Shown: positions 1 through 64,000 of the stretch, piece after piece
How positions within the stretch are numbered: position 1 is the first letter of the stretch
Layout of the letters: the number at the start of each line of letters is the position of its first letter
From: Myxococcota bacterium
GTDB taxonomy: Bacteria > Myxococcota_A > Bradymonadia > UBA7976 > UBA1532
NCBI GenBank assembly: GCA_963169045.1
Contig: CAUJDF010000087.1
Span: 1 to 64,000 of the forward strand
Direction of reading: 5' to 3'
Length of the DNA stretch: 64,000 bases
Translations under genes and position numbers: made by a program
Notes under the pieces: model-generated
Databases searched by the model: none
What the model saw: the letters and a program-made list of their open reading frames with translations, nothing else
Told to the model about the DNA's origin: nothing

Positions 1-1841
1 ACCTCCTCGTGCAGCAGGGCGTCGGCGAGGCGGTCGAGGCCGCCGCGCCAGTGCTGCAGCGCCTCGGTGGCGCGCTCGTAGGCCTCGCGCAGGATCGTCC
101 GCACCTCGTCGTCGATGAGGCGCGCCGTGGCCTCGCTGTACTCGCGGTGCGTCATGCCCAGCTCCTCGCCGAGGAACGGGTTCTCCTCGCGCACCTGGAA
201 CGCCATGTGGCGCAGGCGCTCGCTCATGCCCCAGTCGATGACCATCTTGCGCGCGAGCCACGTGGCGCGCTTCAGGTCGTTCTCGGCGCCGCTCGTCGCC
301 GTGTTGAGCACGAGGTTCTCGGCGGCGCGCCCGCCCATCATCACCGCGATGCGGTCGAGCATGTCCTCGCGCGGGTAGACGTACTTGTCGCGCTCGGGGA
401 GCTGCTCGGTGGCGCCCATGGCGCGCCCGCGCGGCACGATCGAGACCTTGTGCAGCGGGTCGGCGTGCGGCAGCGAGGCGGCGACGACGGCGTGGCCGGC
501 CTCGTGGTAGGCGAGCACGCGGCGCTGCTCCTCGTCGAGCTGCAGGTTCTCGCGCTCCATGCCCAGCGTGACCTTGTCGCGCGCCTTCTCCACGTCCTCC
601 TGGTAGATGCGGTCGTGGTCGGCGCGCGCGGCGAGCAGCGCCGCCTCGTTGAGCAGGTTCGCGAGGTCCGCGCCGCTGAAGCCCGGCGTGGCGCGCGACA
701 GGTCGACGAGGTCCACCTCGGGCGCGAGGGGCTTGTTCTTCGCGTGCAGCTTCAGGATCTGCTCGCGGTCCTGCCGCGTGGGCAGGTCGACGGTCACCTG
801 CCGGTCGAAGCGGCCCGGCCGCAGGAGCGCCGGGTCGAGCACGTCGTGGCGGTTCGTCGCGGCGACGACCACGACGTGGTGGTGGGACTCGAAGCCGTCC
901 ATCTCGGAGAGGAGCTGGTTGAGCGTCTGCTCGCGCTCGTCGTGGCCGCCGCCGAGGCCGGTGCCGCGCTTGCGGCCGATGGAGTCGAGCTCGTCGATGA
1001 AGATGATCGCCGGGGCGCTTCGCTTGGCGTCGCGGAAGAGGTCGCGCACACGCGAGGCGCCGACGCCGACCAGCATCTCCATGAAGTCGCTGCCGCTGAT
1101 GATGAAGAACGGCACGCCCGCCTCGCCGGCGACGGCGCGGGCCAGCAGCGTCTTGCCGGTGCCGGGCGGACCGAGCAGCAGCACGCCGCGCGGCATCTGG
1201 CCGCCGAGGCGCGAGAAGCGGTCGGGGCGCTTGAGGAACTCGACGATCTCCTGCAATTCGGCCTTGGCGCCGGCGTTGCCCGCCACGTCCTCGAACGAGG
1301 TACGCACCGCCGTCTCGCGGTCGTACTTGCGGGCGCGGCTGCGGCCCATGGAGAAGATGTTGTTGCCGTCGGACTGCGCGCGCTTGAACAGACGCGAGCC
1401 GATCCACAGGAAGATCACGAACGGCAACACGTAGAACAGCACCATCGCCCACGGGAAGCTGGCGTCGGGGCGCGCGTCCACCTTCACGCCCGACTTCTCG
1501 AGGCGGGCCATCAGCTCGTCGTCGCCGAACGCCGGCACATACGTCACGAAGTGGCGGACCTCCACCTCCTGGCCGAAGGCGTCCTTCTGGCGGATGGGCG
1601 TGCGCAGGACGCCGGTGAGGCGCGCGCCCTCGCTCGTGACCTCTTCGACCTGGCCCTGGTCGGCCAGCTCGAGGAAGCGGCTGTAGGCGACCTGCGCGCC
1701 GGGGCGCTCGAACATGCCGAGCACCAGCCACAAGCCGGCCATGAGGCAGATCGCCACGACCAGCCACACGGCCGTGGACCGCCGTCCGTCCACGTCGCCG
1801 ACGCCTTCCGGCCGGCCTGGCAAGCGGGTTTTCCTGGCCAC
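1..1841 (-). CDS. ftsH: ATP-dependent zinc metalloprotease FtsH (3' end cut by window)
   Basis: Membrane-anchored AAA+ protease that extracts and degrades misfolded or regulatory membrane and cytosolic proteins. The reading frame stays open for 613 codons and runs off the left edge, so only the extreme C-terminus is missing. Two membrane segments lie near residues 24-44 and 126-149 and bracket a small periplasmic domain. The AAA module has Walker A GPPGTGKT near residue 222 and Walker B IIFIDELD. The M41 zinc site HEAGH lies near residue 446. I chose the GTG at 1841 because GGAGGGAG sits just upstream and the next ATG falls inside the first membrane helix. It is divergent from the CpxP-like gene, so two envelope-quality-control functions share the 160-base gap. 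Confidence 0.97.
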
Positions 1842-1926
1842 GCTCCCTCCGATCCCCGCGTCCGCCCGTCGGGGTGCGGACGACCGAATCCGACCGCTGC
1901 CCGTGCATCGGGCGCGCCAACCGCGC

Positions 1927-1942
1927 TTCACACTTCTTCACA
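1927..1942. promoter_or_regulatory. candidate CpxR/OmpR-type operator: TTCACA direct repeat at 10-bp spacing
   Basis: TTCACA occurs at 1927-1932 and again at 1937-1942, one helical turn apart. Read on the other strand this is GTGAA-N5-GTGAA. OmpR-family regulators bind tandem half-sites at 10-11 bp spacing, and the E. coli CpxR box is GTAAA-N5-GTAAA. It lies between ftsH and the CpxP-like gene, 60 bases before the latter's start and just upstream of a response regulator of that family. Autoregulation is inferred. Confidence 0.45.
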
Positions 1943-2001
1943 TCCACGCAAGACGGACGAAACGGTGGGGCCTCATCGTGGCAGGCAGGAGGTACGCCAC
2001 G

Positions 2002-2451
2002 ATGCGACGCAGGACCCTGTTCGCCACGATCTTCGCCGCCCTCGCCACCTTCGGCGGCATCGCCGCCTTCGCGCACGGCGGCTGGCACCGCCGCCACTTC
2101 GACCCCGCGCAGATGGAGGCCTTCGCGGCGAAGCGCCTCGACCACATCCTCGACGAGCTCGACGCCACCGACGCGCAGCGCGCGCGGCTCGGCGTCATTC
2201 GCGACCGGCTGCTCGGCCGGGCGAAGACGTACTTGTCCGGCCGCGGGTCGCTGCACCAGGCCTTCCTGGAGGCGATCGGCGACGAGAAGCCCGACGCCGC
2301 CGCGCTGCACGCGCTCGTCGACCAGCGCTTCGAGGAGATGCGCAAGCTGGCCCACGAGGCGGTCGACGGCGCGATCGAGGCCCACGGGATCCTGACGCCC
2401 GCGCAGCGGGGTCAGGTCGCCGACCACCTGCAGAAGCGGTGGGGCAAGTGA
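2002..2451 (+). CDS. CpxP/Spy-like periplasmic protein (LTxxQ family)
   Basis: A 149-residue protein with an N-terminal signal sequence (MRRRTLF followed by an Ala/Phe/Gly-rich core) and a His-rich start to the mature part. The rest is predicted all-helical. Two stretches match the LTxxQ signature of Spy/CpxP periplasmic chaperones: a degenerate one near residue 55 (DATDAQ) and a clear one near residue 132 (LTPAQ). In the family these proteins sense misfolded protein or metals and dampen a Cpx-type kinase. The ATG at 2002 follows AGGAGG. It is 14 bases upstream of a response regulator, giving the order cpxP-cpxR-cpxA. Function is inferred from fold signature and neighbours. Confidence 0.8.
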   Translation: MRRRTLFATIFAALATFGGIAAFAHGGWHRRHFDPAQMEAFAAKRLDHILDELDATDAQRARLGVIRDRLLGRAKTYLSGRGSLHQAFLEAIGDEKPDAAALHALVDQRFEEMRKLAHEAVDGAIEAHGILTPAQRGQVADHLQKRWGK

Positions 2452-2465
2452 GGTAGGCTGCCCGC

Positions 2466-3161
2466 ATGTCGGACGCGCTCGTCACCGTGCTGCTCGTCGA
2501 GGACGACGACCGCCTCGCCGCGTTGACCGCCGAGTACCTCGGGCGCAGCGGCCTCGCGGTGACGCGCGCCGGCGACGGCGAGGCGGCGCTCGAGCTCGCG
2601 GCGCGGCAGCGCTTCGACGTGGTGCTGCTCGACGTGATGCTGCCGGGCCTCGACGGCGTCGAGGTCTGCCGGCGGTTGCGGGCGCGATCCGACGTGCCGG
2701 TGATCATGATCACGGCCCGCGGCGAGGAGGCCGACCGCGTGATGGGCCTCGAGGGCGGCGCCGACGACTATGTCGCCAAGCCGTTCTCGCCGCGGGAGCT
2801 GCTGGCGCGCATCCGCGCCCAGGTCCGGCGCGCACGCGGGCAGTCCGGGCCGCCGGTGCGCACGGTCCGGGCCGGTGGCCTCGAGCTCGACCCCGGCGCG
2901 CAGCGCGCCACCCTCGACGGACGGCCCCTCGACCTGACGTCCTACGAGTTCGCCCTGCTCTTCGCGCTTGCGAGCCACGCGGGGCGCGTGCTCTCGCGCG
3001 AGCGCCTGATGGAGCTGGCGCGCGGCCGCGCCGACGAGGCCTTCGACCGCTCCATCGACGTCCACGTCTCGCGCCTGCGCCAGAAGCTGGGCGACGATCC
3101 CCGCCACCCGCGCCGCATCCGTACCGTGCGCGGCGCCGGCTACCAGCTGCTGGAGACCTGA
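2466..3161 (+). CDS. OmpR/CpxR-family response regulator
   Basis: A 231-residue two-domain DNA-binding response regulator. The receiver domain (residues about 6-118) has the acidic cluster EDDD at 12-15, the phospho-acceptor Asp56 in LLDVMLP, the conserved Thr in MITARG and Lys in AKPFSPREL. The C-terminal winged helix (about 135-228) carries the typical LTSYEFALL and RTVRGAGYQ motifs of the OmpR family. It lies between a CpxP-like gene and its kinase, whose GTG start is only 3 bases beyond the stop, so the pair is surely co-transcribed. A likely target is the TTCACA repeat at 1927-1942. Confidence 0.95.
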   Translation: MSDALVTVLLVEDDDRLAALTAEYLGRSGLAVTRAGDGEAALELAARQRFDVVLLDVMLPGLDGVEVCRRLRARSDVPVIMITARGEEADRVMGLEGGADDYVAKPFSPRELLARIRAQVRRARGQSGPPVRTVRAGGLELDPGAQRATLDGRPLDLTSYEFALLFALASHAGRVLSRERLMELARGRADEAFDRSIDVHVSRLRQKLGDDPRHPRRIRTVRGAGYQLLET

Positions 3162-3163
3162 TC

Positions 3164-4459
3164 GTGCGTCGCCGGCACCGCCTGTTCTGGCGGGTGTTCC
3201 TGCACGGCGTGGTGCTGCTGCTGGCGACCGCCGCGGCGGGTGCCCTCGTGCTGTGGGCGGACGACCGCGAGCCGCCGTGGCGCGGGGTGGCGGAGCGCGC
3301 CACGCGGCAGATCGCCGGGGCGCCGCCCGAGGCGCTCGGCGAGCGCGTGCGGCTGCTCGCCGACGTACTCGGCGTCGGTCTCGCGGTCTACGACGGGGCC
3401 GGCCGGCGCCTGGCCGCGGGCGGCGAGGCCCCGCCCGGTCCCCTGCCCTCGCCGCCGGCAGCCCACGGCCACGCCCGCGCGCCCGACGGCTGGCTGATGT
3501 TCGAGCCGCTGCCGGACGGGCGCTATGCGGTCGTCCGCGGCGGGCGGCGTCGCATGGCGGGCCACGTGCTGCTCATGCTGTGCGCCGTCTTCGCCGCGCT
3601 GGCGCTGGCCTCCATCCCGCTCGTGCGCGCGATCGTCCGCCCGCTCGAGCGCATCGGCGCCACCGCCCGCCGCATCGGCGCCGGCGATCTCGGCGCGCGC
3701 ACGGGTGTCCGCCGGCGCGACGAGGTCGGCGACCTGGCGCGCGCCGTCGACGAGATGGCCGAGCGCCTGCAGCGCCTGCTCGCCGCCGAGAAGCAGCTGC
3801 TGGCCGGCGTCTCCCACGAGCTGCGCACGCCGATGGCCCGCATCCGCGTCGCGCTGGCGCTGGCGGCCGACGACGCGGCGGCGCCCGGCGGGGGCGTCGG
3901 GGAGCTGCGCGCCCGCCTCGCCGACATCGAGCGCGATCTCGGCGACCTCGAGCGCCTCGTCGACGACGTGCTGCTCGCCGCGCGCCTCGAGGCCGGCGCC
4001 GCCGATTTCCCCGTGCGCCGCGCGCCCGTCGACCTGCAAGCGCTGCTCGACCGCGCCCGCCGACGCTTCGCGGAGCGGTACCCGGACCACGCGCTCGAGG
4101 TCGTCGTCGCCGGGGGGCCGCTCAAGGCCGACGCCGCGCTCCTGGGACGCGTCGTCGACAACCTGCTCGAGAACGCCGGGCGGCACGGCGGCCGCCACGT
4201 CGCGCTCCGCGCCACCGTCGGCGAGCGCCTGCGCGTCGAGGTGGCGGACGACGGCCCCGGCCTCGCCCCCGAGGACGGCGAGCGCGTGTTCGCGCCATTC
4301 TTCCGCGCCGACGCGAGCCGCGCGCGCGCCACCGGCGGGGTCGGCCTCGGCCTCGCCCTCTGCCGCGCCATCGTGCGCGCCCACGGCGGCGAGATCGGCG
4401 CGGTCCCCCGGGCCGGTGGGGGCGTGGTCTTCTGGTTCGAGGTACCGGCCACCGCCTGA
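3164..4459 (+). CDS. CpxA-like membrane sensor histidine kinase
   Basis: A 431-residue sensor kinase with GTG start. One membrane segment lies at about residues 8-30 and a second at 131-154. They enclose a roughly 100-residue periplasmic domain that should face the CpxP-like protein. A HAMP linker follows (about 150-205). The HisKA dimerisation domain carries the phospho-acceptor His in SHELRTP near residue 218. The ATPase domain has its N box (DNLLENAGRHG), G1 box (DDGPGLAP) and G2 box (GVGLGLAL). It completes a cpxP-cpxR-cpxA-like module and phosphorylates the regulator just upstream. The sensed signal is not visible in the sequence. Confidence 0.94.
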   Translation: MRRRHRLFWRVFLHGVVLLLATAAAGALVLWADDREPPWRGVAERATRQIAGAPPEALGERVRLLADVLGVGLAVYDGAGRRLAAGGEAPPGPLPSPPAAHGHARAPDGWLMFEPLPDGRYAVVRGGRRRMAGHVLLMLCAVFAALALASIPLVRAIVRPLERIGATARRIGAGDLGARTGVRRRDEVGDLARAVDEMAERLQRLLAAEKQLLAGVSHELRTPMARIRVALALAADDAAAPGGGVGELRARLADIERDLGDLERLVDDVLLAARLEAGAADFPVRRAPVDLQALLDRARRRFAERYPDHALEVVVAGGPLKADAALLGRVVDNLLENAGRHGGRHVALRATVGERLRVEVADDGPGLAPEDGERVFAPFFRADASRARATGGVGLGLALCRAIVRAHGGEIGAVPRAGGGVVFWFEVPATA

Positions 4460-4520
4460 AACGTCGCCGGGCACCGCGCGCATCGGACCGACAGGGCCCT
4501 TCGGCCCCCGCGAGGCCACG

Positions 4521-6563
4521 ATGCGCGCCGCCGCCGCTCTGCTCGTCCTGCTCACCGGCTGTCGCGACGAGCCCTCGACGCCGCTGCCCGAGATCGAGGG
4601 CGACGGCGCCGCGTTCGAGTTCGCGGGCCCGCCGCCGAGGTCGTCGCCGGACGTGCCCCGTATCGCGCGCGACCTGCGCCCCGAGAACCTCGTCCTCGAG
4701 CCCGACCCCGAGCCGCCGGTGGCCCTCCCCGACGGTCTGCGCGTGCGCGTCGTCACCTGGAACCTGTGGGACGGCAACACCACGGACCCCGAGACCGCCG
4801 GCGCCGTCCTCGCGGCGCTGCGCCCCGACCTCGTGGCGCTCCAGGAGGTGCCGGCGTCCTACGTCGAGCGCATCGCCGCCGTCGCCGGCATGCCGGGCGT
4901 CGAGAGCGACGGCTTCGGCGACAACGCGGTGCTCGCGCGCGTGCCGCTCGACGACGCGACGGCGGTCCCCCTGCGCCACGGCAAGGGCTTCGTGCGTGCG
5001 ACCGTCACGCTCGACGGCCTGCCCGTCGCGTTCTACGGCGCGCACATCCACTGGGATCTCAAGGGATCGCGCCAGGCGCTGGAGCTCGCCCGCGAGCACC
5101 TCGGCGGCGATCCGTCGCCGCGCCTCATCCTCGCCGGCGACTTCAACGACGAGCACTACAGCCCGCAGAACCGCGTGCTCGAAGCGCTGCTCACCGACGC
5201 GCTCACCGCCGCCGGCGTCTACCCCGGGCAGCGCATCTCGTGGCCGGCGACCGGCTTCGACGGGCGCGAGGGCTCGCAGCTCATCGACCTCGTCTTCTTC
5301 CGGGGCGAGCCGCCGCCGATCGTGGTGGCCGCCGACGTGATCAACCTGCGGCCCGCCCCCTCGGACCACAAGCCCGTCGTCGTGGACCTGCTCTTCCCGC
5401 GCGATCCGTCCCGCGGCTTCGACCGCGATCCGCTGGCGGTGCGCCGCGACCCGTTGCGCGTCCTGCCCGCCGACCTGCCGCCGAACCTGCTGCGCGATCC
5501 CGGCGCCGAAGAGGGCGGCACGGGCTGGCGCCTGACGGACGGCGCGCTCGCCCAGCGCGGCCCGCGGCGGCAACAGTCCCCGCGGAGCGGCCAGGCGCTG
5601 TTCACCGGCTACCCGGCCTCGCCCTGGGGGCGCACCGGGCCCGTCTCCGGCGGCGCGCAGCTCGTGCGCCTCGACGACCGGGCGGCGCTGATCGACGCCG
5701 GGCGCGCCGAGCTGCTCGCCGCCGGCTGGTCCGCCACCGGCTACCGGCTGCTCACCGACGGCGAGCTGTCGAGCAACGCGGTGGTGCCCTACGACGACGG
5801 CGAGATGGTCGTCGAGCTGCTCGACGCGCGGCGCGAGGTGGTCGGCCGCGTCATGTCCGGCCGCCGCGACACCCTGGACTGGCACCCCTGGGCCGCGGCG
5901 ATGCCCGTGCCGCCGGGCACCCGCGCCGCGCGCTTCCGCTGGATCAGCCACCGCAAGCCCTGGGACGGCCGCGGAAGCGACGCGGTCTTCGACGACCTGT
6001 ACCTCGGCCTGCGCGCGCTCGAGGCGCCGCACGCGCGCCTCGGGGGCAACCTGCTGGGCGACGGCGGGGCCGAGGGGGGCGGGCTCGACGGCTGGACGGT
6101 CCGCGGCTGGGCGTTGGTCGGCGACCTGCGCCCCGAGGGGCCGTGGGGCCACCTCGAGTACGCACCCTGGACATACTCCGGCGCGCGTATGTTCGCCGCG
6201 GGGCCCGGCGCCGAGCGGGGCGTGGTGCGCCGCCGCGCCGAGATGAGCCGCACCATCGCGCTCGGCCCGGGCGAGGAGCGGGCGCTGCGATGGGGCGGCC
6301 ACGTCCGCACGCTGTACGGCGGCGCCGACATCACGATCTCCCTGGAGATCCTCGAGGCCGACGGGCGCGTGTGGGGCCGTCTGACGCGCGCCTCCTGGGC
6401 CGCCGAGTGGACGCGCATCGAGTCGCTGACCCGCATCCCGGCGGGCGCCGCCGCCGTGCGGTTCGTCCTCGAGGCCACGTTCGCCGAGGCCGACGACGCC
6501 GCGTTCGCCGACGAGCTGTTCGTCCATCCGGAGCGCGCGCCGGCGGTGCAGGTGGCGCGCTGA
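4521..6563 (+). CDS. lipoprotein with endonuclease/exonuclease/phosphatase domain and two beta-sandwich repeats
   Basis: A 680-residue exported protein. The lipobox LLTGC near residue 14 predicts lipid anchoring. An endonuclease/exonuclease/phosphatase-family domain occupies about residues 75-295. It has the family's ordered motifs: TWNLWDG, LQEVPA, GAHIHWD, AGDFND and the terminal SDHKPVVVDLL. The C-terminal part contains two related halves beginning NLLRDPGAEEGG (about 320) and NLLGDGGAEGGG (about 508). These look like carbohydrate-binding-type jelly-roll modules, an inference from pattern only. The substrate could be nucleic acid, phosphoinositide or sphingolipid. It ends one base from the stop of the convergent next gene. 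Confidence 0.82.
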   Translation: MRAAAALLVLLTGCRDEPSTPLPEIEGDGAAFEFAGPPPRSSPDVPRIARDLRPENLVLEPDPEPPVALPDGLRVRVVTWNLWDGNTTDPETAGAVLAALRPDLVALQEVPASYVERIAAVAGMPGVESDGFGDNAVLARVPLDDATAVPLRHGKGFVRATVTLDGLPVAFYGAHIHWDLKGSRQALELAREHLGGDPSPRLILAGDFNDEHYSPQNRVLEALLTDALTAAGVYPGQRISWPATGFDGREGSQLIDLVFFRGEPPPIVVAADVINLRPAPSDHKPVVVDLLFPRDPSRGFDRDPLAVRRDPLRVLPADLPPNLLRDPGAEEGGTGWRLTDGALAQRGPRRQQSPRSGQALFTGYPASPWGRTGPVSGGAQLVRLDDRAALIDAGRAELLAAGWSATGYRLLTDGELSSNAVVPYDDGEMVVELLDARREVVGRVMSGRRDTLDWHPWAAAMPVPPGTRAARFRWISHRKPWDGRGSDAVFDDLYLGLRALEAPHARLGGNLLGDGGAEGGGLDGWTVRGWALVGDLRPEGPWGHLEYAPWTYSGARMFAAGPGAERGVVRRRAEMSRTIALGPGEERALRWGGHVRTLYGGADITISLEILEADGRVWGRLTRASWAAEWTRIESLTRIPAGAAAVRFVLEATFAEADDAAFADELFVHPERAPAVQVAR

Positions 6564-6564
6564 G

Positions 6565-8760
6565 TCAGGGGCAGTACGCGTTGTCGATCTGCTCGATCTC
6601 GCTGGACGGCGCGAGCCGGGGCGCCGCCGCCTCGGGGGTGCACGCGCGGTCGAAGCGGTTGCGCCACAGCCGCAGCGGTCCGGCCTCGGCGGCCACGGTG
6701 ACCGGCGGGCCGGTCGACGCGCCGAAGCGGTTGTGGCGCGCGTCGACGTCGCCCGTGCCGAGCGCGAGCAGCAGCAAGGTCAGCCCCTCGTCGAGATCGT
6801 TGCCCTCGAGGAAGACGTCGCGGGTGGCGTTCATGATCGCCACGGCGGCGCCCCCCGTCGCGGTGACACGGTTGTCGTCGAGGTGGTGCCGCGGACCGTC
6901 GTTGCAGTGCACCTCGGTGCCGCCTCCACCGACGATGACCCCGACCTGCCCGCGCGCGAGCGTGTTGCCGCGCACCCAGGTATCGCGGCTGGACTCGCCG
7001 TGGATGTCGACGATGGCCAGCGTCGTGTCGGTCATCTCGCCGTCGAGCACCTGCGTGTCCGAAGAGCCGAAGTCGACGACGACCGCGTGGCGGGCGTGGG
7101 CGATGCGCGGCGCCCGGACGATCGTGCGCGCGGCGGTGACGGTGTGGACGCCGTAGCCGCGGCCGCCCTCCCCGTAGTTGGACGGCCACGACATCGCATA
7201 GCCGGCGACCCGCGTCTCGAGCGCGTGGTCGACATAGACCGAGAAGCGCCCGAAGTATCGGGCAGTGACATCGTTCGCCCACGCGCCGTCCGTCCAGCGG
7301 AAGACCAGCGCGTCGTCGTCGGCGACCTCCGGCGTGGCGCAGTCGGCGGCGCGGATGCGCGGGCCCGCCTCGGCGGCGGCGCAGTCGGCGACGAAGCGCA
7401 CGCGCTCGACGGTCGCGCCGCGCAGCAGCGTCAGCGGCTCGAGGCGGGGGCGGGCGGCGGCGGGCACGTCGAGGTTCACCGGGCGGTCGAGCACGACCTC
7501 GACCCCGCCCTCGTGCGGGGTGACGGCGAGGACGCGCGCGGGCTGGCTCAAGTGCCGGAAGAAACGCTCCACGTCGCGGCCCTCGGCGCACTGGGCGGGC
7601 ACGTCCCCGAAGTCGTCCGCGACGAAGCGCACCCACGCCGGACGCCAGTCCGCGGGGGCCTGCACCGTGAAGCGGCGGGCGCCGGCGGCGACGTCGCCGG
7701 GGAGCGCGACCGCCGGTCCCGAAGGGCCCCGACCGGCGAAGATCACCGCGGACTGGTCGCCGCCGGCGGCGGGCACCCAGGCCACCTCCGTCCCCTCGGC
7801 GGCCCCCTCCAGGCGGACGTCGTCGCGGCGGATCACGAGCGGCGTTCGCAAGGTGAAGCGGCCGGCGGCGAGGCGCAGCGTGAGCGGTCCGGGGGGGGCG
7901 TCGGCGATGCGGGCGGCGAGCGCGGGCGCGTCGTCGCATCCGGGCTCGCCGCAGGGCGCCACGTCGACGGCGCCGGCGGGCGGAGGGGGCGCGGCGGGCG
8001 CGTTCGCCGGCGGCACGTCGCGGGGATCGAGCAGCCGCGCGGCGCCGAGCTCGACCGTGCCGCCGCGCGCGACGACGCGCAGGCGGCCCGCACCGGCGGG
8101 CAGGCGGACGGCGGGCGGCGGGCCGTCGAGGCCGACGGGACGCGGGGCGTCGGGGGGCGCGACCGCCAGCGTCCAGCCGCGGTCGCCGTCGCCGCGGAGC
8201 CGCGCCGGGAACGTCTCGCCACCCCACTCGAGGTCGACGTGACCGTCCTCGGCCCGCCAGACGCGCGCGTCGAGCGCGACCACGAACGCGCCGCCGGCCG
8301 CCAGCTCCGGCGGAAGGGCCACGTCCCAGTCGAGGGAGGCGCCGGGGTCGAGCAGCGCCGCGTCGTCGCCGAGGCGGTCGTGCGGGCCGTCGGCGACGGC
8401 GGCCGCGAACGGCAGGTCGAGCGGCGGGGCGGGCGGGCCCGCGTCGGGGACCGGCGGGCCCATGTCGGGCGCGGGCGGGCCCGCGTCGGGCGCGGGCGGG
8501 CCCATGTCTGAGGCGGCGTCCGGGCCGGCGTCCTCGCTCGCGTCGCTCGCGTCGGTCGCGGCGGCGTCGGTCGCGGCGGCGTCGGCCGCGACGCGGGTGT
8601 CCGGCGCGTCCGCGTCCGCCGCGCCGACATCGTCGCCGCGCGCGTCCCTCACCGCGCCGTCGGCGGGCGGCGCCGCGTCCGTCCGCCCGTCGTCCGGCGT
8701 CTCGGCGTCGTCGCACGCCGCGAGCGCGAGCAGCAGCACCACCAGGAGTCCGTTGCGCAT
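6565..8760 (-). CDS. lipoprotein with right-handed beta-helix (pectate-lyase-like) domain
   Basis: A 731-residue exported protein. The start at 8760 gives a short signal ending in the lipobox LALAAC; an in-frame ATG at 8769 is an alternative. A low-complexity Asp/Ala/Pro/Gly linker (about residues 18-130) of the kind common in myxobacterial lipoproteins follows. After a beta-rich region, residues about 255-320 look like the start of a pectate-lyase-like helix (CDDAPALAARI). From about 500 to 700 there are repeated short turns rich in Asn/Asp/Val, such as DTWVRGNTLARG and DVFLEGNDLDEG, typical of parallel beta-helix coils. It probably binds or cleaves an extracellular polysaccharide. No catalytic residues can be assigned with confidence. 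Confidence 0.78.
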   Translation of the reverse strand: MRNGLLVVLLLALAACDDAETPDDGRTDAAPPADGAVRDARGDDVGAADADAPDTRVAADAAATDAAATDASDASEDAGPDAASDMGPPAPDAGPPAPDMGPPVPDAGPPAPPLDLPFAAAVADGPHDRLGDDAALLDPGASLDWDVALPPELAAGGAFVVALDARVWRAEDGHVDLEWGGETFPARLRGDGDRGWTLAVAPPDAPRPVGLDGPPPAVRLPAGAGRLRVVARGGTVELGAARLLDPRDVPPANAPAAPPPPAGAVDVAPCGEPGCDDAPALAARIADAPPGPLTLRLAAGRFTLRTPLVIRRDDVRLEGAAEGTEVAWVPAAGGDQSAVIFAGRGPSGPAVALPGDVAAGARRFTVQAPADWRPAWVRFVADDFGDVPAQCAEGRDVERFFRHLSQPARVLAVTPHEGGVEVVLDRPVNLDVPAAARPRLEPLTLLRGATVERVRFVADCAAAEAGPRIRAADCATPEVADDDALVFRWTDGAWANDVTARYFGRFSVYVDHALETRVAGYAMSWPSNYGEGGRGYGVHTVTAARTIVRAPRIAHARHAVVVDFGSSDTQVLDGEMTDTTLAIVDIHGESSRDTWVRGNTLARGQVGVIVGGGGTEVHCNDGPRHHLDDNRVTATGGAAVAIMNATRDVFLEGNDLDEGLTLLLLALGTGDVDARHNRFGASTGPPVTVAAEAGPLRLWRNRFDRACTPEAAAPRLAPSSEIEQIDNAYCP

Positions 8761-8805
8761 GGACGCCATCTTGCGCCGAGCGGCGCGCGAGGCCAACGCC
8801 CGCGT

Positions 8806-10389
8806 TCAGGGCGGCCGCGCCCCGAAGCGCGCCGCGTACCGCGCCCGCACACCCGCCGCCGCGCGCACGTCGCCCAACGCCTCGTAGGCGGCGAGCAGCT
8901 GCATCCACGCCGTCCGCTGCTCCGGATCGAGCACGACCAGCCGCTCGAGGTGCGCCGCCGCCTCCGCCGCGCGCCCGTCCTCGAACGCCAGCGCCGCCAG
9001 CCAGCCATAGGCGAACACCGTCTCCTCCCAGCGCTCGAGCGCCTGCCGGCACAGCGCCGCCGCCTCGCGCCGCCGCCCCCGGACGACCTCGAGCTGACAC
9101 CGCACGACCAGGACGCCCGGCGCGTCGCCGAACCGCTTCGCCAGCGCCTCGATCGGCGGGGCGGCCGCGGCCCCGTCGCCCTCTGCCAGCGCGTCGAGCG
9201 CGGCGACGACGCCGCTCACGAACGCCGGCTCGTCGTCGGCGCGGACGCCGAAGCGCTCCGCCCGAGGCGGCAGCCCGAAGCGCCGGCGCAGGCGCACGTT
9301 GGCCGCGCCGAGCGCCTCCGCCTCGGCGCCCGCCGGGAGGTGGGCCAGCGCCGCCTCCGCCCGGCTCACCGCGTACCCGGCCTGGTACGCCCGCACGAGA
9401 TACGCCCACTGCGCCGCCGCGGGTGACGGCCCCATCGCGGCGCGCAACCGGTCGATCGCCGCCAGCGCCGCCGTCACGTCGCCCTTGCGGAGCGCGGCGT
9501 CGCTCGCCGCCGCCAGGCGCTTCAGCTCGTCGGCCTGGCGCTCCTGCGCCTTCCGCTCGCCGAGCATCGCCAGGTAGTGCCCGCGGTCGACCGGATCCCA
9601 GCCATCCCATCCCTCCATGGCTGCTCTCAGATCGGCCACCAGCTTCGCCTCGTCGCGCACCTCGAGCGCGCGCTCGGCGAGGACGCGGCGCAGGATGCCT
9701 TCGACGCGCGGCGCAAAGAACGACGCGCGGTGGTCGTACACCGGCGAGAGGATGTCTTCGGTGTCGCGCACGTGGGGCGCCCCCAGCGTGTGCGCCCACT
9801 CGTGCAGGAACAGCGTGAGCGCCTTGTGTTCGAGGCGCTGGTGGTAGAGCGCGTCCCGGTCCGCCACGTCGGTGTGGGTCAGGCTCGCGGCCAGCGCGTC
9901 GTACTCGGCGACGTCGTGCAGGCCGCGCATCACGATGTGTCGCGAGAAGTAGCGGGCCGCGCCGAGCTGGTGCTGGCTCGAGGTCACGACCGGGAGCGCC
10001 GCCATCAGGCCGACGACCCAGTCGACGTCCTCGCCCGCATCGAGCGCCTCCAGCGCGTCGAGCGCGTCGGCGGCCTGGCCCGCCGGCTCGGCGTCCCACT
10101 CGCGATACTCCGCCACGGCGAAGCGCACGCCGAACGCGGGCGCGGTGATGCGCTCGGCCCGACGCAACAGATCGCCGAAGCGCTGCTGCCAGTCGCGCGC
10201 CTCCCTGCGGTAGCCCGCCGTCGCCCAGACGCGCACCATGTACGTGCGCGCCTCGACGGGTCGCGCCGGCGGCTCGGGCGCCTCGAGCGCCGCCGGCCGC
10301 AGCGACTCGCGCAGCCCCGCGTCGGGATCGCGAAAGCAGCTCGCCAGCATCGCCGCGAGCACCGTCACGCCGGCGAGCGCGCGTCCCAC
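8806..10389 (-). CDS. lipoprotein with metzincin-like HEXXHXXGXXH zinc site and TPR-like C-terminus
   Basis: A 527-residue protein with a lipobox-type signal (LAAMLASC at about residues 11-18). The sequence HEWAHTLGAPH near residue 192 fits the extended zinc-binding signature HEXXHXXGXXH of metzincin metalloproteases, so a peptidase active site is likely. The Met-turn methionine was not identified with certainty. The C-terminal half (about 270-525) is Ala/Leu/Glu-rich helical sequence with TPR-like periodicity. It is the middle of three minus-strand genes for exported proteins, 45 bases from the beta-helix gene and 4 bases from the NTF2-fold gene. Substrate unknown. Confidence 0.78.
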   Translation of the reverse strand: MGRALAGVTVLAAMLASCFRDPDAGLRESLRPAALEAPEPPARPVEARTYMVRVWATAGYRREARDWQQRFGDLLRRAERITAPAFGVRFAVAEYREWDAEPAGQAADALDALEALDAGEDVDWVVGLMAALPVVTSSQHQLGAARYFSRHIVMRGLHDVAEYDALAASLTHTDVADRDALYHQRLEHKALTLFLHEWAHTLGAPHVRDTEDILSPVYDHRASFFAPRVEGILRRVLAERALEVRDEAKLVADLRAAMEGWDGWDPVDRGHYLAMLGERKAQERQADELKRLAAASDAALRKGDVTAALAAIDRLRAAMGPSPAAAQWAYLVRAYQAGYAVSRAEAALAHLPAGAEAEALGAANVRLRRRFGLPPRAERFGVRADDEPAFVSGVVAALDALAEGDGAAAAPPIEALAKRFGDAPGVLVVRCQLEVVRGRRREAAALCRQALERWEETVFAYGWLAALAFEDGRAAEAAAHLERLVVLDPEQRTAWMQLLAAYEALGDVRAAAGVRARYAARFGARPP

Positions 10390-10393
10390 GGCG

Positions 10394-11737
10394 TCAGCAG
10401 GGACAGTCGAGGAAGGGCGTGGTGATGTCTTCGGTGACGCGCCACACGCCCGCGTCGGGGCGCGCGAGCCGGTCGCGCTGCAACAGCTCGGGCACGCCGT
10501 CGCCGTCGAGGTCCGCCGCCGCCTCCGGCGCGAAGAACGTGCCCGGCGCCTCGGGATCGCTCAGCAGCACGAGCCGCCGGCCGTCGAGCCGCCAGAGCGC
10601 CCAGAGCTCGCCGTAGAAGTCGCCGCAGCCGTCGCCGGCCCGCGCCGACACCGCCACCCACGTCGTCGGCCCGCGGAACACGACCACGTCTCCCGCGCCG
10701 CCGTCCCACGGCCCCTTCCCCGCGTAATTGCTGGCGAAATCGGTCTGGATGGCTTTGTGCGCCGGCAGCGCGCGGAACGCGTTGCGCGCGCGCTTCTCGA
10801 GCGCGGCGTCCTCGGCGGCCGCGAAAATGGCGGGCGCCGGCGCGTCCGCCGGTCGCGCGTAGACGGCGCGCTCGCAGCCGGCCAGCGGCGCCACCAGCAG
10901 CCGCCCGGCCTCGCCGGCGAGGTCCCACAGCTCGGCGGCGATCTGCGCGGGCGGCGCCGGCGCCGTGCCCTCCTCCCGGCCCTCCCAGCCCTGAACGACG
11001 CCGAAGTGCGGGATCGCGCGCGCGAGGAGCCGCGGTCGCCCGAGCTTGCCGCGACAGACCTCGCCCTGCGCGCCGTAGCCGACGACCTCCCGGCCCTCCC
11101 AGGCCTGCCAGGGGCCGAGGTCGAGCAGCGCCGCCTCCGCCACCCGCGCCGGCACGGTCACCTCCGGCGCGGCGTGCCGCAGGTCGCCGGGCGTCGCGTC
11201 GAGCACCACGTGGCCGCCCTCGATCACCATCATCAGCCGCGCCGCGTCGAGCGCGCCGACCTCGGGCGGCCGCAGCGTCGAGGCGAGCATCTCCTCGCGC
11301 GCGATGCGCAGGCCGCCGCCCTCCTCGACCAGGAGGAGCTGCTTGGGGCCGCGGTCCTCGAACTTCCCCGAGGACCACGTCTGGGTGAAGGTCACCACCG
11401 CCAGCGCGCCCGCCGCGCTGACCTTGCGATCGTCGGCGGTGACCTTCATCGGCTTCTTGAACATGCGGGCGCGGTCGGCGACCCAGCCCGCGCGGTCGAA
11501 CCGCGTCGTGCGCGGTCCGGCCCGCTTGATGCCCTCGAAGCGCCTCGCATAGAGCGCCTCGTAGGCTGCGAAGTCGCCGCCGTTCTGCGCCGCCAGCCAG
11601 GCGTCGACCAGCGCGCCGGCGGCCGCCGGCTCGACCTTCGCCGCGCGCGCCGGCTTCGTCTCGGCCGCCGCCGTCGTCACCACCGGCGCGCCGAGGAGCG
11701 CGCCCGCCAGCACCCATGCGACCGTCACTCGTCCCAC
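10394..11737 (-). CDS. secreted protein with SnoaL/NTF2-like domain
   Basis: A 447-residue protein starting at GTG 11737, chosen because GGAGG lies five bases upstream and a signal peptide (VAWVLAGALLGAPVV then Ala-x-Ala) begins there. Residues about 40-150 resemble the SnoaL-like (NTF2 fold) domain often attached to L,D-transpeptidases: VDAWLAAQNGGD, FDRAGWVADRAR, then a strand-rich end. The central part is unassigned. Near the C-terminus DLDGDGVPELL resembles an FG-GAP/VCBS calcium-type loop. It is the first gene of a three-gene minus-strand run, 4 bases before the metzincin-like gene. No enzymatic role can be assigned. Confidence 0.75.
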   Translation of the reverse strand: MGRVTVAWVLAGALLGAPVVTTAAAETKPARAAKVEPAAAGALVDAWLAAQNGGDFAAYEALYARRFEGIKRAGPRTTRFDRAGWVADRARMFKKPMKVTADDRKVSAAGALAVVTFTQTWSSGKFEDRGPKQLLLVEEGGGLRIAREEMLASTLRPPEVGALDAARLMMVIEGGHVVLDATPGDLRHAAPEVTVPARVAEAALLDLGPWQAWEGREVVGYGAQGEVCRGKLGRPRLLARAIPHFGVVQGWEGREEGTAPAPPAQIAAELWDLAGEAGRLLVAPLAGCERAVYARPADAPAPAIFAAAEDAALEKRARNAFRALPAHKAIQTDFASNYAGKGPWDGGAGDVVVFRGPTTWVAVSARAGDGCGDFYGELWALWRLDGRRLVLLSDPEAPGTFFAPEAAADLDGDGVPELLQRDRLARPDAGVWRVTEDITTPFLDCPC

Positions 11738-11765
11738 GTCGACCTCCGTGGCGACAGAAATGACG

Positions 11766-11777
11766 CGTTCGCGAACG
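11766..11777. promoter_or_regulatory. 12-bp perfect palindrome between divergent genes
   Basis: CGTTCGCGAACG is self-complementary and lies in the 77-base gap between the divergent starts at 11737 and 11815. On the minus strand it is preceded by TTTACA, a good -35 match, with TCATTT 17 bases later as a poor -10. The palindrome would therefore sit in the promoter spacer, as an operator might. Its regulator is unknown. Confidence 0.35.
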
Positions 11778-11814
11778 TGGTGTAAAGCGCGGCGTGCGGG
11801 CATGATGCGCGGCC

Positions 11815-12177
11815 ATGCAGCTCGCCGCCCGCGTCGCCGTCGCCTTCGTCGCCCTCGCGCACCTGTGGTTCCTGGTGCTCGAGATGTTCCTGTGGACGCG
11901 CCCCTTCGGACGCAAGACGTTCCGCATGTCCGAAGAGCAGGCGCAGGCGACCGCCGTCCTCGCCGCCAACCAGGGCCTCTACAACGGCTTCCTGGCGACG
12001 GGCCTGATCTGGGGCCTGCTGATCGACGCGCCGACGTTCGCGCGCGCGGTGCAGACGTTCTTCCTGTCGTGCGTGCTCGTGGCCGGCGTCTACGGCGGGG
12101 CCACCGCGTCGCGCGCCATCCTCTTCGTGCAGGCGCTGCCGGCGGCGATCGCGCTCGCCCTCGTCTCGTTCGCCTGA
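11815..12177 (+). CDS. DUF1304-family small membrane protein
   Basis: A 120-residue hydrophobic protein with about four membrane helices (roughly residues 5-24, 55-75, 78-100 and 103-119). Between helices 1 and 2 it carries EMFLWTRPFGRKTF followed by AANQGLYNGFLA, which is the DUF1304 signature as I know it; length also fits. Function of the family is not established. It is transcribed away from the NTF2-fold gene and 36 bases before a response regulator, so it may be read together with the two-component genes. Confidence 0.85.
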   Translation: MQLAARVAVAFVALAHLWFLVLEMFLWTRPFGRKTFRMSEEQAQATAVLAANQGLYNGFLATGLIWGLLIDAPTFARAVQTFFLSCVLVAGVYGGATASRAILFVQALPAAIALALVSFA

Positions 12178-12213
12178 CCTCCCGGCGCGGCCGGCCGACG
12201 GTATGCTCGAGCC

Positions 12214-12885
12214 GTGCGCATCCTGCTGGTCGAGGACGAACCGAGGATCGCGGGCTTCGCCGCGCGGGGCCTTCGCGAAGAGGGCCACCAGGTGACGCTC
12301 GCCGCCGACCTCGCGGCCGCCCGCGCGGCGCTCGCCGCCGACGAGTTCGACCTGCTCGTGGTCGACCGGATGCTGCCCGACGGCGACGGCCTCGACCTCG
12401 TCCGCGAGCTGCGCCGCCACGGCGAGCGCCTGCCCGCCATCTGCGTGACGGCGCGCGACCGCGTCGAGGAGCGCGTCGAGGGCCTCTACGGCGGCGCCGA
12501 CGACTACCTGGTCAAACCCTTCGCCTTCGACGAGCTGCTGGCCCGCATCGCCGCCGTGACGCGCCGCGCCGGCGCCGCCGAGCGCCTCACCGTCGGCGAC
12601 CTCGAGATCGACCTCGCCGCCCACCGCGTGCACCGGGGCGGTCGCGAGATCCGCCTGACCGCCAAGGAATTCGCGCTGTTGCGCTGCCTCGCCGAGAACG
12701 CGGGACGCGTGATGAGCCGCACCCGCCTGCTCGAGCGCGTCTGGGACGTGAGCCACGACCCGGGCACGAACGTGGTCGACGTCCAGATCAGCTACCTGCG
12801 CGCGAAGGTCGACCAGGGCTTCGATCGGCCGCTCATCCACACCGTGCGCGGCGTCGGCTACGTCCTCGAGGACGCCCGGCGTTGA
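12214..12885 (+). CDS. OmpR-family response regulator
   Basis: A 223-residue regulator starting with GTG. The receiver domain has EDEP at residues 7-10, phospho-acceptor Asp51 in VVDRMLP, the Thr in VTARD and Lys in LVKPFAFDEL. The C-terminal winged helix (about 125-220) has the OmpR-family LTAKEFALL and HTVRGVGYVLED motifs. Its stop overlaps the TTG start of the kinase gene by 3 bases. The pair stands directly upstream of the cytochrome b-DHC/SHP/DHC genes, so those cytochromes are the likely regulated targets. No operator repeat stood out in the short gap before 14258. Confidence 0.94.
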   Translation: MRILLVEDEPRIAGFAARGLREEGHQVTLAADLAAARAALAADEFDLLVVDRMLPDGDGLDLVRELRRHGERLPAICVTARDRVEERVEGLYGGADDYLVKPFAFDELLARIAAVTRRAGAAERLTVGDLEIDLAAHRVHRGGREIRLTAKEFALLRCLAENAGRVMSRTRLLERVWDVSHDPGTNVVDVQISYLRAKVDQGFDRPLIHTVRGVGYVLEDARR

Positions 12886-14204
12886 GCGCCACCCTGGCCG
12901 GGCGCCTCGTGGCGCGCGGGACGGCGGTGACCATCGGGGCGCTGCTCGTGGTCGGCGTGGCGACGGGGGCCCTGCTGCACGCGACGCAGGTCCGCGCGCT
13001 CGACCGGGCGCTGTTGGCGGCGGCCCACGCCGAGGCGCACCCGCAGCCCGACGGGCGCTGGGAGGTGGAGCGCGGCCGCTCCCCGGTCGAGGTCTGGCTC
13101 GCCGAGCCGGGGGACGCCCGCGTCCCGCGGGACCTGTGGGCCGAGGCGCTGGCGGCGCGGGGCCCGACCTTCGCCGAGGTGGGCGACCGGCGCCTGCTGC
13201 TGCTCGTCGCCGAGCCCGAGCACGACGACGACGACGAGGACCACGACCACGTCGTCGTCGCGGCGGCCGCGCAGCGACCGACATTGCGCCGCACGATCGG
13301 CGTGTTCTCGTTGACCTACGCCGCGGTGGCGCTCCTGGCGGCGCTCGGCGGGGCCCTCCTGCAGCGACGTGTCGTGCGCCGCGCGCTGGCGCCGCTCGAG
13401 CAGGCGCGGGAGGAGGCGGCGCGCGCGACCGGCCACGGCGCCGGCGCCCGGCTGACGGCGCAGGGGCCGGCCGAGGTCCGGACGCTCATCGAGGCGATGA
13501 ACGCGCTCCTCTCGCGCCTGGATGTCGCCTTCGGCGCGCAGGCCCGCTTCACCGCCGAGGCGGCGCACGAGCTGCGCACCCCGGTCACCGTGATGCTCGG
13601 CGAGCTCGACGTGACGCTGCGCCGCGCGCGCACGCCCGAGGCCTATCGCGAGGCGCTGCTCACGGTGCGCGAGTCGGTGGAGCGGCTGCGCGCGCTCGTC
13701 GAGGGCCTCAACCTGCTGGCGCGCATCGATGCGGGGCAGGCCGAGCAGCTTCGCGAACCGACGGACGCCGCCGAGGTGGCGCGTCGCGCCGCCGCCGCCG
13801 AGGCGAGGGCGCTCGAGGCCGCGGGGTGCCCGCTGTCGATCGAGATCGCGGCCGACCCCGTGCTGCGGGTGCACGGCGCGCTCGTGGAGTCGGCGCTCGG
13901 CAACCTGCTGCGCAACGCGGCGGCGTACGCGCCCGGCGGCCCGGTGACGTTGCGCGTCGAGGCCGACGCCACGCGCGCGACGTTCACCGTCGACGACAGC
14001 GGGCCCGGGGTGCCGCCCGACGCGCGCGAGGCCCTGTTCGACCGGTTCGCGCGCGGGGGCGAGGCGCGCCGTCGCCACCGCGCCGGCCTGGGCCTCGGCC
14101 TGCCGCTCGCCCGCGAGGTCGCGCGACGCCACGGCGGCGACTGCCGCCTCGAGTCGGCGCCCGGCGGCGGCTGCCGCGCCGTGCTCACGCTGCCGATCTC
14201 ATGA
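12882..14204 (+). CDS. sensor histidine kinase with acidic/His-rich periplasmic segment
   Basis: A 440-residue kinase. The most upstream in-frame start is TTG 12882, overlapping the regulator's stop; GTG 12909 is possible. Membrane helices lie at about residues 10-32 and 138-160. The periplasmic loop between them ends with EHDDDDEDHDH (near 112-122), a run of acidic and His residues that could bind metal cations. A HAMP-like linker follows. The HisKA box is AHELRTP near residue 228, and the ATPase domain has GNLLRNAAAYAP, DDSGPGVP and GLGLGLPLA. It pairs with the regulator before it. Overall layout resembles CusS/CzcS-type or QseC-type kinases; the signal is unknown. Confidence 0.92.
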   Translation: MSATLAGRLVARGTAVTIGALLVVGVATGALLHATQVRALDRALLAAAHAEAHPQPDGRWEVERGRSPVEVWLAEPGDARVPRDLWAEALAARGPTFAEVGDRRLLLLVAEPEHDDDDEDHDHVVVAAAAQRPTLRRTIGVFSLTYAAVALLAALGGALLQRRVVRRALAPLEQAREEAARATGHGAGARLTAQGPAEVRTLIEAMNALLSRLDVAFGAQARFTAEAAHELRTPVTVMLGELDVTLRRARTPEAYREALLTVRESVERLRALVEGLNLLARIDAGQAEQLREPTDAAEVARRAAAAEARALEAAGCPLSIEIAADPVLRVHGALVESALGNLLRNAAAYAPGGPVTLRVEADATRATFTVDDSGPGVPPDAREALFDRFARGGEARRRHRAGLGLGLPLAREVARRHGGDCRLESAPGGGCRAVLTLPIS

Positions 14205-14257
14205 ACGTCTAATCCGCGATTCACCGGCAACCAATGCGGCGCCTCTAGGGTGGCCGC

Positions 14258-15334
14258 ATGGCGAAGATGCGGATCTGGGACGTGCCGACGCGGACGTTCC
14301 ACGGGCTCCTCGGGGCCGCGGTGGCCGGCGCGTGGCTCACGGCGGGAGATGCCCGGTGGCTGCACCTGCACGTGCTGGCGGGCACGCTGGCGGCCGCGCT
14401 GACCCTGTTCCGCGTGCTCTGGGGCTTCATCGGGGGCCCGCACGCCCGGTTCCGCGCCTTCCTGAGGGGGCCGCGCGACGTCCGGGCGCACATCCACGAC
14501 CTGCTCGCGGGCACGGCACACCGGCCGGCGGGCCACGATCCGCTCGCGGGCTGGGCGATGGTCGCCGCCATGGCGCTGGTGCTGCTGCTGGCAGTCACCG
14601 GCGTGTGGGTGCTCGGCGGCGAGGAGGGCCAGGGACCGCTCGGCGGCGTGCTCTCCGTCGGCCAGGGGATCGCGCTGCACGGTCCGCACGGGGCCCTGTC
14701 GCTGGCGCTGCTCTGCTGGCTCGGCCTGCACCTCGCCGGCGTCGTCCTGGCCAGCCTGCGGCACGGCGAGGCTCTGCCGCTGGCGATGGTGACGGGCCGC
14801 AAGCGCGCGGTCCCCGGCGCGCCGTCGTCGCCGGCGCACCGCGGCGTCGCGCTGCTGCTCGTCGGCGCGATCGCCGGCGGCGCACTGTGGTCCGCGCGCG
14901 GCGTGCTCGCCGGCGAGCGCCCGTACGCCGGCCGCGCGCTGCCCGACGACCCGGAGTGGCGGAGCGCCTGCGGCGAGTGCCACCTCGCCTACCCGCCCCA
15001 CCTGCTGCCCGCGCGCTCCTGGACCGCGCTGATGGACGGCCAGGCCGACCACTTCGGCGAGGACCTCGGCCTCGAGGCAGAGCCCGCGGCGCGTGTGGAG
15101 CGCTTCCTCACCTCGCACGCCGCCGAGCGCGAGGTCAACGAGGCGGCCTGGTACGTCGCGCACACGACGCCCCCCGCCGAGACGCCGCTGCGCGTCACCG
15201 CGCTGCCCTGGTGGCGCGAACGACACCCCGTCCCCGACGACGACGCCGGCCGCTGCGGCGACTGCCATGCCGACGCCGAGGCGGGCACGTTCGTCGACGG
15301 CGCCATGACCCGAAAGGAAAGGAGCTCTCGATGA
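14258..15334 (+). CDS. cytochrome b561-type membrane protein fused to dihaem cytochrome c (DHC) domain
   Basis: A 358-residue fusion. Residues about 1-185 form a cytochrome b561 of the bacterial type with four membrane helices and paired His residues (TRTFHG, LHLHVLAG, LHGPHGALS, LGLHLAG) for two b haems. A fifth helix (about 190-210) leads into a periplasmic domain with two CXXCH c-haem sites, CGECH near 237 and CGDCH near 332. The sequence after the first site (LAYPPHLLPARSW) is the DHC signature. Free-standing cytochrome b, DHC and SHP are normally encoded together. Here b and DHC are one chain, suggesting electron flow from quinol to periplasmic SHP. ATGA overlap with the next gene. Confidence 0.88.
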   Translation: MAKMRIWDVPTRTFHGLLGAAVAGAWLTAGDARWLHLHVLAGTLAAALTLFRVLWGFIGGPHARFRAFLRGPRDVRAHIHDLLAGTAHRPAGHDPLAGWAMVAAMALVLLLAVTGVWVLGGEEGQGPLGGVLSVGQGIALHGPHGALSLALLCWLGLHLAGVVLASLRHGEALPLAMVTGRKRAVPGAPSSPAHRGVALLLVGAIAGGALWSARGVLAGERPYAGRALPDDPEWRSACGECHLAYPPHLLPARSWTALMDGQADHFGEDLGLEAEPAARVERFLTSHAAEREVNEAAWYVAHTTPPAETPLRVTALPWWRERHPVPDDDAGRCGDCHADAEAGTFVDGAMTRKERSSR

Positions 15335-15708
15335 ACCTCGCCCCTCTCGCCGTCGCCGCGCTGCTGGCGGCGCCCGGCCTGATCGACGCCTACCGGGCCG
15401 CCGGCGCCGGAGCCCCCGACGCGGCGCGCGGCCGCGCGTTCTGGACGCAGTCGTTCGCCGCTCCGGACGGCGGCGTCGCCCGCGCCTGCACGTCCTGCCA
15501 CGGCCCCGACCCGCTCGGACCGGGCCGGCACGTGAAGACCGGCGAGGTCCTCGCCGCCATGGCGCCCGCGGTGGAGCCGACGCGCTTCACCGATCCCGCC
15601 GAGGTCGAGAAGTGGTTCAAGCGCAACTGCAAATGGACGGTCGGCCGCGAGTGCACGCCCCAGGAGAAGGCCGACGTCGTGCTCTTCCTGACGGAGGTGA
15701 AGCGATGA
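15331..15708 (+). CDS. shp: SHP-like monohaem cytochrome c (DUF1924 family)
   Basis: A 125-residue protein with an N-terminal hydrophobic signal and one c-haem site CTSCH (about residues 55-59). The downstream motifs GRHVKTGEV, RFTDPAEVEKWFKRNC and GRECTPQEKADV match the DUF1924 family, which includes the sphaeroides haem protein (SHP). In SHP an Asn is the sixth haem ligand and is displaced when O2 or NO binds; the Asn in FKRNC is the obvious counterpart, and the Cys after it could pair with that in GREC. ATG 15331 follows AAAGGAAAGGAG and overlaps the upstream stop. It sits between two DHC-type electron donors. Physiological role of SHP is unsettled. Confidence 0.85.
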   Translation: MNLAPLAVAALLAAPGLIDAYRAAGAGAPDAARGRAFWTQSFAAPDGGVARACTSCHGPDPLGPGRHVKTGEVLAAMAPAVEPTRFTDPAEVEKWFKRNCKWTVGRECTPQEKADVVLFLTEVKR

Positions 15709-16205
15709 GGGCCGCGGCGACGCTGCTGGCGGTGCTGGCCCTGGCGGGCGGCGCGCTGGCGCACGACGACGATGCCGACGAGGACCTCGGGCGGCGCGCG
15801 CCGGCCGCGGCGTCGAGCCCGCAGTACCGCAAGGAGTGCGGCAGCTGTCACGTGGCGTACCCACCCGGCCTGCTGCCCGCACGCTCGTGGACGCGCCTCA
15901 TGGGCGGCCTCGGGGACCACTTCGGCGAGAGCGCGGAGCTGCCCGACGCGACGCGCGCCGCGCTGACGACATGGCTCGAAGCCCAGGCGGGCGGACGGCG
16001 CGTCCCCGCCGCGGAGACGCCGCTGCGGATCACCGAGACGCGCTTCTTCCGCCGCGAGCACGACGAGATCCCCGCGCGCCTCGTGCGCGACAACCCCGAA
16101 GTGAAGACGTTTGCCCGCTGCAACGCCTGTCACGCGGACGCGTCGGACGGGCGCTTCGACGAACACACGGTGCGCATCCCCGGCCACGGCCGCTGGGACG
16201 ATTAG
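15705..16205 (+). CDS. periplasmic dihaem cytochrome c (DHC family)
   Basis: A 166-residue protein with a cleavable signal peptide (to about residue 20, Ala-x-Ala then HDDDADED). It has two c-haem sites, CGSCH near residue 45 and CNACH near 139. Its core (VAYPPGLLPARSW then GDHFGE) is nearly the same as in the DHC half of the fusion protein at 14258, so the two are paralogues. In known clusters DHC passes electrons to SHP. It overlaps the SHP stop by 4 bases (ATGA), and its own stop overlaps the convergent gene's stop by 4 bases. A soluble shuttle beside a membrane-bound version is the simplest reading. Confidence 0.9.
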   Translation: MRAAATLLAVLALAGGALAHDDDADEDLGRRAPAAASSPQYRKECGSCHVAYPPGLLPARSWTRLMGGLGDHFGESAELPDATRAALTTWLEAQAGGRRVPAAETPLRITETRFFRREHDEIPARLVRDNPEVKTFARCNACHADASDGRFDEHTVRIPGHGRWDD

Positions 16206-16621
16206 ACTCCGCCGCCGGCATCGCGCGCCGCCTCGCGCGCGACCGCCGCGCCGAGCTCGGCCTCGAACGCCGCTTCGTCGGTCACCACGCGGAACCGGTC
16301 GCCGAACTGCCCGAAACGCGACACGAATTCGGCCGAGACGCGCATGAAGGGCGCCTGCACGAGCATCACCGTTCGCCACCCCGCCTGCCGCATGAGCCAC
16401 GCGGCCCACTGACCGCTCACGTCGATGCTCGCGCCGCGCGCGCCGCGCGCATCGATGAAGAGCTGCCCCTCGCCGCCGAGGAGTCGCTCGACCTCGAGCA
16501 TCGGGCGGTCGCCGAACTGCCCGACGTCGTGGCCGGCGAAGTGGATGAGCGCGATGCCGGGCGCCGGACGGACGAAGGCCATGGCGCAGGTCGGCGAGGT
16601 CAGGAGGGCGCGATCTTCCAT
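16202..16621 (-). CDS. hypothetical protein, STAS/SpoIIAA-like in appearance
   Basis: A 139-residue soluble protein with no signal or membrane segment. Alternating strands and helices (GIALIHFAGHD, GQLFIDARGARGA, AAWLMRQAGWRTVMLVQ) resemble a STAS or SpoIIAA-like alpha/beta fold, but no family motif is certain. Short proteins of this look are common in myxobacterial genomes. It is convergent with the dihaem cytochrome gene, sharing the bases TTAG so that both stop codons overlap, and divergent from cydA across a 100-base gap. Function unknown. Confidence 0.7.
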   Translation of the reverse strand: MEDRALLTSPTCAMAFVRPAPGIALIHFAGHDVGQFGDRPMLEVERLLGGEGQLFIDARGARGASIDVSGQWAAWLMRQAGWRTVMLVQAPFMRVSAEFVSRFGQFGDRFRVVTDEAAFEAELGAAVAREAARDAGGGV

Positions 16622-16644
16622 CGGTCGCAGTCTATGCGCGGGAT

Positions 16645-16666
16645 CGCCGCGGAATCCATCGCGGCG
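16645..16666. promoter_or_regulatory. inverted repeat upstream of cydA
   Basis: CGCCGCG (16645-16651) and CGCGGCG (16660-16666) are perfect 7-bp arms separated by 8 bases, in the gap between the minus-strand hypothetical gene and cydA. In such GC-rich DNA an arm pair of this kind can arise by chance. It is recorded as a weak operator or leader-hairpin candidate. No FNR, ArcA or NsrR-like box was seen in this gap. Confidence 0.2.
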
Positions 16667-16722
16667 CGACCGCGGGCGCCGCCCGACCGTCGAGATGCAG
16701 GGCGAGCGGCGGAGGCTGAGCC

Positions 16723-18204
16723 GTGGACGATCCGGTCTGGCTGTCGCGCGTTCAGTTCGCGCTGACGATCATGTTCCACTACCTCTTCCCGCCCCTGACC
16801 ATCGGCATGGGCGTCGTCCTCGTCTACCTCGAGGGCATGTTCCTCCGCACCCGTCAAGCGATCTATGAGACCTCGGCCCGCTTCTGGACGAAGGTCTACG
16901 CCCTCAATTTCGCCATGGGGGTGGCCACCGGCATCGTGATGGAGTTCCAGTTCGGCACGAACTGGGCCGTCTACAGCCGCTTCGTGGGTGACGTGTTCGG
17001 CTCGGCGCTCGCGGCGGAGGGCATCTTCGCCTTCTTCCTCGAGTCGGGCTTCCTGGCGGTGCTCGTCTTCGGCTGGGACCGCGTCGGGCCGAAGTTCCAC
17101 TTCTTCTCGACCGTGATGGTGGCGCTCGGCTCCATCTTCAGCTCGATTTGGATCACCGTCGCCAACTCCTGGCAGCAGACGCCCGCCGGCCACCACGTGG
17201 TGAACGGGCGCGCCGAGATCGTCGACTTCTGGGCGATGGTCTTCAATCCGAGCACGGTGAACCGCCTGGTTCACGTCTGGCTGGGCGCGTTCATCCTCGG
17301 CGGGTTCTTCATCATGAGCATCTCCGCCTGGTACGTGCTCGAGAACAAACACCAGGAGTTCGCGCGCCGCTCATTCACGGGCGCGCTCCTGCTGGCGTCC
17401 CTCGCGAGCTGTCTGCAGGTCGTCAGCGGCCACAGCAACGCCAAGATGGTGGCGCGGGAGCAGCCGGCGAAGCTCGCCGCTTTCGAAGCGCACTACGAGA
17501 CCGGCCCCGCCGACCTGTCGCTCTTCGGCATCCCCGACGAGCGGGCGGGCACGTTGCGCGCCAACATCGCCGTCCCCGGCCTGCTGAGCTGGCTCGTGCA
17601 CGAGGACACGCGCGCCTCCATCCCCGGCCTCGATCGCTTCCGGCCCGAGGACCGCCCGCCGGTGACCGTGCCCTTCGTGAGCTACCACGTGATGGTCGCG
17701 CTCGGGATGTACTTCGTGGCGCTCACGCTGCTCGCGCTGTTGCTGCGGTGGCGCGGCACGCTCTTTCAGAAGCGCTGGCTGATGTGGGTGTTCGTGTTGT
17801 CGGTGCTCGGACCGTTCGTGGCCAACGAACTGGGCTGGGTCGCCGCCGAGGTGGGTCGTCAGCCGTGGATCGTGCACCCGACCGTGACGTGGACGGACGC
17901 CCAGCACCTCGCGCTGGGCGCCGACGGCTTCGTCCGGTACGACACGACGTCGGCCCTGCGGACGAGCGAGGCCGTCAGCGCCTCCGTCCGCCCGGAGCAG
18001 GTCTTCGGATCCATCGTCCTGTTCAGCCTGATCTACCTGCTGCTGTTCGCCGTCTGGATCCTGGTCCTCAACAGCAAGATCCAGCACGGCCCGGAGCCGG
18101 TGTCGATGCCGGCGAGCACGCGCCCGGGCGGCGCGGTGGCGGCGGCGGCCGATCGCGTGGACCGCGAAGCGAGCATGACCGAAGCCAAGGAGCGCGACCG
18201 GTGA
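16723..18204 (+). CDS. cydA: cytochrome bd ubiquinol oxidase subunit I
   Basis: A 493-residue membrane protein that oxidises quinol and reduces O2 with haems b558, b595 and d. GTG 16723 follows GGCGGAGG. The family's landmarks are present: the N-terminal [19 protein letters not shown] with the haem His, [16 protein letters not shown], the [13 protein letters not shown] segment, the conserved [24 protein letters not shown], and [14 protein letters not shown] near the C-terminus. The quinol loop is short, as in the CIO-type subfamily. The C-terminal 30 residues are polar and cytoplasmic. It is translationally coupled to cydB. Tolerance of NO and H2S by bd oxidases fits the neighbouring SHP cluster. 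Confidence 0.97.
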
Positions 18205-19259
18205 GCTACGAAGCGCTGTGCGTCGTCTGGTACTTCCTGCTCGGCGTGCTGCTCACGGGCTACGCGATCCTGGACGGATTCGACCTGGGCGTGGGCATCC
18301 TGCACCCCTTCGTGCCGCGCACCGACCACGAGCGCCGGGTGTTCCTGAATTCAATCGGGCCGCTGTGGGACGGCAACGAGGTGTGGCTGGTCACGTTCGG
18401 CGGTGCCATGTTCGCGATGTTCCCGGAGGTGTACGCCAGCGTGTTCAGTGGCTTCTACACGGCGTTCATGCTGCTGCTGCTCGCGCTCATCTTCCGCGCG
18501 GTGTCGATCGAGTTCCGCTCCAAGATGCAATCGACGTTCTGGCGCCGTTTCTGGGACGGCGGCTTCGCGTTCGGGTCGGCGCTGGCGGCGCTCCTGTTCG
18601 GCGTGGCGGTGGGCAACGTGATGATGGGGCTGCCGCTGGACGCGAACGGCGACCTCATCGTACCGGCCGGCGGCGTGTACGACTGGTCCGGGGGCCTGCT
18701 GGGGCAGCTGCGCCCCTTTCCGCTCCTTGTCGGTCTTCTGTCAGTGGCCCTGCTGGCCATGCACGGGTCGATCTTCCTGTACCTGAAGACGGAGGGCGAG
18801 CTGCAGGAGCGCCTCCGCGGGTGGGTGTGGCGCACGTTCGGGCTCTACCTGGTGCTGTTCATGCTGGCGACGATGTTCGCGCTGGTGAACGTGCCGCACG
18901 CGGTGGCGAACTTCGGTCGCTTCCCGTGGCTGTGGGTGGTCCCCGTGCTGAACGTGCTGGCGATCGCGAACATCCCCCGCGCGCTCTTCCGGGGCCGGCC
19001 GAAGTACGCCTTCGTCAGCTCGTCGGCCACGATCGCCGCGCTCGTGGCGCTGTTCGGGGCCGCGCTCTACCCGAACCTCGTGATCGCCAGCAACGACCCG
19101 GCCCACAGCCTGACGATCTTCAACGGCGCGAGCAGCGAGAAGACCCTCGGCATCGGGCTGCTGATCGTCCTGCTCGGCATGCCGTTCGTCCTCACCTACA
19201 CCGCGATCATCTACTGGACGTTCCGGGGCAAGGTGAAGGTCGATCCCCACGGGTACTGA
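18201..19259 (+). CDS. cydB: cytochrome bd ubiquinol oxidase subunit II
   Basis: A 352-residue polytopic partner of CydA with about eight or nine membrane helices. The N-terminus has [21 protein letters not shown] followed by [30 protein letters not shown], which are CydB hallmarks. The C-terminal half holds [19 protein letters not shown], also conserved. The GTG start at 18201 overlaps cydA's stop (GTGA) and has an AAGGAG-type site a few bases upstream. No cydX-like small gene follows: the 98 bases before the TonB-dependent receptor contain none that I can support. Confidence 0.97.
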
Positions 19260-19357
19260 CGCCGCCGACCCCGGGCACTTCCGACTGGCACCCCTCCCGC
19301 CGCCGACCGTATCTTGCCGCCCACCGTTCCCCAACCGCCGGAGATGCAAAGACACCG

Positions 19358-21925
19358 ATGCTGCGCGCGACCGTTCTGAGCGTGGCGACCGCCGTGGCCC
19401 CGCTCGCGGCCCTGGCCCAACCCGACCCTCCACCCGCCGACGGCGCGCCCGCGGCGGCGCCGACCGACCTCGTGCCGCCGGAGCTCACGGGCTTCGTCCA
19501 GGCCGAGTACCCCGCCGACGCGGAGGCGGCGGGCGCCACCGGCGAGGTGGTGCTGCGGATCACGATCGACGCCGAGGGCAAGGTGACCGAGGCGGCCATC
19601 GAGACGCCCGCCGCCGGTGCCTTTGGGCCGCGCTTCGACCAAGCCGCCCTCGACGCGGTCCGTCTGTTCACGTTCCGCCCGGCTCGGGTCCAGGATCAGC
19701 CGACCGCGGTCCAGATCCTGTACCGGTACGCGTTCACGCTCGAGTCGACGGTCGAGGTGAAGCCGACGCCCGACGCGCAGGGCGCGCTCCACGGCGAGCT
19801 GCTCGAGCGCGGCTCTCGCGCGCCGCTGGGCGGCTTCCGGGTGAAGCTGCCGGCGCTGCAGCGCGAGGTCGTGACCGACGAGAAGGGCCGCTTCTCGTTC
19901 GACGGCGTGCCCGCCGGCCCGGTGAAGGTCCTCGTCGAGGCGCCCGCCTTCCTCGCCCTCGAGGACGAGGAGGAGGTGAAGGCCGGCGAGGCCCTCGACG
20001 TGCGTTACTACCTCGAGCGCGTCGACGACGCCGAGGAGGTGGTCGTCGTCGGCCGCCGCCCGGCCAAAGAGGTGGCCCGCCGCACGATCACCGTCGAGGA
20101 GATCCGAAAGATTCCGGGCACCAACGGCGACGCGCTCAAGGTGGTCCAGAACCTGCCGGGCGTCGCGCGCGTGCCCTTCGGCGGCGGCGGTCTGCTCCTG
20201 CGCGGCGCCGACCGCGAGGACTCCGGCGCGTTCCTGAACCGCCACTGGGTCCCGCAGCTCTTCCACTTCGGCGGCCTGCGCAGCACGTTCGGCAGCGCGC
20301 TGCTCGAGTCGATCGACCTGTACCCGGGCAACTTCGGCGCGGAGTACGGGCTGCTCGCCGGCGGCCTCGTCGAGGCGCGCGTGCGCCGCCCGAAGGACGA
20401 CGGCTTCCACGGTTTCGCCGAGGCGGACATCTTCGACGCCGGCTTTCTGATCGAGGGCCCGCTCACCGAGAACGCGACGTTCGCCGTCGCCGCGCGACGC
20501 AGCTACATCGACGCGCTGCTGCCGCTCGCCGTCCCCGACGACGAGAACACGTTCACCGTCGCGCCGCGCTACTACGACTTCCAGGCCGTGTACGACTGGC
20601 AGAAGCGCGCCCACCGCCTGCGCGCCATCGCCTACGGCTCGAGCGACGCGCTCGAGCTGCTGATCAAGGAGCCTGGCGACGATCCGGCCTTCCGCGGCGG
20701 CTTCGAGAACGATGTGTCGTTCTACAACCTGTTCCTGGCGTGGAACTACCGCCCCGACCCGAACTTCGAGAACGAGGCGAGCCTCACCTTCGGTCGGCAG
20801 GACTCGCGCACGGCGCTGGGCCAGAACTTCCTGCTGGACTTCGGCGGCTGGCAGCTCACGTATCGCGACGACGTCGATCTGAAGCTCTCAGAGGCGCTGC
20901 GGCTGCGCGGCGGCCTCGACGGGTACGCGTTCGTATTCGACGCGGAGGTCAACGCGCCGCAGCCCCCGAAGGAGGGCCAGCCTCAGCAGCCGCTCGGCGC
21001 GCAGGAGACCCTCTACACGAAGGCTTCGGTCGCCGCGGTGGTGCCCGCGCTCTGGAGCGAGGCGCAGGCGCAGCTCGGCGATCTGCTGCTGGTGCCCGGC
21101 GTGCGCCTGGACTTCTTCTCGCCGCTGCAGGCGCTCGCCGTCGATCCGCGGATGACGGCGCGGTACACGCTGACGCCCGGCACCGTCGTCAAGGCCGGCG
21201 TGGGCCGCTACAGCAGCCCGCCCGACGTCGACGAGTACAACGAGACCTTCGGCAACCCGGACCTCGGCATGCAGCACACGCTTCAGTACAGCGCGGGGGT
21301 GGAGCGGCAGCTCACGGACGCGGTCCTGGTGGACGTGGTCGGCTTCTACCGCAACATGACCGACCGCGTGATCCCCGCCGACGATCCGGACGTCAAGTAC
21401 ACGAACGACGGCGAGGCGCGTGCGTATGGCGCCGAGGTGCTCCTGCGGCACGACCTCACCGACGCGTTCTTCGGCTGGCTCAGCTACACGCTGATGCGCT
21501 CGGAGCGAAAGGACGGTCCCGGCGAGGACTGGCGCCTCGCCGACAGCGATCAGACGCACATCCTGACCGTGCTCGGGCAGTACAAGTTCAACGAGCGGTG
21601 GGAGCTGGGCGTCCGCTGGCGCTACGTGAGCGGCAACCTCGAGACGCCGGTCGAAGGCGCCGTGTTCGACAGCGACGGCGACGTGTATGTGCCCATCTAC
21701 GGGCGGACCAACAGCCGCCGCAAGGACGCGTTCCACCAGCTGGACGTCCGGCTGGACAAACACTGGATCTTCGACGCGTGGGTGCTCACCGCCTACCTGG
21801 ACGTGCAGAACGCCTACAACCGCGAGAACCCCGAAGGCACCCGCTACAACTACGACTACACCGAGAGCGCCACGCTGGCCGGTCTGCCGCTGATCCCCTC
21901 GTTCGGCCTGCGGGGAGAGTTCTGA
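19358..21925 (+). CDS. TonB-dependent outer-membrane receptor with built-in TonB C-terminal domain
   Basis: An 855-residue protein with a signal peptide ending near residue 22. Residues about 40-130 look like a TonB C-terminal domain (VQAEYPADAEAAG, GEVVLRITIDAEGKV, FDQAALDAVRLFTFRPA). A carboxypeptidase-regulatory-like beta-sandwich follows (about 140-215), then a TonB-box-like stretch (EEVVVVG) and a plug domain (about 235-345, LPGVARVPFG, LYPGNFGAEYG). The remainder is a 22-strand-type barrel ending in an aromatic-poor GLRGEF. A TonB domain joined to its own receptor is recurrent in myxobacteria. Substrate is unknown. The lipoprotein gene after it is coupled by TGATG. Confidence 0.9.
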   Translation: MLRATVLSVATAVAPLAALAQPDPPPADGAPAAAPTDLVPPELTGFVQAEYPADAEAAGATGEVVLRITIDAEGKVTEAAIETPAAGAFGPRFDQAALDAVRLFTFRPARVQDQPTAVQILYRYAFTLESTVEVKPTPDAQGALHGELLERGSRAPLGGFRVKLPALQREVVTDEKGRFSFDGVPAGPVKVLVEAPAFLALEDEEEVKAGEALDVRYYLERVDDAEEVVVVGRRPAKEVARRTITVEEIRKIPGTNGDALKVVQNLPGVARVPFGGGGLLLRGADREDSGAFLNRHWVPQLFHFGGLRSTFGSALLESIDLYPGNFGAEYGLLAGGLVEARVRRPKDDGFHGFAEADIFDAGFLIEGPLTENATFAVAARRSYIDALLPLAVPDDENTFTVAPRYYDFQAVYDWQKRAHRLRAIAYGSSDALELLIKEPGDDPAFRGGFENDVSFYNLFLAWNYRPDPNFENEASLTFGRQDSRTALGQNFLLDFGGWQLTYRDDVDLKLSEALRLRGGLDGYAFVFDAEVNAPQPPKEGQPQQPLGAQETLYTKASVAAVVPALWSEAQAQLGDLLLVPGVRLDFFSPLQALAVDPRMTARYTLTPGTVVKAGVGRYSSPPDVDEYNETFGNPDLGMQHTLQYSAGVERQLTDAVLVDVVGFYRNMTDRVIPADDPDVKYTNDGEARAYGAEVLLRHDLTDAFFGWLSYTLMRSERKDGPGEDWRLADSDQTHILTVLGQYKFNERWELGVRWRYVSGNLETPVEGAVFDSDGDVYVPIYGRTNSRRKDAFHQLDVRLDKHWIFDAWVLTAYLDVQNAYNRENPEGTRYNYDYTESATLAGLPLIPSFGLRGEF

Positions 21926-22776
21926 TGCGCCGCTGCACGTTGCTCGTGAAGGTCTGCCTGCCGTCTGTGCTCCTGTCCGCGTGCGGCGAGCCGTTCGATC
22001 CCCGCAACGAGCTGACGCGCTACCAGGTGCTCGGCATCGTCGCGGATCGGCCCGAGCCGGCGCCGGAGGACGAGGTCCGCCTGTCGGTGCGCGACTTCGT
22101 CCCCGCGGGCGAGACGTCGACGTATCGGTGGGCGGTCTGCCTGTACTCGTATGGCGCGTCCGTGGCCTACGAGTGCGTCGATCCGCAGCTGGAGCGACCG
22201 CTGCCGGGCATGGGACCGGACGTGGTGCTGGATCTGGGCCCGGACGGCCTGAACCTGCGCGCCCTGTACGAACGATTCGTTGCCGAGGCCGGCGCGGTGC
22301 GCGGCCTCGACGGCGAGATGGTGACGCTCGAGGACGGCCTCGACCTCTGGATCAAGCTCCAGAGCGGGCCCAAGGGCGACGTGCGCACGGTGAAGAAGCT
22401 GGTGGTGCGCGACGGCGGCACCCCCAACCGGAACCCGACCGTCGTGTCCGTCGAGGTGGGGCGCCGCGAGGCGCCCGCCGACGCGCCGCTCGACGTGCGC
22501 GCCGGCACCATCGTCCCCCTCCGCCTGACCCTGTCCGCCGACAGCGTCGAGTCGTACACGGACGAATCCACCGGCGACACGCGCGCCGAGGAGCTGCTGT
22601 TCACCTGGTTCTCGACCGGCGGCACGTTCGACCCGGGCAGCACCTACGGCGACGACGTCGACGCCGACCTCGACCTGCCCGACGAGCCCGGCGACGTGAC
22701 CGTGTTCATCGCGGTGCGCGACGGGCGCGGCGGGCTCGACATCGTGGAGCGGAGGCTGCGGGTCACCGCGCCCTGA
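21925..22776 (+). CDS. lipoprotein coupled to the TonB-dependent receptor
   Basis: A 283-residue exported protein; lipobox LLSAC near residue 20. The start ATG shares its A with the receptor's stop codon (TGATG), so the two are made together. The mature part is beta-rich. Its C-terminal 100 residues (FTWFSTGGTFDPG, DEPGDVTVFIAVRDGRGG) look like a PKD/Ig-like sandwich, similar in style to the repeats of the giant protein encoded next to it. A SusD-like or ligand-presenting role on the cell surface is an inference from gene order only. Confidence 0.82.
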   Translation: MRRCTLLVKVCLPSVLLSACGEPFDPRNELTRYQVLGIVADRPEPAPEDEVRLSVRDFVPAGETSTYRWAVCLYSYGASVAYECVDPQLERPLPGMGPDVVLDLGPDGLNLRALYERFVAEAGAVRGLDGEMVTLEDGLDLWIKLQSGPKGDVRTVKKLVVRDGGTPNRNPTVVSVEVGRREAPADAPLDVRAGTIVPLRLTLSADSVESYTDESTGDTRAEELLFTWFSTGGTFDPGSTYGDDVDADLDLPDEPGDVTVFIAVRDGRGGLDIVERRLRVTAP

Positions 22777-22795
22777 GGCCCGCCGGCAGCGGGCC
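22777..22795. terminator. hairpin between convergent genes
   Basis: GGCCCGC (22777-22783) and GCGGGCC (22789-22795) form a perfect 7-bp stem with a 5-base loop. It starts directly after the stop of the lipoprotein gene and lies 12 bases from the stop of the convergent giant gene, so it could end transcription from both sides. There is no T-tract. Confidence 0.4.
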
Positions 22796-22807
22796 CCGGG
22801 CGGTCGG

Positions 22808-25800
22808 TCAGCGGCGGCGGCGGGGGCGGACGAGGCCGAGCAGGCCGAGCAGGAAGAGCGCGCCGGCGGGCGTGCCGCTGGCCACGTCGCAGTTGCACGA
22901 CGAGCCGCTGAACGCCTCGGTGCTCAAGTTCGGACCGGCGTCGGGCTCGCCGGCGTCCGCCAGGGGGATGCCCGCGTCGGGGTTGATCGGCTCCTCCCCG
23001 TCGTCGAGCTCGCCGCTGACCGACACTGCGTAGCGCTGGGCGCCGGCGCCCTCGTCGGGCACCCAGTTGCCCTCGACGGTGTGGCCGTCGATGGCGCGCA
23101 GCGCGACGCGGACCGTGGTGCCGGCGGCGTCCTGCGGCACCTCCCAGGTCAGCGTCCAGTGGCGATCGTCGCCGGCCTGCTGCAGGGTCATGCCCTCGGG
23201 GCCCTCGTCGAGCGAGACGCGCACCTCGTCGGCGCCGGGATCGAGGATCTCGACGTCGTAGGTGTAGGTGCGGCCGGCCTCGACGAGCACCGGGGGCTGC
23301 GTGAGGAACTCCGGCGCGGCGTTCGCGACGTACACCTGGATGGTGGAGCGCAGCGGCCGGCTCTCCGTCCCGCCAGTGACGACCATGTCGTACACGCCGT
23401 CGTCGCGGTAGATGTGGCCGACCTCGGAACCGTCGGCGCTGCTGCCGTCGCCGAACTCCCAGTGCCACGCCCCCGGGTCGGGGTTCGCGGCGCGGCGGCA
23501 GACCTCGGGGTCCACCTTCGTCGACAGCTGGCCGCCCCCGATGCGGAAGACGAGGCAGCGGCCCTCCTCGCCCTCGAGGTGGTCGCCGCCGATCGGCACC
23601 TCCTGCTCCCAGGGCTCGAGCGTGAAGTCGGCGCGGCCCTCGGTCACGACGCCCGACCAGGGATCGGTCACCGCGACGACGATGTCGTAGTCGCCAGCGT
23701 CGAGGTAGGTGTAAAACGCGCTGTTCTCGGGCTGCGCCTCCACCTCGTAGGCGCCGTCGCCGTTCATGTCGAACGCGTACATGAGATCCCGGGTGTCGGC
23801 ATCGACGGCGCTCGCCGTCACCTGCACGCGCCCGTTGCCGAGGTGGGCCACCGACACGTTGCGGATGACCGTCTTGACGTCGGCGATCTCCGCGGTGAAC
23901 GCGGCGCGCGCTTCGGCGCCGAGCGCGTCGGCCACGACCACCCAGCCCTCGTACGCGAGCCCGTCGGCGGGGTACGGGTACACGTGCTGCCCGTCCATCG
24001 CCACGAGCGCCTCGATGGCGTTCTCTTCGGCCTCGTCGCCCCAGTGCACGGTCGAGGTGAGCCGGCCGCCCTCGGGGTCGGTCGCGTCGATGACGAGGCC
24101 CGTGCGGCCGCCGGGACCCACGCTGACCTCGACGCCGTGGATCATCGGCGCGCGGTTCTCGTCGATGACGTCGTCGCCGCCGACCGTGACCTCGCCCTCC
24201 CCGGTCGCGCCCGACCAGGAGTCGGTGACGCGCACCGTCGCCGTGTGGCGCGCATTGTCGCCGTAGGCCTTCACGCTCGTGTTGGCCACCTGGTCGACCA
24301 CATCCCACACGCCGTCGCTCTCGTAGTCGAAGCTGTAGCGGAGCACCTCGGGGCCGTCCCCGTCCTCGGCGTTGACCGTGAACAAGTAGGTGCCCTCACG
24401 CACGCGATTCTGATTGATCCCGAGGATCGCCGTCGCCCGGTCCGCCACCGGCACCGCGAAGTCGCCGCGGACCGAGTTGCCGTTGGCGTCCGTGACGAGC
24501 ACGTAGCCCTGGTACGGCTCGCCGTCCTCGGGCAGCGCGTAGCGGTGGTCGGCGCGGAAGCCGGCCATCGGCGACAGCGCGTCCTCGGCGGCCTCGTCGC
24601 CCCAGTGCACGACGAGGTCGAGGCGGCCCCCCTCGGGGTCATTGGCGATGACCTGGATCGACGCGGCGCCACGCGGGCCGGTGGTGACCTCGATGCCCTG
24701 CACGATCGGCGGGGCGTTCTCGCCCACCCACGGGAGGATCTCGATCTGCGTCCGGCCCTCGGCGGTGTTGCCCGACCAGGTGTCGGTGACGACCACGCGC
24801 GCCCGGTACAGGCCCGGGGCGTCGTAGGTGTGGACGACGCTGCTCGTCCGCTGGTCCACGAGGTCGAGGCGGCCGTCGTCGTCGAAGTCGAACGAGTAGG
24901 TCAGGCCGTCGGCGCCGTCGCCGTCGTCCGCGGCCACCGCGTAGAGCACCGTGCCCTCGCGGATGAGGTGGGCGGCCATCTCGCTGACCACCGTCGGGCG
25001 GTCCTCGATCCGGACCTCGAACTCGCGACGGACCGACGCGCCGATGCCGTCCGTCGCCTGGACGAAGCCGCGATACGGCGCGCCGTCGCGCCGGAAGGCG
25101 TAGCGGTGCGTGCCGCCGAAGCCGGCCAGCGCCGCGAGCGTCTCTTCGTCCGGCTCGTCGCCCCAGTGCACGACCAGGTCGACGCGGCCGCCCTCGGGGT
25201 CGCGGGCGTCGACGGCCAGGTGGGCCACGCCGCGCGGCTCGGTGGTGACGCGGATGGCGTTGATCTCCGGCGGCAGGTTGTCGGGCACCCACTCCTGCAC
25301 CGCGATCTCCCGCTCGGCCTCGGCGCTGGCGCCCGACCAGGTGTCGGTCACGCCGACGCGCACCGTGTAGGTGCCCGCGCCGCCGTACGTGTGCACGGCG
25401 CTGTTCGCCACCGCGTCGCGCACGTCCCAGTTGCCGTCGCCGTCGAAGTCGAAGCGGTACAGCAGCTGGTCGCTGCCATCCTCGTCGTCGGCGCGCACGG
25501 TGAACAGGAAGGTGCCCTCGCGGATGAGGCTCGCCGCCAGGTCCCGGATCTGCGTCGCGTGGTCCTCGATGGTCACCTCGAACTCGGCGCGGGTCGTCGA
25601 GCCCGCGTCGTCGGTGACGACGACCCAGCCGCTGTAGGGCTGGCCGTCGATCGGGAAGTCGTAGACGTGCTCGCCGACGCCGCCGATGAGGGCCTCGGTG
25701 GCCTCCTCGCCCTCCTCGTCGCCCCAGTGCACGACGTAGGTCACGCGGCCGCCCTCGGGGTCCCACGCATCGACCGCCAGGTCCACCTCGCCGCGGGGAC

Positions 25801-28800
25801 CGGGCCGCACGACCACCTCGCCGATGACCGGGGCGCCGTTCTCGCCGACCCAGGGCTGCAGGCGCAGGCGCACCGTGGCGGTGACGCTGTTCGTCGACCA
25901 CGTGTCGGTCACGCGGACGCGCGCCTGATAGTCCCCTGCTTCCGCATAGTTGTGGATGAGGCTGCCGTCGGCCTGGTTGACGACCTCGTAGATGCCGTCG
26001 TCGGTGAAGTCGAACGAGTAGACGAGGAAGTCGTCGCCGTCCGGATCCTCCGCGACCGCGGTGAAGAGCACCGTGCCGTCGCGCACGACGTTGGCCGAGA
26101 AGTCGCGGACGATCGTGGCGCCGTCCTGGATGCGCACCTCGAACGCCTCGCGCGTCTCGTTGCCGTGGGCGTCCGTCACGACGACGTACGCCGCGTAGGG
26201 CTCGGCGCGCAGCGCGAAGCGGTGGCTGCCGGCGCCGCCCAGCAACGGCGCGGTCGCCTCCGGATCGGCCTCGTCACCCCAGTGGATGCGGTAGCTGAGG
26301 CGGCTGCCCTCGGGGTCGAAGGCGTCGACCGTGACCGTCACGAGGCCACGCGAGCCGCCGTTCTGGGCCACGTCGCCGATGACCGGCGGCGCGTTCTCCT
26401 CGGGCTCGGGGAAGTCCACCTCGATCTGCCGCTGCGCCCGACCGCCCCGGCCGTCCTCGACGGTGGCGGTGATCGTGTAGGCGCGGAAGATGTTGGCCGC
26501 GTAGCCGTGGGCGGCGATGCCGCTGCGGTTCACCGTGTCCGGGGCGCCGTCGCCCCACGCGAAGGTGTAGGTGAGCGCGTCGCCGTCCGGGTCGGCCGCC
26601 CCGGCGACCGCCAGGATCTCGAAGCCCTCCTGCGGCACGACGCGGAGCGTCTCGAAGGACGGATCGCGGTTCGCGGCGGGCTGCGGGAAGTTCACCTGGC
26701 CCTGGCGCTGCGCCTCGCCGCCGCGGCCGTCGCGCACCGTGACGGTGATCGTATAGGCGCGGAACTGGCCGTCGGGATACACGTGCGACGCGACGCCGCC
26801 CGCGGCGTTGGTCGGCGGGCTGCCGTCGCCCCAGTCGAACGTGTAGGCGAGGGCGTCGCCGTCCGGATCGGCGGCGCCGGCGACGACCGACACGCCCCAG
26901 TTGCCCTGGCGGAGGATCTGGAGCGCCTCGACGACCGGGTTGCGGTTCGCCGGCGGCGCCGCGAACTCCACCTGCGCCTGGCGCTGCGCCTGACCGCCGC
27001 GCCCGTCCGTCACCGTCAGCGTGACCGTATAGGGGCGGAACTGGTTCGCCGGGTAGTTGTGCGCCGCCAGCGACGACGCGCCGACCGTGGCCGGGCTGCC
27101 GTCGCCCCAGTCGAAGCTGAAGGTGAGCCGGTCGCCGTCGGGATCCGACGCACCGGCCACGGCGGAGACGCCCCAGTCCCCCTGCCGCAGCAGCGACAGC
27201 GCCTCGATGCTCGGCGCCTGGTTGGCGGGCGGCGCCACGAACTCGACGCGCGCCTGCCGCGACGCCTGGCCGCCGCGCCCGTCGGTGACGGTCACGACGA
27301 TGTTGTAGGCCTGGAAGCGGCCCTGCGGGTAGTTGTGCGACGCGAGGCTCGAGCCGCCGACCGTGGCCGGGCTGCCGTCCGCCCAGTCGATGCTGTAGAC
27401 GAGCCGGTCGCCGTCGGGATCCGACGCGCCGACGACGATCGTCGCGCCCCAGTCGCCCTGCCGGAACACCTGCACGTCCTCGATCGTGGGCGCGCGGTTG
27501 GCCGGCGGCGCCACGAACTCCACCTGCGTCTGCCGCACGGCCTGACCGCCGCGCGGGTCGGTGACGGTGACCGTGATCGTGTAGGCCTGGAACTGGTTGG
27601 CCGGGTAGTTGTGGGCCGCCACCGACGAGGCGCCCACCGTGTCGGCGCTGCCGTCGCCCCAGTTGAAACGGAAGGTGAGATTCTCGCCGTCGGGGTCGGA
27701 GGCGACCGCCACCGCCGACACGCCCCACTCCCCCTGCCGGAGGGCCTGCAGGTCGTCGACCGTCGGGTTGCGGTTCGCCGGCGGCGCCACGAACTCGACC
27801 TGCGCCTGCCGCTGCGCGCTGCCGCCGTGCTCGTCGGTGACGGTCACGGTCACGATGTAGGGGCGGTAGACGTTCGCCGCGTACGTGTGCGGCGCCACGC
27901 TCGACGCGCTCACCGTCGGACCGCTGCCGTCGCCCCAGTCGAAGCGATAGCTGAGCGCGTCGCCGTCGGCGTCGGCCGCGACCGCGACGGCCGACACGAC
28001 GAAGCCGCCCTGCTTGACGACCTGCAGGTCGGTGACCGTCGGGTTGCGGTTCGCCGGCGGCGCCACGAACTCGACGCGCGCCTGACGCTGCGCCTGACCA
28101 CCGCGGCCGTCGGTGACGGTGACCGTCACGTCGTAGGCGCGGTACTGGTTCGCCGGGAAGTTGTGCGCCGCCACCGAGGACGCGCCCGCCGTCGGCGGCG
28201 TGCCGTCGCCCCAGTTGAAGCTGAAGTTCAGCCGGTCGCCGTCCGCGTCCTGCGCCGCGGCCACCGCGGTCACGCCCCAGTCGCCCTGACGGATCAGCTG
28301 CAGGTCGTCGACGGTCGGCGCGCGGTTCTGCGGCGGCGCGTCGAACTGCACCTGGAGCTGCCGTTCGGCGCGACCGCCGCGACCGTCCTCGGCGGCCACG
28401 GTGATCGTGTAGGCGCGGAACTGTCCGTTCGGGAAGGTGTGGTCGGCGAGGCCGCCGAAGTTGCGCGTCGGCGGGCTGCCGTCACCCCAGTTGAAGGTGT
28501 AGACGACGTCGTCGCCGTCGGGATCGGCCGCGCTGGCGCTCACCACCACGTCGAAGCCGTTCTTGCTGAGGATGCGGGCCACCTCGATGACCGGCGCCTC
28601 GTTCGCGAGGACGAGCTGCTGCTCGAAGGGCGCGGGCGCGCCGCCGACGCCGCGCACATCGCCGGCGATCATCACCTCGCCCACGTTGGGGCCGACCTGG
28701 AACTCGAAGAACGGCTGCCCGCCGCCCGCCACCTCGTAGGTGCCGTCGGCGCCGAGATCGAAGAAGAAGCGCAGGCTCGGATCGGCCGCCGGCACCTGGA

Positions 28801-31800
28801 ACTCGCGGGCGGCCTCGGTAGTGTCGTTGCCGTCGTTGACACGCAGGCGGGCGACGCGCGCCTGCCCGCTCGGCCAGGTGAACGGACCCATGCGGCCGGC
28901 GTTCCCCTGCCCGTTGATGTCATTCGCGCCGTCGCCGTTCATGTCGGCGGCCGCCGTGAGCGGATCGTTGCCGACGTCGCTCGCCTGCCAGTTGACGAAG
29001 GCGCTCCAGTCGCGGTTCGGCTGGGCCGAGACCGTGGCGCGGTAGCGGCCATTGCCGAGGTTCTCGATGGCGACGTCGCCGACCGTCGGCGTCTTGCCCT
29101 CGTAGGACACGTCCCACGCGGCGATCGCCGGAGCGACGTTGGGCACGGCGACCCGGATCTCGCCCTCGCTCATGAGACCGAGGAAGTCATAGGCACGCAC
29201 CCGGATGCGATCGGTGCGCGGACCGTCGGGGTTCGGGATGTACTTGGGCCGCGGACCCCAGTCGTTGCCCTGGGCGAAGGCCGGGTCGCGCTGCAGCTGC
29301 CCGCGCGGCGGGTTGTCGAGCAGCTCGTACTCGTAGCGGATGCCGAGCACGCCCTCGGGATCGCGCGTGCCCGACAGATCGAGCTGCACCGGATCGCGGA
29401 GGTTGGCATTGTACGGGTTCTGCCCGACGTTGATCGCCGGCGGCAGGACATTGCGCACGAGCTCGACGGGCGCCGAGCCGAACGCGCACTCGGAGCAATC
29501 CGGCCGCGTCACGCCGTCGTAACACTTGCCGTTCCACTGGCCGTCGTCGCAGACGCGCATCGGCACCGACAGGATGTCACCGGCCGCCATGCCTTCGCGC
29601 AACCGCAGCGTCACGGTGCTGAGCGTGCCGTCCTCGCCGGCATCGTTGAAGTCGCCGTCCAGGTTCAGGTCGAAGTGGATCGAAGTAATCCGGTCGGCGG
29701 TGCCGCGGGCGCGATTGGCGTCGCCGGGGAAGACCGCGTGCTCGGTGTCGACGTCGAAGCTCTCCCGCCCGTCGAGGATGACATCCGTGCCGATGTATCC
29801 GCGATAGCGGACGTCGCGCCCCTCGGGGTGCGGCACGATGACGGGCACGTGGTTCTTGAGCGAGAGCTGGATGCGGACGTTGTCCGTGTCGTAGACGAGG
29901 CGGTTCTGCGAGTCGAGCACACCGAGCGTGACGGTGTAGTTGACGACGTCGTCCCAGCCCAGGTTGTCGTCGTACCGATAGACGAACGGCGCGTCGGCGC
30001 GGTCCGTCGTGTAGTCCCACACGATCTCGTCCTGGTCGACGCGCCCGTTGTTGTTGCGGTCCTCGCGGGGCTTCTCGCCCTCGTCCGTGAAGTCGCCGTC
30101 GCGATTGAGATCGAGGCCCGCCGGGTAGTCCTTCACGTTCCAGCGGTACTCGCGAACCGTGACGGCCGGGTCGAGGATGTACGTGAAGGAGTGGTCGAAC
30201 GTGATGTCGATGCCGGGGCCGGCGCCTTCGGGCGTGGCGCGGGCGTAGGCCTGCACCTCGAGCCAGCTCTGGATGATCTGCGTGATCATCGCGGTGCGGG
30301 CCGGGTTGTTGATGGAGTTACGCCAAGGCCATTCACCCGCCCAGTCCCACGAGCCATCCCCCAGCTGCAACGGAAAGAGGAAGTCGGTGAACTCGTTCGC
30401 CCAGTTGCGGCCGCCCGGCAGCAAGGTGATCTCGGGGTTGAACGATCGCAGGCCCTTCGTCGACGCGTACATGTAATACAGGCCGATGTGCGGGTGATTG
30501 TTGCTCTCAATCGCGAGCACATGGGACTGGAGCGTGGCGTTGTTGGGACTGTAGACCTCGTTCTCGGTCCAGCCGTATCCGACGAGGGCATTGCCTGACA
30601 GACGTGCCTGGGGGCCTGGATGGTCGGTGGTGTGATACACGCAGCGGCCATTGGGGCAATACCGACCGAGCCAGTTGCGCTGACGATCCCGCGCCACCTG
30701 GTACGTCTCGGTGCCGAACTTGCGCCGCAGCAGACGGAGCGACTCGGGCGACCACCCGTTCGTCGAAGCGTCGTTGGTCGTGCCGGCGCCGTTCTGACAG
30801 GTGTAGAACCAGGCGCCGTCGCTCGTCATGCACTGGACGAGGCCGTCCGCGAGATCCTGGCCGATCTCCCGCAGGCTCCGACCGAAGACGTTCGCGGCGC
30901 CGGCCGGCGCGACATAGTCGGGGTTGCCGAAGCTGGCGATGGGTTCGACCCACGCCGACCCGCCGTAGGTGGCGGAGTAGTACCCGAAGTCGCCCAGCTG
31001 ACCGTTGGTGTAGGTGATGGCCTCGCCGTTGCGCCCGACATCGTTCCTGTCGTCGAACCAGAGCCCCCCGCGCATCGAGAAGGTGGTCAGCTGGGCGTGC
31101 ACGCCGCACTGGGTGAGGTGCCGGAAGTACACGTCCGAGTCCCGCCCGGCGCCGTGCCCGTGGCCGCGCCGGAGGAACGCGTTCAGTGCGTGTCCGTGCG
31201 CGTACAGCATCGGCGATCCGCTCTCGAAGCGGCACGTGTGGACGTTGTGTCCGTAGCCGTCGTCGCTGAAGTGGCGGAACTGCTTGAACATCCACCACAA
31301 CGCGCGGTCGACGGCGCGGTCCGCGTGCACGCGCCGCGTCAGGTTGACGTTCTGCTCGGCGGTGCACTGAAACGGCGGGTTGGCGCCGGTGCAGATCCGG
31401 TCGACGCGGATGAGCACGGGCATGGTCGTCGACGCCGTCGCGCCGGCGCACGTCACCTCGACCTTGGGGAAGTAGAGCGTGTCGCCCTGGGCCGGCGGGT
31501 ACTGGACGTCGAGCTCGAGCGGCGCGAAGTAGCCGGCATAGTTGCCGGCGCTGCTCGCGTTCCGCACGCCCTCGTTCGCGTCGAGAAAGTCGCCGTCGCC
31601 GTTCCAATCCCACCTGTACTGATAGTTGCCGCCGCAGTTCCCGCCCTCGACGATCGCCTGCAGCATCGTCGTCTTGCCGTTGACGGCCGGGTGCGGGATG
31701 TTCGGACGCCCCTGCACCCACTGCACGGCGGTGACGGTCAGCGCCGGCTGGGCTGCGGCCTGGCCGCTCCACAGCGCCACCATCGCGAACAAGATCGGGA

Positions 31801-31828
31801 TTCGGTTCGAGAAGGACGTGCTGCGCAC
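22808..31828 (-). CDS. giant secreted PKD-repeat protein with MYXO-CTERM-like tail
   Basis: A 3,006-residue protein. GTG 31828 is preferred to TTG 31840 because GGGGG lies five bases upstream. A signal peptide (to about residue 30, AQAA then AQP) is followed by a helical region with conserved Trp (about 180-560; DRALWWMFKQ, DGSWDWAG) that may be an alpha/alpha toroid like prenyltransferase repeats. Beta-rich modules follow. Eight tandem 92-residue PKD-like units (about 1076-1811) carry DPDGD and WGDGSP motifs. Five double modules of 185-187 residues come next (DPEGG, HWGDE), then one PKD (FGDGS) and a cadherin-like domain. The tail has SSCNC, a hydrophobic helix and RPRRRR, as in myxosortase substrates. 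Probably a cell-surface adhesin or polymer-binding protein. Confidence 0.9.
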   Translation of the reverse strand: MRSTSFSNRIPILFAMVALWSGQAAAQPALTVTAVQWVQGRPNIPHPAVNGKTTMLQAIVEGGNCGGNYQYRWDWNGDGDFLDANEGVRNASSAGNYAGYFAPLELDVQYPPAQGDTLYFPKVEVTCAGATASTTMPVLIRVDRICTGANPPFQCTAEQNVNLTRRVHADRAVDRALWWMFKQFRHFSDDGYGHNVHTCRFESGSPMLYAHGHALNAFLRRGHGHGAGRDSDVYFRHLTQCGVHAQLTTFSMRGGLWFDDRNDVGRNGEAITYTNGQLGDFGYYSATYGGSAWVEPIASFGNPDYVAPAGAANVFGRSLREIGQDLADGLVQCMTSDGAWFYTCQNGAGTTNDASTNGWSPESLRLLRRKFGTETYQVARDRQRNWLGRYCPNGRCVYHTTDHPGPQARLSGNALVGYGWTENEVYSPNNATLQSHVLAIESNNHPHIGLYYMYASTKGLRSFNPEITLLPGGRNWANEFTDFLFPLQLGDGSWDWAGEWPWRNSINNPARTAMITQIIQSWLEVQAYARATPEGAGPGIDITFDHSFTYILDPAVTVREYRWNVKDYPAGLDLNRDGDFTDEGEKPREDRNNNGRVDQDEIVWDYTTDRADAPFVYRYDDNLGWDDVVNYTVTLGVLDSQNRLVYDTDNVRIQLSLKNHVPVIVPHPEGRDVRYRGYIGTDVILDGRESFDVDTEHAVFPGDANRARGTADRITSIHFDLNLDGDFNDAGEDGTLSTVTLRLREGMAAGDILSVPMRVCDDGQWNGKCYDGVTRPDCSECAFGSAPVELVRNVLPPAINVGQNPYNANLRDPVQLDLSGTRDPEGVLGIRYEYELLDNPPRGQLQRDPAFAQGNDWGPRPKYIPNPDGPRTDRIRVRAYDFLGLMSEGEIRVAVPNVAPAIAAWDVSYEGKTPTVGDVAIENLGNGRYRATVSAQPNRDWSAFVNWQASDVGNDPLTAAADMNGDGANDINGQGNAGRMGPFTWPSGQARVARLRVNDGNDTTEAAREFQVPAADPSLRFFFDLGADGTYEVAGGGQPFFEFQVGPNVGEVMIAGDVRGVGGAPAPFEQQLVLANEAPVIEVARILSKNGFDVVVSASAADPDGDDVVYTFNWGDGSPPTRNFGGLADHTFPNGQFRAYTITVAAEDGRGGRAERQLQVQFDAPPQNRAPTVDDLQLIRQGDWGVTAVAAAQDADGDRLNFSFNWGDGTPPTAGASSVAAHNFPANQYRAYDVTVTVTDGRGGQAQRQARVEFVAPPANRNPTVTDLQVVKQGGFVVSAVAVAADADGDALSYRFDWGDGSGPTVSASSVAPHTYAANVYRPYIVTVTVTDEHGGSAQRQAQVEFVAPPANRNPTVDDLQALRQGEWGVSAVAVASDPDGENLTFRFNWGDGSADTVGASSVAAHNYPANQFQAYTITVTVTDPRGGQAVRQTQVEFVAPPANRAPTIEDVQVFRQGDWGATIVVGASDPDGDRLVYSIDWADGSPATVGGSSLASHNYPQGRFQAYNIVVTVTDGRGGQASRQARVEFVAPPANQAPSIEALSLLRQGDWGVSAVAGASDPDGDRLTFSFDWGDGSPATVGASSLAAHNYPANQFRPYTVTLTVTDGRGGQAQRQAQVEFAAPPANRNPVVEALQILRQGNWGVSVVAGAADPDGDALAYTFDWGDGSPPTNAAGGVASHVYPDGQFRAYTITVTVRDGRGGEAQRQGQVNFPQPAANRDPSFETLRVVPQEGFEILAVAGAADPDGDALTYTFAWGDGAPDTVNRSGIAAHGYAANIFRAYTITATVEDGRGGRAQRQIEVDFPEPEENAPPVIGDVAQNGGSRGLVTVTVDAFDPEGSRLSYRIHWGDEADPEATAPLLGGAGSHRFALRAEPYAAYVVVTDAHGNETREAFEVRIQDGATIVRDFSANVVRDGTVLFTAVAEDPDGDDFLVYSFDFTDDGIYEVVNQADGSLIHNYAEAGDYQARVRVTDTWSTNSVTATVRLRLQPWVGENGAPVIGEVVVRPGPRGEVDLAVDAWDPEGGRVTYVVHWGDEEGEEATEALIGGVGEHVYDFPIDGQPYSGWVVVTDDAGSTTRAEFEVTIEDHATQIRDLAASLIREGTFLFTVRADDEDGSDQLLYRFDFDGDGNWDVRDAVANSAVHTYGGAGTYTVRVGVTDTWSGASAEAEREIAVQEWVPDNLPPEINAIRVTTEPRGVAHLAVDARDPEGGRVDLVVHWGDEPDEETLAALAGFGGTHRYAFRRDGAPYRGFVQATDGIGASVRREFEVRIEDRPTVVSEMAAHLIREGTVLYAVAADDGDGADGLTYSFDFDDDGRLDLVDQRTSSVVHTYDAPGLYRARVVVTDTWSGNTAEGRTQIEILPWVGENAPPIVQGIEVTTGPRGAASIQVIANDPEGGRLDLVVHWGDEAAEDALSPMAGFRADHRYALPEDGEPYQGYVLVTDANGNSVRGDFAVPVADRATAILGINQNRVREGTYLFTVNAEDGDGPEVLRYSFDYESDGVWDVVDQVANTSVKAYGDNARHTATVRVTDSWSGATGEGEVTVGGDDVIDENRAPMIHGVEVSVGPGGRTGLVIDATDPEGGRLTSTVHWGDEAEENAIEALVAMDGQHVYPYPADGLAYEGWVVVADALGAEARAAFTAEIADVKTVIRNVSVAHLGNGRVQVTASAVDADTRDLMYAFDMNGDGAYEVEAQPENSAFYTYLDAGDYDIVVAVTDPWSGVVTEGRADFTLEPWEQEVPIGGDHLEGEEGRCLVFRIGGGQLSTKVDPEVCRRAANPDPGAWHWEFGDGSSADGSEVGHIYRDDGVYDMVVTGGTESRPLRSTIQVYVANAAPEFLTQPPVLVEAGRTYTYDVEILDPGADEVRVSLDEGPEGMTLQQAGDDRHWTLTWEVPQDAAGTTVRVALRAIDGHTVEGNWVPDEGAGAQRYAVSVSGELDDGEEPINPDAGIPLADAGEPDAGPNLSTEAFSGSSCNCDVASGTPAGALFLLGLLGLVRPRRRR
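23594..26393 (-). repeat. five tandem double PKD-like modules (about 555-561 bp each)
   Basis: Within the giant gene, unit boundaries (an Asn-x-x-Pro start) fall at about 26393, 25838, 25277, 24716 and 24155, giving spacings of 555, 561, 561 and 561 bases. Each unit starts with a DPEGG/HWGDE half and continues with a REGT..LF/FDFDxDG half. The gene runs on the minus strand, so unit one is at the high coordinate. Confidence 0.85.
26394..28601 (-). repeat. eight tandem 276-bp PKD-like modules with no length variation
   Basis: The same Asn-x-x-Pro codon context recurs about every 276 bases from 28601 down to 26393, and the total of 2,208 bases equals exactly eight units of 92 codons. Each unit contains RQGxWG, DPDGD, WGDGSP and VTDGRGGQA-type motifs. 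The junction segment encoding VEFVAPPANR is nearly identical in several units. Confidence 0.88.
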
Positions 31829-31858
31829 ACGAGCCCCCAATTGGTAACTGACGGTGAA

Positions 31859-31887
31859 ACTTTACGATTTAATCAAAATCGTCACAA
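31859..31887 (-). promoter_or_regulatory. sigma70-like promoter for the giant PKD gene, spacer occupied by an inverted repeat
   Basis: On the minus strand TTGTGA (31887-31882) and TAAAGT (31864-31859) are separated by exactly 17 bases; each matches the consensus at four of six positions. The segment is a small AT-rich island in very GC-rich DNA. The spacer holds a 7-bp inverted repeat (ACGATTT, 5 bases, AAATCGT; 31864-31882) that could be an operator. The inferred transcription start would be about 20-25 bases before the GTG at 31828. Confidence 0.6.
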
Positions 31888-32055
31888 GCGTGGCCTCCAG
31901 TCCTGCGGGAATCCTGCCGTTTTTGTGCGTTTCTGCCGCACGCCCGTCCGTCGTTCAGCCGCCCGCGACGGGTACCCACCGTCTCGACCCCCCCCCGAAT
32001 TCTGCCGACGTACACCTCGAACGTGCGCTCCGGGGGCGGAGCGCGGGGGATTCGC

Positions 32056-35000
32056 ATGGGTCGGAGCATTCTTCGGGCGGCCGCCGCGACGATCATCTGT
32101 CTCGTCGCCGGGACGGCCTGCGACGATGTGGAGACGGGCGTTCGCGCCGCGAGCGTCTTGGACGGCGAAGTGTGGTTCCTCGGGCCGGTGCCCGATGCCC
32201 GCGTCGTCCTCTACCGACTGGACGCCGCCGGACAGACGACCTACGAGACAGAAACGCGCACGGACGCGCACGGGCACTTCCGCATCGAAGGCATCGAGGT
32301 CACCGGCGACTTCCTGGCCGTCAGCGACATCGACGGCATCGCGTTCCGCGACCCGCACACGGGCCGGGACGGCGCCTACGCGCACGGCACCTCCCTGCGC
32401 GCGCCGATCGAAGGCCTCGACCTCCTGCAGGAGCGCCCTGTCCGGCTCACGCCGCTGTCCACCCTCCTCGTCGCCGTCGGCGAAGGCCTGCGCGGCGCCG
32501 GCGCCGAGTTCCCGCTCCGGGACGCCCACGCCGCCTTCAACGAGTGGCTGACGCTCGATCCCGTGGCCTCCCCCATCGGCGAGCCCCGGTCGGGACAGAG
32601 CGAGGCGCGGCGCCACCGTCTGCTCCTCGAGGGTCTGTCGGCGCTGGCCGCCCACGCCGCGAACGACGCCGGGCTGACGCCGGGCACCTCGTTGACCGCC
32701 GACCGTCTGTTGTCCGCGCTCGCCGACGACGGTCGCGGTCCGCCGCCGCCGCGCTTCGACGGCCGGGGCGACGCCGGACCGCTCGCGGTGCGGGCCGGCC
32801 CGGGCAGCTTCCCGCTCACCGCCCAGACGCTGCGGGCCCGCTACGCCGAGGCCGTGCGCGACCGGCTGCGCGCCGATGCCTGGGCCGGCCTCACCGAAGG
32901 GGACGTCGCCGATCTCCTCGGCAGCCTGCGCTGCACGGCGACGCCGTTCTTCGAGGCATGCGCCGACGATGGCACGGACCGCACGCCGCCCGCGATCGGG
33001 GCGCCGTCGCCCGCCCCGGGCTCGAGCGTCGCCGGCGTGATCACGATCCAGATCGCCGCCGACGACCCGGAGACGGGCATCGACGCGATGACCCTCGCGC
33101 GCCTGCCCGGCGACGGTCTGGCGCCCGTCCCCCTCGAGGACCTCGACGACCGACCGGGCGTCGCGCGCGCGGCCTTCGACACGCGGACGCTCGTCGGACG
33201 GCCGATCGCGCGGTTCCGCGCCGCCGCCACCAATCGCGATGGAGTCGAAGCGAGCCTGGACTTCGAGCTGACGCTCGCGAACCACCCGGTGGGACAGCTC
33301 ACCGGCCATGTCATCAAGGGTCCCGCGCGCGGCGTCGTCGTCGAGGCGAGCGCGCTGCGTCCCGATGGCTCCGACGTCCCGCTCGGTCGCGCGACGACCG
33401 CCGCCGACGGCGCCTTCTCGATGACGGTGCACGAGTGGCGCGGGCCGGTGATCCTGCGGGCCCAGGGCGTCGTCGACGGCGACACCGTGAGCACCTACCG
33501 CGACGAGGCGCGCGGCCGGGCGTTGAGCTGGGACGTCACGCAGACGCTCACGGCGGTCCTCCCCGACTTCGACCCGGCCGCCGCGATCCGACCGGTCGTC
33601 GTCACGCCGCTGACCGATCTCGCATGGGCGCGCGCCCGCGGTCTCGCCGCCCAACGCGGCCACGACCTCCTCGAATCCTATGGGGAATCGCTTGGTCTCA
33701 TCGCACGCCACTTCGGGCTGAGCGACGCGGGCGCGCTGCTCCACGTGCGCCCGGCGTCCGCCGAGCAGCCGGTCACGCCGCCGCCGACCGAAAACGTCCG
33801 CTATCTCCTCGTCCTGGGATGCCTGAGCCAGCGGTCGCTCGATCTGTCCCTGGCGCTCGACCCGCGGGCGCCGGATGGGATCACGGCGCTCGACCTCGTC
33901 GCCGCGCTCCGCGAAGACGTCCAGTCCGACCCCTGGTTCGACGGCCGACGCGGCACCGAACCGCTGCTCGTGGGACGCGGCGGCGCGGCGGTCCCGCTCG
34001 GCGACGGTCTGCGCGCCGACCTGGCGACCGCCTGCGCCCGCTGGCTGAGCCAGCAAGGCAGCGCGCTCGGGCTGCCGGTGGCGATGGTGGCGGATGATCT
34101 CGAGCGCATGTCGCGCGCGACGAACGATCTCTTCGCCGCGGACCTCGCCACGCGTTCCTTCGACGACGGCGCGCCGGCGGTCGAGGTCGAGCTGCGGGTG
34201 GAGGACGGCGTGCTCGAGGACGCGGGCGCCGACGCGCCCGCGAGCGTCTCGGGTCGTCTGTCGATGGAGGTGCGCGCGACGGACCTCGCCGGCGTCCGGT
34301 CGATCGCCGTGACGGCGCCGGACATGGAGACGGCGATGCGCGTCGTAGAGACGCCGCAGCCGGCTTCCGGCGAGAGTGGCGACGCGGTGTGGCAGGGCGA
34401 GATCGACACGCGGGTGCTGGGCGACGGTCCGTACGCGCTCGAGGTGACCGTCACCGACGTGCTCGGCAACGAGGCGTCCCGTCGGTTGACGTTCGTGGTC
34501 GACAACACGGCGCCTGCGCTGGGCATCGGTCTGCCGATCGGCGTGACGCTGCACGAAGGCCGCTGGTACACGAACGCGCGCCGTCTCGTCGTGCCCGTGC
34601 GCCTCGAGGACGCGGCGCCGGGCGTTCGCGCCGTGGCCAGGCTCGGCGGGAGCGAGGCCGCCGTCGAAGGCGGCGCCGTCGAGCTGCCCCTGCCCGATCA
34701 GGAAGGCATCCACCGTCTCGAAGTCAGCGCGACCGATCCGCTCGGCAACGCCAGCCGCGTCGAGCTGGCCGTCGCCGTCGACCGGACACCGCCGACGCTC
34801 GAGCAGCGCCCAACGAGCTACGTCGACGAGGCGCCCCTCGACGCCGACCGGGATCTCGCGTCCGCCCCGCGCATCTCGCTCGTCGGTCCCGGCCCGATCC
34901 CACTGCGCAAATGGCAGGACCGCTGGGACGAGGAGAGCGACAATCCGATCGTCTTCCGCTGGGAGGTGCAGGATGCGGAGAGCGGCGGCGCAGGCACCGC

Positions 35001-36240
35001 GCCGGCGCGCCTCGACCTGACGTGGTCCGTGCAGATCGGCCCCGACGTCGAGGCGACATCGCAGCCCGTCGTGGGCGACGGCAGCCGCGCGCTCACCATC
35101 ACGGCCGACGGGCTTCGCTTCGACCCTCTCCGAGCGCCGCCTCCGCGCCAGACGGTCGCCCGGGCGGAGGTGCGACTGAGCGACCTCGCCGGCAATTCGG
35201 TCGCCGTCCCGCACGCGCTGTTGCTCGATGTGCTGCCGCCGCCCCCTCGCACCACGGTTTCGGTGTCCAGCTCGTTCGACGCTGCCTCGGGATTCGACGC
35301 GTCCTTCCTCAGCCCGGGCGACGAGGACCGGGGGGCCCCCCTCGTCGAGATCCGGATCACAGTGACCAATCCGCATCGGCTTCCGGTGCGTCTGGCGCTT
35401 GCCAGCCCAGACACTGTCGCCCTCGAGCTCGCGGTTGGGACGGGCCTCTTGGCTCAGACGACAACAACCATGACTCGCGAGCAGATCGATCACCGTGGGC
35501 AGAGAATTGAGGCATCCGACGACGTCGTGGAACTGCGCGTGAACGCTCGCATAAATGACGCGCCCCTATCCGGCAGGGAAGTATTGGACGTTTGCTCGAT
35601 CCTTACCGCCATCTCTCAAGGCGTCTACGTTCACACCCCCGTCGCCCCGGATGATATCCGCTTCGCCATGATCTCATATTTCCTCGAAGGGTGTCCGGAG
35701 CTCACCCCCGCCCCCACCGGCACGTGGACCCTCCGCGCCCCGATCACCATCGACAGCCCCGACGCCCCGCTCAGCGCCGACGGCACGCTCTTCCTTCCCC
35801 CCGGCACCACGCGCACCCTCCGCCTCACCGCCACCATGCCGGCGCTCCCGCCCGAGCTCACCGACCTGCTCACCCTCACCGAAGGCCCGGAGGGCTACGA
35901 GCACGTCCCGTACGTCCGCGACCTGCAGAACCACCTCCTCTACGCCCGTCCGCTCGACGGCGAGCTCGCCGACCGCCTCTGCACCACCTGCTTCGACGGC
36001 GAGCCCGACTGCGAGGTCGCCTGCCAGCCGAACGAGGAGTACATCGGCTACCGCGTCCAGGCCCTCACCGACGTCCGCCTCCGCACCTGGGAGGCCCCCG
36101 AGGACGCCGGCCGCCCCTGGATCATCCGCACGCTCTCCGCCGACGGCACGCTCGCCAACGACACCGGCGCCATCGATCCCCCGCGCCTCCGCCTGCGCCG
36201 CGACCTCGACCACTGGACCGACGCGCCCGACGCGCCCTGA
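32056..36240 (+). CDS. large lipoprotein with carboxypeptidase-regulatory-like and Ig-like modules
   Basis: A 1,394-residue exported protein. ATG 32056 follows GGGGGA and yields a signal with lipobox LVAGTAC near residue 18. The N-terminal part (about 30-100) resembles a carboxypeptidase regulatory-like sandwich (RTDAHGHFRIEGI), followed by a helical part starting RLTPLSTLLVAVGEG. A second copy of this arrangement begins near 415 (GHVIKGPARGVVVE, TTAADGAFSM, then VVTPLTDLAWARARG). Ig-like stretches with DRTPPAIGAPSPAPGSSV and DNTAPALGI lie between and after. The C-terminal 150 residues are Cys-containing and unassigned. It is divergent from the giant PKD gene and probably works with it at the surface. 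Base composition shifts near 35.5 kb. Confidence 0.85.
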   Translation: MGRSILRAAAATIICLVAGTACDDVETGVRAASVLDGEVWFLGPVPDARVVLYRLDAAGQTTYETETRTDAHGHFRIEGIEVTGDFLAVSDIDGIAFRDPHTGRDGAYAHGTSLRAPIEGLDLLQERPVRLTPLSTLLVAVGEGLRGAGAEFPLRDAHAAFNEWLTLDPVASPIGEPRSGQSEARRHRLLLEGLSALAAHAANDAGLTPGTSLTADRLLSALADDGRGPPPPRFDGRGDAGPLAVRAGPGSFPLTAQTLRARYAEAVRDRLRADAWAGLTEGDVADLLGSLRCTATPFFEACADDGTDRTPPAIGAPSPAPGSSVAGVITIQIAADDPETGIDAMTLARLPGDGLAPVPLEDLDDRPGVARAAFDTRTLVGRPIARFRAAATNRDGVEASLDFELTLANHPVGQLTGHVIKGPARGVVVEASALRPDGSDVPLGRATTAADGAFSMTVHEWRGPVILRAQGVVDGDTVSTYRDEARGRALSWDVTQTLTAVLPDFDPAAAIRPVVVTPLTDLAWARARGLAAQRGHDLLESYGESLGLIARHFGLSDAGALLHVRPASAEQPVTPPPTENVRYLLVLGCLSQRSLDLSLALDPRAPDGITALDLVAALREDVQSDPWFDGRRGTEPLLVGRGGAAVPLGDGLRADLATACARWLSQQGSALGLPVAMVADDLERMSRATNDLFAADLATRSFDDGAPAVEVELRVEDGVLEDAGADAPASVSGRLSMEVRATDLAGVRSIAVTAPDMETAMRVVETPQPASGESGDAVWQGEIDTRVLGDGPYALEVTVTDVLGNEASRRLTFVVDNTAPALGIGLPIGVTLHEGRWYTNARRLVVPVRLEDAAPGVRAVARLGGSEAAVEGGAVELPLPDQEGIHRLEVSATDPLGNASRVELAVAVDRTPPTLEQRPTSYVDEAPLDADRDLASAPRISLVGPGPIPLRKWQDRWDEESDNPIVFRWEVQDAESGGAGTAPARLDLTWSVQIGPDVEATSQPVVGDGSRALTITADGLRFDPLRAPPPRQTVARAEVRLSDLAGNSVAVPHALLLDVLPPPPRTTVSVSSSFDAASGFDASFLSPGDEDRGAPLVEIRITVTNPHRLPVRLALASPDTVALELAVGTGLLAQTTTTMTREQIDHRGQRIEASDDVVELRVNARINDAPLSGREVLDVCSILTAISQGVYVHTPVAPDDIRFAMISYFLEGCPELTPAPTGTWTLRAPITIDSPDAPLSADGTLFLPPGTTRTLRLTATMPALPPELTDLLTLTEGPEGYEHVPYVRDLQNHLLYARPLDGELADRLCTTCFDGEPDCEVACQPNEEYIGYRVQALTDVRLRTWEAPEDAGRPWIIRTLSADGTLANDTGAIDPPRLRLRRDLDHWTDAPDAP

Positions 36241-36311
36241 CCCTCCCCCGGGCCGCCGCCCGCCCCCCGCCACCGCCGCCACGCACCCCCTCGCCCCGCG
36301 CCCGCGCCGGC

Positions 36312-36332
36312 CCGCTGAACGCCGTTCAGCGG
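36312..36332. promoter_or_regulatory. 9-bp inverted repeat upstream of the ether-lipid-type operon
   Basis: CCGCTGAAC (36312-36320) and GTTCAGCGG (36324-36332) are perfect arms separated by GCC. A second, looser pair follows: GTTACG (36335-36340) and CGTAAC (36357-36362). They lie in the 186-base gap between the large lipoprotein gene and the HAD gene. They may be an operator for a TetR-type regulator, or the first may end the upstream transcript. No T-tract follows. Confidence 0.45.
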
Positions 36333-36426
36333 ATGTTACGCACCCTGCAACCCCGCCGTAACGCTTGCCATTTCGGGGGACGCGTGGTTCTCTCCTGCGC
36401 CTTTGAGCCGGGGAAGAGGGTTGCGA

Positions 36427-37104
36427 ATGAAGGCGGCCGCCTTCTACGACGTCGACGGCACGCTCGTGAGCACCAACGTCGTGCACACGTACGCGTACTA
36501 CGCGGTGAACGTGCCCAGCCTGCGCGACAAGCTGAAGCGCACCGGCGGCCTCGTCGCCGCCCTGCCCTTCTACGCGGTGGCCGACAAGGTCGGGCGCAAG
36601 TTCTTCAACGACATCTTCTATCGCAACTACGCGGGCATGACGGAGGACCGCCTCCACGTCCTCGGCGAGGAGATGTTCGAGAAGATGATCCGCCCGCGCT
36701 TGTTCCCGACGATGCTCGACCTGATCAAGCGCTCGACGGACGAGGGCTACCGGCAGGTCATCGTCACCGGCGCGCTCGACACCATCGTCAAGCCGCTCTC
36801 GGCCTTCCTCGGCATCGACGACTGGGTGGCCAACCGCCTCGAGATCGTCGACGGCAAGGCCACCGGCCGCCTCGAGCCGCCCGTCCTGGCCGGCCCGGCC
36901 AAGGCGCTGTGGGTGCGGCAGTACATGAAGCAGCACGGGCTCGACCCCGACCTCTGCCGCGCCTACGCCGACAGCTCGAGCGACATCCCCATGCTCAGCG
37001 CCGTCGGCCGCCCGTGCGCGGTGAACCCCGACACCCAGTTGAAGACCGCGGCCCACGCCCACGACTGGCCGGTGCTCCTCGTCGGCGACAAGGCGAAGGA
37101 CTGA
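36427..37104 (+). CDS. HAD-superfamily phosphatase (HAD-IB / SerB-like)
   Basis: A 225-residue soluble hydrolase. Motif I is YDVDGTL with nucleophile Asp8 and general acid Asp10. Motif II is VIVTGA (Thr near 116). The late acidic motif is YADSSSDIPML near residue 180. A helical cap of about 70 residues follows motif I, as in HAD-IB enzymes that act on phospholipid or lysophosphatidate-type substrates. ATG 36427 is preceded by GGGAAGAGGG. It is the first gene of a five-gene run with gaps of 3, 2, -4 and -1 bases. By position it corresponds to the phosphatase (elbB-like) of the myxobacterial elb ether-lipid cluster; this match is from memory. Confidence 0.9.
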   Translation: MKAAAFYDVDGTLVSTNVVHTYAYYAVNVPSLRDKLKRTGGLVAALPFYAVADKVGRKFFNDIFYRNYAGMTEDRLHVLGEEMFEKMIRPRLFPTMLDLIKRSTDEGYRQVIVTGALDTIVKPLSAFLGIDDWVANRLEIVDGKATGRLEPPVLAGPAKALWVRQYMKQHGLDPDLCRAYADSSSDIPMLSAVGRPCAVNPDTQLKTAAHAHDWPVLLVGDKAKD

Positions 37105-37107
37105 GAG

Positions 37108-38718
<1,611 letters not shown>

Positions 38719-38720
38719 CC

Positions 38721-41700
38721 ATGAGCCCGCACAACGGACGGCAGCCACTGAGTGTCCGACAGACGCTCGCCGGCAAGCATCTGTTCGTCACGGGCACCAC
38801 CGGCTTCGTGGGCAAGGTGCTACTGGCGATGATCGCCGCGCAGCTGCCCGAGGTGCGCCGCGTCAGCGTGCTCGTGCGCACCAACTCGACGTACCCCGAC
38901 GCCCGCGAGCGATTCGACGCGGTGGTCGCCCTCAGCGATCCCTTCCAGGCGATCGCCGAGAAGATGGGCCACGAAGAGATGCAGCGCTGGCTCGACGAGA
39001 AGGTGAACGTCGTCGCCGGCGACATCACCTTCGACCGCCTCGGCCTGTCCGACGACGACTGGACCGAGCTGACCGAGCGCGATCCCATCGATCTGTTGAT
39101 CAACGTCGCCGGCAAGGTGAACTTCAACCCGCCGCTCGACCAGGCGCTCGCGGTCAACGCGCTCGGCGTCGACGACAAGTTCGAGCTGGCGAAGGCCGCC
39201 GGCGCCGCCGTCGTCCACATGAGCACCTGCTTCGTGGCCGGCGAGCGCAGCGGTCCCATCCCCGAGGACGCGGAGGTCATCGGCTACACGCCGAGCGGCA
39301 AGCCGTTCGACCCCCTGCGCGAGCGCGAGGACGCCGTCGCCCTGGCCGAAGAGATCCGCCGCCGCGCCGACGCGCAGGTCATGGAGACGCGCTTCGCCGA
39401 CGAGGCCCGCGAGGCGCTCACCCGCGAGGGGCTCGACTACGAAGACCCGGAGCGCCTGCGCGAGGCCCTCGACACGTACAAGCAGCGCTGGGTCGACGCC
39501 GAGCTCGTCCGGGAGGGCACCGCCCGCGCGAAGCAGTGGGGCTGGACGAACACCTACACGTACACCAAGAGCATGGGCGAGCAGCTCACGCTCAAGAAGG
39601 GCGCGGAGCTGGGCGTCCCGGTGTGCATCGTGCGCCCGGCGATCGTCGAGAGCAGCCTCTCCTTCCCCTTCCCGGGCTGGAACGAGGGCGTCAACACATC
39701 GGCGCCCATCGTCTATGTCATCTGGAAGGGGCACCGCTACGTCCCCTGCAATCCCGACAACATCCTCGACATCGTCCCGGTCGATTACGTCGCGCGCGGC
39801 ACGCTCCTGGCCGCAGCGGCGCTGCTTCAGGGTCGCGCGAAGCGCGTGTACCAGTTCTCGACCGGCGACGTGAACCCCATGTCGATGGAGCGGACGGTCG
39901 AGCTGACGAACCTGGCCTGGCGCAAGGCGTACGACGACGAGTTCAGCAAGGACGCCTTCAAGCGTTACATGAACAAGTCGCTCGAGGCCGTGACGGTCTC
40001 GCCCGAGCGCTTCGACCGTTGGGGCGCGCCCGCGATCAACCGGTTCGCGAAGACGGCGGCGAAGCTGCTCGGCGGCATCTCGGCGCCGGGTCCGGTCCGG
40101 CCGGTCGTGCGCCAGCTCGAGAAGACGGCGAAGGGGCTCGAGAAGGCCAGCAAGACGACCGCTGGCATCATGGAGCTGTTCCAGCCCTTCATCGAAGAGA
40201 ACAACCCGGTCTTCTCGTCGCGCAACGTCCGCGACGTGACGAAGGTCCTGGTCGACGAGGAGCGGGCCGCCTTCGGCTACACGCTCGACGACATGGACTG
40301 GCGCCACTACTGGATGGACGTCCACCTGCCGGGCCTGCGCAAGTGGGTGTTCGGCGAGCTCGACGACAAGCTCAAGAAGGTGAAGAAGGTCGCCCGCGCC
40401 CGCGACCTCGTCGAGGTGTTCCGCACGGCGACGCGCGCGTTCGCCGAGCGCAAGGCGCTCTCGCACTTCACCCACGAGAAGGGGCTCGAGGCCACCTACA
40501 CCTACGAAGAGTTCTGGGAGGCCGCCCGCCGCGTGGCCGCTTGGCTGCGCGCCCAGGGCGTGCGCGCCGGCGACCGCGTCGTGCTCATGTCGAAGAACGA
40601 GCCGGCCTGGCCCATGATCTACGTCGGCATCCTGCTGGCCGACGCCGCCTCGGTGCCGGTCGACCCCGAGATGCCGGTGGACGACGTCAAGCGCATCGCG
40701 GCCAAGGCCGAGGCGCGGCTGGTGATCGTCCACGAGAGCAGCGAGGCCGACTTCGGCCTGCCGACGTTCTTCGTCGGCGATGTGTTCGAGGCCGAGCCGC
40801 TGGCCGACGATGCCATCGAGCTGCGCGACCGCAGCGAAGAGGTGGCGAGCCTGCTCTTCACGAGCGGCACGACGGGCGATCCCAAGGGTGTCATGCTCAC
40901 GCATGGCAACTTCACCGCCCTGCTCGCGTCGCTGCACGGCACGTTCAACATCGGCGCGCGCGACCGTTTCCTCAGCGTTCTTCCGCTCTTCCACACATTC
41001 GAGTTCTCGTGCGGCATGCTCATGCCGCTCAGCGTCGGCGCCTCGATCTGCTACCTCGAAGAGATCGACGGGCCCCTGCTGCGCAGCGCGCTGAAAGCCA
41101 CACGGCCGACGGCGCTGATCGGTGTGCCCGCCCTGTGGGACCTGCTGTACCGCCGCATCGAGACGCAGGTCGACGACCGGGGCGAGTCGCAGCGTCTGGC
41201 GTTCAACGCGATGATGCGTCTGTCGCGCCACCTGCGTCGGCAGTACGGCCTCAACGCCGGGCCGTTCCTCTTCAGCGAGGTGCACTCGACGCTGGGCGGC
41301 AACATCCGCCACCTCATCAGCGGCGGCGCGGCGCTCGGCGACAACGTGCTGCGCGCGTTCGAGGGCCTCGGCTTCGAGCTGCTCGAAGGCTACGGCCTGA
41401 CCGAGGCGGCGCCGGTGCTGACGGTGCGCCGGCCCGGCGACCGCAAGGGCGGCGGCTCGGTGGGCAAGCCGATCCCCTCGGTGCAGATCCAGGTCGTCGA
41501 CCCGGACGAGGACGGCGTCGGCGAGGTCGTCGCCCGCGGCGACAACGTGATGATGGGCTACCTCAACGACCCGCAGGCCACCGCCGAGACGGTGCGCAAG
41601 GGGTGGCTGCACACGGGCGACCTCGGCAAGCTCGACCGTGACGGGCGCCTCATCCTGGTGGGCCGCCGCAAGGAGATCATCGTCACCAGCAGCGGCAAGA

Positions 41701-43343
41701 ACGTCTATCCGGACGAGCTCGAGCCGTTGTACGAGGACCACCCGCAGATCAAGGAGTTGGCGATCGTCGGCGTCCCCGATCCGCAGGGCGACGAGCGCGT
41801 CGCGGCGCTGGTCGTCGTGGTCGACGACGCCGAGGACGACGCGCAGGAGCAGGTCCGCGCGCACTTCCAGAAGGTCGCGGCGAGCCTGCCCGACCACAAG
41901 CGCGTGCGCACGCTGAAGTTCTGGCACGGCGAGCTGCCGCGTACCGCCACGCGAAAGGTCAAGCGCAAGGAGGTCCGCGCCGAGCTCGTGCGGCTCCTCG
42001 AGATCGACCAGGCAGCGAGCGGCGAGGGGCGCGAGATCCCGGCCGGCCGCGAGCCGGCGTGGGTGTATGCCACGATCGCCGGTCTGTCGGGCGTCGATCC
42101 GGTCGCGGTGGAGCCGCAGAGCGACCTCGTCACCGACCTCGGTCTGTCGTCGTTGCAGCTGGTCGAGCTGCGCTCGCTGCTGGAAGAACGCGGCGGCAAG
42201 CGCCTCGACGGCGACGCCCTCTCTCGCGCGCGCACCGTCGCCGAGGTGGCGGCGCTCGCCGGCAGCGGCGGCACCGCGCTGGTGCCCGTCGTCGCCGTCG
42301 AGAACCCGAGCGACGACAAGGTCGAGGTGCCGTCGCTGGTGCGTACGGCGGGTCGCCGCGTGCTGCATCGTGCGCAGGTGTCGACCTACGACCGTCTGTT
42401 CGACGTCCGGGTCGACGGCGAGGAACACATCCCGCTCAACCAGCAGTGCATCGTCATTGCGAATCACTGCAGCCACCTCGACGCGGGCCTGGTGAAATAC
42501 GCGCTCGGCGACTATGCGCCGAACCTCTCGCCGCTCGCCGCGAGCGACTATTTCTTCGACAACAAGGCGAAGCGCACCTACTTCGAGCAGTTCACGAACC
42601 TCATCCCGGTGGAGCGCGGCGGCTCGCTCGAGACGAGCCTGCGCCAGGCCGAGCAGGCCATCCGGCAGGGGCGCATCGTGCTCGTCTTCCCCGAAGGCAC
42701 GCGGTCGCGGTCCGGCGAGCTGCAGAAGTTCCGGCATGGCATCGGCTACCTGGTGGCCCAGAGCGGGCTGCCCGTGCTGCCGTTGTGGTTGCGCGGCACC
42801 TACAAGGCGCTCCCGAAGGGCGCGGCCTTCCCGACGTCGCGGCGTCTCTCCGCCCGGATCGGCCCGGTCATCGGCCCCGAGGTGTGGCGCAAGGACGTCG
42901 AACGAATGAGCCACGCCCAGCAGTATGCCTTCATCGCCGAGCGCCTCCAGGCCGGCATCGAGGCGCTGCGCGAAGGCGCGCCGTACCCGTGGCTGGCGAA
43001 GCCCGCCGAGGCGAAGAAGAGGGCCAACGGCCTCGAGTCCGTGTTCGACGAGCTGAACGGCAAGTTCAAGCCCGAGAACGTCAAGGCGCCGATCACCTGG
43101 TACTTCAGCCTCGGCGAGGCCGCGGACGGCAAGTGGACGGTGTCGGTGAAGAACGACGCCTGCGTCATCAAGCCGGGGCGCCCCGAGGGCAAGGCCGACT
43201 GCGTGCTGAAGACCGACCCGCGCACCTTCGAGAAGATCGTGCGCGAGCGGTACGTGCCCGGCTTCGCCGAGTTCGCCGAGGGCAAGATCAAGACCAACGA
43301 CCCCAACCTGCTCTTCACCTTCCAGAACGTCTTCGGCCTATGA
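38721..43343 (+). CDS. elbD: multidomain ether-lipid megaenzyme (reductase-AMP ligase-ACP-PlsC-SCP2), ElbD-like
   Basis: A 1,540-residue protein with five readable domains. (1) Fatty acyl reductase-type Rossmann domain, residues about 18-520: GTTGFVGK at 25-32, YTKSMGEQ near 280. (2) AMP-binding acyl ligase, about 560-1095: FTSGTTGDPKG near 711, YGLTEAAP, GDLGKLDRDGR. (3) Acyl carrier protein, about 1110-1195, with the pantetheine Ser in DLGLSSLQ near 1140. (4) PlsC acyltransferase, about 1220-1440: NHCSHLD near 1247 and FPEGTRS near 1324. (5) SCP2-type lipid-binding tail, about 1450-1535. The first four match myxobacterial ElbD, which makes alkyl-ether lipids. Its start and stop nearly touch both neighbours. 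Confidence 0.88.
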   Translation: MSPHNGRQPLSVRQTLAGKHLFVTGTTGFVGKVLLAMIAAQLPEVRRVSVLVRTNSTYPDARERFDAVVALSDPFQAIAEKMGHEEMQRWLDEKVNVVAGDITFDRLGLSDDDWTELTERDPIDLLINVAGKVNFNPPLDQALAVNALGVDDKFELAKAAGAAVVHMSTCFVAGERSGPIPEDAEVIGYTPSGKPFDPLREREDAVALAEEIRRRADAQVMETRFADEAREALTREGLDYEDPERLREALDTYKQRWVDAELVREGTARAKQWGWTNTYTYTKSMGEQLTLKKGAELGVPVCIVRPAIVESSLSFPFPGWNEGVNTSAPIVYVIWKGHRYVPCNPDNILDIVPVDYVARGTLLAAAALLQGRAKRVYQFSTGDVNPMSMERTVELTNLAWRKAYDDEFSKDAFKRYMNKSLEAVTVSPERFDRWGAPAINRFAKTAAKLLGGISAPGPVRPVVRQLEKTAKGLEKASKTTAGIMELFQPFIEENNPVFSSRNVRDVTKVLVDEERAAFGYTLDDMDWRHYWMDVHLPGLRKWVFGELDDKLKKVKKVARARDLVEVFRTATRAFAERKALSHFTHEKGLEATYTYEEFWEAARRVAAWLRAQGVRAGDRVVLMSKNEPAWPMIYVGILLADAASVPVDPEMPVDDVKRIAAKAEARLVIVHESSEADFGLPTFFVGDVFEAEPLADDAIELRDRSEEVASLLFTSGTTGDPKGVMLTHGNFTALLASLHGTFNIGARDRFLSVLPLFHTFEFSCGMLMPLSVGASICYLEEIDGPLLRSALKATRPTALIGVPALWDLLYRRIETQVDDRGESQRLAFNAMMRLSRHLRRQYGLNAGPFLFSEVHSTLGGNIRHLISGGAALGDNVLRAFEGLGFELLEGYGLTEAAPVLTVRRPGDRKGGGSVGKPIPSVQIQVVDPDEDGVGEVVARGDNVMMGYLNDPQATAETVRKGWLHTGDLGKLDRDGRLILVGRRKEIIVTSSGKNVYPDELEPLYEDHPQIKELAIVGVPDPQGDERVAALVVVVDDAEDDAQEQVRAHFQKVAASLPDHKRVRTLKFWHGELPRTATRKVKRKEVRAELVRLLEIDQAASGEGREIPAGREPAWVYATIAGLSGVDPVAVEPQSDLVTDLGLSSLQLVELRSLLEERGGKRLDGDALSRARTVAEVAALAGSGGTALVPVVAVENPSDDKVEVPSLVRTAGRRVLHRAQVSTYDRLFDVRVDGEEHIPLNQQCIVIANHCSHLDAGLVKYALGDYAPNLSPLAASDYFFDNKAKRTYFEQFTNLIPVERGGSLETSLRQAEQAIRQGRIVLVFPEGTRSRSGELQKFRHGIGYLVAQSGLPVLPLWLRGTYKALPKGAAFPTSRRLSARIGPVIGPEVWRKDVERMSHAQQYAFIAERLQAGIEALREGAPYPWLAKPAEAKKRANGLESVFDELNGKFKPENVKAPITWYFSLGEAADGKWTVSVKNDACVIKPGRPEGKADCVLKTDPRTFEKIVRERYVPGFAEFAEGKIKTNDPNLLFTFQNVFGL

Positions 43344-44314
43344 GCGACATCGTCCTCGTCACCGGCGCCGGCGGCTTTCTCGGCCGGCACCTCGTCCAGA
43401 CCCTGCGCGGACAGGGCCGCACGGTCCGCACGCTGGCCCGCACGGCGCGCGCCGCGCTCGACGGCGTCGACCAGCAGCTCGGCTCGGTCACCGACCGTGG
43501 CGCGGTCGTGCGCGCGCTCGACCGCGTGGGCGCCGTCTACCACCTCGCCGGCATGGTGAGCCGCGACGCGAAGGACGCCGGCGCCATGAACGAAGTGCAC
43601 GTGAAGGGCACGCGCACCGTGCTGCGCGCGTGCCTCGAGCGTGGCATCCGCGACGTCGTGCACGTCAGCACGAGCGGCACTGTCGCCGTCGGCAAGCACG
43701 ACGACTTCGTCGCCGACGAGGCGGCACCCATCGCCTGGGATGTCATCCGCGGCTGGCCGTACTACGAGTCGAAAGCGTTCGCCGAGAAGGAGGTCGCCGC
43801 GTTCGTGGCCGAGGGCCTGCCCGTGCGCATGGCGCGACCGACGCTGCTGCTCGGCCCCGGCGACGTCGACGGCAGCAGCACCGGCGACGTCGTGAAGTTC
43901 TTGTGTGGCGACGTGAAGGCGGCCCTGCCCGGCGGGCTCAGCGCCGTCGACGTGCGCGACGTGGCGGCAATCCTGCCGACGCTCATGGAGCGCGGGGCCC
44001 CGGGCGTCGGCTATCTGCTCGGGGCTGGCAACATCACGGTGGCCGACTTCCTGAAGCTGCTCGAGCAGGTCAGCGGCGTGAAAGCACCGACGTTCAGCCT
44101 GCCACGCAAGCTGATCGACCGCGCCGGCGACCTGATCAAGCAGGCCTCGCGGCTGAAGGCGCTCGGCGGCCTCGATCCGCAGACGTTCGAAATGGCCTGT
44201 CATTACTGGTACTTGGACGACAGCCGCGCCCGGCACGACCTCGGCTGGGACCCACGCCCCCTGCCCCACACCCTGCGCGACACCGTCGAGGACCTTCGCC
44301 CCGGCGTGAACTGA
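43340..44314 (+). CDS. NAD-dependent epimerase/dehydratase (extended SDR), elbE-like by position
   Basis: A 324-residue extended short-chain dehydrogenase. The nucleotide-binding motif is GAGGFLG at residues 9-15, with a later HLAGM and a Ser in HVSTSGT. The active-site pair is in YYESKAFAEK (YxxxK) near residue 138, followed by RPTLLLGPGD. The C-terminal part gives substrate specificity and is close in style to 3-beta-HSD or dihydroflavonol-reductase-like proteins. ATG 43340 overlaps the megaenzyme stop (ATGA). In the ether-lipid setting it would reduce or oxidise a keto or hydroxy lipid intermediate; this is inferred. Confidence 0.9.
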   Translation: MSDIVLVTGAGGFLGRHLVQTLRGQGRTVRTLARTARAALDGVDQQLGSVTDRGAVVRALDRVGAVYHLAGMVSRDAKDAGAMNEVHVKGTRTVLRACLERGIRDVVHVSTSGTVAVGKHDDFVADEAAPIAWDVIRGWPYYESKAFAEKEVAAFVAEGLPVRMARPTLLLGPGDVDGSSTGDVVKFLCGDVKAALPGGLSAVDVRDVAAILPTLMERGAPGVGYLLGAGNITVADFLKLLEQVSGVKAPTFSLPRKLIDRAGDLIKQASRLKALGGLDPQTFEMACHYWYLDDSRARHDLGWDPRPLPHTLRDTVEDLRPGVN

Positions 44315-45141
44315 TGCGCATCGCCATCGTGACGTGCGCACGGATGCCCGAGCCCGACGAGGACGAGCGTCCCCTCATGGACGCCCTGGCCGCCGCCGGC
44401 GTCGACGCCACGCTCGCGGCCTGGGACGATCCGACCGCGGACTGGCCACGGTACGACGCGGCCGTGCTGCGCTCGACGTGGAACTACCACCGCGCGCCGC
44501 AGGCGTTCGCGGCCTGGGTCGACGCGCAGCCGCGCCTCTGGAACCCGCCGTCGATCGTGCGCTGGAACGCCCACAAGCGCTACCTGCTGGATCTGGAACG
44601 CGCCGGCATCGACGTGACGCCCACGGCGCTGCTGGTGAAGGGATCGGACGCGCGACTGGCGGACGTGATGCGTGCGCGCGGCTGGTCCGACGTGGTCGTC
44701 AAGCCGGCGGTGTCCGGGGGCTCGTACGCGACGCTGCGGGTCACGTCTACGAACCTCGGACAGGGCGAGGCCCACCTGCGGCGCGTCGTCGCGACGGAGG
44801 ACACGCTCGTTCAAGCCTACCTGCCGTCGGTCGAGGGACACGGCGAGCGGGCCATCGTGTGGATCGCCGGGGAGCTCACCCATGCCGTGCGCAAGAGCCC
44901 ACGCTTCCTCGATGGACACGAGGCGGTGGACCTGGTGCCGATCGAGCCGGATGAACGGGCGTTCGCGACGCGTGTGCTCGCGCCCTACGTGGATTCGATC
45001 CTCTACGGTCGGGTGGACGTCGCCCGTGGTCCGGATGGTCGCCCGTGCCTCATGGAGCTGGAGCTGATCGAGCCGTCGCTGTTTCTGCGGAGGCATCCGC
45101 CGGCGATCGACCGTCTCGTGGATGCCATCGCCCGGCTCTAA
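44314..45141 (+). CDS. ATP-grasp domain enzyme
   Basis: A 275-residue soluble protein of the ATP-grasp superfamily (glutathione synthetase/RimK-like). Visible features are the N-terminal strand-loop MRIAIVTCARMPEPDEDE, the STWNYHR segment near 50, VVKPAVSGGSYATLRV (nucleotide-binding strand with Lys and flexible loop) near 128, VQAYLP near 165, and YGRVDVARGPDGRPCLMELELIEPSLFL near the end with metal-binding Glu residues. Such enzymes form amide or peptide bonds via acyl phosphates. The ATG shares its A with the previous stop (TGATG), so it is coupled to the ether-lipid-type operon. I recall no such gene in the described elb cluster. Confidence 0.85.
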   Translation: MRIAIVTCARMPEPDEDERPLMDALAAAGVDATLAAWDDPTADWPRYDAAVLRSTWNYHRAPQAFAAWVDAQPRLWNPPSIVRWNAHKRYLLDLERAGIDVTPTALLVKGSDARLADVMRARGWSDVVVKPAVSGGSYATLRVTSTNLGQGEAHLRRVVATEDTLVQAYLPSVEGHGERAIVWIAGELTHAVRKSPRFLDGHEAVDLVPIEPDERAFATRVLAPYVDSILYGRVDVARGPDGRPCLMELELIEPSLFLRRHPPAIDRLVDAIARL

Positions 45142-45728
45142 TCGCGGGTGGGCGCGACGACGACCACCTCGTCGAGCTCGTCGTCGCTGACGTCGGCACC
45201 GAGCAGGATCTCGCTGGCATAGCGGGCGGCGAGGCTGGCGGTCTCGCGGCGCTGGTCGCGCGACACGGTGCGGACCTGCTCGTGGGCCGTCTGCAGGCGC
45301 TTGGTGGTCGCGCGAGCGCGGTCGACGAGCTGACGGGTGATGTGCCTCAGGATCTTGTAGGCGAACGGCGTCGCGGCGTTGAACAGGCGTTCGAAGTCGT
45401 CGCGGACGAGCTCCGCGAGCACGACGCCGTCCTCCTCGGCGCGGACCTCGGCGCTTCGGCGCTGGCCATCGATGAGGCTCATCTCGCCGATCATCGCGCC
45501 GGGCCCGAGCACGACGATGCGCTCCGGATCGGCTCCGGCGAGCGTGCGGTACACGCCGACACGGCCGGTGACGACGACGAGGAAGCTGATGCCGGGGTCG
45601 CCCTGCCGGAACACGACCTGGCCGGCCTTCAGGCGGCGCGGCCGGACGACGCCCAGCAGCAGATCGAGCTCGCGAGGCGCGAGCTCGGCGAAGATCGGCA
45701 GCTTGCCGAGGGTGGCGGCGTCGAGCAT
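45138..45728 (-). CDS. cyclic-nucleotide-binding domain protein (second of a coupled pair)
   Basis: A 196-residue protein. Residues about 10-125 form a cNMP-binding (CAP_ED) beta-roll: LPIFAELAPRELDLLL, VVFRQGDPGISFLVVVTGRVGVY, then the phosphate-binding cassette region GEMSLIDGQRRSAEVRA with its Gly-Glu and Arg. The C-terminal 70 residues are predicted helical or coiled coil with no DNA-binding motif. Its stop overlaps the convergent ATP-grasp stop (CTAA). The start overlaps the stop of the upstream cNMP gene. Without an effector domain it may be a cAMP or c-di-GMP-type sensor acting through a partner. Confidence 0.88.
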   Translation of the reverse strand: MLDAATLGKLPIFAELAPRELDLLLGVVRPRRLKAGQVVFRQGDPGISFLVVVTGRVGVYRTLAGADPERIVVLGPGAMIGEMSLIDGQRRSAEVRAEEDGVVLAELVRDDFERLFNAATPFAYKILRHITRQLVDRARATTKRLQTAHEQVRTVSRDQRRETASLAARYASEILLGADVSDDELDEVVVVAPTRD

Positions 45729-46279
45729 CAGCCGTTCCTCCCGAGCAGGCCCGCCAGCATGCGGCTGAAGCGGCCGCCGCCGCTCCGCGTCACTTCGACG
45801 GGCGTGGGCACCGGCGTCAGGTCGGGGCGCAGGAGGCCCTCGATCTCCTCCTCGGTGCGGCGGAGCCGTTCGCAGACCGTGCGGCAGATCGAGCGCATGA
45901 CCTTGTAGGCCGCGGGCCGGTCGTTGCGCAGCAGGAACTCGAACTCCTGCCGGTCGATGCGCAGCAGCCGCGAAGCCTCGACGGCGCGAACGCTGGCGCT
46001 GCGTGGGCGGCCGTCGATGAGCCCCATGTCGCCGATGACGGCGCCGCGGCCGAAGCGGTCGACCTCGGCGGGCAGGCCGTCGGCGAGGATGAGCTCGACG
46101 GCCAGCGAGCCCGTGTCGACGACGTACATCGCGTCGGCGGCGTCGCCCTGGCGCATCAGGTACTGGCCGGCGGCGACCTCGACGGGGCGGATGCCGCGCA
46201 GCAGCTCGAGCAGCTCGTCGCGTGTCAGCGGCTCGAACAGCGGGAGCTTCGAGAAGAATTCGACCAGGGCGTCGGACAT
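45728..46279 (-). CDS. cyclic-nucleotide-binding domain protein (first of a coupled pair)
   Basis: A 183-residue paralogue of the next gene. The CAP_ED beta-roll spans about residues 8-125: FFSKLPLFEPLTRDELLELL, YLMRQGDAADAMYVVDTGSLAV and the ligand cassette GDMGLIDGRPRSASVRA. In place of the usual Gly-Glu it has Gly-Asp, which may change affinity. A short Pro/Thr-rich linker and a basic tail (GGGRFSRMLAGLLGRNG) follow; no winged helix is present. It ends in TGATG with the downstream copy, so equal amounts of both are likely made. Divergent from the VOC gene across 79 bases. Confidence 0.88.
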   Translation of the reverse strand: MSDALVEFFSKLPLFEPLTRDELLELLRGIRPVEVAAGQYLMRQGDAADAMYVVDTGSLAVELILADGLPAEVDRFGRGAVIGDMGLIDGRPRSASVRAVEASRLLRIDRQEFEFLLRNDRPAAYKVMRSICRTVCERLRRTEEEIEGLLRPDLTPVPTPVEVTRSGGGRFSRMLAGLLGRNG

Positions 46280-46358
46280 GCCCCTCCCCTTCGCCGGCGC
46301 TCTCGACGGATGATCGCGACTTACACCGCGCGACGCCAGAACGACAAGGACTTCCGCC

Positions 46359-46730
46359 GTGAACGTGCACCACCTCGCGCTGCGTACGCGCGATCCGGCG
46401 CGGCTCTGCCGCTTCTACGAAGACGTGCTCGGCCTCCCGCGCGTGCGCGAGCAGCCCGGATACTCCGTGTGGCTCGCGGTCGGCGGCGCGGTGCTCATGA
46501 TCGAGCGAGCCGACGAGGGCGAGTCGGTCTACGAGGCACATCTCCGCGATCTCACTGCATTTTCTGTCGACGACGCGCAGCGTCTGCGCGTGCGGGCGGC
46601 CCTGGCGGCGGCGGGCGTGCCGATCGAGGGCGAGACCGCGTTCACCACCTACTTTCGCGATCCCGACGGCCGGCGTGTCGCCGTGTCGACGTACCCGCTC
46701 GCGGGGGTCAAGAATCACCCCGGAGAATGA
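46359..46730 (+). CDS. VOC (glyoxalase/bleomycin-resistance fold) family protein
   Basis: A 123-residue soluble protein starting with GTG. The two beta-alpha-beta-beta-beta halves of the vicinal-oxygen-chelate fold are visible: MNVHHLALRTRDPARLCRFYEDVLGLP at the start with a His metal ligand, GAVLMIERAD mid-way, and FRDPDGRRVAVSTYPL at the end. The Glu in MIER may be another metal ligand. Members range from lyases to dioxygenases and resistance proteins, so no substrate is proposed. It is divergent from the cNMP-binding pair. Confidence 0.88.
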   Translation: MNVHHLALRTRDPARLCRFYEDVLGLPRVREQPGYSVWLAVGGAVLMIERADEGESVYEAHLRDLTAFSVDDAQRLRVRAALAAAGVPIEGETAFTTYFRDPDGRRVAVSTYPLAGVKNHPGE

Positions 46731-46775
46731 CTCGAAGCCCTCCGCCGTCCGTTCCCATGCAGGCAGGAGGGCAAC

Positions 46776-46946
46776 GTGCGAAAGAACCGCAGCCCGACCA
46801 ACCCACGCGAGTGCACCCTGCTCGCGCTCCTCTGGGATCTCCCGCAGCGCCGGCCGGGGGCGGCGGTGGCGGAGGTGCGCAGGCGGCTCCGCTCCGGGCG
46901 CGTGCGCCTCTGCGGCATCCTCCGCGACGTTCAGGACCAGCTGTGA
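46776..46946 (+). CDS. possible 56-residue basic protein
   Basis: GTG 46776 follows AGGAGGG with a 4-base spacer, one of the clearest ribosome sites in this part of the window. The frame encodes 56 residues rich in Arg and Leu, with TLLALLWDLPQRRPG in the middle and a helical C-terminus (VRRRLRSGRVRLCG, then DVQDQL). It fills the gap between the VOC gene and the convergent metallophosphoesterase gene, stopping 3 bases from the latter's stop. No family is recognised. Conservation in relatives is not known. Confidence 0.42.
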   Translation: MRKNRSPTNPRECTLLALLWDLPQRRPGAAVAEVRRRLRSGRVRLCGILRDVQDQL

Positions 46947-46949
46947 GCT

Positions 46950-48410
46950 TCAGGCGTTCGGATTCGGACGCCGGTGGGTGCGGCACCAGGTCATGAGCCG
47001 CGCCTCCGGCGCCTCGGCCGGTCCGGTCACGAGCGCGTAGCCGAGACCGCAGCGGCAGGTCTCGCCCGCGCGGTGCGGGCGCCGCCGATGCAGGTGCTCC
47101 CACGACCCCGGGTTCATCCAGCGCGCAGCGCCGCGCTCGACCTCGCCCTCCGTCGGGCGGTGGGTGTGGCCGAAGACGACGACCCGCGCGCCGGTGTGAC
47201 GCACGATGGCCCGAGCCACGCCACCCAGGCTGGGATGGCAGTCCGGCGAGGGACGCAACCGCCCGAGCACGCGCCACAGCTGCACCACGAGGACGCCCAT
47301 CGCCAGGTCGAGCGCCAGCTGAAGGCTGGTGTGCTTGACCCACGACCATGCCACGAGGAGACCCGCCGCCAGCAGCGCCACGAGGCCGAGCCGGTCGACG
47401 TAGAACGCCTGCGCCAGCCGCAGCAGGCTGGTCCCGATGGCGGGGCGCCGAAGCGCGTCGAGCGCGCGAAGGACGTCGAACGGCAGGCCCGATCGCCGCG
47501 CCAGCGTCTCGAGCCGCATCACGCGCGCCGCGGCGAAACGCGCGCGGTCGCGCCACCGCGCGATGCGGTCGGCGGTGGCCTCGCGCGCGTACCGGGCGAC
47601 CGTGGCGATGAAGCGGCCGAAGAGGCCGGGCAGCGACATCCCGGCCCGCGTGCGCGCCCAACGCACGAAGTCCCCCGCCGTCCAGAGGTCGAGGTCGTGG
47701 ATCGGCAGCGTGCGCACCCGGTTGGCGAAGAAGCGGAGCGCGACGTGGCTGAAGGAGGGCGCGATGCGCGTGGGACGCCGCAGGTCGAACGGGACGAGCG
47801 GATCCGGGAACGTGGCATAGGGATCGAAGCGATGACCGTGCTCGACGTAGGCGCGGCCCTGCTCGTAGTAGAACCAGTCAGTGAACGTGATGCGGCTGCG
47901 GACGACGTCGGGCGCCGATGAGTGCCGGACGATGTGTTCGACGAGATCGTGTCGTACCTGCTCGAAGCCGAGCTCGACGTCGTGGTTGCCCACCACGAAT
48001 ACGCAGCGATTGCCGCTCTCGACGAATCGACACAGGGCGCGCAGGACGCGACGATGGTAGCGACAGACCGTCTCGAGCTTCCAGCGGGCGCGCTCCTCGT
48101 CGTAGGCGAGGCCGTAGAGGTGCTCCTCCGTCTCGAGCCCGAGGCGCTGGCCGCGCTGGTCTGGCCGCAGGTCCATGTGCATGAAGTCGACGGTGTCTCC
48201 GTTGAAGACCAGCGTCCATGGGCGATCGTCGCGGCGATGGGCGGCGTGGTAGTCGAGGAAGCGCCGGAGCTCGCGATCGAGCGTCGCGAGCTGCCGCAAC
48301 GCAGCGAAGCCCAACGGCGGACGCAAGGCCCCGCCCAGGTGCAGATCCGAGACCACCAGCAGGTTGGCCGCCGGTGCGTCCGCCACGGTGTGTTCCGCGA
48401 TGCCGCTCAT
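46950..48410 (-). CDS. membrane-associated calcineurin-like metallophosphoesterase
   Basis: A 486-residue protein with the ordered dimetal motifs of the family: SDLHLG at 21-26, NGDTVD near 70, GNHD near 140, HGHRFD near 193 and GHTHRP near 411. A segment of about 200 residues is inserted before the last motif and includes two hydrophobic helices at roughly 338-380, so the enzyme is probably held at the membrane. The first half resembles LpxH-type UDP-diacylglucosamine pyrophosphatases, but the insertion and tail do not. The last 50 residues hold His/Cys/Arg ([17 protein letters not shown]). Substrate unknown. Confidence 0.88.
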
Positions 48411-48610
48411 GCCCCGCTTCTTCGGGATCCGGGTCCCCCGGGTCGAGACGCCCGGGTCCGAGGCGCGGTGGGATCCCGCTCGCAGGCGCGTCCGCGCCGG
48501 CCGGCCTCGTCGTCAGGTAGACGCGCCGGCGGTGACCCGGGTCACGGCCTGGGGCGATTCCCCTGCGAGGCCGTTGTGTCAGAGGGGGCACCCGACCCAT
48601 ACTGCGCCCC

Positions 48611-49186
48611 ATGCGCGCTTTCGCCGTCTTCGTCATGGGGCTGACGCTCGGAGCCGCCGGGTGCGACGACACCGGCTCGTCTTCGGGCGGCGATCCGAAA
48701 GATGCGGCGCCGGTCGGCGCCGACGCGGCGCGGCCCGACGCCGGCCCCGCACCCGCCGACACCGGTCCGGCGCCCGATCTCGGCCCGACGCCCGACACCG
48801 GGCCCGATCCCGACGCCGCGCCGCCGGCCGACGGCGGGCCCGATCCCGACGCCGGGCCCGATCCCGACGCCGCGCCGCCGGCGGACGCCGCACCGCCCGA
48901 CCTCGGCCCGACGCCCGAGGACGTCGACGGCGACGGCATCGACAACGACGCCGACAACTGCCCCGACGTGTTCAACCCGGGCCAGGGCGACCGCGACGGC
49001 GACGGCGCCGGCGACTCGTGCGACCCCGATCCCGGCCGCATCAACCTGCGCCTCGTGCGCGGCCGCCTGCTCTACGTGGGCGGCACATCGAGCAACGGCA
49101 ACCTGACGCTGACCGGCGGCGCCTCCGCCGGCGCGCACGACGCCCGCTCCGGCCAGCTGAGGCTCCGCGGCCACCTCTCGCCCTGA
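48611..49186 (+). CDS. lipoprotein with Asp/Pro-rich linker and thrombospondin type-3-like calcium repeats
   Basis: A 191-residue exported protein with lipobox LGAAGC near residue 18. A long low-complexity stretch of Pro, Asp, Ala and Gly (about 25-105) serves as a spacer. It is followed by [20 protein letters not shown] and [12 protein letters not shown], which are thrombospondin type-3 calcium-binding repeats with the usual Cys. The last 50 residues are beta-rich (RGRLLYVGG). It is 26 bases upstream of the collagen-like protein gene, which also contains a DxDxD calcium loop, so the two may act together at the surface. Confidence 0.82.
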
Positions 49187-49212
49187 GCATGTCTCCGCCC
49201 CGAGGAACGAAC

Positions 49213-51216
49213 ATGAAGACGATGGCGCTCGCCCTCGGCCTGCTGCTTTTGCCGGCCGTGGCGAATTCCGCTCCCGTGACGCTGGTTTACGAGGGCGAGC
49301 TCGCCGATCTGGCCGGCACGCCCTTCGACGGCGACGTCACGATCACCTTCCGCCTGTACGACGCCGAGGACGGCGGGGAGCCGCTGTGGATCGAGCGCCA
49401 TGACGCGCTCGAGGTGCTCGACGGCTGGTTCGCGGTGGTCCTCGGGGCCGAGCAGGCCATCCCGCGCGACCTGGCGGGCGAGGACGGGCTGTGGCTCGGC
49501 CTTCAACCCGAGGGCGACGAGGAGTTCGCGCCGCGGCTGCCCGTCGGAGGGGCGCTGCGGGCGCAGTGGGCCGCCCAGGCCGAGGACGTGGCCGGGCGGG
49601 ACATCCACCCGGCGACCGTGAGCATCGGCGACCGACCGGTGATCGACGCGCAAGGCCGGTGGGTGGGGCCGATCGAGAACTTCGGCGGCGTGGGCCCGGC
49701 GGGGCCGCAGGGGCCGCAGGGGCCGGCGGGCGAGCGCGGACCGCCGGGCGCGCAGGGCCCGCGGGGCGACGAAGGGCCGGCCGGCGAGCGCGGTGCGCCG
49801 GGCGCGCAAGGCCCACGGGGTGACGAAGGTCCGGCGGGACCGGCGGGTCCGGCCGGCGAGCGCGGCCCGGCCGGCGAGCGCGGGCCGGCCGGCGAGCGTG
49901 GTCCGGCGCCGGCGCACGCGTGGGAAGGCACGCGGCTGCGCTTCCAGCTGCCCGACGGGTCTTGGGGCGCCTTCGCCGAGCTCGTCGGCGGCGCGGGTCC
50001 GGCGGGCGAGCGGGGCCCGGCGGGGCCGGCGGGTGTGCAGGGGCCGGCGGGCCCGCAGGGCGCCCAGGGGCCGGTCGGTCCGCAGGGCCCGGCGGGGCCA
50101 CGCGGCGACGTCGGGCCGGCGGGCGCCCAGGGGCCCGCGGGGCCGCAGGGCGTGGCCGGTCCGGCCGGTCCGGCGGGCGCCGCCGGCGCGCAGGGGCCGG
50201 CGGGTCCGGCCGGTCCGGTGGGCGCGGTGGGTCCGGTCGGGCCGCAGGGCCCGCGGGGTCCGGCCGCCGAGCTCGACATCGACGGCGACGCGGACGCCGA
50301 CGGCTTCGCCGACTGGATCGAGGTCGCCGCCGGCACCGACTACGACGACGGCGGCGACGTGCCCGCCGACGAGAACGGCGACGGCATCGCCGACTTCTTC
50401 TCGTACGGTGGCGGCCCCGGCGGGGGCGCGGCGCCGCGCGGCTTCATCCAGGTCGCCTCCGGCGAGTACGGCTCCTGCGGCATCCGTCCGGAGCGCAACA
50501 TCGAGTGCTGGGGCGGCAGCCGCTACGGCGAGGGCAACCCGCCGCTCGGGACGTTCCGCTCAATCGCCATCTCCCACACGTACGCGTGCGCCATCCGCAG
50601 CGACGAGAACGCGGAGTGCTGGGGCGGCTCGGTGCGCGACGCCCATGTCGAGCCCCCGGCGGGCCCCTTCAGCAAGATCGACGTCGGCTCGGACTTCGCC
50701 TGCGGCCTGCGCACGAACCGCACGATCGTGTGCTGGGGCAAGAACGACTACAACCAGGCCACGGCGCCCGCCGGGACGTTCACCGACGTCGCCGCCGGCC
50801 TCCAGCACGCCTGCGCGGTCGCGGCCGACGACGGCCGCCTCGTCTGCTGGGGCCGCAACTCGAACCAGGTGACGGCGCCGCCGGCCGGCGTGTTCCATAA
50901 GGTCTCGGCCGGCCTCGCGTTCTCGTGCGCCATCGACAGCGCCGGCCTGATCCGATGCTGGGGCATCAACGACTACAACCAGACGAGCTCGCCGGGCGGC
51001 ACCTACATCGCCCTCGAGAGCGAGTACCAGCGGACGTGCGCGCTGCGCGCCAACGGCACGGTGCGCTGCTGGGGCTACAGCGGCAATTCGCCGCAGCCGG
51101 GCCTGCCGCTCACCCAGGTCTCGGTCGGCAGCTACCACTCCTGTGCGTTGAACACCGCGGGCCTCGCCGTCTGTTGGGGCGATTCGTCGGGCGGCAAGCT
51201 GAACCCGCCGAACTGA
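49213..51216 (+). CDS. secreted collagen-like protein with RCC1-type repeats
   Basis: A 667-residue protein. ATG 49213 follows AGGAAC and starts a signal peptide ([15 protein letters not shown]). Residues about 25-160 are beta-rich. Two uninterrupted Gly-x-y blocks follow (about 163-236 and 264-352), predicted to form collagen-type triple helices, so the protein is probably trimeric. They are parted by a short segment ([11 protein letters not shown]) like phage-tail and clostridial collagen proteins. Residues about 354-400 hold Asp-rich calcium loops ([22 protein letters not shown]). From about 415 to the end, seven repeats with CGI/CAI/CAL and CWG motifs look like RCC1-type beta-propeller blades. 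Confidence 0.85.
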
Positions 51217-51221
51217 CCGGG

Positions 51222-51239
51222 CCCGCCTTTCGCGGCGGG
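51222..51239 (+). terminator. hairpin after the collagen-like gene
   Basis: CCCGCC (51222-51227) and GGCGGG (51234-51239) form a 6-bp stem with a 6-base loop starting six bases past the stop codon. No T-tract follows. It is 28 bases before the uppP start and may separate the two transcripts. Confidence 0.35.
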
Positions 51240-51266
51240 GTCCCCTGTGCTAACCCCTTGTCCGCG

Positions 51267-52064
51267 ATGGAATATCTGCACGCTGCCATCCTCGGCCTCG
51301 TCGAGGGCCTCACCGAGTTCCTTCCGGTCTCGTCGACCGGTCACCTGATCGTCACGCGCAAGCTGCTGGGCTTCACGGGGAGCGACAGCTTCGAGGTCGT
51401 CATCCAGCTCGGGGCGATCCTGGCGGTGTGCGTCGTCTACTTTCAGCGCCTGTGGCGCGTGGTGATCGGCCTGCCCGGGGACCACCACGCACGTCGGTTC
51501 ACGTACGCGGTGCTGCTGGCGTTCCTGCCGTCGGCGATCGTCGGCGCGCTGGCGCACGACTTCATCAAACAAGCGCTCTTCTCACCGTGGGTGGTTGCCA
51601 ACGCCCTGATCCTGGGCGGTTTCGCGATCGTCTGGATCGAGAAGCGACGCCTGCAACCCCGCTACGAGCGCATCGAGCATTTCCCGATGCCGCTGTGCCT
51701 GAAGGTGGGCGCCGCCCAGTGCCTGGCGATGGTGCCTGGCGTGTCGCGCTCCGGCGCGACGATCCTCGGGGCGCTGCTGCTCGGCGTGGAGCGGCGCACG
51801 GCGGCGGAGTTCTCGTTCTTCCTCGCCATCCCCACGATGGTGGGCGCCTCGGCGCTCGACCTCTACAAGAGCTGGGGCCAGCTCCACGGCGGCGACGCGG
51901 AGATCATCGCCATCGGCTTCGTCACCGCCTTTCTCTCGGCGCTGGTCGTCGTGCGCGGCCTGATCGCCTTCGTCGGGCGCCACGGCTTCACGCCCTTCGC
52001 CTGGTACCGCATCGTCGTCGGCGTCGCCGTGCTCGCCTTCCTCGCGCTCCGTCCGACGCCGTGA
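51267..52064 (+). CDS. uppP: undecaprenyl-diphosphatase
   Basis: A 265-residue polytopic enzyme that dephosphorylates undecaprenyl pyrophosphate, recycling the lipid carrier for peptidoglycan and polysaccharide synthesis and giving bacitracin tolerance. The two catalytic motifs of the BacA/UppP family are present: GLVEGLTEFLPVSSTGHL at residues about 11-28 and PGVSRSGAT near 160, with Glu, Ser and Arg in the expected places. About eight membrane helices are visible and length is typical. It lies between the collagen-like gene and the branched-chain amino acid transporter operon, 53 bases before the latter. Confidence 0.96.
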   Translation: MEYLHAAILGLVEGLTEFLPVSSTGHLIVTRKLLGFTGSDSFEVVIQLGAILAVCVVYFQRLWRVVIGLPGDHHARRFTYAVLLAFLPSAIVGALAHDFIKQALFSPWVVANALILGGFAIVWIEKRRLQPRYERIEHFPMPLCLKVGAAQCLAMVPGVSRSGATILGALLLGVERRTAAEFSFFLAIPTMVGASALDLYKSWGQLHGGDAEIIAIGFVTAFLSALVVVRGLIAFVGRHGFTPFAWYRIVVGVAVLAFLALRPTP

Positions 52065-52117
52065 TTGACAGTGCGGTGGCCTCTCGGTTACGACCGCCGA
52101 CCGGGAGGAAGATCCAC

Positions 52118-53332
52118 ATGCACCGCAAGTCTCGGAAGCGCTTCGCCTTCTCGGCGCTGACCCTGCTCTTCGCCCTCGTCGGCTGCGACAAGATGCGCGG
52201 CGGCGGCGAGGGCGCCGCGCCGGGCTCGCAGGCGCCGGGCAGCGGTGCGGCCGGGTCGGCCGCGGCGGAGCGCGACACCATCCTGATCGGCGAGTTCGGC
52301 TCCCTCACCGGCTCCGAGGCCACCTTCGGGCAGTCGACGCACAACGGCATCGTGCTCGCGCTCGAAGAGGTCAACGCCGCCGGCGGCATCAAGGGCAAGA
52401 AGGTCGAGCTGAAGACCTACGACGACCAGGGCAAGACCCAGGAGGCCGGCACCGTCGTCACCCGCCTCATCACCGAGGACCAGGTGGTGGCGATCATCGG
52501 CGAGGTGGCCTCGTCGCTCTCGCTCGCCGGCGGGCGCGTCGCGCAGCAGTACGGCGTGCCGATGGTGAGCCCGTCGTCGACGAACCCGCAGGTCACCCAG
52601 ATCGGCGACATGATCTTCCGGGTCTGCTTCATCGACCCCTACCAGGGCTTCGTCGTCGCCAAGTTCGCCCGCGAGAACCTCAAGCTCGAGAACGTGGCGG
52701 TGCTCTACGACCAGGCGCAGGCGTACTCGAAGGGCCTGAAGGACGACTTCGTGAAGTCGTTCACCGAGATGGGCGGCAAGATCACCTCCGAGCAGGCGTA
52801 CACCGGCGGCGACCAGGACTTCTCGGCCCAGCTGACGACGATCCGCGGCACCAACCCGCAGGCGATCTTCGTGCCCGGTTACTACACCGACGTCGGCAAC
52901 ATCGCACTGCAGTCCCGCAAGCTCGGCCTGACCGTGCCGCTGCTCGGCGGTGACGGCTGGGACTCGTCGAAGCTGCCCGAGATCGCCGGCGACGCCATCA
53001 ACGGCAGCTATTACTCCAACCACTACTCCGACGAAGAGCAGCGCCCCGAGGTGCAGGCCTTCGTGCAGAAGTACAAGGCGAAGTTCGGCGGCACGCCCGA
53101 CGGCCTCGCGGCGCTCGGCTACGACGCGGCCAAGATCCTGTTCGATGCCATCGGGCGCGCGCCCAGCCTCGGCGGCAAGGACATCGCCGCCGCGCTCGCC
53201 GGCACCAAGGACTTCCGTGGCGTCACCGGCGTGATCACCATCGACGAGAACCGCAACGCCAAGAAGCCCGCGGTCATGCTCGAGATGAAGGGTGGCAAGC
53301 CGGCCTACGTCGCCACCGTCGAGCCCAAGTAA
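52118..53332 (+). CDS. livJ: branched-chain amino acid ABC transporter substrate-binding lipoprotein
   Basis: A 404-residue exported protein. ATG 52118 follows GGGAGGAAG. The signal ends in lipobox LFALVGC (near residue 20), and a Gly/Ser/Ala-rich spacer comes before the type-I periplasmic binding fold. That fold shows ILIGEFGSLTGSEATFGQS, a hallmark of Leu/Ile/Val-binding proteins, then GEVASSLSLAGGRVAQQYGVPMVSPSSTNPQVT and GYYTDVGNIALQSRKLGL. It feeds the permease and ATPase genes that follow at once. A lipoprotein rather than a free periplasmic protein is a variation on the E. coli LivJ. Small amides or other amino acids cannot be excluded. Confidence 0.94.
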   Translation: MHRKSRKRFAFSALTLLFALVGCDKMRGGGEGAAPGSQAPGSGAAGSAAAERDTILIGEFGSLTGSEATFGQSTHNGIVLALEEVNAAGGIKGKKVELKTYDDQGKTQEAGTVVTRLITEDQVVAIIGEVASSLSLAGGRVAQQYGVPMVSPSSTNPQVTQIGDMIFRVCFIDPYQGFVVAKFARENLKLENVAVLYDQAQAYSKGLKDDFVKSFTEMGGKITSEQAYTGGDQDFSAQLTTIRGTNPQAIFVPGYYTDVGNIALQSRKLGLTVPLLGGDGWDSSKLPEIAGDAINGSYYSNHYSDEEQRPEVQAFVQKYKAKFGGTPDGLAALGYDAAKILFDAIGRAPSLGGKDIAAALAGTKDFRGVTGVITIDENRNAKKPAVMLEMKGGKPAYVATVEPK

Positions 53333-53344
53333 CACACCCGCGGG

Positions 53345-54280
53345 ATGACCAAGCTCCTTCAGACCCTCTTCGATGGCGTGGCCGTCGGCAGCCTCTACGC
53401 GCTGATCGCGCTGGGCTACACGATGGTCTACGGCATCCTGCAGTTCATCAACTTCGCCCACAGCGACATCTTCATGACCGGCGCCTGGATCGCCTTCGTC
53501 GTGGCCACGACGGCGGGCTGGGCGACGTCGCTCGCGGGCGAGGCGCCGCCGCTGTGGACGGCCGCCGCGGCGCTGCTCGCCTGCATGGCGTTCTGCGGTC
53601 TGTTGGGCTTCGTCGTCGAGCGGCTCGCCTACCGGCCGCTCCGCAACGCGCCGCGCCTGAACGTGCTCATCACCGCCATCGGCGTGTCGCTCTTCCTGCA
53701 GAACCTGGGTCAACTCAAGGTGTTGTTCGGCACGCAGCCGCAGAAGATGCCGCAGCTGCTGCCCGACACGACGCTCTTCACCGTCGCCGACGTGCACTTC
53801 CGGCTCGTCGATCTGTTGGTGATCGTCGTGGCGCTCGGTCTGATGGCGGTGCTGCAATGGGTGGTGTTCGGTACGCGCCTCGGCCGTGCCATGCGCGCCG
53901 TCTCCTTCGACACGCGCACGGCGGCGCTGATGGGCATCCCCGTCGACGCGGTCATCTCGTTCACCTTCGTCGTCGGGTCTTCCCTGGCGGCCGCGGCGGG
54001 CTTCCTCTTCGTCATGAAGTACCCCGCGGCGCTCAAGCAGCCGGCCGACGCGACGTGGGTGCTGCTCGGCCTCAAGTGCTTCGTGGCGGCGGTGATTGGC
54101 GGCATCGGCAACGTGCGCGGCGCCATGCTCGGCGGCCTCCTCATCGGCTGCATCGAGATGTTCGGCGCCGCCTATCTGTCGCCGCACCTGCGCGACGTCT
54201 ATGTGTTCACGCTGCTGATCGCGGTGCTCCTGTTGCGCCCGAGCGGCCTCCTCGGCAAGGCGGCGGTGGAGAAGGTCTGA
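53345..54280 (+). CDS. livH: branched-chain amino acid ABC transporter permease LivH
   Basis: A 311-residue inner-membrane permease with about eight helices. The N-terminus LFDGVAVGSLYALIALGYTMVYGILQFINFAHSDIFM is the standard LivH signature. The motif GGIGNVRGAMLGGLLIG near residue 255 is the cytoplasmic coupling loop that contacts the ATPases. It starts 12 bases after the binding-protein stop and shares TGATG with the LivM gene. Length is typical. Confidence 0.96.
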   Translation: MTKLLQTLFDGVAVGSLYALIALGYTMVYGILQFINFAHSDIFMTGAWIAFVVATTAGWATSLAGEAPPLWTAAAALLACMAFCGLLGFVVERLAYRPLRNAPRLNVLITAIGVSLFLQNLGQLKVLFGTQPQKMPQLLPDTTLFTVADVHFRLVDLLVIVVALGLMAVLQWVVFGTRLGRAMRAVSFDTRTAALMGIPVDAVISFTFVVGSSLAAAAGFLFVMKYPAALKQPADATWVLLGLKCFVAAVIGGIGNVRGAMLGGLLIGCIEMFGAAYLSPHLRDVYVFTLLIAVLLLRPSGLLGKAAVEKV

Positions 54281-55575
54281 TGTCGACGGCCCTCGACCTC
54301 CGCGCCAAGGCATTGCAGCCGAGCCTCGTCGCCGCCACGCCGCGCATCGTGCTCCCCTTCGCGGCGGGCATCGCCCTGGCGTTCGTCGCGCAGCTCGTGA
54401 TCGCGCCCCTCGTCGGTCCCTTCGTCGCCAAGCTCCTGATGGACATCGGGATCAACGTGATCCTGGCCGTGTCCCTGAACATGGTGAACGGCTTCACCGG
54501 CCAGTTCTCCATCGGGCACGCGGCCTTCATGGCCGTCGGCGGCTACACCGCGGGCGCCGTCACGTTCTACGGCTCGTTCCTGCTGTGGGACAGCCCCGCC
54601 ATCCATGGTGGCTTCCTCGGTGGCGGCGACGTGCTGTTCATCCTGGGCTGCGTCGCGGGCGGTCTCGTCGCCGCGGGAGCGGGGTGGCTCGTCGGGCTGC
54701 CTTCGCTGCGCCTGCGCGGCGACTACCTGGCGATCGTGACGCTGGGCTTCGGCGAGATCCTGCGGGTGTTCCTCACCCAGACCGACGACGTCAAGGCCAC
54801 GGCCGAGGCCGTCCGCAGCGCCTCGTTCTTCGAGCTCGCCGGCAGCCTCGGCGGCGCGCTTGGCTTCAGCGGTGGCGCCTTCGGCATTCCGAACTACACG
54901 ACCATCTTCTGGGTCTATGTGTTCGTCGCGACGACGATGATCGTGTCGTACCGGCTGAAGGCATCGAGCTATGGCCGCGCGTTCCTCTCCATCCGCGAGA
55001 ACGAGATCGCCGCCGAGGCGATGGGCGTCAACACGACCCGCTACAAGGTCTGGGCGTTCGTGCTGGCGGCGTTCTTCGCCGGTATCGCCGGCGGTCTGTT
55101 CGCGCACGAGACGGGGACGACGTTGAACGCGCGCGAGCTCGGTTTCCAGAAGTCGTTCGACATCCTGATCATGGTCGTGCTCGGCGGCATGGGATCGATC
55201 TCGGGCGCAGCGCTCGCTGCCGTGCTGCTGACGCTCCTGCCCGAGTGGCTGCGCGTGCTCACCGTCGACGCGCGGTGGTTGGTGCTGGCCATCATCATCG
55301 TCGCCGTCGAGCTCGGCCGGCGGCGATTCGACCGCCTCGCCGCGCGCGCTCCCTGGGGGCAGCACGCGGGCGTCATCACGGTCGTGGTGGCGAGCGTCGC
55401 CGGGTTCGCCACCGCCGCGATGGTGCCGGCGTACACCGTCTCGCTCGCCGACTACCGCATGATCGTCTACGCCCTGCTGTTGATCACGATGATGATCGTG
55501 CGCCCGCAAGGTCTGTTCGGCGTCCGCGAGATCTGGGACCTGCCGATCTTCCGCCGCCGGAGCCGCAAGGCATGA
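54280..55575 (+). CDS. livM: branched-chain amino acid ABC transporter permease LivM
   Basis: A 431-residue inner-membrane permease. Family landmarks are [51 protein letters not shown], the coupling helix [23 protein letters not shown] and [18 protein letters not shown]. It is longer than some LivM proteins: a hydrophilic/hydrophobic extension follows at the C-terminus (about 350-431) with two further helices. The gene is coupled to livH (TGATG) and overlaps livG by 4 bases. Confidence 0.95.
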
Positions 55576-56348
55576 GCCTCCTCGTCGCCGAAGGCATCTC
55601 GCTGTCGTTCGGGGGCCTCAAGGCCGTGTCCGACTTCGGCCTCTCGCTGGCGACCGGCCAGGTGCAGGGGCTCATCGGACCGAACGGCGCCGGCAAGACG
55701 ACGGTGTTCAACCTGCTGACCGGCGTCTACCGGCCGCACGCGGGCACCATCCGGCTCGACGGCCGCGTGCTCAACGGGCTCAAGCCGTCGAAGATCGCGG
55801 CGGCGGGGTTGGCGCGCACGTTCCAGAACATCCGTCTTTTCGGGTACTTGTCCGTGCTCGACAACGTGCGGGTCGCCTGCCACCTGCGCGCGAGGATGAC
55901 GATGGCCGGCGCCATCTTCCGCAGCCGCCACCACGTCGGCGAGGAGCGCGCCATCGCCGAGCACTCGATGAGGCTGCTCGACATCTTCGGCCTCGCCGAT
56001 CGCCACGACGAGACGGCGCGCAACCTGCCCTACGGCGACCAGCGGCGGCTCGAGATCGCCCGCGCGCTCGCCACCGGCCCGAAGGTGCTGCTGCTCGACG
56101 AGCCCGCCGCCGGCATGAACCCGCAGGAGAAGAACGAGCTCTGTGACCTGATCCAGCTCGTCCGGCAGCGGTTCGGCGTCACGATCCTCCTGATCGAGCA
56201 CGACATGGGCCTGGTCATGCGCATCTGCGAGCACATCACCGTCCTCGACCACGGCGTGGTGATCGCGCGCGGCACACCGGCCCACGTGCAGAACGACCCG
56301 GCGGTGATCGAGGCCTACCTCGGCGCGCCCGACGCGGGGCACAACTGA
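55572..56348 (+). CDS. livG: branched-chain amino acid ABC transporter ATP-binding protein LivG
   Basis: A 258-residue ATPase. Walker A is GPNGAGKTT near residue 38, the LivG-specific stretch [10 protein letters not shown] follows, the ABC signature is the degenerate [13 protein letters not shown] and Walker B is [13 protein letters not shown]. The H-loop His is in LIEHDM. It works with LivF as a heterodimer on the LivHM permease. It overlaps livM by 4 bases and shares the A of TGATG with livF. Confidence 0.96.
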
Positions 56349-57064
56349 TGGCGCTGCTCGAGATCCGCGACCTCGACGTGCACTACGGCGCCATCCACGC
56401 CCTGCATGGCATCAGCCTGCAGGTCGCAGCGGGACAGATCGTCACGCTGATCGGCGCGAACGGGGCCGGCAAGTCGACGACGCTGCGCGCCATCTCGGGG
56501 ATGGTGAAGGCGACACGCGGCGAGATCCGCTTCGACGGACAGGTGATCACCGGCCGCGCCCCGCACGAGCTGGTGCGGCTCGGCATCGCCCAGGCGCCTG
56601 AAGGCCGCGGCATCTTCGCCAACCTCACCGTCGACGAGAACCTCGAGATCGGCGCCTACGTGCGCAAGCGCGACCGGGCGGGCATCGCGAAGGACCGCGA
56701 GCACGTCCTGACGCTCTTCCCGCGGCTGCGCGAGCGGCTGCAGCAGAACGCCGGCACCCTCTCCGGCGGCGAGCAGCAGATGCTGGCCATCGGACGCGCG
56801 CTGCTGGCGCGGCCGCGCCTGCTTCTGCTCGACGAGCCGTCGCTGGGCCTCGCGCCCCAGGTGGTGCGGACGATCTTCCAGATCATCCGCGAGATCAACG
56901 CCGAGGGGACGACCATCCTGCTCGTCGAGCAGAACGCGCACCTGGCGTTGAAGATCGCGCACGTCGGCTATGTGCTCGAGGTCGGCCGCATCGTGATGGC
57001 CGACGACGCCGCCCGCCTCGCCGCGAGCGACGAGGTCCGCAAGGCCTATCTGGGCGTCGGTTAA
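56348..57064 (+). CDS. livF: branched-chain amino acid ABC transporter ATP-binding protein LivF
   Basis: A 238-residue ATPase. Walker A is GANGAGKST near residue 36, the signature is LSGGEQQMLAIGRAL and Walker B is LLLLDEPSLGLAP, the last also characteristic of LivF. APEGRGIFANLTVDENLE is typical. It closes the liv operon. Its TAA overlaps, on the other strand, the TAA of the convergent Cys-rich lipoprotein gene (TTAA). Confidence 0.97.
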   Translation: MALLEIRDLDVHYGAIHALHGISLQVAAGQIVTLIGANGAGKSTTLRAISGMVKATRGEIRFDGQVITGRAPHELVRLGIAQAPEGRGIFANLTVDENLEIGAYVRKRDRAGIAKDREHVLTLFPRLRERLQQNAGTLSGGEQQMLAIGRALLARPRLLLLDEPSLGLAPQVVRTIFQIIREINAEGTTILLVEQNAHLALKIAHVGYVLEVGRIVMADDAARLAASDEVRKAYLGVG

Positions 57065-57582
57065 GGACAGGCCGGCGTGCCGACGGGCGAGGCGGCCACG
57101 CACTCGCCCATGCCGGCGGGCTCCTCGCCGCCGAGGAGCCCGGTGCAGCCCGCGAAGCAGAACGGGCGGGGCGCGGCGTCCGTCGGCGCGCACTCGAAGT
57201 GCCCGACACAGGCTCCGCCGACGGCGACGTTCCCGTCGATCACCGCGTTGCAGGCCGCGTCCGGGCGCTGGCTGCAGGCTCCGCGCACCGCCTCGAGGCA
57301 GCCGTCGGCGGCGCTCGGGTCGAAGTGGGTGTTGCCGACGGCGACGGATTCGGCGATGCGCTGCCGGGTCCGCCGCAACGCGGGGTCGATCGCCGCGAGA
57401 CACGCGTCGACGTCGTCGAACGGAGGCGGCGCCTCGCAGCGCTGCCGGCGCTCGCAGTCGGCGATCTCGTAGGCGGTGATGTAGGCGTCGTAGGTGGCGA
57501 CGTCGTCGGGCAGGGACTCACCCTCCTGCGTCTCGCAGCCGCCGGCGCACAGGAAGAGGAGGACGAGGGCGCGCGTCTTCAT
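57061..57582 (-). CDS. small Cys-rich lipoprotein
   Basis: A 173-residue exported protein with lipobox LFLCAGGC (near residue 15) after the signal. The mature part has about a dozen Cys residues spaced as in disulfide-rich myxobacterial lipoproteins (CERRQRCEAP, DACLAAIDP, ADGCLEAVRGAC, GGACVGHFEC, FCFAGC, ending in PACP). This Cys-rich pattern is common in Myxococcota, but no function is known to me. The gene is convergent with livF, sharing 4 bases of overlapping stop codons, and divergent from the AI-2E-type permease gene. Confidence 0.8.
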   Translation of the reverse strand: MKTRALVLLFLCAGGCETQEGESLPDDVATYDAYITAYEIADCERRQRCEAPPPFDDVDACLAAIDPALRRTRQRIAESVAVGNTHFDPSAADGCLEAVRGACSQRPDAACNAVIDGNVAVGGACVGHFECAPTDAAPRPFCFAGCTGLLGGEEPAGMGECVAASPVGTPACP

Positions 57583-57723
57583 GCGCGCATGAAGCCACGA
57601 ACGCGCGGCGCGCGCCACCGCCACGTGGCCGATCGCCCGAGCGGGCGCGGGCGCCGCCCCGAGACGTCTCGCCGGGGCGCGCTCGGGGATTCCAGACGGG
57701 CGCGAATCGTCGATACTGACGAC

Positions 57724-58833
57724 ATGAGCACACTCTCCGAACGCACCTCGCGCCGCGTCTTCGTCGGCCTCGTCCTGCTGTCGATCCTGCTCGTGGCGCT
57801 GGTCGTCGAGCCGTTCGCCTCGGCGATCTTCCTCGGCGCGGTCGTCGCCGGCGCGCTGGCGCCGCTGCAGGCCCGCCTCACGGGCGCATTTCGCGGCCGC
57901 CAGAATGGCGCCGCGACGGTGCTGGTCCTGTCGGTCCTCCTCCTGCTCGTCGCGCCGCTCGGCGGCCTCGCGGCGTTCACGGTGAGGGAGGCCGCCCAGG
58001 GCTACCAGTTCGTCTCCGAGACCCTCGAGAGCAAGGGCATGGAGGGGCTGGTCGCCGCCCTCCCCGACAAGGTCGAGGGATGGGCTCGCGACGCCCTGCG
58101 GCAGTTCGCCGGCGGCGCCGAGGAGCTGCGCAGCGCCATCGAGGAGAAGGCCACCCAGCAGGGCGGCAAGGCGGCCAAGGCGGTCACCGGCGTCGTCGCC
58201 GCCACGGGCTCGTTCGTCTTCCAGACCGCCATGTTCTTGATCGCGCTGTACTTTCTGCTCGTCGAGGGCCGGCGGGTCGTCGACTGGCTCGAGGAGGTCG
58301 TGCCGCTCAAACGCGGACAGACGCTGGAGCTGCTGGTCGAGTTCCGGCGCGTGTCGGTGGCCGTCCTCGTCTCGAGCCTGCTGACGGCCCTGCTGCAGGC
58401 CCTCGCGGCCTTCGTCGGCTACCTCATCGCGCGCGTGCCCCACCCCTTCTTCTTCGGCGCGGTGACGTTCTTCATGGCGCTCATCCCCGCCGTCGGCGCC
58501 GGCGCCGTCTGTCTCGTGGCCAGCCTGCTCCTGCTGGCGACGGGGCACCCGTGGGCGGCGCTGTTCCTCGCCATCTGGGGCGTGCTGGTCGTGGGCCTCG
58601 TCGACAACGTCGTCAAGCCGCTGCTGGCGAAGCGGGGCCTCTCCATGCACGGGGCGGTCGTCTTCTTCGCGCTGCTCGGCGGCCTGTCGGCCTTCGGACC
58701 CGTCGGCCTGTTGCTCGGCCCGCTCGTGGTGGCGCTCCTGCTGTCGCTCGTGCGCATCTACGAGCGCGACTACCAGAACCGGCTGCCGCCCGAGGACCAC
58801 GAGCCCGCCGCGCCGCGCCCGCCGGCCGCCTGA
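57724..58833 (+). CDS. AI-2E-family (PerM/UPF0118) membrane permease
   Basis: A 369-residue polytopic protein with seven or eight membrane helices and the AI-2E transporter layout. A pair of helices starts the protein (GLVLLSILLVALVVEPFASAIFLGAVVAGAL). A large amphipathic region follows (about 90-155), then FQTAMFLIALYFLLVEG near 160 and FMALIPAVGAGAV and DNVVKPLLAKRGLSMHGAVVFFALLGGLSAFG in the second half. Members have been linked to AI-2 export, Na+/H+ antiport or other efflux, so substrate is not assigned. It is convergent with cstA, 3 bases apart. Confidence 0.92.
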   Translation: MSTLSERTSRRVFVGLVLLSILLVALVVEPFASAIFLGAVVAGALAPLQARLTGAFRGRQNGAATVLVLSVLLLLVAPLGGLAAFTVREAAQGYQFVSETLESKGMEGLVAALPDKVEGWARDALRQFAGGAEELRSAIEEKATQQGGKAAKAVTGVVAATGSFVFQTAMFLIALYFLLVEGRRVVDWLEEVVPLKRGQTLELLVEFRRVSVAVLVSSLLTALLQALAAFVGYLIARVPHPFFFGAVTFFMALIPAVGAGAVCLVASLLLLATGHPWAALFLAIWGVLVVGLVDNVVKPLLAKRGLSMHGAVVFFALLGGLSAFGPVGLLLGPLVVALLLSLVRIYERDYQNRLPPEDHEPAAPRPPAA

Positions 58834-58836
58834 CCG

Positions 58837-60504
58837 CTACCGGGGCGCGCCGGCCACCGTCGCCGCCGTCGGGCGCGCCGCCCGCACCGCCGCGAACGTC
58901 AGGTACACTGCCAGTGCGATCAGCAGCGAGGCCGTCACCCCATTGAGCAGGGCCAGATCAAGCCCGCGCGTGGACTGGAGGCTCGTCCACGTCAGGTCGC
59001 CGAGCGCCCACAGCGTGATGCCCATCACGAACACCATCGGCGCGATCGCGAAGGCCGCTCCCTGCCCCGATCGGCGTAGCCAGACCACCAACGTGAGCAG
59101 CGTCAGGCCGGCGAGCAGCTGGTTCGAGGCGCCGAAGAGCGTCCAGAAGTGCTTCCAGGCGCCCTCCTGCGCCCCGAACACGAACAGCAGCGGCAGGACC
59201 AGCGTGGCGAGCGTGCCGACGACCGCCCCCGCCCGCCCCGGCATGCCCAGCAGCTCCTGGACGATGTAGCGGCCGAGGCGCGTGCACACATCGAGCGTGT
59301 CGAACACGAACGTGGCGAACGCCATCGATCCGAACGTGACGGCGAACGCCAGGTGCTCCTCGCCGATCAGGAGCGTGAGGAAGCGGCCGATGCCCTGCCC
59401 ATAAATCGTCCCCGGACCCTGACCCGAGCCCGGCGCGGTGATCATCACCGTCGTCAGGGCGATCACCGCCACGAAGCCCTCGGCGAGCATCGCGCCGTAG
59501 CCGACGGCGCGCGTATGCGACTCGCGATCGATCTGCTTCGACGTCGTGCCCGAGCAGACGAGCCCGTGGAAGCCGGAGCAGGCGCCGCACGCGATCGTCA
59601 CGAAGAGAAAGGGAAAAAGAGCGCCGGTCGCGCCGCCGGCGTCCCAGGTGCGGAAGGCGGGCTGCCGGCTCTCGTAGCCGCCGAACAGGCTGCCGATCAC
59701 CCCGAGGCCGAGCACGGCGAACAGGATGAACCCGCCGAGATAGCCGCGCGGCTGCAGGAGGGTCCACACCGGGACGACCGACGCCACGCCGCAATAGACG
59801 AGGATCAGCACGCCCCAGGTCACGTGGGAGAGCAGGAAGACCGTCGACAGCTTCGTGCCGAGCCACACCGCGCCGAGCGTCGCCGGCACGAAGATCGCCG
59901 TCAGCAGCCACAGCGGCGGCCTGAGGGAGCGCTGGACCACGCCCATCAGCACCGCCAGCGCGAGGTAGAGCACGCTCGCCGCCGCCACCGCCCCGCCGGG
60001 GTGGAAGCCGGCCTCGCGCAGCTCGGCCGGGCCGCCCGCGAAGCTCGCCGCGGTGATGTCGGTAAACGCGGCGACGACGTACAGGAGCGCGAGCCAGATG
60101 AAGACCATCATCGCCCGGCCCGCCCCCGTCCCGAGGTGCTCCCGCGCGATCTCGGCGACGGAGCGCGCCCCATGTCGCACCGAGCCGACGAGGCTGGTGA
60201 AGTCGTGCACGGCCCCGATCAGCACCACACCGAGGCCGATCCAGATCAGACACGGCCCCCAGCCGAACACCTGGCATGCCAGAATGGGTCCGGCGATGGG
60301 CCCGGCGGCGGCGATGGCGGAGAAGTGCTGCGCGGCGAGGTAGGCGGGGCGCGTCGGCTCGAAGTCGACGCCGTCGCGATGGGTGTGCGCCGGCGTCGTG
60401 CGCCCGTCGTCGAGCGCGAGGCGCCGCGCGAGCCAGCCGCCGTAGAAGCGATAGGCCAGCGAGAGGAGGGCCAGGAAGCCGAGGGTCAGCAGGCCGAGCT
60501 GCAT
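58837..60504 (-). CDS. cstA: carbon starvation protein A (CstA), peptide/pyruvate transporter
   Basis: A 555-residue polytopic protein with about 15 membrane helices. The CstA signature is at the N-terminus (AYRFYGGWLARRLALDD, FAATRPAYLAAQHFSAIAAAGPIAGPILA-type region, GAVHDFTSLVGSVRHGARSVAEIA). ACGACSGFHGLVCSGTTSKQ near residue 310 is also conserved. In E. coli CstA takes up peptides or pyruvate on carbon starvation. This protein is shorter than the 700-residue E. coli form and matches the shorter subgroup that still has both transporter domains. It is convergent with the AI-2E-type gene. No CRP-type site was sought in detail. Confidence 0.95.
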   Translation of the reverse strand: MQLGLLTLGFLALLSLAYRFYGGWLARRLALDDGRTTPAHTHRDGVDFEPTRPAYLAAQHFSAIAAAGPIAGPILACQVFGWGPCLIWIGLGVVLIGAVHDFTSLVGSVRHGARSVAEIAREHLGTGAGRAMMVFIWLALLYVVAAFTDITAASFAGGPAELREAGFHPGGAVAAASVLYLALAVLMGVVQRSLRPPLWLLTAIFVPATLGAVWLGTKLSTVFLLSHVTWGVLILVYCGVASVVPVWTLLQPRGYLGGFILFAVLGLGVIGSLFGGYESRQPAFRTWDAGGATGALFPFLFVTIACGACSGFHGLVCSGTTSKQIDRESHTRAVGYGAMLAEGFVAVIALTTVMITAPGSGQGPGTIYGQGIGRFLTLLIGEEHLAFAVTFGSMAFATFVFDTLDVCTRLGRYIVQELLGMPGRAGAVVGTLATLVLPLLFVFGAQEGAWKHFWTLFGASNQLLAGLTLLTLVVWLRRSGQGAAFAIAPMVFVMGITLWALGDLTWTSLQSTRGLDLALLNGVTASLLIALAVYLTFAAVRAARPTAATVAGAPR

Positions 60505-60546
60505 GGCCCCGGATTCTGTCCCATCGCCGCCGGAGGGGCAATCGGC

Positions 60547-61050
60547 CTACCGCACGGGCCTCGACCAGGGGCCGGTGGATAGGAAATCGGACACGATACG
60601 CCCCACGTGGTAGCTCACGACCGCCTCGCGCCCACGGCGGCCCTGGTCGACGACCATGTCGAGCCGCCAGCTCGATCGCCCTTCGCACCCCGGGCGCCGC
60701 CAGTTGATGGCCAGGTGCACGCGGGCCGTCGCGAAACCGGTGAAGAAGCCGGGGCGGTCGCCCCACGCCGGCTGGATGTCGGCCTCGGCCCGCACCGCGC
60801 AGTCGCCGTCGCAGGCGTCCGCCTCCGCGACCGCCGTGTCGAGCCCGTCGAAGCCGCCGTCCCCGTCGGGGAGGCGCACCGTCCAGTCGGCGGGGGTGCC
60901 TTCGGGCACCGGACACGCGGCGGCGGCAGCGCCCACCCGGTTCCAGTGCGACTCGATGTCGACCGGCTCCCGCGGATCGTGGAAGAGGAAGAACAGGCTG
61001 CCGGCGAGGCCCAAGGCGCCGAGCGCGAGTCGAACGGGGCGGCCCACCAT
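60547..61050 (-). CDS. hypothetical membrane-anchored protein
   Basis: A 167-residue protein with one N-terminal hydrophobic segment (about residues 8-24, ending FFLFHDP) that is probably a membrane anchor or uncleaved signal. The rest is soluble and has four Cys (AACPVP, ADACDGDCAV, RPGCEG) and a strand-rich end (WRLDMVVDQ, AVVSYHVGRIVS). No family recognised. It lies 42 bases upstream of cstA on the same strand, so it may be co-transcribed with it. Confidence 0.65.
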   Translation of the reverse strand: MVGRPVRLALGALGLAGSLFFLFHDPREPVDIESHWNRVGAAAAACPVPEGTPADWTVRLPDGDGGFDGLDTAVAEADACDGDCAVRAEADIQPAWGDRPGFFTGFATARVHLAINWRRPGCEGRSSWRLDMVVDQGRRGREAVVSYHVGRIVSDFLSTGPWSRPVR

Positions 61051-61093
61051 CGTGCCTCCAACCGGCGAGAGATCGCCGTCCCCGGGCCGCGAG

Positions 61094-61110
61094 GCGCGAA
61101 ACGTTCGCGC
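61094..61110. promoter_or_regulatory. 7-bp inverted repeat between minus-strand genes
   Basis: GCGCGAA (61094-61100) and TTCGCGC (61104-61110) are perfect arms around ACG, in the 129-base gap between the M15 peptidase gene's stop and the start of the anchored hypothetical protein. Either a terminator stem for the former or an operator for the latter is possible. No T-tract. Confidence 0.3.
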
Positions 61111-61179
61111 GGCGCCCGGTGGCCTTCTACGGGCGCCGATCGTTCGATGTTACCCGGGGGCGGAGGGCCGCGGCACCTC

Positions 61180-62571
61180 TCATTCGCACGCTGCGGGCAG
61201 GGGCAGGTCGAACGCGCGGGCGAGCATCATCGCGATCTGGACCCGCGGGGCGAAGTCGCCGGGGCAGTAGCGACCCTCGGCGCAGCCGACGACGACGCCG
61301 GCCTCGTACAGCGCCTCGATGTGGCCGGCGGCCCAGTGGCCGGAGGGGACGTCGCCGAAGTATCCGCTCGGGGCCCGCGGCTCGAGGCCCAGCGCGCGCG
61401 CCACCAGGACCGCAAGCTCGGCGCGGCTCACGGAGCGCTCCGGGCAGAAGCGCCCCTCGTCACAGCCACCGGCGATGCCCTGGTCGTACAGCGCCTCCGC
61501 GGCGGACGCGCCCCAGTGCGTGGCAGGCAGGTCGGCGAACTCGCCGCGGGCGGGCGCGGTCGGCAGGTTCAGCGCCTTCACGAGGACGACGGCCAGCAGC
61601 GCGCGGCTCATGGCGTCGTCGGGGCAGAAGCGCGCCGGCGAGGCCGCGCAGCCGCCGAACCAGCCGGCGTCGGTGACCGCCTCGACGTGCGGCCAGCCGG
61701 GGTGGCGCCCGGACAGGTCGGCGTAGGTACCGCAGGCAGCGGGCGTCTCGGGTGCCGGATCCGCGGGCGCCGGCTCCCCGCCGAGCACGTCGCACGACGC
61801 CTGGCGCGGGAACCCGGCCAGCGGCGCGCGGTCGAGGCGCTTGCGTGTCTGCGCGCCCCAGTCGCCATCCTCCGCGAGGCGGTCCTCGGGGTGGTTGCGG
61901 TTCCAGAGCTTCTGGAACGCCAGCACGCTGAGCGAGCGCAGATCGTCGCCCTGCCGCAGGTCGAAGTGCACGGGGTCGGCGCAGCCGCTCAGGTACCCGC
62001 CGTTCTGGGCGGCGCAGTACCAGAGGAAGCCCGCTCCCGACAGCGCGCGACGCACCGACGACGCGGCGAACTCCGACACGTCGACGGCGAGGCCCGACTG
62101 GTGCTGGCTACGGCCGGGCGTCGCGGCGAGCCGGATGCCGCACGAGCCCTCCCAACGCTTCATCAGGTACTGCTGCGCCAGCGAGCGCCACCCGCTGTTG
62201 AGCGTCAGGCGCCCCGCCGTGGCGGCGGCGTTGCGCAACGCCTTCGCCGCGTCCGCCTGCAGGAACGGCCGCGCGCCGGCGCCCAGCGTGACCCCGGGAA
62301 TGTCGTCGATCGGCAGGAAGGAGCCCGGCGCCAGGCAGGCGAGCTCGCGGGCGATCTGCAGGTCGAGCGCCGCCGTGTAGCCCGTCGAGCACGCCCACGA
62401 GCGCGCCAGCTCGTCGACGGTGCGCGCCGATGTCTTCGGCAGCTCGCCCTCCTGCTCGAAGAACGCGTGATCGACGTCCTCGACCTCGACGACGTCGTCG
62501 CCGTCGTCGCCGCCGGCGCAGCCGAGCACGACGACCCACAACCCAAGCGCGAGCGAACGAGCGTGACGCAT
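61180..62571 (-). CDS. lipoprotein: M15-type D-Ala-D-Ala carboxypeptidase with three SLH repeats
   Basis: A 463-residue exported protein with lipobox VVVLGC near residue 18. Residues about 60-210 form a VanY/M15-type zinc peptidase: SGWRS near 127, HQSGLAVDV near 156 (His and Asp ligands) and DPVHFDL near 200 (His ligand). A short helical part (about 210-255, LAFQKLWNRNHPE, DGDWGAQTRKRL) resembles a peptidoglycan-binding domain. Three S-layer-homology-like repeats follow (from about 281, 344 and 404), each with a Cys pair (GGC then FCPDD or FCPER, VGC then YCPGD). It probably trims peptide stems while bound to wall polymer. Found in a Gram-negative-type envelope, SLH repeats here suggest attachment to a secondary polymer. 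Confidence 0.85.
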   Translation of the reverse strand: MRHARSLALGLWVVVLGCAGGDDGDDVVEVEDVDHAFFEQEGELPKTSARTVDELARSWACSTGYTAALDLQIARELACLAPGSFLPIDDIPGVTLGAGARPFLQADAAKALRNAAATAGRLTLNSGWRSLAQQYLMKRWEGSCGIRLAATPGRSQHQSGLAVDVSEFAASSVRRALSGAGFLWYCAAQNGGYLSGCADPVHFDLRQGDDLRSLSVLAFQKLWNRNHPEDRLAEDGDWGAQTRKRLDRAPLAGFPRQASCDVLGGEPAPADPAPETPAACGTYADLSGRHPGWPHVEAVTDAGWFGGCAASPARFCPDDAMSRALLAVVLVKALNLPTAPARGEFADLPATHWGASAAEALYDQGIAGGCDEGRFCPERSVSRAELAVLVARALGLEPRAPSGYFGDVPSGHWAAGHIEALYEAGVVVGCAEGRYCPGDFAPRVQIAMMLARAFDLPLPAACE

Positions 62572-62686
62572 ACGAGACGCCCCCTTTCGGACCGGGAGCC
62601 ATCGGCAAGAAGCGCACCAACGGCAGGCGTCTAATGATTACAATGGGTTGCGAGTCGTGACGGGGGCTCGGTGCGAGACCTCGACG

Positions 62687-63202
62687 TCACACCGCGCCGG
62701 CCAGGTCCCGCAGCGCCTCGTCGTCGAGCGCCGCCAGCGCCGACCGCAGCAGCTCGCCGGTGTCGATCCCCTGGGACGCCGCGTAGTGCCGCGACTGCAG
62801 CGCCAGGTCGAGCTTGTCGCACGCGCGCACGAAGCGCGCCTCGGGCGTCGTCGCCGCCGAGTACTCGTCCCACAGCGAGACGAGCTCTGCGCCGTTCGGC
62901 ACGGGCGCCAGCATCGCGCGCAGCGCCTCGGCCTCGAGCCGGTGCTTCTCCGCCTTGGGCACGCCGTCGTGGGGCGTGATGTCGCCGACGCGCACCTCGG
63001 CGAGGTCGTGCGCCAGCGCGATCGCCAGCGCGCGCCCCCGATCGAGACCGGCAGGACACAGCACGAGCGCGAGGAAGGCCACGCCCCACGAGTGCGCCGC
63101 CACCGACTCCGGCGCGCGCACACCGATGCGCTGCCAGCCGGCCCGCGGGACCTCCTTCAGCCGCAGCGTCTCGAGCAGCAGCGCCCGCAGGCCGTCGCTC
63201 AC
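62687..63202 (-). CDS. HD-domain hydrolase (YfbR/HDDC2-like)
   Basis: A 171-residue soluble protein. GTG 63202 overlaps the xthA stop by 4 bases, and an earlier start would lie inside xthA. Metal ligands of the HD fold are visible as AAHSWGVAFLAL (His near 35), AHDLAEVRVGDI (His-Asp near 68) and RACDKLDLALQ (Asp near 128). Enzymes of this group hydrolyse 5'-deoxynucleotides. Coupling with exonuclease III would suit disposal of nucleotides released in DNA repair; this is inferred. Confidence 0.88.
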   Translation of the reverse strand: MSDGLRALLLETLRLKEVPRAGWQRIGVRAPESVAAHSWGVAFLALVLCPAGLDRGRALAIALAHDLAEVRVGDITPHDGVPKAEKHRLEAEALRAMLAPVPNGAELVSLWDEYSAATTPEARFVRACDKLDLALQSRHYAASQGIDTGELLRSALAALDDEALRDLAGAV

Positions 63203-63969
63203 GTCTCGAGCTCGGCCCAGACGGGCGCGTGATCGGACGCCTGCTTGCCCTTGCGCTCGTCGCGGTCGATGCCCACGGCGCGGCAGCGCTCCGCCAGCAC
63301 CTTCGTGGCCAGGACGAAGTCGATGCGCAGCCCGTCTCCCTTGGGGAACGCGAGGTTGCGGTAGTCCCACCACGAGTAGAACCCGCCCTCGGGATGGTGC
63401 AGGCGGAACGTGTCGACGAGGCCCCAGCGCGTCAGGCCCTCGAACGCGGCGCGGACCTCGGCGTGGGTGAGCACGTCGCCGACCCAGCGGTCGGGGTATG
63501 CCACGTCGCGCTCGTCGGGCGCGATGTTGAAGTCGCCGCAGACGGCCCACGGCTCGTCGGGGTTGGCGTTCGCCTCGAGCCAGCGCTGCAGGCGGCCGAG
63601 CCACTCGAGCTTGTACGGCCAGCGCGGGCCGCCGACCTCGCCGCCGTTGGGCACGTACACCGAGACGACGTTCACGCCGCCCACGCGCGCCCGCAGGAAG
63701 CGCGCCTGCGGGTCGTCGACCCCGTCGCCGAAGCCGCGCACCACGGCCTCGGGCTCGTCGCGCGTCAGGATCGCGACCCCGTTGTACGTCTTCTGCCCGT
63801 GCGTCAGGGCGCGGTAGCCGGCGGCCCGGATCTCGAGGTGCGGAAAGTCGTCGTCAACGACCTTCAGCTCCTGGAGACACAGGGCGTCGGGGCGGTGCCG
63901 CTCGAGCAGCGCCACGAGACGATCCAGGCGGACGCGCACCGAATTCACGTTCCAGCTCATGATCTTCAT
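63199..63969 (-). CDS. xthA: exodeoxyribonuclease III (AP endonuclease)
   Basis: A 256-residue endonuclease/exonuclease/phosphatase-family DNA repair enzyme that cuts at abasic sites. Motifs are MKIMSWNVNSVR at the start, LQELKV (catalytic Glu), KTYNGVAIL, VYVPNGG, CGDFNIAP (Asp and Asn) near 146, FYSWWDYR, and ASDHAPVWAEL at the end (catalytic Asp-His). Length is that of XthA. Its stop overlaps the HD-hydrolase start by 4 bases; 31 bases remain before the right edge, so any upstream gene is outside the window. Confidence 0.96.
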   Translation of the reverse strand: MKIMSWNVNSVRVRLDRLVALLERHRPDALCLQELKVVDDDFPHLEIRAAGYRALTHGQKTYNGVAILTRDEPEAVVRGFGDGVDDPQARFLRARVGGVNVVSVYVPNGGEVGGPRWPYKLEWLGRLQRWLEANANPDEPWAVCGDFNIAPDERDVAYPDRWVGDVLTHAEVRAAFEGLTRWGLVDTFRLHHPEGGFYSWWDYRNLAFPKGDGLRIDFVLATKVLAERCRAVGIDRDERKGKQASDHAPVWAELET

Positions 63970-64000
63970 GGCGGGCGAGTGTACCCGCGGGCGGGCGCGA

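Follow-up and report, generated by a model that had tools for sequence, protein, structure and literature searches.

Positions 12214-16205 of the window (the whole 64,000-nucleotide stretch analysed, from a Myxococcota bacterium with a 9 Mb genome) hold five plus-strand genes, which were taken from the list of open reading frames and identified with Pfam. A gene for an OmpR/CopR-type response regulator (RR, 12214-12885; PF00072, Response_reg, and PF00486, Trans_reg_C) is followed by one for a sensor histidine kinase (HK, 12882-14204, TTG start; PF00512, HisKA, and PF02518, HATPase_c) with a short periplasmic sensor and a D/E/H-rich stretch. The remaining three genes encode a 358-aa fusion of cytochrome b561 with a dihaem cytochrome c (DHC) at 14258-15334 (PF01292 and PF09626, together with a structure model and homologues), the monohaem cytochrome c SHP (sphaeroides haem protein, DUF1924) at 15331-15708, and a soluble periplasmic DHC (sDHC) at 15705-16205. 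The gene identities proposed in a first-pass annotation of this DNA were borne out by the Pfam matches, as were its overlapping starts, which amount to 4 nt at each of the RR/HK, fusion/SHP and SHP/sDHC junctions. Purine-rich ribosome-binding sites (AGGAG, GGAGGT) were seen upstream of SHP and sDHC. A stretch of 53 nt lies between HK and the fusion, which means that regulator and cytochrome genes are possibly carried on different transcripts; a scan for consensus promoters and terminators gave no signal clearly exceeding chance.

The SHP gene product matched PF09086 at 4.3e-35 (120.4 bits against a cut-off of 22.5) and has a single CxxCH motif, CTSCH. In its alignment with 1DW0 (E 2.7e-24) the Trp..Asn-Cys..Cys ligand region is conserved, with KWFKRNCKWTVGREC of SHP aligned to KWLGRNCNSVIGRDC of 1DW0, including the Asn sixth ligand, the Trp four residues earlier and the cysteine pair after it. 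In Shewanella, the annotated shp gene is SO4484. The sDHC, in which both CxxCH motifs are present, matched PF09626 at 2.1e-35 (122.7 bits) and 3U99 with an E value of 9.3e-36. Its mature N-terminus bears an acidic/histidine-rich stretch, HDDDADED (15762-15785), and such stretches were also found in the soluble DHC of L014, a locus of the same phylum, and in the sensor of the window kinase (EHDDDDEDHDHVV, 13218-13256). Judged from sequence, metal binding by the stretches of the kinase sensor and the sDHC is possible.

On the 5' side, a gene for a DUF1304 membrane protein (11815-12177; PF06993, E 4e-43) ends 36 nt before RR on the same strand and probably lies outside the SHP system. On the 3' side, cydA starts at 16723, 518 nt downstream of sDHC, and a minus-strand open reading frame of 139 residues (16202-16621), which had no Pfam or NCBIfam match, lies between them. 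The operon had been described as standing next to cydAB, which is correct as to position, but because of this distance and the intervening opposite-strand frame cydAB is regarded as a neighbour outside the operon. A functional link was rejected on account of the same antisense frame and of the other SHP loci examined, at none of which was a nearby cydA found.

The cytochrome b561-DHC fusion

The fusion is a single open frame in which Pfam places Ni_hydr_CYTB at residues 7-180 (60.9 bits) and DHC at residues 234-345 (94.5 bits). Its AlphaFold model (pLDDT 89.6, pTM 0.86) has five long helices ahead of the DHC domain (residues 9-27, 32-58, 95-122, 141-169 and 195-217), the last of which agrees with the linking helix noted when the two domains were first read as one polypeptide. 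Charge counts assign loops 60-98 and 164-196 to the inside and DHC to the outside, and together with them the model suggests that the fused DHC sits in the periplasm. In an alignment of 35 fused sequences, the four axial histidines of the dihaem b561 half (H15, H38, H144 and H158) and the first DHC haem site (C238/C241/H242 with H265) were invariant, and the second site (C333/C336/H337 with H323) was conserved in at least 90%. The fused copy therefore has the two CxxCH motifs and bis-His ligands of a DHC, in addition to its Pfam score. In Foldseek searches the DHC half of the model matched 2FW5, 2FWT and 3U99; for the membrane half, weaker matches were obtained, to FdnI of formate dehydrogenase-N and E. 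coli superoxide oxidase (5OC0; Foldseek E 0.11, TM-score by target 0.71).

Distribution and origin of the fusion

The search for b561-DHC fusions elsewhere, which the first-pass annotation had proposed, returned 40 loci besides the window, all from independent assemblies: three in other genomes of the phylum, one on a Ruegeria plasmid and 36 in a scanned collection that spans 84,980 species. SHP adjoins the fusion in 38 of the 40, the exceptions being L045, which is cut by a contig end, and L061. A sequencing error at the junction, or a stop between the domains in an independent assembly, had been named as the objection to a genuine fusion and was ruled out by the same fusion in these 40 loci. 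These loci carry the SHP operon and the b561-DHC chimera far past the set of species listed in 2010 (see below). At L061, a fused CytB-DHC gene (9968-11155) was seen with neither SHP nor a second DHC recognised across a 21-kb stretch.

A tree was built from 109 DHC domains, and a single branch (SH-aLRT 94) separated the 41 fused ones from all others. A quick tree of the b561 domains required four changes, but a tree constrained to hold the fused rows together had a better likelihood than the quick tree and was not rejected (AU p 0.73). The DHC grouping and the constraint test favour one old duplication and fusion as the simplest reading of the sequences, over the several origins considered likely in the 2010 survey (PMC2909971); the trees were built from short alignments by quick searches, and the epsilonproteobacterial chimeras, left out of the sample, are not covered by this result. 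The window fusion and that of L014 are sisters in both the DHC and b561 trees. Among 58 genomes searched as relatives, SHP was found in the host genome only, and across the phylum it occurred in 13 of 379 genomes, a figure that includes the host and two marginal matches. Such a scattered distribution points to horizontal gain or repeated loss of the operon.

Comparison with known SHP operons

A CytB/mDHC chimera encoded with SHP and sDHC was described by Meyer, Kyndt and Cusanovich in 2010 (PMC2909971) in Rb. sphaeroides, the species in which SHP was discovered, and five further species with the chimera were named in the same survey, which also proposed the electron path from quinol through CytB and DHC to SHP. 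The fusion, offered in the first-pass annotation as a new clue, has thus been known since 2010, and the window operon belongs to the published CytB/mDHC-SHP-sDHC type. Nor do the three proteins wholly lack a proposed purpose, since an NO dioxygenase activity of SHP is cited (PMC2909971). O2 binding by Rb. sphaeroides SHP and its reduction by DHC are also published; by itself, the fusion leaves the purpose of SHP unsolved. The window and Rb. sphaeroides operons share the three genes and their order, the b561-DHC fusion, the canonical SHP ligand residues and the proposed electron path, whereas sequence identity between them is modest and the Rb. sphaeroides operon has no regulator genes (PMC2909971).

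The layout of the window operon was found again in two Rhodobacterales operons, L024 (5405-9808, on a plasmid of Ruegeria sp. THAF33) and L062 (7540-11934), which carry the same genes in the same order with regulators present and a kinase of the SK1 type. At L024 the arrangement RR-HK-fusion-SHP-sDHC equals that of the window in order and strand, but its kinase has the SK1 motif RSRSLWD, a PepSY gene is annotated beside the pair and the operon lies in a copper island. As L024 carries regulators, the 2010 finding that Rhodobacteraceae operons lack them (PMC2909971) fails for part of the wider group. SHP operons with an unfused CytB, as in Burkholderia, Shewanella, Allochromatium and others, likewise contain SHP, DHC and b561, usually with a two-component pair; unlike the window operon, they have separate b561 and DHC genes, a variable gene order and sensors of the SK1 or SK2 type. 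E. coli superoxide oxidase CybB (5OC0), which has no DHC or SHP partner, has the same four-helix dihaem b561 fold as the membrane half. What is new relative to the published operons is mainly the kind of sensor that apparently controls this one.

The two-component system and the HK-fusion gap

The best NCBIfam match of RR was TIGR01387 (231 bits, under the cut-off of 279). The kinase scored 208.0 bits against the CztS/SilS/CopS heavy-metal sensor model TIGR01386, short of the curated cut-off of 292.55, and 115.8 bits against the model for QseC, which SK2 sensors resemble (cut-off 475), where only the kinase core matched. The survey of 2010 discussed three sensor kinases, SK1-SK3, the last of them the Campylobacter/Arcobacter type, and metal genes for SHP operons (PMC2909971). 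SK1 motifs were absent from the window HK, one or both being present in L024, L060, L062 and others, and BLAST comparison with kinases near SHP elsewhere aligned essentially the kinase core, with no sensor similarity found. Instead, 20 other genomes of the phylum encode relatives that share 43-55% identity with the window HK, and 33-47% within the sensor region. The AlphaFold model of the sensor region (12960-13325; pLDDT 89.8) gave no significant Foldseek match, and VIA-align returned Cache/PAS-like rows with Z up to 8.6 and CzcS at Z 5.1, no ligand being identified by either search; the predicted fold looks Cache/PAS-like.

The genes adjoining these relatives include an unfused cytochrome b561 (L122), ApbE (L143, L144) or an ApbE-like protein (L154), a Ferric_reduct-like protein, Haem_bd proteins (L145, L149), small cytochromes c (L157, L158) and RND pumps (L155, L156), a trend rather than a count, as it was drawn from our own gene calls with some weak family matches. 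Tentatively, the window kinase may belong to a sensor class of the phylum that pairs repeatedly with interchangeable membrane redox modules (b561, ApbE with a ferric-reductase-like protein, Haem_bd, RND pump and, here, SHP), marking a periplasmic redox or metal stress circuit that recruited the SHP operon; it would then add a fourth type to the SHP regulators SK1-SK3. That this regulator class recurs next to other membrane redox modules gives a way of testing what induces SHP operons. The best kinase relative, at L122 (7286-9541; 54% identical), directly precedes the unfused cytochrome b561 gene, in an 8-Mb genome that is a single contig and has no SHP.

The gap between HK and the fusion (14205-14257) contains a TCTAAT box at 14208, a candidate regulator site. 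TCTAAT was the most enriched hexamer after the HK stop codon, occurring at three of 16 loci against five of 2979 background stretches (uncorrected p 3.5e-6, about 0.01 when corrected for all hexamers), a p-value weakened by the motif having been noticed before the test. The box recurs after HK in L122 (twice, with 11-bp spacing) and in L143, two of the closest relatives of the kinase. An 11-bp repeat spacing is usual for OmpR-type regulators. The shared box supports a link of the RR/HK pair to the cytochrome genes and suggests a separate promoter for the latter. Of the earlier proposal that regulators and cytochromes form one unit, the connection is therefore credible, though the two are set apart by 53 nt that include a candidate regulator site.

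Proposed electron path and alternatives

The locus is probably an SHP operon of the CytB/mDHC-SHP-sDHC type that connects the quinone pool through b561 and DHC to SHP, under stress-tuned two-component control exerted via the gap. The b561 half, with its four invariant histidines and two haems b, would trade electrons with the membrane quinone pool, and the fifth membrane helix would place the fused DHC in the periplasm, from which electrons could pass to SHP either directly or via the soluble DHC. The ferrous SHP haem would then drop its Asn ligand and react with O2 or NO. A two-component system whose family occurs in the phylum, tuned to a periplasmic stress signal, would turn on the cytochrome genes through the HK-fusion gap, a metal or an oxidant being a more likely signal than NO as such. 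What was observed comprises gene content, overlaps, ligand residues, the topology model and fusion-SHP conservation; the direction of electron flow, the terminal reaction in vivo, the signal and the control of the operon are what we infer, direction and signal being the least certain steps. The first-pass annotation had taken the fusion as direct support for electron transfer from quinol to SHP; the chain is plausible and an association of the two halves is supported, but a fusion does not show the direction of flow. Models for MenD, MqnE, MqnC and UbiA, bearing on the quinone type, gave no match above cut-off.

The alternative that fares best is that the operon serves a metal or oxidant stress response, the chain being an electron sink or source for the stressor and the chemistry of SHP with O2 or NO incidental. 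The Ruegeria copy adjoins a copper ATPase, CzcD lies beside SHP in several species (PMC2909971), and SHP of Allochromatium ranked with the most strongly induced genes when pyrite was the electron donor, CzcA-type efflux genes next to it rising as well (PMC11267869). The sensors most similar to the window kinase are heavy-metal sensors, and RND pumps adjoin two or three of its relatives. Against this, neither regulator attained the NCBIfam metal-sensor cut-offs, the window operon has no adjoining metal genes, and among 119 genes neighbouring fused operons, scanned with Pfam, no metal family was enriched, PepSY alone being so beside scattered housekeeping families. We consider this alternative possible, at somewhat less than even weight.

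Electrons might also run the other way: superoxide, reduced sulfur or some other periplasmic reductant would donate them to SHP and DHC, and the b561 half would deliver them to quinone, as CybB does. By its title, Vandenberghe 1998 (cited in PMC2909971) describes DHC as a cytochrome of low potential; transfer from quinol to DHC may therefore be uphill and need help from the membrane potential, or else the flow could be reversed. The resemblance of the b561 half to superoxide oxidase, which feeds quinone, and the strong induction of the Allochromatium operon on pyrite (PMC11267869) would fit the same direction. The fold, however, is also that of FdnI-type b subunits, and the demonstrated reaction, as cited, is the reduction of SHP by DHC (PMC2909971); reverse flow is accordingly judged unlikely.

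That RR/HK is a resident regulator with an unrelated regulon, beside which the cytochrome genes landed by chance, appears similarly improbable: SHP is confined to the host among the 58 relatives, the HK homologues in 20 genomes are mostly without SHP and the nearest fused operon, L014, has no adjoining regulator pair, but HK relatives repeatedly adjoin redox genes, unfused b561 included, and the TCTAAT box is shared with the HK-effector gaps of two of them. A second response regulator/histidine kinase pair is present in the same window, at 2466-4459.

Follow-up and report, generated by a model that had tools for sequence, protein, structure and literature searches.

The window, by which we mean the whole stretch of 64,000 nucleotides that was analysed, carries at positions 36427-45141 a locus that by gene content and order is an elb-type ether-lipid cluster of the Myxococcota kind, a known set of genes rather than a new one. 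As a whole, the locus is likely to represent a standard elbBCDE ether-lipid operon with an appended lineage-specific ATP-grasp gene, in which the elbC-like gene encodes a nickel-pincer nucleotide (NPN) enzyme. That the ElbD route to ether lipids includes a nickel-pincer step appears plausible.

Gene order of the elb-type cluster

All five reading frames between 36427 and 45141 are open and located on the forward strand. They are predicted to encode an ElbB-like HAD-IB family phosphatase (36427..37104; 225 aa), an ElbC-like protein of the LarA superfamily (DUF2088/Lar_N; 37108..38718; 536 aa) which is a predicted single-histidine NPN enzyme, an ElbD-like megaenzyme (38721..43343; 1540 aa) composed of acyl-thioester reductase, AMP ligase, ACP, PlsC acyltransferase and SCP2 tail, an ElbE-like SDR of the epimerase/3beta-HSD/HpnA-like type (43340..44314; 324 aa) and a DcsG-like ATP-grasp ligase (44314..45141; 275 aa). 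The junction of elbD and elbE reads ATGA and that of the SDR and ATP-grasp genes TGATG. The ElbB-like protein was assigned by Pfam HAD (123.8 bits) and NCBIfam TIGR01490 (124.5 bits, cut-off 98.3), the ElbE-like protein by Pfam Epimerase (95.2 bits).

According to the review PMC9131029, the elb operon of M. xanthus consists of elbA-elbE (Lorenzen 2014). The order HAD, LarA-type protein, megaenzyme and SDR in the window corresponds to elbB (HAD), elbC, elbD and elbE (NAD-dependent epimerase family) as given in section 6 of that review, the label ElbC being assigned by position relative to the published operon. An earlier sequence-only reading of this DNA had proposed the same gene set, coordinates and coupling by TGATG as well as the elb-type assignment, all of which are confirmed here. 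No elbA-like gene was recognised directly upstream, where a 183-aa frame (35691-36240) gave no Pfam match.

The ElbD megaenzyme and its SCP2 tail

The Pfam domains NAD_binding_4 (residues 23-359), AMP-binding (570-948), AMP-binding_C (999-1079), PP-binding (1114-1179) and Acyltransferase (1229-1357) scored over their cut-offs, placing a FAR-like reductase, AMP ligase, carrier and PlsC in one chain, while Sterile (473-545) remained under its cut-off (30.2 vs 35.4). Relatives of nearly full length with 39-67% identity were found in Myxococcota genomes. The search of genome contigs with ElbD returned 80 loci; only L003-L005 match most of the protein, and L006-L082, being matches to the AMP-ligase region or to part of the chain, were left out. 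The ElbD counts given below furthermore omit L003 and L004 (on contigs shared with L099 and L097), L098, L193 and L194.

The C-terminal 145 residues of ElbD (1396-1540; 42906..43340, forward strand) contain an SCP2-type lipid-binding domain. In this single protein the signal is weak: the domain was missing from the list of the whole-protein Pfam scan and reached 22.7-22.9 bits (cut-off 21.3) when the tail was searched alone or in the genome, the match itself covering approximately residues 1468-1513. It is supported by the family. In alignment A2, which holds 40 of 83 collected sequences hand-picked for spread, window included, Pfam SCP2 was detected at E<=0.01 in 25 of the 40 ElbD tails (best 5.9e-7), and the tail profile finds the SCP2-like domain of human MFE-2 (PDB 1ikt, E 8.8e-4). 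An AlphaFold model of the tail based on three sequences reached a pLDDT of 58. None of its 393 Foldseek hits reached E 1e-3, and the top 15 comprised six SCP2 domains and nine alkylsulfatases, which presumably bear an SCP2-like C-terminal domain themselves. Due to the low confidence of the model and rmsd values of 13-15, the structural support for SCP2 is weak.

The tail is the usual C-terminus of ElbD. It was detected in 82 of 95 other complete (closed) ElbD C-termini, a count from which L189 and L190 are omitted because they lie at contig ends. On the ElbD tree, which also omits L192 (1073 aa), its presence and absence require one change, and the tailless proteins form one branch (SH-aLRT 91). 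Nor did the stretches retrieved for the 13 tailless loci contain an SCP2-like protein encoded in a reading frame of its own. A new fusion in the ElbD of the window was therefore rejected, the tail being the majority state. The sequence-only reading had regarded the tail as new or notable, a view which does not hold; its own counter-case, a tail standard in all ElbD proteins, is largely borne out, although not for all of them. We found no paper in the open-licence literature that joins ElbD with SCP2.

The ATP-grasp gene

The protein encoded at 44314..45141 gave no Pfam match at E<=0.001. Its best description comes from DcsG, with E 1.1e-35 against PDB 6jil and 193 bits for the NCBIfam DcsG equivalog model; since the cut-off of this model (360 bits) was missed, the protein is referred to only as a DcsG-like ATP-grasp protein.

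The survey of co-occurrence does not support the suggestion, made from the sequence alone, that this gene is a partner in the pathway: none of the other 97 loci with ElbD has it, and the sequence available downstream amounts to at least 2.5 kb in 84 of them. The best homologue in a genome of the same family (G037; 54% identity) lies on a different contig, where it is flanked by two coding-like frames in the opposite orientation. The listed homologues in other genomes likewise lie away from the ElbD loci, and the family also occurs in genomes in which ElbD was not detected, such as G356. Thus, the ATP-grasp gene was rejected as a conserved partner of elbD-elbE, and it is probably a lineage-specific neighbour outside the conserved core pathway.

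It might alternatively be a lineage-specific extension of the pathway, its product coupling an amine or amino acid to an ether lipid or intermediate that bears a carboxylate. The common strand and the TGATG overlap with elbE are consistent with such a role, as is the elbE/ATP-grasp interval, which is free of terminator-like sites. However, only three such sites occur in 36000-45600, which is no excess over chance given a mean of 3.4 in shuffled sequences. In view of its absence from the other ElbD loci, the separate location in G037 and the occurrence of the family where ElbD was not found, this role seems highly improbable. The joining of lipid and amino acid proposed in the sequence-only reading is shown by nothing in the present data.

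Conservation of ElbC together with ElbD

Among the 97 other ElbD loci, 90 have sufficient room downstream, and in 80 of these ElbE is encoded there at a distance of at most 1.1 kb from ElbD. ElbC lies within 1.2 kb upstream of ElbD in 51 of 78 loci with 3 kb of upstream sequence, 50 of them also with a HAD gene. Of the loci in which ElbC is located apart from ElbD, a subset of 21 was retrieved, and 17 of them have a HAD gene immediately upstream of ElbC in the same orientation.

Based on hand-set limits (ElbC at least 350 bits; ElbD at least 437 bits, with the partial match in G068 left out), ElbC was detected in 113 and ElbD in 109 of 377 genomes. Both occur together in 107 of the 115 genomes that have either of them, unlinked cases included. 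The ElbC profile gave no match among viral contigs.

ElbC as a member of the LarA superfamily

In the 2022 review PMC9131029, elbC is listed as a gene of unknown function. The sequence-only reading had named the DUF2088 gene correctly and drawn nothing from it, though it proved the most informative gene of the locus. The ElbC of the window scored 793 bits with the NCBIfam model LarAH_14_15_16 (cut-off 740), and the profile of alignment A1, which holds 42 of 64 collected sequences hand-picked for spread, window included, matched PDB 9q2u and 9q3k (E 2.2e-50) and 9q3j (E 9.4e-42) with both domains aligned. The best relatives of solved structure are thus nickel-pincer enzymes of the single-histidine type. 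Lar_N, the domain that defines the LarA superfamily, was detected in all 42 aligned proteins, LarA_C in only one.

Invariant in all 42 sequences are D89, H131, K206, H222, Y366, H460 and H463, which align with D73, H115, K195, H211, Y307, H398 and H401 of LarA_Sp. According to PMC12611868, the roles of these LarA_Sp residues, H398 apart, comprise the ribose-binding Asp, the catalytic His, the NPN-linked Lys, the nickel-ligating His and the active-site Tyr and His. The residues expected of an NPN enzyme (K206, H222, H131 and D89) are thus all retained. At the place of K76 of LarA_Sp, where a phosphate-binding Arg or Lys would be expected, ElbC has Leu92; P365 replaces H306, and the loop in which N185 lies is shorter. 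These changes indicate that the chemistry of ElbC may differ or be lost. A further point against the NPN reading is that LarAH14 of Frankia showed no activity on the substrates tried (PMC7583248). The shortened loop holds no histidine that could act as the second catalytic histidine of the racemase (H174 of LarA), and ElbC was consequently not filed as a racemase. Furthermore, H334, H405 and H416 in the C-terminal part are invariant in the same alignment. The AlphaFold model of ElbC from a single sequence was unusable (mean pLDDT 31.8).

Nickel-cofactor genes

The genome of the window encodes LarB and LarC in adjacent genes as well as LarE, each over its curated cut-off. Among the 377 genomes, LarC was detected in 106 of the 113 with ElbC vs 169 of the 264 without it, figures which are uncorrected for kinship. 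The search for Lar_N covered 80 of the 113 ElbC genomes, that for LarB 37 and that for LarE 18. ElbC is the sole Lar_N match in 36 of the 80; LarC was found in 35 of the 36, and LarB over its cut-off likewise in 35.

The cofactor genes are no proof that ElbC uses the cofactor, because LarC occurred without a Lar_N match in four of six LarC-positive control genomes. With LarC in 6 and Lar_N in only 2 of the 14 controls, LarC can evidently persist where Lar_N finds nothing. LarA homologues may also be missed, since Corynebacterium glutamicum has LarC and gave no Lar_N match, yet its LarA homologue GntE1 is reported in PMC7583248. Moreover, the genome of the window encodes a second LarA homologue (C58:189365-190225), and the NPN genes present there do not necessarily act for ElbC.

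It is to be considered that ElbC has kept the LarA fold and lost NPN binding, acting as a structural protein or one with a different metal and without a nickel step. The lost equivalents of K76 and H306, the shortened N185 loop and the LarC-positive controls without Lar_N would fit such a protein, and the three further invariant histidines could form another site. ElbC is also grouped with LarAH 14/15/16, and group 16 lacks the catalytic and NPN residues and was set aside as possibly not LarA (PMC7583248). Nevertheless, the invariant NPN-carrying lysine and nickel-ligating histidine and the retention of LarB and LarC in 35 of the 36 genomes with no Lar_N match other than ElbC argue against a loss of NPN binding, which we regard as rather unlikely.

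Proposed pathway and origin of the ether bond

In the preferred reading, a standard elb operon with an NPN-dependent ElbC, the AMP ligase of ElbD would activate a fatty acid and load it onto the carrier domain, a reaction that according to PMC9131029 has been published for the M. xanthus enzyme in vitro. The reductase domain may then yield a fatty aldehyde or alcohol, and PlsC may acylate a glycerol-type partner, with the SCP2 tail protecting the chain on its way from one active site to the next. ElbE presumably reduces or epimerises an intermediate. ElbC, as a single-histidine LarA-type NPN enzyme, would carry out a hydride transfer on a small partner that bears a hydroxyl and perhaps also a phosphate group, and the HAD protein ElbB might remove a phosphate. 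As reported in PMC9131029, M. xanthus elbD mutants lose most of their ether lipid and lack the i15:0 aldehyde present in the wild type, and the inactivation of elbE lowers the ether lipid content.

In a more specific version, the alkyl ether bond would form independently of AGPS and require ElbC as a nickel-pincer enzyme of hydride transfer, with ElbB removing a phosphate. One example is a reductive etherification, in which ElbC could deliver a hydride to the hemiacetal or oxocarbenium formed from the fatty aldehyde of ElbD and a glycerol-type hydroxyl. We consider this version doubtful and put it forward as a speculation.

The ether bond could also be the work of the two AGPS-like proteins encoded in the genome of the window. 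Their best PDB match is AGPS 2uuu (E 2.2e-63 and 2.1e-60); Pfam assigns only general FAD-oxidase domains, and the second protein also matches D-lactate dehydrogenases (E 8.8e-39). ElbD and ElbE would then only feed fatty alcohol to the classical AGPS, for which the FAR-like reductase domain would be suitable, and ElbB and ElbC would belong to an unrelated hydroxy-acid metabolism. However, disruption of the AGPS homologue in M. xanthus had a minor effect (PMC9131029), as opposed to the loss caused by elbD mutations, and ElbC accompanies ElbD even in genomes where the two are unlinked. A mere supply of AGPS therefore seems unlikely.

A further alternative is that the product in this lineage is not an ether glycerolipid, e.g. 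a wax-like or other reduced lipid. Pontiella has ElbD homologues, and PMC11868695 reports that ether lipids were not detected. Furthermore, the genome of the window (95% complete) gave no match to the CarF-type desaturase (PF10520), so that no plasmalogen is expected by the CarF route. Due to the wide conservation of elbBCDE as a unit and the published elbD and elbE phenotypes of M. xanthus, such a product seems very unlikely, and an ether-lipid function remains the preferred reading.

Significance and comparison with known systems

The two leads of the sequence-only reading are closed, as ElbD proteins usually carry the SCP2 tail and the ATP-grasp gene is a local neighbour. It is the overlooked middle gene elbC, whose product resembles a nickel-cofactor enzyme, that might hint at a step not yet recognised in the making of ether lipids. 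If the more specific version given above is true, the single-histidine LarA clade would gain a job other than racemisation, and ElbC would to our knowledge provide the first lipid-biosynthetic role of the NPN cofactor. We found no paper in the open-licence literature that links the nickel pincer with ether lipids and, for elbC and ether lipids, nothing beyond PMC9131029. In the same literature, the elb gene cluster and ethers are treated together only in PMC11868695 and DUF2088 only in PMC11770544, and the single paper on DcsG and ATP-grasp concerns a yeast kinase. Of 61 papers on LarA, ether lipids and HAD, the five listed are unrelated to judge by their titles.

The formation of the ether bond by the ElbD route is an open question in PMC9131029. 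For the single-histidine enzymes LarA_Sp and LarA_Bw the structures have been solved while the reaction is not known (PMC12611868). Through its joint occurrence with ElbD and its retained NPN-binding residues, ElbC unites both questions.

ElbC resembles LarA_Sp and LarA_Bw (9q2u, 9q3k and 9q3j) in its two-domain alignment, the NPN-carrying Lys, the nickel-ligating His, the catalytic His, the ribose Asp and the active-site Tyr and His. It differs from LarA_Sp at the positions of K76 and H306 and in the N185 loop, and it is found in a context of lipid genes, whereas LarA_Sp and LarA_Bw are found among sugar genes. The tail of ElbD shares the sequence signature of a lipid-binding domain with the SCP2-like domain of human peroxisomal MFE-2 and is, unlike the latter, fused behind a PlsC acyltransferase; the description of M. 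xanthus ElbD in PMC9131029 names no such tail. The ATP-grasp protein aligns over nearly its full length with the D-cycloserine synthetase DcsG and stays, unlike DcsG proper, below the equivalog cut-off. Compared with the elb operon of M. xanthus, considered here from its published description, the cluster of the window differs in the ATP-grasp gene that follows elbE.

Identity and architecture of the locus

The five genes, domains and junctions that the sequence-only reading had described at 36427-45141 of the window were all found, encoded on the forward strand: a HAD protein (36427-37104), a LarA-type protein (37108-38718), the ElbD megaenzyme (38721-43343), an SDR (43340-44314) and an ATP-grasp protein (44314-45141). 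The assignment to an elb-type cluster was also supported, as the order of the first four genes matches elbB-elbC-elbD-elbE of M. xanthus as given in section 6 of PMC9131029. The window elbC is named by position, its likeness to M. xanthus being known here from gene order, not sequences. Among 377 Myxococcota genomes, the ElbC-like family NF052592 scored above its curated cut-off in 102, and a search with the window ElbD gave matches scoring 437 bits or more in 109.

Two features had been proposed to set this locus apart. The first, an SCP2 tail on ElbD, was compared with 97 other non-duplicate ElbD loci and proved widespread, since 82 of the 95 other ElbD proteins with a closed C-terminus carry it and 13 lack it. 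In a tree of the AMP-ligase part (95 rows: the window protein, the 82 tailed and 12 of the 13 tailless proteins) presence and absence are separated by a single event, a gain or a loss, on a branch whose SH-aLRT support is 91. Judged by profile comparison, the predicted SCP2 assignment is weak for the window protein alone (22.7 bits, Pfam cut-off 21.3) and holds at the family level, where Pfam SCP2 matched 25 of 40 ElbD tails at E<=0.01 and the tail profile matched the SCP2-like domain of human MFE-2 (E 8.8e-4).

The second feature, the ATP-grasp gene as an added elb partner, was found in none of the 97 other ElbD loci, 84 of which have at least 2.5 kb downstream. ATP-grasp homologues were detected in 111 of the 377 genomes, and among the matches listed none outside the window genome lies near ElbD; in G338 both genes share one 13.2 Mb contig, 1.6 Mb apart. 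The locus comparison is the firmer of the two tests because the genome search considered no more than six candidates in each genome. The locus is of a known kind, and the proposed variant features drop out. Further along the forward strand (48364-51216), the translation shows by eye long collagen-like Gly-X-Y repeats followed by RCC1-type-looking repeats.

Putative ether-lipid synthesis

An elbBCDE ether-lipid operon is the best-supported account and, in our judgement, a probable one. The ElbD AMP ligase would load the carrier and the reductase would yield an aldehyde or alcohol, two steps that lean on the M. xanthus work covered in PMC9131029; in the other, inferred steps PlsC would acylate a glycerol-type partner while the SCP2 tail shelters the chain, ElbE would reduce an intermediate or epimerise it, ElbC would transfer hydride and ElbB would dephosphorylate. 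AGPS may be involved, since the window genome encodes two AGPS-like FAD proteins by best PDB match (L216:1486-3054 and L217:1492-3039, about 33 kb apart on contig C41), the second also matching D-lactate dehydrogenases. As a search of the window genome found no CarF-type desaturase, alkyl rather than vinyl ethers would be expected.

Genome G187 has a one-strand set (L218:3422-14010) of HAD, fatty-acyl reductase, a weak PS_pyruv_trans match, enoyl-CoA hydratase, AMP ligase, PlsC and TetR, and an unfused set also lies, in part, in G177 (L219:5918-12478); both genomes lack ElbC and a full-length ElbD. In 8 of the 9 such genomes covered by the search (f17, f41 and f43; not G080), a reductase match and an AMP-ligase match share a contig at a spacing of up to about 8 kb. 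The unfused set might correspond to an ElbD split into separate genes, with no LarA or SDR gene alongside.

ElbC linkage and possible cofactor supply

Where 3 kb of upstream sequence is available (78 loci), ElbC lies within 1.2 kb upstream of ElbD in 51, in 50 together with HAD. Among 21 fetched loci where ElbC is unlinked to ElbD, HAD precedes ElbC on its own strand in 17, is encoded on the opposite strand in one and was not found in three. Both proteins occur in 107 of the 377 genomes (ElbC at least 350 bits, ElbD at least 437), ElbC alone in six (G068, G151, G260, G288, G334, G365) and ElbD alone in two (G183, G259). The 11.2 Mb genome G334, with ElbC at C17:580-2136 and no ElbD detected, is a candidate place for a possible ElbC role apart from ElbD. 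G313 has two full ElbD copies on separate contigs (L132, L134), each followed by ElbE; ElbC is absent from both fetched stretches.

In the window genome LarB adjoins LarC, and LarE is present, as it is above cut-off in 17 of 18 genomes searched. LarC occurs in 106 of the 113 ElbC genomes versus 169 of 264 others (Fisher p 1.8e-10, kinship ignored). A Lar_N search of 80 of the 113 ElbC genomes gave ElbC as the sole match in 36; LarA_C matched nothing in these 36, LarC is present in 35 and LarB above cut-off in 35, G330 being without both.

These genes might also serve other proteins, and ElbC could have a LarA fold without binding the nickel-pincer nucleotide. LarC is common without ElbC, and a further LarA homologue lies in the window genome (C58:189365-190225, about 118 kb from LarB/LarC on the same contig). 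Among 14 control genomes LarC occurs in six and Lar_N in two, so LarC can persist where Lar_N finds nothing. One such control is C. glutamicum, for which PMC7583248 reports the LarA homologue GntE1, so that LarA homologues can be missed. The controls slightly lowered our confidence in the preferred account and slightly raised this alternative, which we still regard as unlikely.

ElbC compared with known LarA-family enzymes

The conserved residues, the co-occurrence and, less firmly, the cofactor genes support a predicted nickel-pincer role of the LarA-type partner in ether-lipid synthesis, and this partner is the remaining part of the finding worth a specialist's time. An ElbC profile of 42 sequences matched best the PDB entries 9q2u/9q3k (E 2.2e-50) and 9q3j (E 9.4e-42), which belong to LarA_Sp and LarA_Bw, with Mar2 and LarA entries ranking below (E 1e-14 or weaker). 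According to the account of LarA_Sp in PMC12611868, the purified holo protein carried a ligand of unassigned identity with a mass of about 316.5 Da. In its treatment of LarA homologues, PMC7583248 suggests that those without H174 or K298 might be unable to invert a stereocentre yet capable of another hydride-mediated reaction; Frankia LarAH14 was inactive on the substrates tried, and homologue group 16 was put to one side on the grounds that it might not be LarA. LarA_Sp residues D73, H115, K195, H211, Y307 and H401 correspond to D89, H131, K206, H222, Y366 and H463 of ElbC, which are invariant in all 42 sequences, whereas K76 is replaced by L92, H306 by P365 and N185 by a gap.
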